NCBI GenBank assembly: GCA_029260475.1
Contig: JAJDDE010000030.1
Location: 1 to 33,904 of the forward strand
Source of the DNA: Phycisphaerales bacterium
GTDB taxonomy: Bacteria; Planctomycetota; Phycisphaerae; Phycisphaerales; UBA1924
Reading direction: 5' to 3'
DNA: 33,904 nt
In this document: one piece after another, positions 1 to 33,904 of the stretch
Layout of the letters: each line of letters starts with the position of its first letter
Position numbering within the stretch: the stretch's first letter is position 1
Position numbers and translations under genes: made by a program
The notes under the pieces: model-generated
Seen by the model: the letters and a program-made list of their open reading frames with translations, nothing else
What the model was told of the DNA's origin: nothing
Database searches by the model: none

Positions 1-103
1 GTCGGATGCTGTTCGAACCCCCGTCGATCGCCGCGATACGCCCCTCGACGTGCGCGACGCCCCGCTCCGCGGCGCGTTCACTCTCGTCGCTCGGATCAGG
101 CAA
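1..103 (-). CDS. Ppx/GppA-type phosphatase, N-terminal fragment (runs off the left edge)
   Basis: Only 34 codons are visible. The frame is open to the window edge and contains RIAAIDGGSNSIR, the N-terminal phosphate-binding motif of the exopolyphosphatase/guanosine pentaphosphate phosphatase family (ASKHA fold; usual form AAIDLGSNSIR). I place the start at a TTG (101-103), because a strong AGGAGG lies 6 nt upstream and no ATG or GTG is in frame. That TTG overlaps the last codons of the CHAD gene, so the two are probably coupled. The family removes terminal phosphate from polyphosphate or pppGpp in the cytoplasm. Next to a CHAD gene, polyphosphate turnover is the likelier role (inference). The rest of the protein cannot be judged. 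Confidence 0.75.
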   Translation of the reverse strand, partial: MPDPSDESERAAERGVAHVEGRIAAIDGGSNSIR

Positions 104-1004
104 CCCGTGCCTCCTGTCGCATCACCGAGAGCTCGTGCGCACACCCCAGGAGCTGCTGGGCCGCCCCGACGTCCCACCACCACCTGACGAACGCGCAGTG
201 CTCGCGATCGAGGCCCGCACGCAGCTCTCCGCGGAGCAGGACGAGCCCGTCGCGGACCGGCGCGCTGTCCTCGCGTTCGAGCACGCGCGAGATCAGCTCC
301 GCCTGCGCGTGCGCGTCGTTGATCGTCCCCAGACGCTGCTGGAAGTCCGCCAGACGCGCCAGCACCTCCCGCGCGAGCATCGGCGGCAGCATCGGCTCGA
401 AGAGCTCCACGGTGTAGCGCAGCCGCTTGCCGTCCTTTCGCAGCTCGTGCAGGAGCGTGAGGTCCGTGATGTTCTGCTCGGAGGCACCCGCGAACAGCAG
501 CGCCCGATCGCGGAGCGTCTCGCCCGCCATCGCGCTCTGCGTCTGCTCGGTGGGCTTCACGCAATCAGCAAGACGGCCCGGCAGTTCCGTCAGCGCGTCG
601 ATACGCGACGCCAGCGCGTCGGCGAGTTCCGCCGATCCCCGCTCACGCTGCGCACCGAGGTGCGCGAGCAGGTACCCGCCGGCGGCCGCACGCTTCGGGT
701 CGTTCACGCTCTTCAACCGGGCGCCGATCCGCCCGGAGATCACGTCGGCGTCCCGAACGCCACCGGCGATCCGGCGCAGCTCCCTCACCGGCAGCAGCAG
801 CCGCTTGCTCTCGCCGTTGCGGAGGACCGAGCGCAAGCCGCAAACGCCCGCCTCGACCCGCCGGGCGCTGGTGCGCAGCCTCTTGATCGCGCGCTTCGCT
901 GGAACCTCCGCGTTCGCCTCATGGGCCCACTGCACGAAAGCGTGCGCACGCTCTGTGAGGATCGCGCCGGGCCGCATCGTGTTCTCAACGCCGGAGCTGC
1001 TCAC
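96..1004 (-). CDS. CHAD domain protein
   Basis: This 302-aa protein matches the CHAD family (conserved histidine alpha-helical domain), helical bundles rich in conserved His, Arg and Lys that bind inorganic polyphosphate. Recognisable parts are the basic helix around residues 39-54 (AIKRLRTSARRVEAG), a RDADV segment near 84-88, the hallmark HELRKDGKRLRY at 186-197 and LGTINDAHA at 225-233. The GTG start overlaps the stop of the upstream kinase-like gene (GTGA), and the stop region overlaps the TTG start of the Ppx-like gene, so all three are likely coupled. There is no signal peptide, so it should be cytoplasmic. CHAD genes often sit with polyphosphate enzymes, as here. An alternative start is the ATG at residue 10. 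Confidence 0.88.
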   Translation of the reverse strand: MSSSGVENTMRPGAILTERAHAFVQWAHEANAEVPAKRAIKRLRTSARRVEAGVCGLRSVLRNGESKRLLLPVRELRRIAGGVRDADVISGRIGARLKSVNDPKRAAAGGYLLAHLGAQRERGSAELADALASRIDALTELPGRLADCVKPTEQTQSAMAGETLRDRALLFAGASEQNITDLTLLHELRKDGKRLRYTVELFEPMLPPMLAREVLARLADFQQRLGTINDAHAQAELISRVLEREDSAPVRDGLVLLRGELRAGLDREHCAFVRWWWDVGAAQQLLGCAHELSVMRQEARVA

Positions 1005-1834
1005 GCGCGGGCACCCTCCATCTGCCCGACAACATCCTCCACCTTCGCGCGGATGTCCGCGAAGACCTCCTCCACCGGGCGGCGCGCGTCCACCGTGTGG
1101 AAGCCGTGGCGCTCGCTCAGTTTCGTGAACGCGCTGAGGAGTCGCCGCTGGTACCGGAGGAACGACGCGTGGACATCATCCTCTTCCTGGAAGTCCATGC
1201 CGGACTCCCAGTAGTCAAACCCGCCCGAAGACACCACCCGAGGCGTGAGCCGCTCCACGTCCACATCCAGATAAAAAACCGCGTGGGGCTCGGGCGCAAA
1301 CCGGTAGACATCCTCGATCCACGCGGGGTCCGAGCCGCGCACGTTCGAGCGTGCGATCATCGCGTAGATGTACCGGTCCATGAGCACCACGAAGCCCGCC
1401 TTCAACGCGGGGAGGATCTGACGCTCTAATCGATCGGCGAAGTCCGTCGCGTAGAACAGATCCATCGTCCGGCGCCCGAGCGTGTGACCCTCCTGCGCCT
1501 TGGCGAGGCCGGCGCCGGCGAGCTGGCTCGTCTTGATCGCGGAGTGGGCGACGCCGTACCCGTGCTTCTCCAGCCACTCACGCAGCAGCGCCATGTGCGT
1601 TGATCGCCCAACACCATCCGTGCCCTCCAGGCAGATCAGCCGTCCCGGGTACTCGCTGATGTCGATCGGTTCGGCGCCCGTGATCTGCGTGAGCAGGTCG
1701 GGAGGAGATGCGGCGAAGCCCGTCTCCTCCGGCTCCTCGGCCGATCCGACCATGGACGCGGTGTTGTAACTGCTCATCATCTCTCCGAACGCGTCGGTGG
1801 GTGGCGTTGAGGGTCGATCGCGGAACGACGCCAT
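1001..1834 (-). CDS. Thymidylate kinase-like P-loop kinase with Arg in Walker A
   Basis: The fold signature is that of dTMP kinase: P-loop LEGTDGVGRSTH at residues 69-80, a DRY motif at 153-155 and a YLDVD strand at 188-192. Thymidylate kinases make dTDP from dTMP and ATP. The Walker A lysine is replaced by arginine (R77, codon CGA), and about 60 residues precede the core, so the protein is longer than the usual roughly 210 aa. The ATG at 1834 has no Shine-Dalgarno. The ATG at 1777 (residue 20) has GGAG 5 nt upstream and is the better start. The gene lies between the DUF4340 gene and the CHAD gene in one run. Ordinary dTMP kinase, or a related kinase serving the polyphosphate neighbours, are both possible; PPK2 kinases share this superfamily, but PPK2 motifs are absent. 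Confidence 0.75.
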   Translation of the reverse strand: MASFRDRPSTPPTDAFGEMMSSYNTASMVGSAEEPEETGFAASPPDLLTQITGAEPIDISEYPGRLICLEGTDGVGRSTHMALLREWLEKHGYGVAHSAIKTSQLAGAGLAKAQEGHTLGRRTMDLFYATDFADRLERQILPALKAGFVVLMDRYIYAMIARSNVRGSDPAWIEDVYRFAPEPHAVFYLDVDVERLTPRVVSSGGFDYWESGMDFQEEDDVHASFLRYQRRLLSAFTKLSERHGFHTVDARRPVEEVFADIRAKVEDVVGQMEGARA

Positions 1835-1864
1835 TCTACGCGAACCGGCCCGGGCGCTTCGGAT

Positions 1865-2890
1865 TCACCGCCCCGGGAGCGCAGGCCCCAGCAGGTCTTC
1901 GAGCGACGGGCCTCTGAGTTCTTCAGGGCGCAGACGCATGTCGATCGCCCTCGCCGCAGCGATCCGGAAGACCCAGGGCGAGAGCCGCCGATCCAACGCC
2001 TCCGCTTCGTCCGCCCGCTCGTCGTCGATCGAGTAGCACCGGAACCGCGCCGCCGCCGTCTCAGGGGTCACGGGCACCGTCTGCACCTCAATCACAAGCC
2101 CGTCGGTCGTCTCGAACTCGGTGGTCACCGTCTGTTCCTCCGTGAACTCGAAGGCATCGACCCTGTTGACGTCGCCAAAGCTCAGGCGTGCGAGCGCGAG
2201 GGGCAACCGCAGCAGCGCCGGGTGGTCCTTCGCAGGGCCGAGCGGTGCCTCGATGATCATGGGTATCTCGCCGGCCCGCTCCGTGTCCGCGGCACTCAGC
2301 GCGACCGTGCCACCGTCCGGGTGCGTGATGCGGATGGCGTCGATGCGCGACGGCTCGATGTCGAGCAGGGTCAGGTCCGCCCACTCGCCGAGGGCCGTCG
2401 AACCGGGGAGCGACTGCTCGATCCATTTCACGCGATCCTCGCCGGCCTTGCGCACCAGACGCCCGAAGATCCCCCTCGCCTCGACGAACCGCCCCGCGAC
2501 GACATCCGCGACGGTGCGCCCGTCCGCAGCGATCAGCCTGATGTGCAGCCCGCTGTCTCCCACGCCCAGACGATCGTGGAACGATGGATCGTCCGTCCGC
2601 TGCTCGAGGACGGTGGTCTCCGAGAGATCGAGCAACAGCCGCTCGGCGCGGTCGGCGTACACCGGATAGCCGCCCCCGTTGGCCAGGCCCCAGCCCGACT
2701 CGGTGCGCATGATCGCGAGCGTACCGGCCCCGGCACTCAGTTCGATGCGCATCACCTCCGATGCGTCGAACGGCTCGACAAGGCGCTGCGACACCGCCAC
2801 GCCACTAAACCCCCGCGCCGGGAGCAGCAGGAACACGCAGAGGCACACAACGCCGACGAACAGGGCCACGAAGGTCAGGCGCACGGTCAT
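1865..2890 (-). CDS. DUF4340 domain protein of the Gld-like ABC module
   Basis: This 341-aa protein has an N-terminal membrane anchor (about residues 5-25) followed by a predicted extracytoplasmic region with repeated short segments of the DUF4340 type: SGWGLANGGGYPVYADRAERLLLDL near 65-90, and later strands of W/L-rich repeats. DUF4340 proteins are regularly encoded after an ABC ATPase, an ABC-2 permease and a GldG-like protein, and the same order is present here. Its start overlaps the GldG-like stop by 4 nt (ATGA). Its biochemical role is unknown; by position it is an accessory subunit of the exporter. The following kinase-like gene starts 30 to 88 nt downstream, depending on the start chosen. 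Confidence 0.8.
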   Translation of the reverse strand: MTVRLTFVALFVGVVCLCVFLLLPARGFSGVAVSQRLVEPFDASEVMRIELSAGAGTLAIMRTESGWGLANGGGYPVYADRAERLLLDLSETTVLEQRTDDPSFHDRLGVGDSGLHIRLIAADGRTVADVVAGRFVEARGIFGRLVRKAGEDRVKWIEQSLPGSTALGEWADLTLLDIEPSRIDAIRITHPDGGTVALSAADTERAGEIPMIIEAPLGPAKDHPALLRLPLALARLSFGDVNRVDAFEFTEEQTVTTEFETTDGLVIEVQTVPVTPETAAARFRCYSIDDERADEAEALDRRLSPWVFRIAAARAIDMRLRPEELRGPSLEDLLGPALPGR

Positions 2891-4758
2891 GCCGCACCCC
2901 CTCTCTGCTGTCGCCGCTCGGCGTTGCGCCCCGCACGGCGCACCAGCGCGATGGAAATCGCCAGAAGAATCACCACCGACGGTGCCGCGACGAGGTTGAT
3001 CAGCGTCACGCGATCGCCGAGCGCCTCGATCTCGCGCCCCAGCTCGTACTGCACATCCCGCAGGCGCCGCTGGGCATCGGCCCGCATCGTGCGGACCCGC
3101 TCCTGTTCGGCGCGCTGCTCGGCGAGCAGGAACGAACCGGCCCCTTCCCGCGCAGCGCCAAGCTCGCCCAGCCGCCGGTCGGCGGTCTCGACCATCTCGC
3201 GGAGGCGGAGCTCTTCCGCTGCGGATCGCTGCTGTGCCTCGCGCCGCATCGCCTGTACGCGCTCGAAGACCCGGACCTGCCTCTCGCGCGGCGCGATCGA
3301 GAGCAGCGCATCACTCGCGACGTACTCCGCGAGCACGCCGATGAGCAGTTCCGCGTTGTCCGCGATACGCACCGCACCGACCACGTCACCCCCCACCCGC
3401 TGCGGGCGTACCCAGAACCGGTCGGCGAACATGTCCGCGTCGGCGATCACCGTTGCCCTGATCGTCCCGTCCGCCCTGTGGTGCTGATCCCTGCGCGGAA
3501 ACGCGGACTTCGCGGGGCCCGTCACCGACGCCGCCAGCGCGTACGCACGCCCGTCGGGCGAGTACGCCCGCAGCAGCGCCTGCGGATCGGGTGAGAACCG
3601 GATCGCGGACGACTCGATGAGATCGGCCTCCTCGCTCGTCCGAACGAGGGGCGTGAACGCGGTCGTCGCGCCGTCGATCGCTTCGACACGCCCCGCCGAC
3701 GCGATGTTCAGCGACTCGAGCCGCTCCAGGGCCCGCACGCCCTGCGCGAGCGCATCCTTGCCGAGCCGGAGATACGCCACATAAGGTAACTCAACCGTTT
3801 CGGACCCCCGGCGCACCGAGACGTTGGTCGCGTGGATCCGATCGAGGACTACTTCAGACCTGCTGTACGAGACCCCCCACGCCGCGAGAAGATCGGGAAG
3901 GTCCGACGCGATCACGTTGCTCGCGAGCAGACGCGGGTTCTGCTGCGCCTCGGGCGGCACGTCGATCTCGCAGTTCGGGTCCACGATCACCACCACCGGC
4001 AGCCCGTTCAGCACCGCCTGATCGATCGCGTACCGCAGCGTGTCGGGCGTGTCCTTCGGATGGAGCACCACGAGCGCTTCCAAACCCGGCGGTAACCCCG
4101 AGGCGTCCTGCTCGATCGTGACCAGCTCGAAGACGCGCGCAAGCTCGGTGCGCACCGCCCACGGGCGTGCGCGGATGCGCCCGGCGATCTCCGCGCCGTC
4201 TAAGGGGAGCGTCGTCAGCACGCCCACCCGGGGCTTTGTGGATTGCGAGAGCAGGTACACCACGCGAGCGATGTCGTACTCGAGGCGCGACGCGAGGGCG
4301 GGGTCGAGATAGCCGATGCCCTGGACCGTGTCTACGTCGTTCGAACCCGCCAGGCCGAAGTACAGCGTGGCGCCGCCCCGCTGTCTCACCTGCGTGATGC
4401 CGGCGTTCACCGCGCGCTCTTCCTCTTCGGAGAAGGGCGCCGGGTCCACCTCCTCGACGATGAGCAGGCCGGGCGGAGCGGCCCGCTCCAGCCCGCGCAG
4501 GAGCCGGCGAACGCGCTCGACGTGGGCCACCACTTCGGGCAGGTTCGAGCCGGACTCGGAGGAGTAGAAGAGCGTGAGCCGCACCGGGCGATCGAGACCC
4601 TGCACGATGCCCAGAGCACCTCCTGAGAGCGTGTGGGCCCGCGTCTGCGTCAGGTCCGCCCGCACGCCGCTCAGCGTGCGGGTGGAGAGGAGCGTGACCC
4701 CCACGAACAGCACCGTGAACGCCACGACCGCGAGCAGCGTGCGCAAGAACGTCGGCAT
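2887..4758 (-). CDS. GldG-like ABC transporter auxiliary protein
   Basis: This 623-aa protein has an N-terminal TM helix (about 8-28), a large extracytoplasmic region and a C-terminal TM helix (about 585-605) with a basic tail. The middle region has the ABC_transp_aux/GldG pattern: a thioredoxin-like RVGVLTTLPLDG segment and LEALVVLHPKD followed by VVVIVDPNCEID. A long charged coiled coil, rich in E, R and Q, precedes the last helix (about 495-580). GldG works with GldF and GldA in Bacteroidetes gliding and secretion; homologues occur in many non-gliding bacteria with unknown cargo. The ATG overlaps the permease stop by one base (TGATG), and the end overlaps the DUF4340 start. The role as exporter subunit is inferred from family and order. 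Confidence 0.85.
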   Translation of the reverse strand: MPTFLRTLLAVVAFTVLFVGVTLLSTRTLSGVRADLTQTRAHTLSGGALGIVQGLDRPVRLTLFYSSESGSNLPEVVAHVERVRRLLRGLERAAPPGLLIVEEVDPAPFSEEEERAVNAGITQVRQRGGATLYFGLAGSNDVDTVQGIGYLDPALASRLEYDIARVVYLLSQSTKPRVGVLTTLPLDGAEIAGRIRARPWAVRTELARVFELVTIEQDASGLPPGLEALVVLHPKDTPDTLRYAIDQAVLNGLPVVVIVDPNCEIDVPPEAQQNPRLLASNVIASDLPDLLAAWGVSYSRSEVVLDRIHATNVSVRRGSETVELPYVAYLRLGKDALAQGVRALERLESLNIASAGRVEAIDGATTAFTPLVRTSEEADLIESSAIRFSPDPQALLRAYSPDGRAYALAASVTGPAKSAFPRRDQHHRADGTIRATVIADADMFADRFWVRPQRVGGDVVGAVRIADNAELLIGVLAEYVASDALLSIAPRERQVRVFERVQAMRREAQQRSAAEELRLREMVETADRRLGELGAAREGAGSFLLAEQRAEQERVRTMRADAQRRLRDVQYELGREIEALGDRVTLINLVAAPSVVILLAISIALVRRAGRNAERRQQRGGAA

Positions 4759-5492
4759 CAGCCGGCCCTCCCCGCGTTGACGAACGCGACGTTCAGCCCG
4801 AGCGCGCAGCCGATCAGCGAAAGGAAGTACACCGCGTCGTCCAGCGAGAAGTCGCTGGCGCTCATCGCGCGGTACCGGGGCAGCACGCTCAGGTCCAAGA
4901 GCGCCTCCACCACGCCCGGCGGGACGCGCCCGTCGATAAACGACACCACGGGGCGGAAGCCCGCGAGCGAGAGCAATAGACAGACCAGGAGCGTGAGCAC
5001 GAAGGCAACGACCTGGCTGCTCGTGGAGGCGCTGATCGATGCGCCCACCGCCATGAACGCCCCGGCGACCATGATGATCGAGAGGTAGCCGCTCAGGATG
5101 ACCCCGTGATCGGGATCACCCAGCACGCTGACCGTGATCCAGAGCGGGAACGTCAGCCCGATCGCGAGGACCGCGATCGTCCACGCCGCGAGGAACTTCC
5201 CGACCACGACGGGCCAGATACCCAGCGGCAGCGTGAGCAGCAGCTCGCCCGTGCCCGTGCGACGCTCCTCGGACCACAGACGCATCGCGAGCGCCGGCAC
5301 GAGGAACATGCAGAGCCAGGGCAGGTAGTTGAAGAACGGCGTGAGGTCCGCGAGGCCCCGCTCATAGAGCCCAGCGACGTTGAGCGTCATCACACCGATG
5401 AGCACCAGGAAGATGACGATGAAGATCGGCGCCACGGGCGACACCGCGTACGCAACCAACTCCCGTGCGTAGACCGTCCGCAACGCCCTCAT
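4758..5492 (-). CDS. ABC-2 type permease (GldF-like)
   Basis: This 244-aa integral membrane protein has six likely TM helices: near residues 17-37 (SPVAPIFIVIFLVLIGV), 54-72, 95-118, 135-153, 162-180 and 220-238. The RLWSEERRTGTGELLLTLPL stretch after the second helix is typical of GldF/NosY-type ABC-2 permeases. It should form the membrane channel driven by the ATPase encoded immediately upstream (4-nt ATGA overlap) and work with the GldG-like and DUF4340 proteins encoded downstream. The substrate cannot be read from the sequence. Confidence 0.88.
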   Translation of the reverse strand: MRALRTVYARELVAYAVSPVAPIFIVIFLVLIGVMTLNVAGLYERGLADLTPFFNYLPWLCMFLVPALAMRLWSEERRTGTGELLLTLPLGIWPVVVGKFLAAWTIAVLAIGLTFPLWITVSVLGDPDHGVILSGYLSIIMVAGAFMAVGASISASTSSQVVAFVLTLLVCLLLSLAGFRPVVSFIDGRVPPGVVEALLDLSVLPRYRAMSASDFSLDDAVYFLSLIGCALGLNVAFVNAGRAG

Positions 5493-6448
5493 GCTGCGCC
5501 CTCTGGTGAGCGCGTCGTGAGATCACGGAAGACGCGGTCCAGGCTGCCGGAGTGGACCTCAAGCGAGAAGACCGCCCAGCCTCGATCGTGGCAGACCCCA
5601 GCGACATCACCCGCGATCGGCGCACCACCCGAGGCGTAGACCACGAGCGCCGCATCGGAGCCACCGCCCGGACCCTCTTCGACCCGCTCGACTCCCCCGA
5701 TCGCAGCGAGCGCCGTGCGTACCTCGGCGTTCGCACCCGAGCAGCGGAGCGTGACGCGTTGGTGACCGGGGTCGCGCGCCCGGAGCACACCAGGCGTCTC
5801 GTCCGCGAGCACCGTGCCCTGCGCGATCAAGACGACGCGCGTGCAGATCGCCTCGACCTCTTCCAGGATGTGCGTCGAAAGGATGACGGCCTTCTCCGGC
5901 GCCATCTCGTTGATGAGCCGGCGCACCTCGGCCTTCTGGTTGGGATCGAGCCCGTCCGTCGGCTCGTCCAGCACCAGCACCGGCGGGTCGTGCAGGATCG
6001 CCTGCGCCAGGCCGACGCGCCGTTTGTACCCCTTGCTCAGCGTCTCGATCGGTTGGCGCATCATGTGACGCAGCCCCGCACGCTCCGCAGCGTGTTCGAC
6101 GAGGCGCACCACGTCACGCCGCGCAACCCCGCGGGCTCGGGCGCAGAACCGGAGAAAGGCGACGGGAGTCATCTCGGCGTACGCGGGCGCGCCCTCGGGG
6201 AGGTAGCCGACCAGGGCCTTCGCGCGCGTCGGTGCGCGCCATGCGTCGTTGCCTTCGACTAGGGCTCGTCCCTCAGATGGCTGCAAATAACCGGTGAGCA
6301 TCTTCATCGTCGTGCTCTTCCCAGCCCCGTTCGGCCCCAGAAAACCGATGACCTCGCCCCTCTCCACGGAGAACGAAACCCCGTCCACGGCACGGAAGGT
6401 GCCAAAGCACCTGACCAGGGAGTCGAGTTGGACGGCGGGTGTGCCCAT
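5489..6448 (-). CDS. ABC transporter ATP-binding protein (GldA-like)
   Basis: This 319-aa ATPase has Walker A GPNGAGKST (38-46), the GYLPE segment near 81-85 typical of the GldA subgroup, signature LSKGY (137-141), Walker B VLVLDE (157-162) and the switch His in STHILEE (193). About 100 residues follow the ATPase core and probably form a regulatory or dimer region. It is the first gene of the minus-strand run that continues through the permease, the GldG-like protein, DUF4340, the kinase-like protein, CHAD and Ppx. There is no Shine-Dalgarno before the ATG; instead TACTCT lies 8 nt upstream, which suggests a leaderless transcript. It energises export of an unknown substrate at the inner membrane. 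Confidence 0.92.
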   Translation of the reverse strand: MGTPAVQLDSLVRCFGTFRAVDGVSFSVERGEVIGFLGPNGAGKSTTMKMLTGYLQPSEGRALVEGNDAWRAPTRAKALVGYLPEGAPAYAEMTPVAFLRFCARARGVARRDVVRLVEHAAERAGLRHMMRQPIETLSKGYKRRVGLAQAILHDPPVLVLDEPTDGLDPNQKAEVRRLINEMAPEKAVILSTHILEEVEAICTRVVLIAQGTVLADETPGVLRARDPGHQRVTLRCSGANAEVRTALAAIGGVERVEEGPGGGSDAALVVYASGGAPIAGDVAGVCHDRGWAVFSLEVHSGSLDRVFRDLTTRSPEGAA

Positions 6449-6456
6449 GCGCGCAC

Positions 6457-6462
6457 AGAGTA
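6457..6462 (-). promoter_or_regulatory. Candidate -10 element (TACTCT) of the ABC/CHAD operon, leaderless type
   Basis: On the minus strand TACTCT fits TANNNT and ends 8 nt before the ABC ATPase ATG. No Shine-Dalgarno is present, so transcription would start at or next to the ATG. No convincing -35 is visible. This is one of six similar arrangements in the window. Confidence 0.4.
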
Positions 6463-6592
6463 ATGCGAGGAGGGACGGGCGTCGCGTGTCTCAGATTTCT
6501 CTTTTGATTCCGCACGGAAGCCGTACACTCGAACTAAAGGCGGTGTTGCATGCACGTATCACCTCGCCATCTAAGCCGGCTCGTGATCCCGA

Positions 6593-6607
6593 GTGAGCGT
6601 CGCTCAC
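6593..6607. promoter_or_regulatory. Perfect palindrome, candidate operator before the response regulator
   Basis: GTGAGCG-T-CGCTCAC is a 7+1+7 perfect inverted repeat. It lies in the 211-bp gap between the ABC operon and the response-regulator gene, 52 nt before the GTG start. A possible -10 for the regulator (TACACT, 6524-6529) lies upstream of it. It could be an operator for the regulator itself or for another factor. The short-hairpin alternative is not excluded. Confidence 0.35.
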
Positions 6608-6659
6608 GCGAGCGCCCTCCGAGCACAGGCATCGTTCGCACGACCCAGGTGTACATCTC

Positions 6660-7319
6660 GTGAGCGCCACCCCCGTTGGAGTGGTCATCGCGGACGACCA
6701 GTATCTCGTGCGCTCGGGCCTCGCGTTCCGCCTCAACGCCGAGCCGTCCATCCACGTCCTCGCCGAGGCGCACGACGCCGAGAGCGCCGTGCAGGCCGTG
6801 ATCGAGCACAAACCGAGCGTAGCGATTCTGGATATGGAGATGCCCGGGCGTTCCATATTCGGGGCGGTCCAGGAGATGCGTGACCTCGCGCCCGGTCTGC
6901 GCGTGATCTTTATCACCGCCTTTGCGAGCAGCAGCGCGATCGCCGACGCCATCCAAGTCAACGCGTCCGGCATCGTCACGAAAGAGGAGGAGACAGACCG
7001 GCTCACGACCGCGATACGAAGCGTCGTGGACGGCAAGCCGTACTACTCAGTCCGCGTGCTCGAACGACTCGAGATCGGGCCCGACGGTGTGCGCCTGAGA
7101 CAGAGCGCTCAGGAGCCGCAGGTCGAGCTCACCCTGCGCGAACGCGAGGTCCTTGCGTACGTCGCCCGCGGCATGTCCAAGAAGGACATGGCGAGCACCA
7201 TGCACCTCTCGGTCAAGACCATCGAGAACCACACCGGGGCCCTCATGTCCAAGCTGCGCATCCACAACCGTGTCGAGCTCACGCGCTACGCCATCCGTCA
7301 CGGCTTCACCCAAGCCTGA
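6660..7319 (+). CDS. NarL/FixJ-type response regulator
   Basis: This 219-aa protein has a receiver domain (about 6-125) with the acidic pair D12/D13, phospho-acceptor D58 in AILDMEMPG, T86 and K108. A LuxR-type helix-turn-helix follows (about 152-212), with LTLREREVLAYVARGMSKKDM and the recognition helix in LSVKTIENH. The start is a GTG with AGGTG 8 nt upstream. No histidine kinase is encoded next to it, so it is an orphan within this window. It should be a phosphorylation-controlled transcription factor; its targets are unknown. The divergent ABC operon and the palindrome at 6593-6607 are the nearest candidates. It converges on the glycogen synthase gene with 5 bp between the stops. Confidence 0.92.
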   Translation: MSATPVGVVIADDQYLVRSGLAFRLNAEPSIHVLAEAHDAESAVQAVIEHKPSVAILDMEMPGRSIFGAVQEMRDLAPGLRVIFITAFASSSAIADAIQVNASGIVTKEEETDRLTTAIRSVVDGKPYYSVRVLERLEIGPDGVRLRQSAQEPQVELTLREREVLAYVARGMSKKDMASTMHLSVKTIENHTGALMSKLRIHNRVELTRYAIRHGFTQA

Positions 7320-7330
7320 TCGGTTCAGGC
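7314..7330. terminator. Short hairpin spanning the two convergent stop codons
   Basis: GCCTGA-TCGGT-TCAGGC is a perfect 6-bp stem with a 5-nt loop. The arms contain the stop codons of the response regulator (7317-7319) and the glycogen synthase (7325-7327). It could end both transcripts, but there is no T tract on either side, so a true intrinsic terminator is doubtful. Confidence 0.3.
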
Positions 7331-9154
7331 GATCGCGAGCGCACGATCGTGCGCCTCGTCGTAATACCGCCCGAGACGCGACCAGTCGAAGGCCTCCGCC
7401 CGAGACTCCACCTCGTTGCGCAGGGACACGCGCCCGCGCCGCTCGAGGCGGCAGAACGCCAACAGCCGGCGGGCGAGGTCCGCCGAGGCCTCCTCGAACG
7501 ATCGCCCGCGCCGCGTGAGCACCGTGAGGCCCCATTTATCGTGGTCCGCGAGGTGCTCCGCCGCATACCGCCCGAAGCCAGCGAGATCGCTCGTGATCGC
7601 CGGCACGCCCGACGCGATGCACTCCAGGGGCGTGTAGCCCCAGGGCTCGTACGCGCTCGGGAAGACGCCCAGATGGCAGCCGCGGACGAACTGCTCGTAC
7701 TCGATGCCCCACAGCGGGTTCACGGTGCTGATGAACCGCGGGTGGTACACCACCTTCACGGGGTCCTCTGCGCGGTTGTAGAGGCCGAGCTGCCGGATGT
7801 GGTTCAGCACTGGGTCGTGCTGCTCGTCCTCCAGGATGTGCGTGATCACGGGAGGCAGCCCCTCGCGGCGCAGCGCCTGCTGCGTGCGACGGAACCGCAG
7901 CGACCAGTACTGGCTCACCAGATCGTCGAGGTTCACCCGATCGCCCGAGGCCCCCCTCCGGAAGAGCTCGCTCTTCACCTCGTCCATCATCTCCTCGCAC
8001 ACCGAACCGAGCTCGGAGAGGATCGCCCGGTGGTGCAGCGCATCGGGGTTGATGGTGAGCGTCGGGCGGTCGGTAACGATGAAGAAGACCACGTTCGTTG
8101 GGAACTCGAACTCCTTGAGCTGCGCATTGAGACGGGCCATCGCCTCGAGACACATGTCGAACCCCTTGTTCTTGGGCTCGAAGCGGCCGCTCGTGAAGAA
8201 GTAGAGCGTGCGATCCAGGTCCATCTCGTAGCTGGGGAAGAAGTAGCCCATCACGAAACGATGGATCGCTTCCTTGTACGTCGCGTGCATCGTCTGGAAC
8301 TCGTGCCCGACGTCGAAGCGCTCCATGTTCAGGCCGTTGGGCACGATCGTGTCCGGCGCCCGCCCGAGCAGGCGAGCGCACTCCTCGCCAGTGATCGGCG
8401 AGACCGTCGTGAAGACGTGCGCGCCGTGCGCGCTGGCACGCTCGATCGCGTGCTGCGCCTTCACGTTGTACCGGGCCGCCTCAATGCTCTCGTCCGCCGT
8501 CGCCAGGTGGTCATAGAAGTGCTCGTCGTTGCTCGCCATGTACCGCCCGAGCAGCGTCGCGTGCGTGGTAAAAACCGTGCGGACCTCCTCCGCGTCACGC
8601 CTCAGCATGGGGATCGCCAGCCCCGACATCCACTCGTGGAAGTGCGCAAGGACACGGCGCGGCTTCTTCGCGCCGCCCTCCACGCGGGAGATCTCGCGGA
8701 TCACCTCGAACGCGCGCTGCGAAAAAGAGATCACGCTGTCCATCAACGGGTCGGCCCCGGGCAGTTCGATCGCGTAACGGTCCCAGACGCTGTACTTCGC
8801 GGCGGCCAGGTCCTCCGGCGACATCCGGTGCTCGACCAGCAGCACCCTCGGGGCCCCCGACACGAGCCACTCGCCGTGATGCACCACGATCCCCCGATCC
8901 GCGAGCGCCTTGAGGGCCGTCGCCATCCGACCCGCTGGCCGCTTGGGCTCGAACTCCAGGGGCGGCCCGCCCGGCGGGCAGGGCCCGAGCAGGCAGTACC
9001 GGCTCCCCCACCGCTCGACCATGCGGGGCGCCTTGGAGCGGATGACCTGATAGATCCCGCCGACCTTGTTGCAGACCTCCCACGCGCACTCGATGAGCGT
9101 CGCGCCGGAGGCGTCTTGGGGCGGGGTGGTCGGTGCGTCGCTCACGCCTCCCAC
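7325..9154 (-). CDS. Glycogen synthase, GT3 (eukaryote-type) family
   Basis: This 609-aa protein carries the GT3 hallmarks rather than those of bacterial GT5 GlgA. Near the N terminus is WEVCNKVGGIYQVIRSKA; near the C terminus is YEPWGYTPLEC with the E-x7-E pair (E503, E511), then SDLAGFGRY and FDWSRLGRYY. GT3 enzymes extend alpha-1,4-glucan chains from UDP-glucose in the cytoplasm. An arginine-rich RRGRVSLRN (about 572-580) occupies the place of the glucose-6-phosphate-sensing Arg cluster of eukaryotic enzymes, but with fewer arginines. The GTG start at 9154 is 4 bp after the stop of the sigma-factor gene, so the two are probably cotranscribed. A second GTG at 9145 is an alternative start. 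Confidence 0.9.
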   Translation of the reverse strand: MGGVSDAPTTPPQDASGATLIECAWEVCNKVGGIYQVIRSKAPRMVERWGSRYCLLGPCPPGGPPLEFEPKRPAGRMATALKALADRGIVVHHGEWLVSGAPRVLLVEHRMSPEDLAAAKYSVWDRYAIELPGADPLMDSVISFSQRAFEVIREISRVEGGAKKPRRVLAHFHEWMSGLAIPMLRRDAEEVRTVFTTHATLLGRYMASNDEHFYDHLATADESIEAARYNVKAQHAIERASAHGAHVFTTVSPITGEECARLLGRAPDTIVPNGLNMERFDVGHEFQTMHATYKEAIHRFVMGYFFPSYEMDLDRTLYFFTSGRFEPKNKGFDMCLEAMARLNAQLKEFEFPTNVVFFIVTDRPTLTINPDALHHRAILSELGSVCEEMMDEVKSELFRRGASGDRVNLDDLVSQYWSLRFRRTQQALRREGLPPVITHILEDEQHDPVLNHIRQLGLYNRAEDPVKVVYHPRFISTVNPLWGIEYEQFVRGCHLGVFPSAYEPWGYTPLECIASGVPAITSDLAGFGRYAAEHLADHDKWGLTVLTRRGRSFEEASADLARRLLAFCRLERRGRVSLRNEVESRAEAFDWSRLGRYYDEAHDRALAIA

Positions 9155-9158
9155 TGTA

Positions 9159-9674
9159 TCAAGCCGCGTTCACGCTCTCGCTCTCGTTCCGGTGTACGTG
9201 CTCCCCGATCTTGCGGAGGCCACGGTACTTCCAGTTGGTGAGCGTGGTCACGCGCACGCCCAGAGCGGTCGAGGCGTCCTTGAGCGAGAGCTCGGCGCAG
9301 ACGGTGAGCCGCACCGCGTCACGTTCGTGGTCCGGCAGCGCGTCGAGGCACCGCTTGAGCGCGATGTCCTGCGGCGCTTCGGACGACCGCGCCACGCGGG
9401 CCTGCGCCTCACGCATGCGCTCCACCAGAAGATCACGCGAACGCGTCGCGCGGACCTCTTTGCGGTGCAGACCACGCACAAGGTTGTGCGCCGCCTTGAG
9501 CAGGTAGCTCACGCTGATCGTGCGGTCCTCGAGCGCTTCCACGCACATCAGACGCGCGAACACTTCCTGTGTCACGTCTTCTGCGGTCGCCTGATCCGTG
9601 AGCTGGCGCGCGAAGGCCAGCACACGCGCGTAATACCGATCGGCGAGTCCTTCCACCAATAGGGCACGAGACAT
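9159..9674 (-). CDS. ECF-like RNA polymerase sigma factor
   Basis: Region 2 is recognisable in YYARVLAFARQLTDQATAED followed by VTQEVFARLM, and region 4 in ALPDHERDAVRLTV followed by a helix-turn-helix with VTTLTNWKYRGLRKI. I chose the ATG at 9674 (171 aa, MSRALL) because AGGAG lies 9 nt upstream; the frame stays open to 9833, but that extension has no family features. The charged linker between the regions (about 75-110) is longer and more Arg-rich than in many ECF factors. No anti-sigma factor is encoded beside it. The GT3 glycogen synthase gene follows at once, an unusual partner, so glycogen synthesis may be linked to the same stimulus (inference). Confidence 0.85.
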   Translation of the reverse strand: MSRALLVEGLADRYYARVLAFARQLTDQATAEDVTQEVFARLMCVEALEDRTISVSYLLKAAHNLVRGLHRKEVRATRSRDLLVERMREAQARVARSSEAPQDIALKRCLDALPDHERDAVRLTVCAELSLKDASTALGVRVTTLTNWKYRGLRKIGEHVHRNESESVNAA

Positions 9675-9834
9675 ATCCATCATCTCCTGCGTCGATCGGT
9701 GGCCATGTATCAGTGGGGCGCCACCACAACGCCCCTCACACCACCCGGCCCTGCCGACCGACGAGTACGCAAGATAGTCGGGATGCGCGCGTACGCCATA
9801 GGGTTTCTCACCCGGTTCTGTCATCTTTTTCACA

Positions 9835-9855
9835 TGTTGTCACGACGCTACAACA
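9835..9855. promoter_or_regulatory. Inverted repeat TGTTGT-N9-ACAACA, operator candidate
   Basis: Exact 6-bp arms are separated by 9 bp, in an AT-richer stretch about 160 bp upstream of the chosen sigma-factor start. The spacing is compatible with a dimeric DNA-binding protein. There is no other support. Confidence 0.25.
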
Positions 9856-10001
9856 CTTTGTCCACATCGTTACCGACGCCAACCGACAGCGCACCAACTG
9901 CGCGTGCCATCGATAACAATCAGGACGTGTGCAACGCGCACGAACTTGTTGCTTGCGGGCTGACGAACTCGCCCGCGCGCCGCGTTGTCCCGGTGCGTCT
10001 C

Positions 10002-10058
10002 ACGCCGTTCGCGGCGTCTTGCACTCGCCACCCGCCGGCGGAGCATCCGACGGGTGGC
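10002..10058 (+). other. Two consecutive hairpins, possible terminator or ncRNA 3' end
   Basis: The first hairpin is ACGCCG-TTCG-CGGCGT (10002-10017), a 6-bp stem closed by a UUCG tetraloop. The second (10027-10058) has an 8-bp stem GCCACCCG/CGGGTGGC, one C-A mismatch, three more pairs and an 8-nt loop; it is followed by CTTTAT. The pair resembles the end of a transcript read on the plus strand, although no convincing gene precedes it. The second hairpin ends 5 nt before the possible small ORF at 10063. Confidence 0.35.
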
Positions 10059-10062
10059 CTTT

Positions 10063-10260
10063 ATGGCCCGGCAGTCAGTACACACCAGGCGCCCACGCGC
10101 GCTGCGCTCAACGGAGCGCCGGCCGGGCACCAGACGCGAAGCCTCGCACCGCGAGAGCGTCGCCCGTGTGGAGATCACGCGCGAGGAGATCGCGATGCTC
10201 CTGGGCCTCCACCCGCTCCCCCCATCGACGCACCCCAAAACGAACAACGCCGAGCGATGA
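10063..10260 (+). CDS. Possible small protein (65 aa), unrecognised
   Basis: A short frame starts at ATG 10063 and encodes a basic protein: an Arg-rich N-terminal half, then RESVARVEITREEIAMLLGL, which could form an amphipathic helix, and a Pro-rich tail. In the second half nearly all codons end in G or C, as in the real genes of this window. The Shine-Dalgarno is weak (GGTGG, 5 nt). Its stop overlaps the inverted repeat that probably terminates tRNA-Tyr on the other strand. I do not recognise a family, and a chance frame in GC-rich DNA is quite possible. Confidence 0.3.
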   Translation: MARQSVHTRRPRALRSTERRPGTRREASHRESVARVEITREEIAMLLGLHPLPPSTHPKTNNAER

Positions 10261-10271
10261 ACGCTCGGCGT
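10247..10271 (-). terminator. Intrinsic terminator of tRNA-Tyr
   Basis: A perfect 10-bp inverted repeat (ACGCCGAGCG / CGCTCGGCGT) with a 5-nt loop begins 11 nt after the tRNA 3' end when read on the minus strand. It is followed by TGTTCGTTTTGG, an interrupted T-rich tail. This fits a Rho-independent terminator for the tRNA transcript. Confidence 0.7.
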
Positions 10272-10282
10272 CGGTCGTGAAG

Positions 10283-10365
10283 TGGGCGTGAGAGGATTCG
10301 AACCTCTGAAGGCGTACGCCAGCAGATTTACAGTCTGCCCCCTTTGTCCACTTGGGTACACGCCC
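10283..10365 (-). tRNA. tRNA-Tyr (GTA)
   Basis: Read on the minus strand, the 83-nt gene folds with acceptor GGGCGTG/CACGCCC, a D arm starting at TACCCAAGTGG, anticodon stem CAGA/TCTG around CTGTAAA (anticodon GTA), a long variable arm (about CTGGCGTACGCCTTCAG) typical of bacterial tRNA-Tyr, and a T arm with GGTTCGAATCC. The discriminator is A and CCA is not encoded. It lies 61 bp after the M29 aminopeptidase stop as laid out on the map, but reads in the same direction ahead of a terminator. Confidence 0.95.
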
Positions 10366-10426
10366 GGGTGAGGGGACGATGGTAGACACCCCCCCGAGGG
10401 GCGGCAAACCGGTCAATCCAAGGACG

Positions 10427-11581
10427 TCACACCCCCGGGTTGGGCCACCCCTCGGGCAGGAAGCGCCCGTCCTTGTGGAAGACCTCGCCGTCGGCCTCGA
10501 TGCTGCCGCCCGGCCCACGCTCGCCGCCCCGGAGGTCGCAGACCATGTCCCAGTGCAGGGCCGACTCGTTGCTGCTCCCGCTCTCCGGGTACCCCGCGCC
10601 GACCGCGGCGTGGAACGTCCCGCCGATCTTCTCGTCGAAGAGGGTGTTCTTCGAGTAATCGGTGATGGCGTAATTCGTGCCGATGGCGATCTCGCCCAGT
10701 GTGCGCGCGCCGGCGTCCTGGTCCAGCATCGCGATCAGGAACGCCTCGTTCTTCGTCGCGCTCGCCTCGACGACGCGCCCGCCCTCGAACTTCAGTCGAA
10801 CACCCTCCACCTCGCGCCCGTTGTGGACCGCGGGGAACGTGTAGCAGACAACGCCCTCCACGCCCTGAGGCCCCGCGAAGACCTCCCCATCCGGGAAGTT
10901 GGCGTCGCCCGCGCAGTTGATCCAATTCGCGCCGTCCACGCTCACCGTGAGGTCTGTCTCGCCGAAACGATCGCAGGCGGGGCGCCGGAAACGGACTTCC
11001 TGCTTCGTGTTCAGCCAATCGCAGACCTTCTGCTGGCGATGCATGATCTGTGTCCAGCTCGCAGCCGGGTCCGCATGATCGAGCAGGCCCGCTTTGAAGA
11101 CGAACTCCTCGTACGCGTCGAGGCTCATCTCCGCGTCCTGTGCGCTCGCCTCGGTCGGGAACTGCGTGCCGACCCATCGCAGCGTGCCTTCGCCCTCACG
11201 CTCCATGAATCGCTTCATGAACGGCGCCCGGCGCTTGCTGAACGCCGCGGCTCTCGATGCCTCCACGCCCGAGCCGCTGCGCGTGTTCCGCTCCGCCCAA
11301 TAGGCGATCCGCACGTCGCACTCGTTGATGAAGCTCATGACGTAGGGCGGGAGGTGCGCGAGCTGCTCTTCCGAACCCTTGGCGAGCATCGCGTCGTCCA
11401 TGCCGCTGTCCTTGGCGTACCAGAAGGGGTGCCCTCCCGCCGCCAGCACGCGATCGAAAATGGCCCTGGCGAGCGGACGCCCGATGAGGTCGCCCTCGAT
11501 GAGCACCTTCTCGCCCGGCTTGACCTTGGTGGAGTAGGCGACGAGCACGTCGGCCAGGCGTTCGAGTCGTTGGTCGCGCAT
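10427..11581 (-). CDS. M29-family aminopeptidase
   Basis: This 384-aa protein matches the thermophilic metalloprotease family M29 (AmpS/aminopeptidase II), cytoplasmic dimers that remove N-terminal residues with two divalent metal ions. Visible family motifs are NFPDGEVFAGP in the middle, GEIAIGTNYAI near 296 (E297), DEKIGGTFHAAVG (H324) and ESALHWDMV (H343, D345), which supply the metal ligands. The length is close to the usual 370-415 aa. The ATG has AAAGGA 9 nt upstream. It is divergent from the Skp-like pair over a 173-bp gap. No partner gene suggests a specific substrate, so general peptide turnover is likely. Confidence 0.92.
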   Translation of the reverse strand: MRDQRLERLADVLVAYSTKVKPGEKVLIEGDLIGRPLARAIFDRVLAAGGHPFWYAKDSGMDDAMLAKGSEEQLAHLPPYVMSFINECDVRIAYWAERNTRSGSGVEASRAAAFSKRRAPFMKRFMEREGEGTLRWVGTQFPTEASAQDAEMSLDAYEEFVFKAGLLDHADPAASWTQIMHRQQKVCDWLNTKQEVRFRRPACDRFGETDLTVSVDGANWINCAGDANFPDGEVFAGPQGVEGVVCYTFPAVHNGREVEGVRLKFEGGRVVEASATKNEAFLIAMLDQDAGARTLGEIAIGTNYAITDYSKNTLFDEKIGGTFHAAVGAGYPESGSSNESALHWDMVCDLRGGERGPGGSIEADGEVFHKDGRFLPEGWPNPGV

Positions 11582-11754
11582 GGGCGTAGGTCCTTTCAGA
11601 GGAAGCGGTTGCAGCGTGAGAGAGGGCGATCGGTAGGACGCTCTGAAGCGGACCTGTGCCGAAGGGCCGGTCCGTCTACGCTACCCGATCGCGCGAGCGC
11701 CGCCCGGCGTCCCCGACCGAATCCGCCTCACACTCCTCGAAGGACACCCTTCCC

Positions 11755-12372
11755 ATGCGCACCGCCCCGATCTTCCTCGCCGCCATCGCGTCGAGCGTCG
11801 TCACGCTCCTCGGCTTCCAACTCCTCAGCGGCACCCCCGCGACCGCACGCCCGATGGTCGCCGAGGGCGACATCGCGATCTGCGACGTCGCGACCCTCTC
11901 CGAGGACATGATGGACTCCGACCGCTACCTGCCCCAACGCGAGCAGAAGCGCGAGGACTTGCAGACGGAACTGCTCCTCCCGCTCGAGAACCTCGCCAAG
12001 CAGCTCGAAGCCGACTTCACCGCCGCCCAAGCCGCGGACGATCAGGCGAAGATGCAGGCGCTCCAGGGCCAGTTCATGCAGCTCCAGCAGCAGGCGCAGC
12101 AAGCGCAGCAAGACTTCCAGCAGCAGCTCCAGCAGTTCATCGCCGAGCAGTTCAAGGACGCGTACAACCAGATCGTCGAGTCCGCCCAGGCGATCGGCGA
12201 GGACCTCGGGTACAGCTACGTCGCCGCGAGCAGCCCCCCCACGGCTGAGTTCGAGGACGAGTCCTTCGCGGACCTGCTGACCGAGGTGCTCAGCCGCACC
12301 TACGTATCGTTCCCCGACGGCGTAGACATCACCGCCGACGTGCGCGACGACCTGAATCTGGACGCCGAATAA
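11755..12372 (+). CDS. OmpH/Skp-like periplasmic protein, first of a tandem pair
   Basis: This 205-aa protein has a signal peptide (about residues 1-31, hydrophobic IFLAAIASSVVTLLGF and an ATA cleavage region). It continues with a short strand, AICDV, then a long Gln/Glu-rich coiled coil (about 60-150, many QQ pairs) and a closing strand region. This is the layout of OmpH/Skp chaperones, which hold unfolded outer-membrane proteins in the periplasm as trimers. The ATG at 11755 is preferred because it begins the signal peptide; AAGGA lies 10 nt upstream. The C terminus ITADVRDDLNLD is nearly identical to the end of the next gene, so they are paralogues. A TACGCT at 11677-11682 could be its -10. 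Confidence 0.72.
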   Translation: MRTAPIFLAAIASSVVTLLGFQLLSGTPATARPMVAEGDIAICDVATLSEDMMDSDRYLPQREQKREDLQTELLLPLENLAKQLEADFTAAQAADDQAKMQALQGQFMQLQQQAQQAQQDFQQQLQQFIAEQFKDAYNQIVESAQAIGEDLGYSYVAASSPPTAEFEDESFADLLTEVLSRTYVSFPDGVDITADVRDDLNLDAE

Positions 12373-12430
12373 GCACCCCCGCCCCGGCGGCTGGCCCCCT
12401 TCCCCACCACTCGAAACGAGGAGTGTTCCT

Positions 12431-13024
12431 ATGCGCACCGAACGCGTGATGATCGTGGCCCTGACGCTGGGCGTCGTCACCCTGGCCCTCCGCCCGGCGG
12501 TCCCCGCCGCCGTCGCGACGGGCGAGGACGAGACCTTCAACCTCGCGGTCTGCGCCGTGCCGACGATCGTCAACGAGCTGATGGCCTCCGAACGCTTCGC
12601 CGAAGCGCGCGAGGACCTGGCCGACGACTTCGAGGACCAGCGCAAGGACCTCGAGGAGCGTCTCGAGCAGATCTCCGAGCAGGCCCAGGGCATGGAGCCC
12701 GACGACCCGGCCCTCCCCGCGATGGGTCAGGAGTTCAACGAGATCCGGCAGGAGCTCTTCCGCCTTCGCAGCGAGTTCGAGACGGATTCCACCGCCCTGC
12801 AAGCGCGGCACCTCGCAGAGAGCTACGAGCTTGCGCGCGCGAGCGCCGTCGCGATCGGCGAGGAGCTGGGGTACGACTTCGTGATCGCGTCGGGCTCGCC
12901 CGACGAGGACCTGAACAAGACGGACTCCGCCGCCCTGCTGGGCCAGCTCTCGCGACGTCCGATGCTCAAGTTCCCCGAGAACCACGACATCACCGACGAC
13001 GTGCGCGACGACCTGAACCTCTGA
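12431..13024 (+). CDS. OmpH/Skp-like periplasmic protein, second of a tandem pair
   Basis: This 197-aa protein has a signal peptide (about 1-30), an AVCAV strand at the position where the first copy has AICDV, an acidic coiled coil (about 55-125) and the ending ITDDVRDDLNL. Order and ending match the preceding gene, but the coiled coil has changed from Gln-rich to Glu/Arg-rich. GAGGAG lies 7 nt before the ATG, a stronger ribosome site than that of the first copy, and the genes are 58 bp apart. An OmpH/Skp-like chaperone role in outer-membrane biogenesis is likely; division of labour between the two copies is inference. Confidence 0.72.
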   Translation: MRTERVMIVALTLGVVTLALRPAVPAAVATGEDETFNLAVCAVPTIVNELMASERFAEAREDLADDFEDQRKDLEERLEQISEQAQGMEPDDPALPAMGQEFNEIRQELFRLRSEFETDSTALQARHLAESYELARASAVAIGEELGYDFVIASGSPDEDLNKTDSAALLGQLSRRPMLKFPENHDITDDVRDDLNL

Positions 13025-13034
13025 GCACCGTTGT

Positions 13035-14363
13035 TCACCCGCCCGAGCGCAGGCGCTTGACCTCTTCGAGCCGGCGCTTCAGCTCCGCCTCGAAGCCGGT
13101 CTCCGTCGGCTCGTAGTACACGCGCCCCTCTTCGATCAGGCGCTGGTCCGAGACAGGCCCGATCGAGCTCATGCGCTCGCTGTCGTGCGCGTAGGCGTAG
13201 CCCTCGCTCTGGGCCTTGGTCGTGTCGCGCAGATAGAGCGGTATCCGCGAGGTGTTGCCCTCGCGCACGTCCTTCATCGCCCGATTGATCGCGACGTAGC
13301 TCCGGTTGCTCTTGGGCGCCAGCGCGAGATAGATCGCGCACTGGCCCAGCGTGATGCGGCACTCGGGCATCCCCAGGCGCTCGCACAGCTCCCAGGCACT
13401 GGCCGCGACCATGATCGCACGCGGGTCGGCGTTCCCGATGTCTTCGGACGCGAGGATCGCCAGCCGGCGTGCGATGAAGCGCGGGTCCTCGCCCGCCTCC
13501 AGCATCAAGCCAAGCCAATAGATCGCGGCGTCCGGGTCGCTGCCTCGCACGCTCTTGATGAGCGCGCTCGCGTGGTCGTAGTGCTGGTCCCCGTCGCGGT
13601 CGTACAGCACCGCCTTCTGCTGGATGGACTGCTCGGCGTCCACCATCGCGATGCGCACGGGTGCGTCCTTCGGGGCGGACAGCACCGCGAGTTCGAGCGC
13701 GTTGAGCGCACGCCGGGCGTCGCCGTCCGCCATGGTCGCCCAGTGCGCGTAGGCGTCGTCGTCCACCGCGATGTCCATGCCAGGGAACGCACGCTCGTCG
13801 GATGTCGCGCGTTGGAGCGCACGGACCACGTCCTCGTGCGTCAGCGGCTCCAGGCGGAACAGTGTCGAGCGGCTCACGAGCGCGCTGTTGACCGCGAAGA
13901 GCGGGTTCTCCGTCGTCACGCCCACGAGGATCACCACGCCCTGCTCCACGTCCTCCAGCAGCACGTCCTGTTGGCTCTTGCTGAAACGGTGGATCTCGTC
14001 GAGGATCAGCACCGTCCGCTGCCCGGTGTCCTCCAGCCGGCGGGTAGCGCCCTCGACAATCTCGCGCACGCGCTTCACCCCCACGCTCGCGGCGTTCTCG
14101 CGCACGCTGGTCATCCCCGCCTCGGTCGCGATGAGCTGGGCGAGGGTCGTCTTGCCGGTGCCGGGCGGGCCGTGAAGGAGGATGGAGGTGATGCGCCCCG
14201 CGTCGATCATCCGCCTGAGCATGGTCGGGCGACCGTCCTCGGACGGGCCCACGATGTGGGCCTGCCCCACGAACTCCGCGAAGCTGCGCGGACGGACGCG
14301 GACCGCCAGCGGCTGGGCCGCCTCTCGCCTGGCGCGTCGTTCTCCTGACCAGAGGTCGTTCAC
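13035..14363 (-). CDS. rarA: Replication-associated recombination protein RarA (MgsA)
   Basis: This 442-aa AAA+ ATPase has a conserved N-terminal segment PRSFAEFVGQAHIVG (25-39), Walker A GPPGTGKT (65-72), Walker B LILDEIHRF (119-127), sensor 1 TTEN (150-153) and the family's C-terminal tetramerisation region with YWLGLMLEAGEDPRFIARRL and the SNRSYVAINRAM segment. RarA acts at stalled replication forks together with SSB and RecA. The length is normal. The start is a GTG (14361-14363) with AGAGGG close upstream. It converges on the second Skp-like gene with 10 bp between them, and is divergent from glmS. Confidence 0.95.
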   Translation of the reverse strand: MNDLWSGERRARREAAQPLAVRVRPRSFAEFVGQAHIVGPSEDGRPTMLRRMIDAGRITSILLHGPPGTGKTTLAQLIATEAGMTSVRENAASVGVKRVREIVEGATRRLEDTGQRTVLILDEIHRFSKSQQDVLLEDVEQGVVILVGVTTENPLFAVNSALVSRSTLFRLEPLTHEDVVRALQRATSDERAFPGMDIAVDDDAYAHWATMADGDARRALNALELAVLSAPKDAPVRIAMVDAEQSIQQKAVLYDRDGDQHYDHASALIKSVRGSDPDAAIYWLGLMLEAGEDPRFIARRLAILASEDIGNADPRAIMVAASAWELCERLGMPECRITLGQCAIYLALAPKSNRSYVAINRAMKDVREGNTSRIPLYLRDTTKAQSEGYAYAHDSERMSSIGPVSDQRLIEEGRVYYEPTETGFEAELKRRLEEVKRLRSGG

Positions 14364-14533
14364 GAGCCCTCTTTCGGGGGTGAAAGGGTCATCCGGGGTG
14401 CATCGGGCGGGTGATCGGACCGATGGTGTGTTCGTGCTGGCGACGGGCGTACCCTCGCTCCAGCGAACGCTCCGACCGTCGGCGTCGTACGCACACGCAG
14501 ACGCCAGACGCGTCCACCAAGGAGGGTAGGCCT

Positions 14534-16360
14534 ATGTGCGGGATCGTGGCGTATCTGGGCGAACAGCCCGCCTTGCCCATTCTCATCGAGGGGCTCAAGC
14601 GACTCGAATACCGCGGCTACGACTCCGCGGGCGTCGCCCTGCTCAACGGCGGGCTCAAGGTCGTGAAGTCCGTCGGGCGCGTCTCCGTGCTCGAGGAGAA
14701 GCTCAAGCAGACGCCCGACCTCTGCGGCACCGTCGGCATCGCCCACACCCGCTGGGCGACCCACGGCAGCGTTACCGAGCTCAACGCCCACCCCCACTCG
14801 GACGACCAGCACCGCTTCGTGCTCGTCCACAACGGCATCATCGAGAACTACTCCACGCTCAAGAAGGTCCTCGAAGAGCGCGGGCGCGTCTTTGAGACCG
14901 AGACGGACACCGAGGTGCTGGTCACGCTCATCGCCGAGCTCTACGAGGGCGACCTCGAGAAGGCGGTGCAGGCCGCCGCTCGCGAGGTCACCGGCGCGTA
15001 CGCCATCGTCTGCTGCTGCGCCGACGAGCCGGGCGTACTCGTCGCGGCCCGCAAGGGCTCGCCGCTGATGGTCGGCATCGGCGCCGACGAGTTCGTCGTC
15101 GCGTCGGACCCCTCCGCGATCGTCGCGCACACCAGCCGCGCCTTCGCGCTGGACGACTACAACGTCTGCCGCATCGACAAGACGGGCTTCCGCACCTCGA
15201 CGATCGACAACCACGAGGTCTCGCCCAAGGTGATGGAACTGGAGCTCGAGCTCGAAGAGACCGAACTCGGCGGTTTCGACCACTACATGCAGAAGGAGAT
15301 CTTCGAGCAGCCGCGGGTGATCCGGAACACGCTGCGCGGGCGTCTGGACCACAAGGAAGGGCGCATCGTCCTGGGCGGTCTGACGGAGATCTCGAAGGAA
15401 CTCGTCAAGGCCCGCCGTTTCATCCTCACGGCGCAGGGCACCGCCCTGCACAGCGCGATGATCGGCGAGTACCTGCTCGAGGACCTCGCCAAGGTGCCCG
15501 CGGAGTGCGAGTACGCCAGCGAGTTCCGCTACCGCAACCCGATCATCGAAGAGAACACCATCGTCATCGCGGTCAGCCAGTCCGGCGAGACCGCCGACAC
15601 GCTCAGCGCGCTGCACGAGGCCCGCGACCGCGGCGCCACCTCGCTGGGCGTGGTGAACGTCGTCGGCTCGAGCATCACACGCGACACGGACGCGGGCGTG
15701 TACCTGCGCGTCGGCCCCGAGATCGGCGTGGCCTCCACCAAGGCCTTCTTGGGCCAGGTCGCGGTGCTCACGATGATCGCGATCCACACCGGGCGCCGGC
15801 GGTTCATGTCGCCCGACGAGTGCGCGACGCTGCTGCGCGAGCTCGACCAGATCCCCGACAAGATCGAGCGCATCCTGCAGACCGCCGAGGCGGTGAAGCG
15901 CGTGACCGAGCAGCACATCCACAAGGAAAACTGGCTCTTCCTGGGGCGCGGGTACAACTACCCCGTCGCGATGGAGGGCGCGCTGAAGCTCAAGGAGATC
16001 AGCTACATCCACGCGGAGGGCATGCCCGCCGCCGAGATGAAGCACGGCCCCATCGCGCTGATCAACGACGGCATGCCCGTCGTCTTTCTCGCCAACCGGG
16101 GCCGCCAGTACGACAAGGTGCTCTCCAACATTGCCGAGACGCGCAGCCGCGGCGGGCACGTCATCGCCGTCGCGACCGAGGGCGATACCCACATCGAGAG
16201 CGTCGCCGACGAGGTGCTGTGGGTGCCCGATTGCCCGGAGCCGCTCTCCCCGCTGCTGACGGTGGTGCCGCTGCAGCTGATGGCGTACTACGCCGCGGTC
16301 GCGCGCGGGCACGACGTGGACAAACCCCGCAACCTCGCCAAGAGCGTGACCGTGGAGTGA
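14534..16360 (+). CDS. glmS: Glucosamine-6-phosphate synthase (isomerizing)
   Basis: The enzyme makes glucosamine-6-phosphate from fructose-6-phosphate and glutamine, the first step to UDP-GlcNAc for peptidoglycan and LPS. The start is fixed by MCGIVAYLGE: Cys2 becomes the N-terminal nucleophile of the glutaminase domain after Met removal, and GGAGG lies 8 nt upstream. HTRWATHG (71-78) and HNGIIENY (99-106) complete the glutaminase site. Two SIS domains follow (AVSQSGETADT in the first) and the protein ends with the usual DKPRNLAKSVTVE. At 608 aa it is of standard length. No glmS ribozyme is expected or seen in the 170-bp leader. A REP-like hairpin follows the stop. Confidence 0.98.
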   Translation: MCGIVAYLGEQPALPILIEGLKRLEYRGYDSAGVALLNGGLKVVKSVGRVSVLEEKLKQTPDLCGTVGIAHTRWATHGSVTELNAHPHSDDQHRFVLVHNGIIENYSTLKKVLEERGRVFETETDTEVLVTLIAELYEGDLEKAVQAAAREVTGAYAIVCCCADEPGVLVAARKGSPLMVGIGADEFVVASDPSAIVAHTSRAFALDDYNVCRIDKTGFRTSTIDNHEVSPKVMELELELEETELGGFDHYMQKEIFEQPRVIRNTLRGRLDHKEGRIVLGGLTEISKELVKARRFILTAQGTALHSAMIGEYLLEDLAKVPAECEYASEFRYRNPIIEENTIVIAVSQSGETADTLSALHEARDRGATSLGVVNVVGSSITRDTDAGVYLRVGPEIGVASTKAFLGQVAVLTMIAIHTGRRRFMSPDECATLLRELDQIPDKIERILQTAEAVKRVTEQHIHKENWLFLGRGYNYPVAMEGALKLKEISYIHAEGMPAAEMKHGPIALINDGMPVVFLANRGRQYDKVLSNIAETRSRGGHVIAVATEGDTHIESVADEVLWVPDCPEPLSPLLTVVPLQLMAYYAAVARGHDVDKPRNLAKSVTVE

Positions 16361-16369
16361 TGCGCTCAT

Positions 16370-16439
16370 GGTGGGATGGGCTTCCAGCCCGTCCTGCTTC
16401 GTGGACGCTCTGGGGGACGGGCTGGAAGCCCATCCTACC
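16370..16439. repeat. REP-like palindrome between glmS and polX
   Basis: Two perfectly complementary 21-nt arms (16374-16394 and 16415-16435) flank a 20-nt loop; with one G-U pair the stem extends to 16370/16439. The arm core GGGCTTCCAGCC / GGCTGGAAGCCC is a type of sequence met as a dispersed intergenic palindrome in planctomycete and related genomes (from memory). It starts 9 nt after the glmS stop and could also end or stabilise that mRNA. It is the only copy I see in this window. Confidence 0.8.
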
Positions 16440-16456
16440 GACTGGTTTATTCAACC

Positions 16457-16462
16457 TAGGCT
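16457..16462 (+). promoter_or_regulatory. Candidate -10 element (TAGGCT) of polX, leaderless type
   Basis: TAGGCT lies exactly 6 nt before the polX ATG, with no Shine-Dalgarno. A -35 region would fall on the right arm of the REP-like palindrome. The AT-richer GGTTTATTCAACC just upstream supports a promoter here. Confidence 0.4.
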
Positions 16463-16468
16463 GAATGC

Positions 16469-18223
16469 ATGTCCGCCAACTCTGAAATTGCCGAGATCTT
16501 CGACCGCATGGCGAAGATGCTGGAGCTCACCGGGGCCAACCGTTTTCGCGTGAACGCCCACGCGAAGGCGGCGCGCGTGATCCGTGAGCAGACGACCGAC
16601 GTCACCACGCTCGACAAGAAGGAGCTCACGAAGCTCGACGGCATCGGCGACGGGACCGCGGACAAGATCCTCGAGTTCGCCGCCAACGGCGACATCGACG
16701 AGCACGACGAGCTCACCTCGAAAGTGCCCGAGGGCGTGCTGGAGATCCTCGAACTGCCGGGCGTCGGCCCCAAGACCGCCAAGCTGATGTGGGAGGAGAA
16801 GGGCATCACCGATATCGCGGGCCTGATGCGCGCGATCGCTGATGATGCGCTGCTCGACCTCAAGGGGCTGGGCAAGAAGAGCGTCGAGAAGATCGAGAGG
16901 GCCATCGAGTTCCAGGCGAAGGACCAGGGGCGCACGCCCATCGGCAGGGCGATGCCGTTGGCGGAACGGCTGGTCGAGGCGATGCGGGGTGTGACGGGTG
17001 TCGAGCGGGTCGCCTACGCGGGCTCTTTGCGCCGTGGTCAGGAGACGATCGGGGATATCGACATCCTGTGCGTCGCGAAGGACCGCGAGTCGGCGCGCGA
17101 GGCGTTCACGTCGATGCCCGGCGTCAATGAAGTCCTCGCGTCGGGCGAGACCAAGAGCTCCGTGCGCATCGAGCAGGGCAGTCGCCTCATCCAGGCGGAC
17201 CTGCGCCTCGTCGAGGAGGACCACTGGGGTGCGGCGCTCATGTACTTCACGGGCAGCAAGGACCACAACGTCCGACTCCGCGAGATCGCGATCAAGAAGG
17301 GCCTCACGCTCAACGAGTACGGCCTCTTCGAGGACGACGGCACCCACGACACACCCCCCCAATCACGAGGCGTACACCCCGTCGCGTCGATGACCGAATC
17401 GTCCATCTTCGAGGCGCTCGATCGTGCCTTCGTGGTCCCCGAACTGCGCCAGGACCTGGGCGAGACGCAGGAGGGCTGGGAGGCGCCGGACCTGATCGAG
17501 CTGGATGACATCAAAGCCGAGCTCCACGCGCACACCCGCGCCTCGGACGGCTCGATGACCATCGAAGAACTCGCGCAGCGCGCCAAGGGCCGCGGCTTCC
17601 ACACGATCTGCGTCACCGACCACTCCAAGTCCTCGACCATCGCCAACGGTCTCGACGAGGACCGCCTGCGCGCGCACATCGACGCGGTGCGCGAGGCCAA
17701 CCAGAACATGAAAGGCATCACCATCCTCGCGGGCAGCGAGGTGGACATCCTCTCCGACGGCTCGCTGGACTACGACGACGATCTGCTCGCGGCCCTCGAT
17801 ATCGTCGTCGCCTCTCCCCACGCCGCGCTGACGCAGGGACCCAAGGAGGCGAACGCGCGTCTGCTCCGGGCGATCGAGCACTCGCTCGTCCACATCATCG
17901 GCCATCCCTCGGGCCGCCTGATCGCCTCGCGCGAGGGCTTCGAGCTGGACATCAACACGCTCGGTGCCGCTGCCAAGGAGCATGCTGTGGCGCTGGAGGT
18001 GAACGCGAATCCGAAGCGGCTGGACCTGCGCGACAGCCATGTGCGGGCCGCGCTCGCGCAGGGCGCGATGATCGCCATCGACTGCGACGTCCACCGCCCC
18101 AACCACTACGACTTCCTCCGTTACGGCGTCCTCACGGCGCGACGGGGCGGGCTGACGAAGGAGAGGTGTGTGAATGCGTGGTCGCAGGCGGAGTTGGGCG
18201 CGTGGCTGACATCAAAGCGCTGA
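16469..18223 (+). CDS. polX: Family X DNA polymerase with PHP exonuclease domain (PolX)
   Basis: The 584-aa protein is a complete bacterial PolX, an enzyme of gap-filling DNA repair. Helix-hairpin-helix motifs are LDGIGDGTADKI, LPGVGPKTAKLM and LKGLGKKSVEKI (56-142). The polymerase palm has GSLRRG (185-190) and catalytic Asp196, Asp198 and Asp244. The PHP 3'-5' exonuclease domain follows, with metal ligands H353/H355/D360, D384/H385, E424, H451, H479 and D540/H542. The length is normal. The ATG lacks a Shine-Dalgarno and lies 6 nt after TAGGCT, so the mRNA is probably leaderless. It converges with the next gene, with only 3 bp between stops. Confidence 0.95.
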   Translation: MSANSEIAEIFDRMAKMLELTGANRFRVNAHAKAARVIREQTTDVTTLDKKELTKLDGIGDGTADKILEFAANGDIDEHDELTSKVPEGVLEILELPGVGPKTAKLMWEEKGITDIAGLMRAIADDALLDLKGLGKKSVEKIERAIEFQAKDQGRTPIGRAMPLAERLVEAMRGVTGVERVAYAGSLRRGQETIGDIDILCVAKDRESAREAFTSMPGVNEVLASGETKSSVRIEQGSRLIQADLRLVEEDHWGAALMYFTGSKDHNVRLREIAIKKGLTLNEYGLFEDDGTHDTPPQSRGVHPVASMTESSIFEALDRAFVVPELRQDLGETQEGWEAPDLIELDDIKAELHAHTRASDGSMTIEELAQRAKGRGFHTICVTDHSKSSTIANGLDEDRLRAHIDAVREANQNMKGITILAGSEVDILSDGSLDYDDDLLAALDIVVASPHAALTQGPKEANARLLRAIEHSLVHIIGHPSGRLIASREGFELDINTLGAAAKEHAVALEVNANPKRLDLRDSHVRAALAQGAMIAIDCDVHRPNHYDFLRYGVLTARRGGLTKERCVNAWSQAELGAWLTSKR

Positions 18224-18226
18224 ATC

Positions 18227-18739
18227 TCAGTCTCTTTGCATCATTGCCCGCAGGTACTGGGCACTTTGGCGGGTCGCGATCGTGGTTTGGCACAAATACC
18301 AACAGATTGAGTGCAAGAGGAACGAAACTCCCATCACGGTCAACCCCCATAGCGTGAAGCCAAAGCCAAACGCTTGCCCAAATGAGCGGATGAGCTTGTC
18401 CGGATCGTCGTTTATCATCCCGCCAACACCGCTCACAAACAGATAACCGCCGAATAGGAAACCGATGATCGAGATGATCGTAATGACGAACATCGTGATC
18501 TTCGCGGCACGACACACACCGTCAAGCCAAGGGCCGTTGACCCGAGTTGTGCTTGATTGACGATGGTGCCGCTCTTGAGACGGGCAAGCGTCATCCTCGA
18601 CGGAACAACCCATAACGCGCCAGCCTGGATTCTGTTTCATCGCATGCGCCTGGGCGGCGAACTCGTTTGAGGCCTCTACCCTGACGACGCCCTGTTGCAG
18701 TGTGTCTGGCTCACTAATCGTGACGACAAATCGAGGCAT
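18227..18739 (-). CDS. Hypothetical two-TM membrane protein
   Basis: I do not recognise a family. The 170-aa protein has a soluble N-terminal part (MPRFVVTISEPD..., about 1-75) in which VRVEASNEFAAQAHAMKQNPGWRV resembles the start of small bacterial beta-alpha domains. Two hydrophobic helices follow (about 81-103 and 122-148) with a short loop, and then a basic tail. The start is secure: AAGGAG lies 6 nt before the ATG at 18739. Base composition is clearly less GC-rich than in the neighbours, which hints at recent acquisition. It is divergent from the Fur-like gene over 79 bp that hold an inverted repeat, so the regulator may control it (inference). Confidence 0.72.
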   Translation of the reverse strand: MPRFVVTISEPDTLQQGVVRVEASNEFAAQAHAMKQNPGWRVMGCSVEDDACPSQERHHRQSSTTRVNGPWLDGVCRAAKITMFVITIISIIGFLFGGYLFVSGVGGMINDDPDKLIRSFGQAFGFGFTLWGLTVMGVSFLLHSICWYLCQTTIATRQSAQYLRAMMQRD

Positions 18740-18750
18740 GGGAATCTCCT

Positions 18751-18782
18751 TCGTACAAACTAACAGCCGATCGCAAGTACGA
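18751..18782. promoter_or_regulatory. Inverted repeat TCGTAC-N20-GTACGA between divergent genes
   Basis: Exact 6-bp arms have their centres 26 bp apart, in the 79-bp gap between the two-TM gene and the Fur-like gene. The position suits an operator that controls both. It does not resemble a classical Fur box. Short arms may match by chance. Confidence 0.35.
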
Positions 18783-18804
18783 CACGCCTCAGGCCACACC
18801 GACC

Positions 18805-18810
18805 TAGAAT
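18805..18810 (+). promoter_or_regulatory. Candidate -10 element (TAGAAT) of the Fur-like gene, leaderless type
   Basis: TAGAAT differs from TATAAT by one base and ends 8 nt before the ATG, so transcription should begin at or just before the start codon. No Shine-Dalgarno is present. No convincing -35 is visible. Confidence 0.5.
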
Positions 18811-18818
18811 CAATCGCC

Positions 18819-19280
18819 ATGACCTCCCCCCCACCCCCCACGCCCGCTCCCGCGTTCCACATCACCGAGCCGCTCTGCGCCGTCTTCCGGCGGCACCTCA
18901 AGGGGCTCAACCAGAAGTACACGCCCGAGCGGGCGAAGATCCTCGACACGCTCATCGAGGTGGACGACGTCTTCCAGGCCGAGCAGATCCAGTCCACGCT
19001 CCACGAGTCGGGCTACCGCGTCAGCAAGGCGACGATCTACCGCACGATCAAGCTGCTGCAGGATGCAGGGATCATCCAGCAGGTGCTCGTGGACGCCGAG
19101 CAGTCGCACTATGTGCTGGCCTACGGCAAGACGCCGCGAGACCTCCTGGTGAACGCGGACACGGGCGAGATCACGATGATCAACATCCCCGAGCTCGAGG
19201 CGATCCGTGACCGCGTGTGCGCCGAGAAGGGGCTCAAGGCCCAGGGGCACCGGCTGCTGATCTACGCGACGGGGGAGTGA
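18819..19280 (+). CDS. Fur-family transcriptional regulator lacking the usual metal ligands
   Basis: The 153-aa protein has a Fur-type winged helix (about 30-92): YTPERAKILDTLIE, then VSKATIYRTIKLLQDAGII. The dimerisation half keeps the fold pattern (SHYVLAYG, a strand pair, and GHRLLIYATG at the end). The HHDH-type cluster is replaced by TPRDL (105-109), and both CxxC pairs are absent (VNADTG where the first is expected; no Cys at the end). Typical Fur, Zur and PerR proteins sense Fe, Zn or peroxide through these residues, so this one must sense something else or act constitutively. The N terminus is a Pro-rich extension. A secreted protein is encoded 4 bp downstream. Confidence 0.85.
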   Translation: MTSPPPPTPAPAFHITEPLCAVFRRHLKGLNQKYTPERAKILDTLIEVDDVFQAEQIQSTLHESGYRVSKATIYRTIKLLQDAGIIQQVLVDAEQSHYVLAYGKTPRDLLVNADTGEITMINIPELEAIRDRVCAEKGLKAQGHRLLIYATGE

Positions 19281-19284
19281 ACGC

Positions 19285-19734
19285 ATGACATGCACCGAGA
19301 GCCCAAAGTGTCGTACACGTCGTGTCATGCGCACCGTTGCTTTGGCTCTCGTACTGCTTGCATTCCCGGCTACCTGGATCGTCGCTGAGATCGTGAACAG
19401 AGATCGAATCGAGCCGGGACCGGGTGTTATCGATCTCCCCTCGTTCGCTCAGAACATGGGAGCGCCGACCGCCGCTTATGTGCTGACGATCAACGGCCGG
19501 ACGTACACAGAGCTGATCGGGCACCGAGCCTCATTCCCGAGTGTTCCCTCGGGGCCACCCGCGTACGTCTTCGACGACCGAGGCAAGCTGCTCGCGTTCA
19601 CGTTCGATGACGGGGACGACCCGGGGTACCTCGAACGCTGGCGCTCGGGGCAACGTCACAAGATGACGCCGGCCAACGTCACGCAACTACTCGGTGTCCC
19701 ACTCACTGGTCCGGGAGTGGCTTCGGGGCCTTGA
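19285..19734 (+). CDS. Hypothetical secreted or membrane-anchored protein
   Basis: I do not recognise a family. The 149-aa protein has a hydrophobic segment (about 15-36, MRTVALALVLLAFPATWIVAE) that is either a signal peptide or an anchor, followed by a small polar domain. The start at 19285 has GGGGGAG 7 nt upstream; a later ATG at 19327 would give a more standard signal sequence but has no ribosome site. It begins 4 bp after the Fur-like stop, so the two genes almost certainly share a transcript. Its 3' end overlaps the end of the Na/Pi transporter gene on the other strand by 32 bp. Confidence 0.65.
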   Translation: MTCTESPKCRTRRVMRTVALALVLLAFPATWIVAEIVNRDRIEPGPGVIDLPSFAQNMGAPTAAYVLTINGRTYTELIGHRASFPSVPSGPPAYVFDDRGKLLAFTFDDGDDPGYLERWRSGQRHKMTPANVTQLLGVPLTGPGVASGP

Positions 19735-21388
19735 CGCTGTCCGTCGGCTCGCGTTCGCCACGCTCGGGCTTGAGCTCGAGCACGCTGTGCGCCACGCCCG
19801 AGGCGAGGTGGGCGATGTGCTTCAACTCGCCCAGCAGATCGACGTACAGATCCGTCGTCTCGATCGAGGCGCGGTTGCCCTGCTGCAGGCGCGCGTAGTG
19901 CCCGTCGCGGAGGGACAGCTCCTGATCGCGGACGAGCCCCTTCATGCGGAGCAGTTCGTGCGCCAGAGCCCGGTCTTCCTCGGTGAAGGCGGCGCCAGAG
20001 AGTTCGAGCGTGTCGCGGACCAGCTCGAAGACGGACCGGAGTTCCTGCCACTCCTCGTCGCCGAACCACAGCCCGCGCCGTTTGATCTTCTCGATGGCCT
20101 CGCCGATGCGGAGGCTCACGACGTCCGCGATCGTCTCCAGATCGCAGATGTAGCGGAGCTGGAGCAGACGGCGGCGCACGTCGATGTCATCGATGTCGTC
20201 GGTCAGGGCCCGCGTGAGGAAGCTGCGGACGTGCCGCTCGATGCGGTCCACCGTCTCGTCGCGTTGGTACACCTTCTGCATGAGCGCGCTGTCGCGGTGC
20301 TCGAGGGCGACCCAGGCGTCGGTGAGCATCGAGGTGGTAACGCGGACCGCCAGCGCGATCTCGCGCTTGGTCTGCGTGAAGGCCATGCCCGGGTTGTCGG
20401 CCCACCGCTCGTCGATCGGTGCCGGCCGCAGGAGGTCCTCGGCGACGGGGCGCGTGGGGAGCATCTTGTGTACCAACCACTCGACGGGGCGCGCCAGCGC
20501 CAGCGCGAGGAGCAGGCAGGCGAGGTTGAAGAGCGTGTGCGCGATCGCACCGTGCTGGGCAACGGAGCCGGGGAGCCGCTCGACGAGCCCCGCGATGGGT
20601 GAGAGCAGCCCGAGCACCACCGCCGCGCACAGCAGGCGGATCTCCAGCACGCCGATGGAGAACCGCTTGGCCTCCGGGCTGGACCAACCGCTGATGAGCG
20701 CGAGCGTGGTGATCCCGATGTTCGCGCCGATCACCACCTCGAGGATGAGTTGGTCCGAGACGATCGCGCCGTCGCGCAGCGCGAAGCCGATGAAGATCGC
20801 GAGCGTCGCGGTCGAGGACTGCACGAGCGAAGCAACGATGGCGGCGAACACGATCGCGACGATCGGGTACCCCTCGATGATGCGGACGATGTCCTGCAGG
20901 TCCTGCGACTCGCCGAGCTCCGTCGCGAGTCCGCCAACGAAATCAACGCCCATCAGCACGAAGCTGATCGAGAGGATGAGCTGCCCGGCGCCGCGGAGCG
21001 TGCGCGAGCTGGTCCCGAGGAAGAACATGACGCCGAAGAGCACGCCGATGGGCGCGTAGGACGCGATGTCGAGCGCGACGAGGTGCAGCAGCAGCGTGGC
21101 GCCCAGGTACGCGCCGCTGAGCAGCACCACCGCCTTGCGGAGGCCCAGCACGCCGTCACGGACGAGCGAGACGACCAGGAGGCCCTGCGTGCTGGTGCTC
21201 GGCGCGACGACCCCGACACCCACCCCGGTCAGGGCGGTGCGGATGGGCCCGCCGGTGAGGCGGCTGATCCAGAGGGGCAGCTTGGAGCCGACGAGCTTGC
21301 CGAGGCCTTTGCGCAAGAACCGCACACCGAATATGATCAGCGCGACGCCACCGAGCGCATTGAGCAGTGCGAGAAGCAAATGGGTCAT
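19703..21388 (-). CDS. Na+/Pi cotransporter family protein with PhoU-like C terminus
   Basis: The 561-aa protein has about nine hydrophobic helices in residues 1-320 and a helical PhoU-like domain in roughly 330-540 (VRTTSMLTDAWVALE, LRYICDLETIADVVSLRIGE). This is the NptA/YjbB architecture of bacterial Na/Pi-cotransporter II homologues, inner-membrane proteins that move phosphate with sodium. The second inverted repeat carries the normal ASLVQSSTAT motif. In the first repeat the matching QSSS is altered to PSTST (GVVAPSTSTQGLL), which may change ion coupling. AAGG lies 6 nt before the ATG. A TAAGAT on the minus strand at about 21441-21446 is a possible -10. Confidence 0.85.
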   Translation of the reverse strand: MTHLLLALLNALGGVALIIFGVRFLRKGLGKLVGSKLPLWISRLTGGPIRTALTGVGVGVVAPSTSTQGLLVVSLVRDGVLGLRKAVVLLSGAYLGATLLLHLVALDIASYAPIGVLFGVMFFLGTSSRTLRGAGQLILSISFVLMGVDFVGGLATELGESQDLQDIVRIIEGYPIVAIVFAAIVASLVQSSTATLAIFIGFALRDGAIVSDQLILEVVIGANIGITTLALISGWSSPEAKRFSIGVLEIRLLCAAVVLGLLSPIAGLVERLPGSVAQHGAIAHTLFNLACLLLALALARPVEWLVHKMLPTRPVAEDLLRPAPIDERWADNPGMAFTQTKREIALAVRVTTSMLTDAWVALEHRDSALMQKVYQRDETVDRIERHVRSFLTRALTDDIDDIDVRRRLLQLRYICDLETIADVVSLRIGEAIEKIKRRGLWFGDEEWQELRSVFELVRDTLELSGAAFTEEDRALAHELLRMKGLVRDQELSLRDGHYARLQQGNRASIETTDLYVDLLGELKHIAHLASGVAHSVLELKPERGEREPTDSVKAPKPLPDQ

Positions 21389-21923
21389 CCTGGGCCTTGA
21401 GGCGGCCCGGCATGGGACACGTCAGGCCGTGTTCATGCAATCTTAACACATCGGCCCCGCCGGGACAGCGGCTGCAGAATGCGTAAGGCCATGCCCCTAT
21501 GGTGATTGTACCATGATTCACATAGCACGCTGGCTCCAGAGCAGAACCCTCGGGGCACGCCTCAGAGAGACGCGAGGCCGACCGCCCGAGCCCGGCGGCA
21601 TACCCCGTCTACGCCTCACGTGAGGGGTGATTTGGAACCGAATTCCGGCTCCGACCAGTCAGAAACGAAGCCCCTGCGAGTCTCTTCCTGCACCACATCA
21701 CCGGCACGCTCGAAGAGCGGACGGACTACGTCAAGAATTGGTGGCACACTGTCGTGACGACGGATCGGGTGCTCGGCGGTTGGCATCCGGATGTCCCTTG
21801 GAGTGTTACGCGTCTTGGAGTAGGCTCATCGGCGTGAGACGGCAGCGCGACATCCGACCAAGGCGTCCTGATCCGGGTTCTACTCCGCAGCATCCGGGCA
21901 CCCGACTTTCAGAAAGATGAAAA
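21389..21923. other. 535-bp gap with palindromes and a decayed coding fragment
   Basis: No intact gene is visible. It holds ATGGT-N6-ACCAT (21499-21514) upstream of the transporter gene, a 12-bp perfect palindrome CCTCACGTGAGG (21614-21625), and a coding-like remnant at 21679-21837 described separately. Beyond these I see no structure. Confidence 0.5.
21679..21837 (+). pseudogene. Decayed gene fragment (C-terminal ~52 codons)
   Basis: One plus-strand frame reads SLFLHHITGTLEERTDYV, then KNWWHTVVTTDRVLGGWHPD, and stops at 21835-21837. Codons are strongly G/C-ending and the peptide is rich in aromatic and structured residues, as in a real protein. There is no start codon in frame, and a stop lies at 21628-21630. 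I do not recognise the family. It is most likely the 3' remnant of a gene lost when material was inserted or deleted here. Confidence 0.4.
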
Positions 21924-22346
21924 ATGGTAAAGCGTGTTGTTTCACATGTAATCGCGGCTATTGCAGGGGCGATTGCCTTGTTGGCTATCGGGCAAGGGCG
22001 CGGTGTGGCTTCGGAAGAAAATCCAGCCTCACCGATTGAAAGCCTAATGATTGATCGGATCTATTTTGATGCCAAAGCATCCCTCATAGATCCCTACGCC
22101 CTTGTGGTACATCAATACCCGCCTGATTCCACAGCCATCGAGGAGACCATGGCCGCATGGTATGTGCCCAATCGTCTCAAGAATGTTTCAATATATGCAA
22201 TATTAGATGCAGTCGGACCCCTGCCAGTGGTTGGAGCGAAGGACATTGAGCACGCAGCCCTTCCGCTTTTATTTGTATACGACAAAGCGGGACGAGCTAA
22301 AAGCGTGATTATGCGCGGAGGCTCTGAGTTAAAATTTTGTAGATAA
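21924..22346 (+). CDS. Orphan small secreted protein of AT-richer composition
   Basis: I do not recognise a family. The 140-aa protein starts with a clear signal peptide (about 1-28, VIAAIAGAIALLAIG, then GVASEE) and continues with an unassigned domain ending LPLLFVYDKAGRAKSVIMRGGSELKFCR. GC content is near one half by eye, far below the neighbours, and A/T-ending codons are frequent, so it is foreign to this genome's style. The ribosome site is only a weak AGAAAG before the ATG. It lies between a decayed fragment and a truncated integrase, which suggests delivery by a mobile element. A short remnant of a longer gene is also possible. Confidence 0.6.
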   Translation: MVKRVVSHVIAAIAGAIALLAIGQGRGVASEENPASPIESLMIDRIYFDAKASLIDPYALVVHQYPPDSTAIEETMAAWYVPNRLKNVSIYAILDAVGPLPVVGAKDIEHAALPLLFVYDKAGRAKSVIMRGGSELKFCR

Positions 22347-22501
22347 AGTGACGCGAGTAGCGGAACAGCCTGAGAAGTGAACGCCGCCGGCATCCCGTTT
22401 CCGCGAGGCTCTCAATCGGGTTGTCGGCCGTTTAGGTGCTCGTTGTCGTCTGCATTGCCTCCCTCGAGGGGGCCAAGAGCTTGTGCGCCTCTCCAGGGGC
22501 G

Positions 22502-23083
22502 CTACGCGGCGTCGAACCGTCGTTCTTCGACGACAATGCGCGATATCACGAGCCGTGTGTCGCCACGGTGATGGATTCCAGTGGCGCGTACGCACTCAAG
22601 CCGGATATAAAACTGCACCTTGAGCATCGGCGAATCCTCCGGCCGCGACCTTCTCCGGTCGTATAGCCTTGTCGTCCCGATATTCGCGTGCCCCAGCCAC
22701 GTCTGCACGTACGCGATGTCCGCCTGATGCTCGAGCGCGTTGGTAGCGGCCGTCGCCCGAAGCGCGTGCAGGCACAGCCCGTCCATGGTGATCCCCGCCT
22801 TCACGCCGTAGCGCTGCAGCATCTTGTAGACCCCGTCTCCGGTGATCGCCTTCTCAAGCACACCCGTCCGGTTGTTGCGGACAGGACGGAAGAGGGCGCC
22901 CGACCGATCATCACCGTGCCCGGCCAGCTCGAGGTACTCCCGGATGGTGGAGAGCGCCGCCGGGTGCACCGGCACGAAGCGTGTTTTGGAGCCCTTGCCG
23001 AAGACCGTCAGATGCATTGCGCCGCGGCGTTCGCGGAGGTTCGAGACGCGGAGGTCGGCGAGCGGCGTCCGCCTCAATCCCCC
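22502..23083 (-). pseudogene. Tyrosine recombinase/integrase, C-terminal catalytic part only
   Basis: The frame begins abruptly at GLRRTPLADLRVSNL, the segment with the first catalytic Arg, and keeps the rest of the catalytic domain: GKGSKTRFVP (Lys), HALRATAATNALE (His-x-x-Arg), WLGHANIGTTRLYDRR (His and the Tyr nucleophile). The N-terminal core-binding domain is missing; the DNA upstream is the end of yacG in another frame. Related integrases usually end shortly after RPEDSP..KV; here the frame runs about 35 residues further to 22502, so the 3' end is disturbed too. There is no start codon or ribosome site. It is the relic of an integrating element that ended in the yacG region. Confidence 0.8.
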
Positions 23084-23328
23084 GCTTCGATATCCGTGTC
23101 CTTGATCGCACGCGAGATGCGGTAGTCCTCGTTGAACCACTTCCCGAGGTCCGCCATGCGGCAGCGGTCGGAGCAGAAGGGGAAGGTCTCGCATTCGGAG
23201 GTCGTTGTTTGGCCGCAGGTACGGCACGCCGCGGCGACGATCTCGGGCGCGGGGCCTGAATCTGTCCCCGAATCGGGCTTGGCTTTGGGCTTGGCTTCGT
23301 GCTGCCTGGGCTGTTTCGGATCGGTCAT
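23074..23328 (-). CDS. yacG: DNA gyrase inhibitor YacG (zinc ribbon)
   Basis: The 84-aa protein has a low-complexity Lys/Pro-rich N-terminal stretch of about 28 residues, then the YacG zinc site C35-x2-C38 and C52-x3-C56 in ACRTCGQ and FPFCSDRCRMADLGKW. YacG binds GyrB and restrains gyrase in Proteobacteria. The start is secure: AGGAGG lies 6 nt before the ATG, which overlaps the tsaE stop (ATGA). The truncated integrase frame abuts its last codons, so the element inserted or recombined exactly at the 3' end while leaving the protein intact (ending DIEAGD). Confidence 0.88.
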   Translation of the reverse strand: MTDPKQPRQHEAKPKAKPDSGTDSGPAPEIVAAACRTCGQTTTSECETFPFCSDRCRMADLGKWFNEDYRISRAIKDTDIEAGD

Positions 23329-23822
23329 CGGGTGCCTCCTGCCTCGTTGAGGGAGCGTATCAGCCTCTCCCCCTCTCGGGCCAGCATCGACCCGTTGATC
23401 GCGATTTCTCTTGTGTGTTCGCCTGTGTGCATCAGTTCCACGCTGAGTGCGGCGTCGGGCAGGGCGTCTCCCAAGACCTCGGGCCACTCGATGCAGGCGA
23501 CGGCACCGCCGTGCAGCGCCTCGGAGAGGCCGATGGTGTCGAGGGCCTCTTCGGCCTCATCGATGCGGTAGGCGTCGATGTGCAGCAGGAGCGCGTGGGC
23601 GGCGCGGTACTCGTTGGCGAGGGTGTAGGTGGGCGAGTTCACGTTGGCGTTGTCGAGGCGCATGCCGCGGGCGATGCCGCGCACCAGCGCGGTCTTCCCC
23701 GCGCCGAGCTCGCCCGAGAGGCGGATGATGTCGCCCGGCTTGGCGTGCACACCGATCACGGCGCCGATGTCGTGGGTAACGCTCGGCGAGTCGCTGTGCA
23801 GCGTGAGTACCGGCGTGGTCAT
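23325..23822 (-). CDS. tsaE: tRNA threonylcarbamoyladenosine biosynthesis ATPase TsaE
   Basis: TsaE is the ATPase partner of TsaB and TsaD in making the t6A37 modification of ANN-decoding tRNAs. The 165-aa protein has Walker A GELGAGKTA (37-45), the conserved SPTYTLANEY (63-72), HIDAYRI (81-87) and CIEWPE. The start at 23822 overlaps the thiL stop (ATGA) and the end overlaps the yacG start (ATGA), so all three are coupled. An ATG-like frame a few codons upstream is less likely. The length is normal; tsaB and tsaD are not in the window. Confidence 0.95.
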   Translation of the reverse strand: MTTPVLTLHSDSPSVTHDIGAVIGVHAKPGDIIRLSGELGAGKTALVRGIARGMRLDNANVNSPTYTLANEYRAAHALLLHIDAYRIDEAEEALDTIGLSEALHGGAVACIEWPEVLGDALPDAALSVELMHTGEHTREIAINGSMLAREGERLIRSLNEAGGTR

Positions 23823-24682
23823 CCGTGGTCCCACCCCTGAACGCTCACGTCGATGACCTCGTCACCCTCGCGGACGACACAGCCGTCTCCCTCGACCACG
23901 CGCCCGATGCGCACGAGCCCGTCGATCGCGTCGGCTTGGGCGCAGACGAGCAGTTCGTAGTCCTCGCCGTCGCGCACGCCCTCGCGCCACGAGGGCGTGC
24001 CGTCGCGCAGGGGGATGGCGTGGGCCTCCATCTCGATGCGCACGCCCGAGGCCGTCGCGACGCGGTGGGCGTCTATGCCCAAACCGTCGGACAGGTCGAT
24101 CATCGCGCGGAGCCGATCGCGCAGGTCCGAGGCGATGCGCTGCGCGAGCGCGATGCGCGGCTCGAATCCGAGGTGCCAGCCGGACTCGTACGAAGCGCCG
24201 ACGGGGCCCGAAAGGAAGACGTGATCGCCCGGGCGAGCGCCCGAACGCAGGACGGGCCCCCGGTCGGCGTGGGGCGTGCCCATGATGGTGACGGCGAGGG
24301 CGAGCGGGCCCGCGGTCATCGCGATGTCGCCCCCGACGAGCGGGCAGCCGAAGTGGTTCGCCCAGGCGTGTACGCGGTCGAAGAGCTCGTCGGCGTGGGT
24401 GTACTCCTCGGGGAGGCTGGCTGCACACAGGGTGTGCGTGGGCGTGCCGGCCATCGCGGCGATGTCCGAGACGTTCCGCGCGATCGCCTTGCGGGCGATG
24501 AGGTCGGTGGGTGTCTCAGATTCAGCGAAGTGGCGACCGCCGATGAGCTGGTCCGTCGCGACGAGGATGTGCGCGCCCCCGATGTCCACGACGGCACAGT
24601 CATCGCCCGGCCCGACGATCACGGAGCGGGGCAACGACGCGGAGCGGTCGTAGATGTGTTGGAGGAGTTCGCCTTCGCGCAT
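23819..24682 (-). CDS. thiL: Thiamine-monophosphate kinase
   Basis: ThiL phosphorylates thiamine monophosphate to the cofactor thiamine diphosphate. The 287-aa protein starts with MREGELLQHI and shows the family motifs GPGDDCAVV (24-32), VSDIAAM (71-77), a GGDIAMT segment, MIDLSDGLGID and DGEDYELL. The frame is open far upstream, but the ATG at 24682 matches the start of family members. It has no Shine-Dalgarno; TACCGT lies 9 nt upstream on the minus strand, so a leaderless or nearly leaderless mRNA is likely. The adjacent hydrolase gene starts only 25 bp away on the other strand. Confidence 0.93.
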   Translation of the reverse strand: MREGELLQHIYDRSASLPRSVIVGPGDDCAVVDIGGAHILVATDQLIGGRHFAESETPTDLIARKAIARNVSDIAAMAGTPTHTLCAASLPEEYTHADELFDRVHAWANHFGCPLVGGDIAMTAGPLALAVTIMGTPHADRGPVLRSGARPGDHVFLSGPVGASYESGWHLGFEPRIALAQRIASDLRDRLRAMIDLSDGLGIDAHRVATASGVRIEMEAHAIPLRDGTPSWREGVRDGEDYELLVCAQADAIDGLVRIGRVVEGDGCVVREGDEVIDVSVQGWDHG

Positions 24683-24691
24683 GAGCGGGAC

Positions 24692-24701
24692 ACGGTACGC
24701 T
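24692..24701. promoter_or_regulatory. Overlapping divergent -10 elements of thiL and the hydrolase gene
   Basis: The plus strand reads TACGCT at 24696-24701, ending 6 nt before the hydrolase ATG. The minus strand reads TACCGT at 24697-24692, ending 9 nt before the thiL ATG. The two hexamers share the central TA step, so one open complex region would serve both directions. The 25-bp gap leaves no room for separate promoters; any -35 elements would lie inside the opposite gene. Confidence 0.45.
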
Positions 24702-24707
24702 GCGCGG

Positions 24708-25760
24708 ATGGTGGCTGACGACTTCGGTCTCGATCCAGGTGCTACGCTGGCCCACGTCGGCGATCCGACGCCGCCCCCCGGGTTCAACCAGTTCTGGTCG
24801 GCGTGGGTGGCGCGTCTGGAGAGCGTGGTGCCCGCGCTCATCGAGCCGACACCCGAGGAGGAAGCCGCGAGCGGGGCGTCGGGGGTGACGCACCTCGTGC
24901 GCTCGACGGGCGGTGTCCGCGTCGGCGCCCGGCTCACGGAACCCGAGGGGGCACCCACCGGCGTCGTGATCACCCTGCACGGCTACCACGTGGACCCGAA
25001 CGACGCCCTCCGCATCGGGCGCGGCTGGACGTCGCGCGGCATGGCGGTGCTCGACCTGCGGGTGCGGGGCTTCCCCGGGTCGATGCTGGACGTAGGCGAC
25101 CTCACGTCGGGGGCGGGCGGGTACATCACACGCGGGCTGGGCGATCCTTGGGACTGGTCGGTGCAGGGCGCCGTTGCCGACGTGCTCAGCGCGGTGCGCG
25201 CGCTGCGGGCCCGCTACGGACGCGATTTCCCGGTCATGCTGCACGGCGAGTCCTTCGGGGGCGGGCTGGCGGTGATCGCCGCGAGCGTGGGGAGGGACGC
25301 GGCCCCTGTGCAACGCCTGGCGATAGGGCTGCCGACGTTCGGCGATTGGGCGTGGCGCGTGCGTGTCGGGGCGAGCGCGGGGAGCGGGGGTGAGGTGCTG
25401 CGGTACCTCGGCGAGCACGTCGAAAGCGCGGAGCGCGCTCGGGCGTGTCTCGGGCTCTTCGACGCGGTGGTCCACGCGCGGCGCGTGAACAAGCCGTCGC
25501 TCTTCAAGCTCGCGCAGCGCGACGGGGTGGTGCCCGCGCCGACCTCTGCGGCCATCTACAACGCGCTGGGGACCTCTCCGGGCGAGAAGTGGCGGTTCCT
25601 CGTGGCTCGCGGGCACGTGTCGCCCGAAGCAACGGACATCGCCGATCTCCGGCGGCACGCGATGTTCGAGAAGATCGCCGACGCGTTCCTGGACCCGCGC
25701 GAGCAGCCGATCGCGCTGATGAAGAAACTGCGGTCTTCCGCGGACGGGGGCGGGCTGTGA
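24708..25760 (+). CDS. Acetyl xylan esterase-like alpha/beta hydrolase
   Basis: The 350-aa protein follows the AXE1/cephalosporin-C deacetylase pattern: a Pro-rich N terminus with FNQFWSAWVARL, an HGYHVDP oxyanion segment (91-97), LDLRVRGFPGS, GGYITRGLGDPWDW before the helix that leads to the nucleophile elbow GESFGGG (Ser182), and ARGHVSPE near the end with the likely catalytic His. Family members remove acetyl groups from sugars or antibiotics. The nucleophile motif is GESFGG rather than the usual GGSQGG, so the substrate may differ. There is no signal peptide. The ATG lacks a Shine-Dalgarno and follows TACGCT by 6 nt. A 141-aa gene overlaps its stop. Confidence 0.78.
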   Translation: MVADDFGLDPGATLAHVGDPTPPPGFNQFWSAWVARLESVVPALIEPTPEEEAASGASGVTHLVRSTGGVRVGARLTEPEGAPTGVVITLHGYHVDPNDALRIGRGWTSRGMAVLDLRVRGFPGSMLDVGDLTSGAGGYITRGLGDPWDWSVQGAVADVLSAVRALRARYGRDFPVMLHGESFGGGLAVIAASVGRDAAPVQRLAIGLPTFGDWAWRVRVGASAGSGGEVLRYLGEHVESAERARACLGLFDAVVHARRVNKPSLFKLAQRDGVVPAPTSAAIYNALGTSPGEKWRFLVARGHVSPEATDIADLRRHAMFEKIADAFLDPREQPIALMKKLRSSADGGGL

Positions 25761-26182
25761 ACGAAACGCTATTCGGGGACGAGGGGACGACGCAGCCTCA
25801 GCAGGTAGCGCTGATCACGCAGTACGAGCGCGCTGGGCGGACGTTGGATGACCTGCCCTACACCGAGGAACTCACCAATCTGTGCGCACGCCTCGGGCGA
25901 CCCGGCGATGAGCGGGGCGTGCTGGACGAACTCCTACGCCTGCGCAAGGCTGGAAAACTCCCGAAATCGGGCATGAAGGGCGCGGGGCGCGTGAAGATCG
26001 ACGCGGAGCACGAGAGCACGCTCGCGGCGATGGTGGTTGAGGCTGCCGGCACGATGGGGAAGCGCGATCGTCTGCCGCACACACGTTCGTTCGATGACCT
26101 GCTTGCCAGGTTCAACACCGCGTGTGCCCTGACTCTGGATGCGCACGACCTGTGGCGCGTGATCGCTCGCCTCGCCAAGTGA
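25757..26182 (+). CDS. Hypothetical protein with two internal repeats
   Basis: I do not recognise a named family. The 141-aa protein contains two related modules of about 50 residues: residues 18-68 with LDDLPYTEELTNLCARL and LDELLRLRKAGKL, and residues 89-141 with RDRLPHTRSFDDLLARFN and LWRVIARLAK. A basic linker (KSGMKGAGRVK) separates them. The pattern is helical and could be a winged-helix or protein-binding repeat (inference). The start is a GTG that overlaps the stop of the hydrolase gene (GTGA), so translation is coupled and the two products may act together. It converges with proB, 4 bp apart. Confidence 0.75.
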   Translation: MNETLFGDEGTTQPQQVALITQYERAGRTLDDLPYTEELTNLCARLGRPGDERGVLDELLRLRKAGKLPKSGMKGAGRVKIDAEHESTLAAMVVEAAGTMGKRDRLPHTRSFDDLLARFNTACALTLDAHDLWRVIARLAK

Positions 26183-26186
26183 CGGT

Positions 26187-27293
26187 TTATTCGTACAGGG
26201 TCAGGTTGTCGCGATGGACAACGCTGCCCTGCGCCTCGCGCCCGAGAACTCCGGGGAGTTCGTCGGAGGGCAGCCCCTTCACGCGCAGGAGTTCCCAGTG
26301 GGCGAGGTTCGAGAGGCCGTTGGCGATCGCCTGCCCGCGCACCGACTCGATGCGCACGACGTCGCCCGTTCCGAACACGCCGCTGACGCTGACGACGCCC
26401 TTTGCCAGGAGGGAGGCGCCGCGTTCGCGCAGGGCTCGCTCTGCGCCCTCGTCGATGACGATCGTGCCCAGCGGCGTGGCGCTGAGGCCGAGCCATGCGT
26501 CGCGCGCCGGGGGGCGGTCTTGCCTGTGGGCGATGAGCGTTCCTACGGGCTCGCCAGTGGTAATCTGACGCAGCCGCTCGGCGGGACGTCCTGGGCCGAT
26601 GAGCGTGACGATGCCGGCGCGCGTCGCGGCGTCGGCGGCGTCGATCTTCGTGCGCATGCCCCCGGTGCCCTGCGCGGTGGCGTCAGGGCGGATGTGCTGC
26701 TCCAACTCGCGTGCCCGCTCGACGCGGGGGATCACATTGTTCGAGGCGTCGCAGACGCCCTGCGCGCTCGTGAGCAGGAGCAGCGCGTCCGCGCCGATCG
26801 CATGGGCGACTTTCGAGGAGAGCACGTCGTTGTCGCCCAGCGCGATCTCTTCGGTCGCGACCGCGTCGTTCTCGTTGACGATGGGGATGACGCCCGCGCT
26901 GAGGAGCGAGGTGAGGCAGTTGCGGATGTTCAGGAACCGGTTCCGTTCGTCGAAGTCTGAGCGGCAGACCAGCACCTGGGCGACGCGCTGGCTGCACGCC
27001 GCGAAGGCGTTGCTCCAGAGGCGCAGCAGTTCGGGCTGCCCGGCGGCGGCGGCGGCCTGGAGCAGGCGCATCTCCGTCGGCCTGCGATCGAGTCCCAGCA
27101 CACCCATGCCGACACCCACGGCGCCGGAACTGACGACGACGATCCGTTTCCCGGCGTCCACGAGTCGCGCGATCTCGAGCGCCATGTCGTGGACATACGC
27201 CTCATCGAGCGCGTCAGCGCCGCCGGTGAGCACGCTCGTGCCGAGCTTGATGACGATGATCTTGGCGTTCTGAATGATCGCACGCTCAGGCAC
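26187..27293 (-). CDS. proB: Glutamate 5-kinase
   Basis: ProB phosphorylates glutamate in the first step of proline synthesis. The 368-aa protein opens the amino-acid-kinase domain with IIVIKLGTSVLTGG, continues with VSSGAVGVGMGVLG, PIVNENDAVAT and GTGGMRTKIDAA, and ends with a PUA domain (about 275-350: GTIVIDEGAERAL, VSGVFGTGDVVRI). The GTG start at 27293 overlaps the waaA stop, with GGGAGA 8 nt upstream, and gives the standard length. The pairing with waaA appears to be only positional. proA is not in the window. Confidence 0.95.
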   Translation of the reverse strand: MPERAIIQNAKIIVIKLGTSVLTGGADALDEAYVHDMALEIARLVDAGKRIVVVSSGAVGVGMGVLGLDRRPTEMRLLQAAAAAGQPELLRLWSNAFAACSQRVAQVLVCRSDFDERNRFLNIRNCLTSLLSAGVIPIVNENDAVATEEIALGDNDVLSSKVAHAIGADALLLLTSAQGVCDASNNVIPRVERARELEQHIRPDATAQGTGGMRTKIDAADAATRAGIVTLIGPGRPAERLRQITTGEPVGTLIAHRQDRPPARDAWLGLSATPLGTIVIDEGAERALRERGASLLAKGVVSVSGVFGTGDVVRIESVRGQAIANGLSNLAHWELLRVKGLPSDELPGVLGREAQGSVVHRDNLTLYE

Positions 27294-28566
27294 CTGCGCG
27301 TTCTCCCTGCGTGTGGTTGAGATCCAGCATTGTGCGCACCAACGCTGCGTATCGACGAGAAGCACCGGCGTGCTGAGCGACGGTTTCTCGGGCGGCGCAG
27401 GCGATGCGGTCACGCTCCTCGGGGTCGCTCAGGAGCCGCTTGAGATCGGCCGCGAGGTGTGCCTTGTCGGTGATCACGATCGCGCCGTTGGCGTGGAGGG
27501 CGTGGACCGCGCGTTTGAAGTCCTCGTGCGCGGGGCCGATGAGCACGGGTTTGCCCAGGGCGGCGGGCTCCATGGGGTCAGATCCGTGGAGATCGACGAA
27601 GGAGCGTCCGACGACGACGATGTCTGCAAGGGCGTAGGCCATCGAGAGCTCGCCCATCGTGTCCAGGAGGAAACGCCCGTTCGCCGGATCGCCCTGATCG
27701 GGTTGGGAACGGCGCACGCAGGGGTCGAGTGCCGCGAAGGCCTCGTCACGCCACTCGGGGCGGCGCGGAGCGCAGAGGAGTTGCGTGCCGTCGGGGATCG
27801 AGGCTCTGAGCAGCTCGTCCTCGCCCGGTGCGGTGGAGCCCCCCACCACCAACGCCTTGGCGGGATCGATGCCGAGTTCCTGCGCGAGAGCCTCGGCGCC
27901 CCGCGTGTCGGCGGTATGGACATCCCACTTCGTGTTGCCGACCACGCTGCAATGGTCTGGAGCGACGCCCATAGCGATGAAACGCTCGCGGTACTCCTCG
28001 TCCTGCACGCCCGCGAAGGCGAGTGACGCGAAGGAGGGGCGGAGGAACCAGCGGAGCTTGCGGTAGCCCTTGAAGGAGCGGGCGCTGAGGCGTCCGTTGA
28101 TCACACCCACTGGGATGGACCGCCTGTCGCACGCGCCGATGAACGTCGGCCAGAGCTCGAGCTCGACGAGGGCGACGGCGCTGGGGCGCACGCGGTTCAG
28201 GAATCGGCGGACGGCCCAGGAGGCGTCGAGCGGGTACCGGACGACGTGGCACCGGTCGGCGTACAGCTCCTGGGCCCGCGCGAGGCCGGTGTCGGTGGAG
28301 GCGCTGACGACGATGTCCAGGTCATCCCCGAGCGCCCCGATGAGCGGGCGGCAGGCGTTGATCTCCCCGAGCGAGACGGCGTGGATCAGCAGCCGGGGGC
28401 GTTCGGGGGGTGTCGCGGGGAGAACTGGACCCCTGCCGAAGCGTTCGGGCCAGCCGCTTCGCGCCTTGGCCATCCACCACGGCGCGGTGACGACGACGAC
28501 GAGGAGGTAGAGGGCATCGAGGAGGAGGGGTCGCACGGTGAAACGGTTTACCTCGCGGTGGCCCAC
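27286..28566 (-). CDS. waaA: 3-deoxy-D-manno-octulosonic acid (Kdo) transferase
   Basis: WaaA transfers Kdo to lipid A precursor at the inner membrane, which implies that the organism makes LPS. The 426-aa protein has an N-terminal anchor (about 13-32), IHAVSLGEINACRPLI, the acceptor-side VELELWPTFI and the donor-binding segment DLHGSDPMEPAALGKPVLIGP, normal for this GT-B (GT30) family. The GTG at 28566 lies inside a hairpin stem and has no ribosome site. A second GTG at 28536 (416 aa) is equally plausible. tRNA-Val lies 27 nt upstream on the same strand. Confidence 0.93.
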   Translation of the reverse strand: MGHREVNRFTVRPLLLDALYLLVVVVTAPWWMAKARSGWPERFGRGPVLPATPPERPRLLIHAVSLGEINACRPLIGALGDDLDIVVSASTDTGLARAQELYADRCHVVRYPLDASWAVRRFLNRVRPSAVALVELELWPTFIGACDRRSIPVGVINGRLSARSFKGYRKLRWFLRPSFASLAFAGVQDEEYRERFIAMGVAPDHCSVVGNTKWDVHTADTRGAEALAQELGIDPAKALVVGGSTAPGEDELLRASIPDGTQLLCAPRRPEWRDEAFAALDPCVRRSQPDQGDPANGRFLLDTMGELSMAYALADIVVVGRSFVDLHGSDPMEPAALGKPVLIGPAHEDFKRAVHALHANGAIVITDKAHLAADLKRLLSDPEERDRIACAARETVAQHAGASRRYAALVRTMLDLNHTQGERAGA

Positions 28567-28580
28567 GTATTCGCGTGGGC
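28561..28580 (-). other. Hairpin between tRNA-Val and waaA
   Basis: GCCCACG-N6-CGTGGGC is a perfect 7-bp stem with a 6-nt loop, starting 13 nt after the tRNA 3' end on the minus strand. No T tract follows, so it is a weak terminator candidate. It could instead mark tRNA processing or attenuate waaA. Confidence 0.4.
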
Positions 28581-28592
28581 GGTGGACCGGAA

Positions 28593-28665
28593 TGAGCGCG
28601 CTCGGATTCGAACCGAGGACCTGTCGCGTGTAAGGCGAATGCTCTAGCCGCTGAGCTACGCGCTC
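28593..28665 (-). tRNA. tRNA-Val (TAC)
   Basis: Read on the minus strand, the 73-nt gene has acceptor GAGCGCG/CGCGCTC, D arm GCTC...GAGC, anticodon loop CTTACAC (anticodon TAC), a short variable loop and T arm CTCGG-TTCGAAT-CCGAG. The discriminator is A and CCA is not encoded. The first pair of the anticodon stem is a T-C mismatch. waaA and proB follow in the same direction. Confidence 0.93.
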
Positions 28666-28779
28666 CGGTGAGGGTCAGTGTAGTCGAGCCCGGGGAAGCG
28701 CAGGATCGCGGGCCCCGCTATCCTGACGCCCCGCGCCGGACGGATCGCCCGTCCCGGTGCGTACACACCCAAGAAGTGA

Positions 28780-30156
<1,377 letters not shown>

Positions 30157-30184
30157 TATCGCCGGATCGTCCGGAGGGCACGGT

Positions 30185-30190
30185 TAGACT
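30185..30190 (+). promoter_or_regulatory. Candidate -10 element (TAGACT) of psuG, leaderless type
   Basis: TAGACT ends 6 nt before the psuG ATG and no Shine-Dalgarno is present, so the transcript probably starts at the ATG. The gap to gdhA is only 40 bp. No clear -35. Confidence 0.42.
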
Positions 30191-30196
30191 GTTCGG

Positions 30197-31078
30197 ATGA
30201 CCACTCACGTTTTCCGCGCAGGCCCCTGCGCTGTCGCCCTCGAAACCACGCTCCTTGTTCACGGCGTGCCCGCGTCCACCGCCCCGGCTCTGGATGCGGA
30301 GCTGCGCGCGATCTGCCGTGCGGAGGGCGCCGAGCCGGCGCTGGTTGGTGTCGTGGGCGGGGCCCCCACTGTCGGGATGACAGAGCGGGAACTCGCGCTG
30401 CTGCTGGAGCAGGGCACGAGCGTGCCCAAGGCGAACAGCGCGAACCTGGGTGTGCTGTGTCACTGGGGGTCGCACGCCGCGACGACGGTGAGCGCGACGA
30501 TGGAACTGGCGGCGGCGGCGGGCGTGCGCGTCTTCTCGACGGGCGGGCTCGGGGGCGTCCACAAGGGGTACGGTTGCCATCTGGACGTCTCGGCGGACCT
30601 GGGCGCGTTCACGCGGTTCCCGGTCGCGGTCGTCGCGTCGGGCGTGAAGTCGCTGCTGGATGTCGCGTCCACACGCGAGGCGCTGGAGTCGCTGGGCGTG
30701 CCGGTGATCGGGTACCGGACGGACGCCTTCCCGTCGTTCTATACGCGGGACTCGGGGCAGAGCGTCGATGCCCGCTTCGATGACGCTGAGACCCTGGCGA
30801 AATACCTGCGCGCCGAGTTGGAGCGGACCGGGCGGGGCGTGGTGGTGTGCAACCCGATACCCGAAGAAGACGAGTTGGACACCGCATTGTTCGGGGCGTG
30901 GCTGGAACAAGCAGAGGACGAAGCCGAAGACGCCGGGGTGAGCGGGCGGGGCGTGACGCCCTTCCTGCTCGGCCGTCTGCACGAACTCTCGGGGGGCAAG
31001 ACGCTGGAAGCGAACCTCGTGCTGGTTCGCTCGAACGTCCGCCTCGGCGCGGCTCTCGCGAAGTCGATGCACGCCTGA
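30197..31078 (+). CDS. psuG: Pseudouridine-5'-phosphate glycosidase
   Basis: PsuG splits pseudouridine 5'-phosphate into uracil and ribose 5-phosphate, to recycle the modified nucleoside from RNA. The 293-aa protein keeps the active-site elements: Glu16 in ALETTLLVHG, Lys78 in VPKANSANLG, FSTGGLGGVHKGY, DVSADL and Lys151 in ASGVKSLLD, the position of the ribose-binding Schiff-base lysine. The later NPIPEEDELD segment is also typical. The usual partner, the pseudouridine kinase PsuK, is not adjacent. Instead the stop overlaps the start of a sirtuin gene (TGATG). The N terminus is shorter than in E. coli. Confidence 0.92.
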   Translation: MTTHVFRAGPCAVALETTLLVHGVPASTAPALDAELRAICRAEGAEPALVGVVGGAPTVGMTERELALLLEQGTSVPKANSANLGVLCHWGSHAATTVSATMELAAAAGVRVFSTGGLGGVHKGYGCHLDVSADLGAFTRFPVAVVASGVKSLLDVASTREALESLGVPVIGYRTDAFPSFYTRDSGQSVDARFDDAETLAKYLRAELERTGRGVVVCNPIPEEDELDTALFGAWLEQAEDEAEDAGVSGRGVTPFLLGRLHELSGGKTLEANLVLVRSNVRLGAALAKSMHA

Positions 31079-31842
31079 TGGGCTCGCTCCCCGCTATACC
31101 GGATTCGATGGTCGAATCGCTGCGCTCGAGTGAGCACCTGTGCGTGCTGACGGGCGCGGGCGTGAGCGCGGAGTCGGGGCTGCGGACGTTCCGGGATGCG
31201 CTGACGGGGATGTGGGCAAAGTACGACCCGATGAGCCTCGCGACGCCCGAGGCGTTCGAGCGCGATCCGGACCTCGTGACGCGTTGGTACGACTTCCGCG
31301 TGGGCGAGGGCGGGAAGCACACGCCGAACCCCGGGCACCACGCGCTGGCACGCCTGGAAGAGTGGATGACCGCACGCGATCGGGGGTTCACGCTGCTCAC
31401 ACAGAACGTGGACGGCTTCCATCAGGACGCGGGGTCACGCGAGGTGGTGGAGTTGCACGGCACGATCCGCACCTGGAGGTGCGCGAGGTGTTCTACGGGA
31501 TACACGCACAGCGGAAGGCCCTTCGATGCGTACCCGCCGAGGTGCGAGCGGTGTCCTGATGGCGTCCTCCGGCCGAACGTGGTGTGGTTCGGCGAGATGC
31601 TGCCCGAGGAGGCGATCGAGCGGGCGCACGACGCGATCGCCTCGTGCGATGTGTTCATCAGCATCGGCACGAGCGGTGTGGTGCAGCCCGCGTCGAGCTT
31701 CGGGGAAGCGGCCGGTGCGCGTGGGGCCAAGGTCTTCGAGATCAACCTCGAGCCGACGCCCCTCACGGCACGCGCGGACGCGTCTATCCACGCCCCCTCG
31801 GGCCTCGCCTTGCCTCTGCTCGTCGATCGCGTGACCGCTTAG
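31078..31842 (+). CDS. cobB: Sirtuin NAD-dependent protein deacylase
   Basis: The 254-aa protein has the NAD site GAGVSAESGLRTFRD (26-40), TQNVDGFHQ (108-116), catalytic His127 in ELHG, and a zinc ribbon with C135/C138 and C156/C159. WYDFR (Y71, R74) matches the YxxR pair of class III sirtuins (SIRT5 and E. coli CobB), so desuccinylase or related deacylase activity is likely besides deacetylation. It begins within the psuG stop (TGATG) and is therefore coupled to it; sirtuins normally control acyl-CoA enzymes, and the reason for this pairing is unclear. It converges with the large gene at the right edge, overlapping by 4 bp. Confidence 0.93.
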   Translation: MGSLPAIPDSMVESLRSSEHLCVLTGAGVSAESGLRTFRDALTGMWAKYDPMSLATPEAFERDPDLVTRWYDFRVGEGGKHTPNPGHHALARLEEWMTARDRGFTLLTQNVDGFHQDAGSREVVELHGTIRTWRCARCSTGYTHSGRPFDAYPPRCERCPDGVLRPNVVWFGEMLPEEAIERAHDAIASCDVFISIGTSGVVQPASSFGEAAGARGAKVFEINLEPTPLTARADASIHAPSGLALPLLVDRVTA

Positions 31843-33904
31843 TTGACGTCGCCGATGCTGATGTTGCAGTCGGTGATGCCCTCGTTCACGACCCGCTGAC
31901 GCAGGGCGGCGGTCGCGAGACCGACGCCGCCTTCGACGCCCTCGAACTGCGCGAGCGCTTGGCGGACGCGTCCGCTGCCGAGGATCTCGACGCGGCAGAA
32001 GTCCGGTTGATCCGTCGGACGCACGAACTCGGTCGCGAAGATGTCCTGGAGGAGGCCAGAACGCAGCGCGGCGTCCGTGTAGCCCAGGCTCGCGAAGCTG
32101 GCGTTGATCGTCGTGTCATCGAAGGGCAACGCCTGGTTTCGGGCCATGAGGACCACGGGGGCCGGCGCGGCACCCGGGGTGTCGTCGGCGCCGCTGGAGA
32201 GGCCCAGGTTCTCGGCGCCGTTGAAGTCTTCGTCGATGCGGTAGAGGTAGGGATCACCGTTCACGCCGAAGGAGTTGATGTCTCCGGTCGCGGCGGGGTT
32301 GATCGAGAGGAAGACGCCCTCAGTGCCCTCGCCACGACTGTGCCGGGTCACGTCGAGCACGAGCGCACCGCCGAAGTAGGCGGAGCCGTCGATCCGAACG
32401 CTGCTGTCGTCGATGCCGGCGTCGGCGAGTTCGCCGTTGTTGCCGGTGGTGACGGGCGAGACCGCGAAGTCGCCCGCGGCGCCCCACCAGGTGTTCGTGA
32501 TCGCGCCGCTGCGCGGGTCGAACTGGATGATGGAGAGCTCTGCGAGTGGGTTTCGGTTGGATAACCTGTCGAAGTGTTCGAAGCCATCGATGCCTCGTTC
32601 GTCGAACTCGTCGTTGAAACGGAACTGCCCCGAAACGAAGAGCGCACCGAGCTGCTCAGCCGAGGCGATGCCCTCGGTGAGGTCGAGGCCCAGGTACCAG
32701 GTCCTCGTAATGCCGATGTTCGGCGCGCTCCGGGGCACACCGAAGACCTCCTGGTAGTCGAGTTCGACCACGCGTCCGTCCAGCGCCGAGGCGTAATCGG
32801 TGCCCTCGAACGCGGCGAGGCCGGTGAGGAGCGGGACGCCGAAGTCGGTGAGGAACCGGTCCACGCCGATCTCGGAAGGGAGCGCCTCGCGGACGCCTCC
32901 GACGAGGAACCAGCCACCACCCTCGGGGTCTTGAAGGTCGAGCTGATAGACGTCGTTGATCGCGAAGACGCCGCCCTCGCCTCGGAAGAAGTCTTGGCCG
33001 CCGATGAGTACGCGGGCGTACCGCTGGTACGGGGCGTCCGTGAAGCCGTCGAAACCGGTGCCGGAACCGCCCAGACCGCTCGGGACCCCGAAGGGGATGG
33101 GGAAGGCGTCCGTCGAGCCGACGGTGTACCCGCCTCGGTTGCCGAAGTCGAAGAGCGGCAGCGTGTCGATCTCGGGGATCGACTCGGTGTCGTTGCCGAC
33201 GAACCGGCGCGAGGTGATTTCGATGTCAACGCTGCTGCCCCGATCGAAACCGTTCGCGAGCATCGCGGCCCCGATGATGAGGTCGATGTCGTCGAAGGTC
33301 TTCGAGGCGTGGGCGTTGGGGAGCGGGTCGCGGAGCGCGAAGTTGGTGCGCCCGATGCCGCCGGTGGTGTCGGCCTGCTCCGCGAGCGCCCCGGGGATTC
33401 CGGCGTACGCGTTGGAGTAGGACGAGGCGTCGGGATCGATGGACGAGCGCAGGAACTCGTAGCGGAACATCTGCGTGAGGGCCGTTTCGCCGTTCACCGC
33501 GGCGGTGCTGAAGGCGAGCTGCGCGAAGAGCGGATCGATGCCGTTATCGCTGAAGGCGCCGTCCTGGGGGTTTGCGAGCGCGGTCGATCCGGCGAGCGGA
33601 CCGAGGTTCGCGCCGGCGAGGCCGAACTGGTTGATGTCGGTCTCGCTCGCGGGGAGGACCGCGACGACGTAGACCCGGCCGTTGTCATCGGTCCGCGTGG
33701 GATCGATCACGATCGTGAACTCGCGGTTGGGCGTGCCGCCCACGGAGCCGCGCGGGCCGCCGAAGGCGCCGTCCACGGAGCCGTGGAGGTAGAGCAGGCC
33801 CTGGGCCCACGCGGCGCCGGAGATCTGGAGGGTGGTCTCGATGAGATGGTCCGTGGAGAGGCCTTCGCCGAAGACGGTGTTGTCATCGATCGAGTACCCG
33901 AGCG
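31839..33904 (-). CDS. Large protein of unknown function, C-terminal part (runs off the right edge)
   Basis: The frame stays open to the window edge, so the start is not visible; 688 codons are seen. The sequence is Gly-, Asp-, Phe- and Asn-rich, acidic and almost free of Lys and Cys, as in secreted bacterial proteins. Beta-strand-like segments recur, and two stretches look alike: SETDINQFGLAG with an ALANP segment, and ATGDINSFGVNG with a later ALPFDD. The only cysteines lie in the last 60 residues (FCRVEIL and DCNISIGDVN), which could form a disulfide. I do not recognise a domain. It may be a cell-surface or extracellular structural protein (inference). Confidence 0.75.
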   Translation of the reverse strand, partial: LGYSIDDNTVFGEGLSTDHLIETTLQISGAAWAQGLLYLHGSVDGAFGGPRGSVGGTPNREFTIVIDPTRTDDNGRVYVVAVLPASETDINQFGLAGANLGPLAGSTALANPQDGAFSDNGIDPLFAQLAFSTAAVNGETALTQMFRYEFLRSSIDPDASSYSNAYAGIPGALAEQADTTGGIGRTNFALRDPLPNAHASKTFDDIDLIIGAAMLANGFDRGSSVDIEITSRRFVGNDTESIPEIDTLPLFDFGNRGGYTVGSTDAFPIPFGVPSGLGGSGTGFDGFTDAPYQRYARVLIGGQDFFRGEGGVFAINDVYQLDLQDPEGGGWFLVGGVREALPSEIGVDRFLTDFGVPLLTGLAAFEGTDYASALDGRVVELDYQEVFGVPRSAPNIGITRTWYLGLDLTEGIASAEQLGALFVSGQFRFNDEFDERGIDGFEHFDRLSNRNPLAELSIIQFDPRSGAITNTWWGAAGDFAVSPVTTGNNGELADAGIDDSSVRIDGSAYFGGALVLDVTRHSRGEGTEGVFLSINPAATGDINSFGVNGDPYLYRIDEDFNGAENLGLSSGADDTPGAAPAPVVLMARNQALPFDDTTINASFASLGYTDAALRSGLLQDIFATEFVRPTDQPDFCRVEILGSGRVRQALAQFEGVEGGVGLATAALRQRVVNEGITDCNISIGDVN

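Follow-up and report, generated by a model that had tools for sequence, protein, structure and literature searches.

A Fur-fold regulator apparently without the canonical metal sites in a lineage of Phycisphaerales

Fur proteins are metal- or peroxide-gated regulators, and the heme-responsive member Irr carries histidine-rich and Cys-Pro heme motifs, neither of which is seen in the protein described here. The signal of Irr is not a free metal ion (PMC6103462). Papers on Fur differ in the numbering and ranking of the metal sites, and we follow the scheme of PMC6123631 with E. coli residue numbers. In that paper, site S2 of F. tularensis Fur (FtFur) draws His33 and Glu81 from the DNA-binding domain, with His88, His90 and Glu101 contributed by the dimerisation domain, and is called essential, the H33A-H90A double mutant being described as inactive in vitro. 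The same paper describes S1 as a structural zinc site of two CxxC pairs that is absent from PaFur, and S3 (H87, D89, E108 and H125) as unfilled in FtFur, which works without it (PMC6123631). The introduction of PMC11910503 places the regulatory iron of E. coli Fur at these four S3 residues, whereas the results of that paper treat the other site as the regulatory one. Several single substitutions at this other site are reported there to be tolerated, and a protein may therefore lose S2 residues and still bind DNA or respond to metal (PMC11910503).

The window analysed here is a whole stretch of 33,904 nucleotides from a Phycisphaerales bacterium. It encodes a protein that by descent and fold is a member of the FUR superfamily:

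18819..19280, + strand: Fur-fold regulator gene (153 amino acids plus stop, ATG start)
19023..19064, + strand: recognition helix S69-D82, conserved, with A71, T72, Y74, R75 and T76 invariant in 63 rows

The Pfam FUR profile (PF01475) matches residues 32-149 at 1.5e-21 (77.2 bits against a cut-off of 23.1), and since this match spans the whole domain the protein is placed within the superfamily. The best score among the NCBIfam Fur/PerR/Irr equivalogs was 40.7 bits against a cut-off of 220, and the protein fell under the curated cut-off of every one of the 18 NCBIfam models listed. The closest solved structure to its AF2 model (mean pLDDT 93) is Fur 1mzb (Z 16.3, rmsd 2.4, 132 residues), in a tie with 6h1c Fur (Z 15.9), and the comparison with 1mzb revealed both the winged helix and the alpha/beta dimerisation domain. 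The ATxYRT motif of the recognition helix is also present. Compared with Fur from P. aeruginosa (1mzb, 6h1c), E. coli and F. tularensis, the window protein shares the fold, winged helix, recognition helix and domain order, but is without the five S2 ligands and the CxxC pairs, has a new N-terminal PLCxVFRR motif and belongs to a family that does not conserve S3. Its best pairwise sequence match in the PDB is the manganese uptake regulator Mur (5fd5/5fd6), whose host we take to be Rhizobium leguminosarum. Mur also lacks CxxC in the aligned stretch, but unlike the window protein keeps HHDH, H33, E81 and E101. The AF2 model is fitted better by zinc-bound Mur (Z 14.8, rmsd 3.1) than by apo Mur (12.7, 5.0). 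We rejected this closed shape as a sign of metal-free locking, because a ligand-bearing control model in the same test also preferred the metal-bound (13.5, 3.3) over the apo structure (12.3, 5.1), which makes the shape uninformative.

The ligand columns were read from alignments with solved Fur proteins and relatives, and the corresponding positions in the window are as follows:

18969..18971, + strand: V51, in the alignment column of S2 ligand H33
19113..19115, + strand: V99, at S2 ligand E81 (Gln in 37 of 42 family rows)
19134..19145, + strand: P106-R107-D108-L109, at HHDH (H87-H88-D89-H90), with T105 directly before
19152..19163, + strand: N112-A113-D114-T115, at the first CxxC (N112 and T115 for C93 and C96)
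19176..19178, + strand: M120, in the alignment column of S2 ligand E101
19197..19199, + strand: E127, at S3 ligand E108 (Glu in 6 of 64 rows)
19218..19220, + strand: C134 (56 of 64 rows; found too in relatives with intact sites)
19248..19250, + strand: H144, equivalent to canonical H125 (His in 57 of 64 rows)

All five S2 ligands are gone, their columns being occupied by V51, V99, R107, L109 and M120. The second CxxC is missing from the window protein, whose chain stops before that position. S3 nominally retains three of its four residues (D108, E127 and H144), with P106 in place of H87. A first-pass annotation of this DNA had described a lost HHDH cluster and absent CxxC pairs, and the alignment agrees, the cluster reading PRDL. 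The same annotation called the DNA-binding half intact, which holds for its strongly conserved helix-turn-helix but not for its two S2 ligands, H33 and E81.

Orthologues were matched (E ≤ 1e-5) in 59 of 61 genomes, a set made up of the genome of the window and 60 others of its family and order, with no match at this threshold in the other two; among genomes at least 90% complete and with at most 5% contamination the figure was 51 of 53. No internal stop occurs in the matches listed for the 59 genomes. A named collection contributed nine loci, eight of them at 51-70% identity (six titled Phycisphaerales or Phycisphaeraceae) and the ninth, from Pontibacillus, at 21%. With identical proteins counted once, 64 distinct rows were obtained from 58 genomes, including the window's own, and six named loci; a fragment at a contig end (G007) and the Pontibacillus hit (L042) were left out. 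The orthologue alignment (A1) holds 63 of these rows, L067 entering only the 64-row counts. The families carry anonymous handles (f1, f2 and so on), and the window's family has 42 rows (36 labelled f1 and 6 labelled f1?).

The loss noted in the window protein is shared by its orthologues. Of the 42 rows in the window's family, 38 have lost every S2 ligand and four retain a single one; H33 is replaced by Val, Leu or Ile in 37 rows, E81 by Gln in 37 and H90 by Leu, Ile or Val in 37, and neither CxxC pair occurs in any of the 42. Across the 64 order-level rows at most three of the five S2 ligands are found, and the two S2 histidines H33 and H90 occur together in none. By column, the canonical residue is present in 1 row for H33, 2 for E81 (Gln in 54), none for H87, 4 for H88, 42 for D89, 9 for H90, 20 for E101 and 57 for H125, while the first CxxC has its first Cys in 17 rows and its second in none. 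Three S3 residues coincide in just 5 of the 64 rows, and all four in none. Invariant in the orthologue alignment are P18, C20, F23, R24 and G103 together with the recognition-helix residues A71, T72, Y74, R75 and T76. The site loss is not chance: it is shared by the window's family, while the other-class rows examined keep all five S2 ligands. Judged from the aligned columns, S2, S3 and the structural zinc site S1 are not conserved in this family. Metal or peroxide sensing of the canonical kind at the known sites, which the first-pass annotation had already questioned, is unlikely because the ligands are lost in the orthologues too.

The origin of this state was traced with wider searches, which gave matches in 144 of 198 genomes of the class (41 loci examined, 40 of them by choice, with 8 taken as paralogues) and in 139 of 199 genomes of the phylum, from which the 21 best-scoring loci outside the class were taken as other-class rows. 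All five S2 ligands were present in 21 of these 21 rows. Within the class all five are kept in f20 (4 rows), f15 (5), f10 (2), f8 (4), f17 (1) and f21 (1), and in two of three rows of f19; the canonical relative in f10 adjoins feoB and a DtxR-FeoA gene. Both CxxC pairs were found in all 13 rows of f20, f15 and f8 and, by script, in 19 of the 21 other-class rows. The tree assigns the canonical planctomycete Fur proteins of f20, f15 and f8 to the same lineage as the window protein, which differs from them and from the other classes in that these keep the five S2 ligands and are without C20. Elsewhere the number of S2 ligands left is 1-3 in f9, 2-3 in f11, 1-2 in f5, 1-3 in f6 (two further f6 rows having 0 and 2), 0-2 in f2, 2 in f3 and 1 in f4.

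The tree was built by a quick method from 107 rows and 148 columns, the 11 ligand columns being given as dropped, and the other-class rows were aligned but stand outside it. It branches off f20 first; next come f15 together with f10, the set f8/f19/f17/f21, f9, f11 and f5/f6 in turn, and finally f2/f3/f4 and the family of the window, forming one group (97). Backbone supports are 81-97, the root is weak (66) as are many forks, and L144_f22, on a very long branch inside f6, is not trusted in its placement. One gene lineage thus appears to shed its metal sites by degrees: along this order the S3 residues H87 and E108 disappear before H33 and the CxxC pairs do, E81 follows, and E101 is the last to go. 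H90 breaks the clean ladder, being Tyr in all six f11 rows but His in four of six f5 and four of five f6 rows. The losses in the f9 family form a pattern peculiar to it and possibly happened separately. In its rows (L125-L130) both CxxC pairs and H33 are gone (Pro in 6 of 6), H90 is kept in all six, and H88 and D89 in five each.

A new feature of the lineage lies in the N-terminal helix:

18870..18890, + strand: P18-R24 (PLCAVFR), conserved N-terminal helix motif, with C20 at 18876-18878

P18, C20, F23 and R24 are each present in 64 of 64 rows. C20 also occurs in all six rows of f11, the nearest outgroup family, and another 13 rows from the order (including L084, the same protein as L034) have it without exception. 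It is found in none of the 41 rows of families keeping S2, 40 of which have all five ligands, and in none of the six f9 rows. The first-pass annotation had named H97, C20, C134 (the Cys of RVCAEKG) and H144 (the His of GHRLL) as residues that might supply metal ligands instead. H97, C134 and H144 were rejected as replacements and are regarded as ancestral because they are also present in relatives with intact sites. C20, new and universal in the 64 rows, stands as the only new candidate among them, and by its distribution appears where the metal sites fade. Eight of the 64 rows, including all six of f4, have Ala at the position of C134. Together with D108 and E127, H144 might yet be part of a remnant S3 site.

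The start of the gene is preceded by a promoter-like element:

18805..18810, + strand: TAGAAT, -10-like element, 8 nt before the ATG

The fur gene probably has a leaderless mRNA, as 28 of the 40 upstream regions analysed (from 40 of the 42 family rows) have the pattern TAnRMT at a distance of 4-12 nt from an in-frame start, compared with 9.6% at random positions. In the window, where 25 putative starts were picked by eye (2 of them not start codons), the element is seen also at polX (16469) and at the gene at 30197, besides fur.

Selection on the gene was estimated by a simple Nei-Gojobori count for 16 pairs, six from one genus of the window's family and ten from one f4 genus. Whole-gene dN/dS was 0.04-0.18, with some dS values close to saturation. 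For the former sensor half dN/dS was 0.05-0.34, and its dN exceeded that of the DNA-binding half in 16 of 16 pairs. This higher nonsynonymous rate, which has no canonical Fur control beside it, would also fit relaxed constraint.

The window's genome encodes two further FUR proteins. By our own naming, the one that has a histidine run and two CxxC pairs would be Zur-like, and the other, which has no CxxC, PerR-like. The third FUR protein of the genome (L003, G000:C1:8883-9140) is without CxxC pairs and has histidines at H33, H88 and H90. Of the 61 genomes, 56 have a DtxR-type domain, among them that of the window. There, the locus L190 (G000:C124:62500-71500) has three matches to the DtxR-type C-terminal domain by an apparent metal ABC transporter, recognised without a family search; two of the matches lie inside frames of 748 and 911 amino acids, which may be permease fusions. 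In five genomes (G027, G044, G052, G056 and G058), which may be incomplete, the orthologue of the window protein was the only FUR match found, and a FUR protein whose site is intact was therefore not detected there.

Operators were sought with two scans. Exact 6+6 dyads with spacers of 0-12 in 63 upstream regions gave no autoregulatory operator common to more than two regions, a scan that would miss imperfect operators. The dyad total was 111, against a mean of 89 and a maximum of 105 in 20 shuffles, indicating that inverted repeats are slightly enriched. The Fur box TGATAATNATTATCA, allowing up to two mismatches, had no site in the window's genome (G000) or in G058, and 14 sites in others (five in G044, four in G052, three in G056 and two in G022); its backward control had three (one in G052, two in G056). 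Thirteen of the sites were placed (L177 being left out), 11 inside ORFs by the longest-ORF rule and two, L179 and L187, outside. Neither scan yielded targets or a regulon for the window protein.

Taken as a whole, the data suggest that the window protein probably no longer senses metal as its relatives do. Our preferred reading, held tentatively and at slightly less than an even chance, is that it is a transcription factor of Fur fold that has escaped metal control and would either act constitutively or be gated, by C20 or by a partner. We count in its favour the loss of S2, the graded tree, the low dN/dS, the distribution of C20 and retention in 59 of 61 genomes, as well as the DtxR-type domains, the two FUR paralogues and the five genomes with a single FUR match. 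Against it we count that the scans found no target, that D108, E127 and H144 could hold metal, and that the sensor half has the higher nonsynonymous rate in all 16 pairs. This last observation, with the two genomes lacking a match, is what could be said for a non-functional relic heading for loss, the form in which the first-pass annotation's suggestion that the protein responds to nothing would mean a decaying gene. Such a relic is highly improbable: the gene is widely kept and free of internal stops in the matches listed, its recognition-helix residues are invariant, the -10 element is maintained near the start in 28 of 40 upstream regions, and the low dN/dS itself indicates that it is not a relic.

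Among readings that retain a sensor, one based on thiol redox or other cysteine chemistry, in which oxidation or modification of C20, alone or with C134, alters DNA binding, is possible though unlikely. C20 is the sole new invariant cysteine and arises on the branch where the metal sites fade, and C134 accompanies it in 56 of 64 rows; but C134 is ancestral, a C20-C134 pair is not obligatory because of the Ala in the remaining eight rows, and C20 may be structural, alongside the invariant P18, F23 and R24. That the protein senses metal through a remnant or rebuilt site, perhaps D108, E127 and H144 joined by C134 or C20, is less likely still. The first three correspond to ligands of the site to which the introduction of PMC11910503 assigns the regulatory iron of E. 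coli Fur, but their joint presence in so few rows, the absence of H87 from all, the rarity of Glu at E127 (6 of 64) and the incomplete retention of Asp at D108 (42 of 64) argue against it, as does the activity of FtFur with S3 unfilled, reported in PMC6123631. H97, C134 and H144, being ancestral, hence do not compensate for lost ligands. A heterodimer or co-regulator, in which another FUR protein supplies the metal sensing, would have two potential partners in the window's genome and a dimerisation half that retains its fold in the AF2 model comparison, but it is very improbable given the five relatives in which no second FUR match was found.

If the window protein is indeed freed from metal control, its ancestor would have been a canonical planctomycete Fur that lost this control by degrees. 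In the canonical hinge, H33, E81 and H90 would have linked the DNA-binding and dimerisation domains through the metal; aliphatic residues and Gln may now pack this hinge without an ion, and the dimer could therefore bind operators metal-free. The switch, if there is one, would probably be the new PLCxVFRR helix with its invariant C20, acting through thiol modification or a partner protein. Other metal sensing in the window's genome would be left to the two FUR paralogues and the DtxR-type proteins. The fuller scenario, that this planctomycete order made Fur metal-free stepwise, that a PLCxVFRR thiol helix took control and that DtxR-type proteins inherited iron and manganese sensing, is doubtful as a whole.

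The interest of the family lies in its graded series of living intermediates. A Fur lineage with living relatives that have 5, 3, 2, 1 and 0 S2 ligands would offer a test-bed for the passage from metalloregulator to metal independence, and such relatives could show whether the metal did anything beyond clamping the two domains together. The automatic label 'ferric uptake regulator' may mislead for these proteins. A search of open-access titles and abstract openings found no FUR protein without metal sites in planctomycetes, which leaves its absence from print unproven.

The gene neighbourhood was considered as a clue to function and set aside, as the arrangements vary and yield none. In the stretches fetched around 81 loci, with neighbours named by eye, a polX relative was found in at least 11, tsaE in at least 21 and thiL in at least 21, these counts being lower bounds as the ORF picker left the FUR gene unplaced in 6 of the 81. 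In the window, the flanking ORFs at 18227-18739 (- strand) and 19285-19734 (+ strand) have no Pfam match at 0.001, and part of the ORF at 22502-23227 (- strand) resembles, by eye, the C-terminal part of a tyrosine recombinase.
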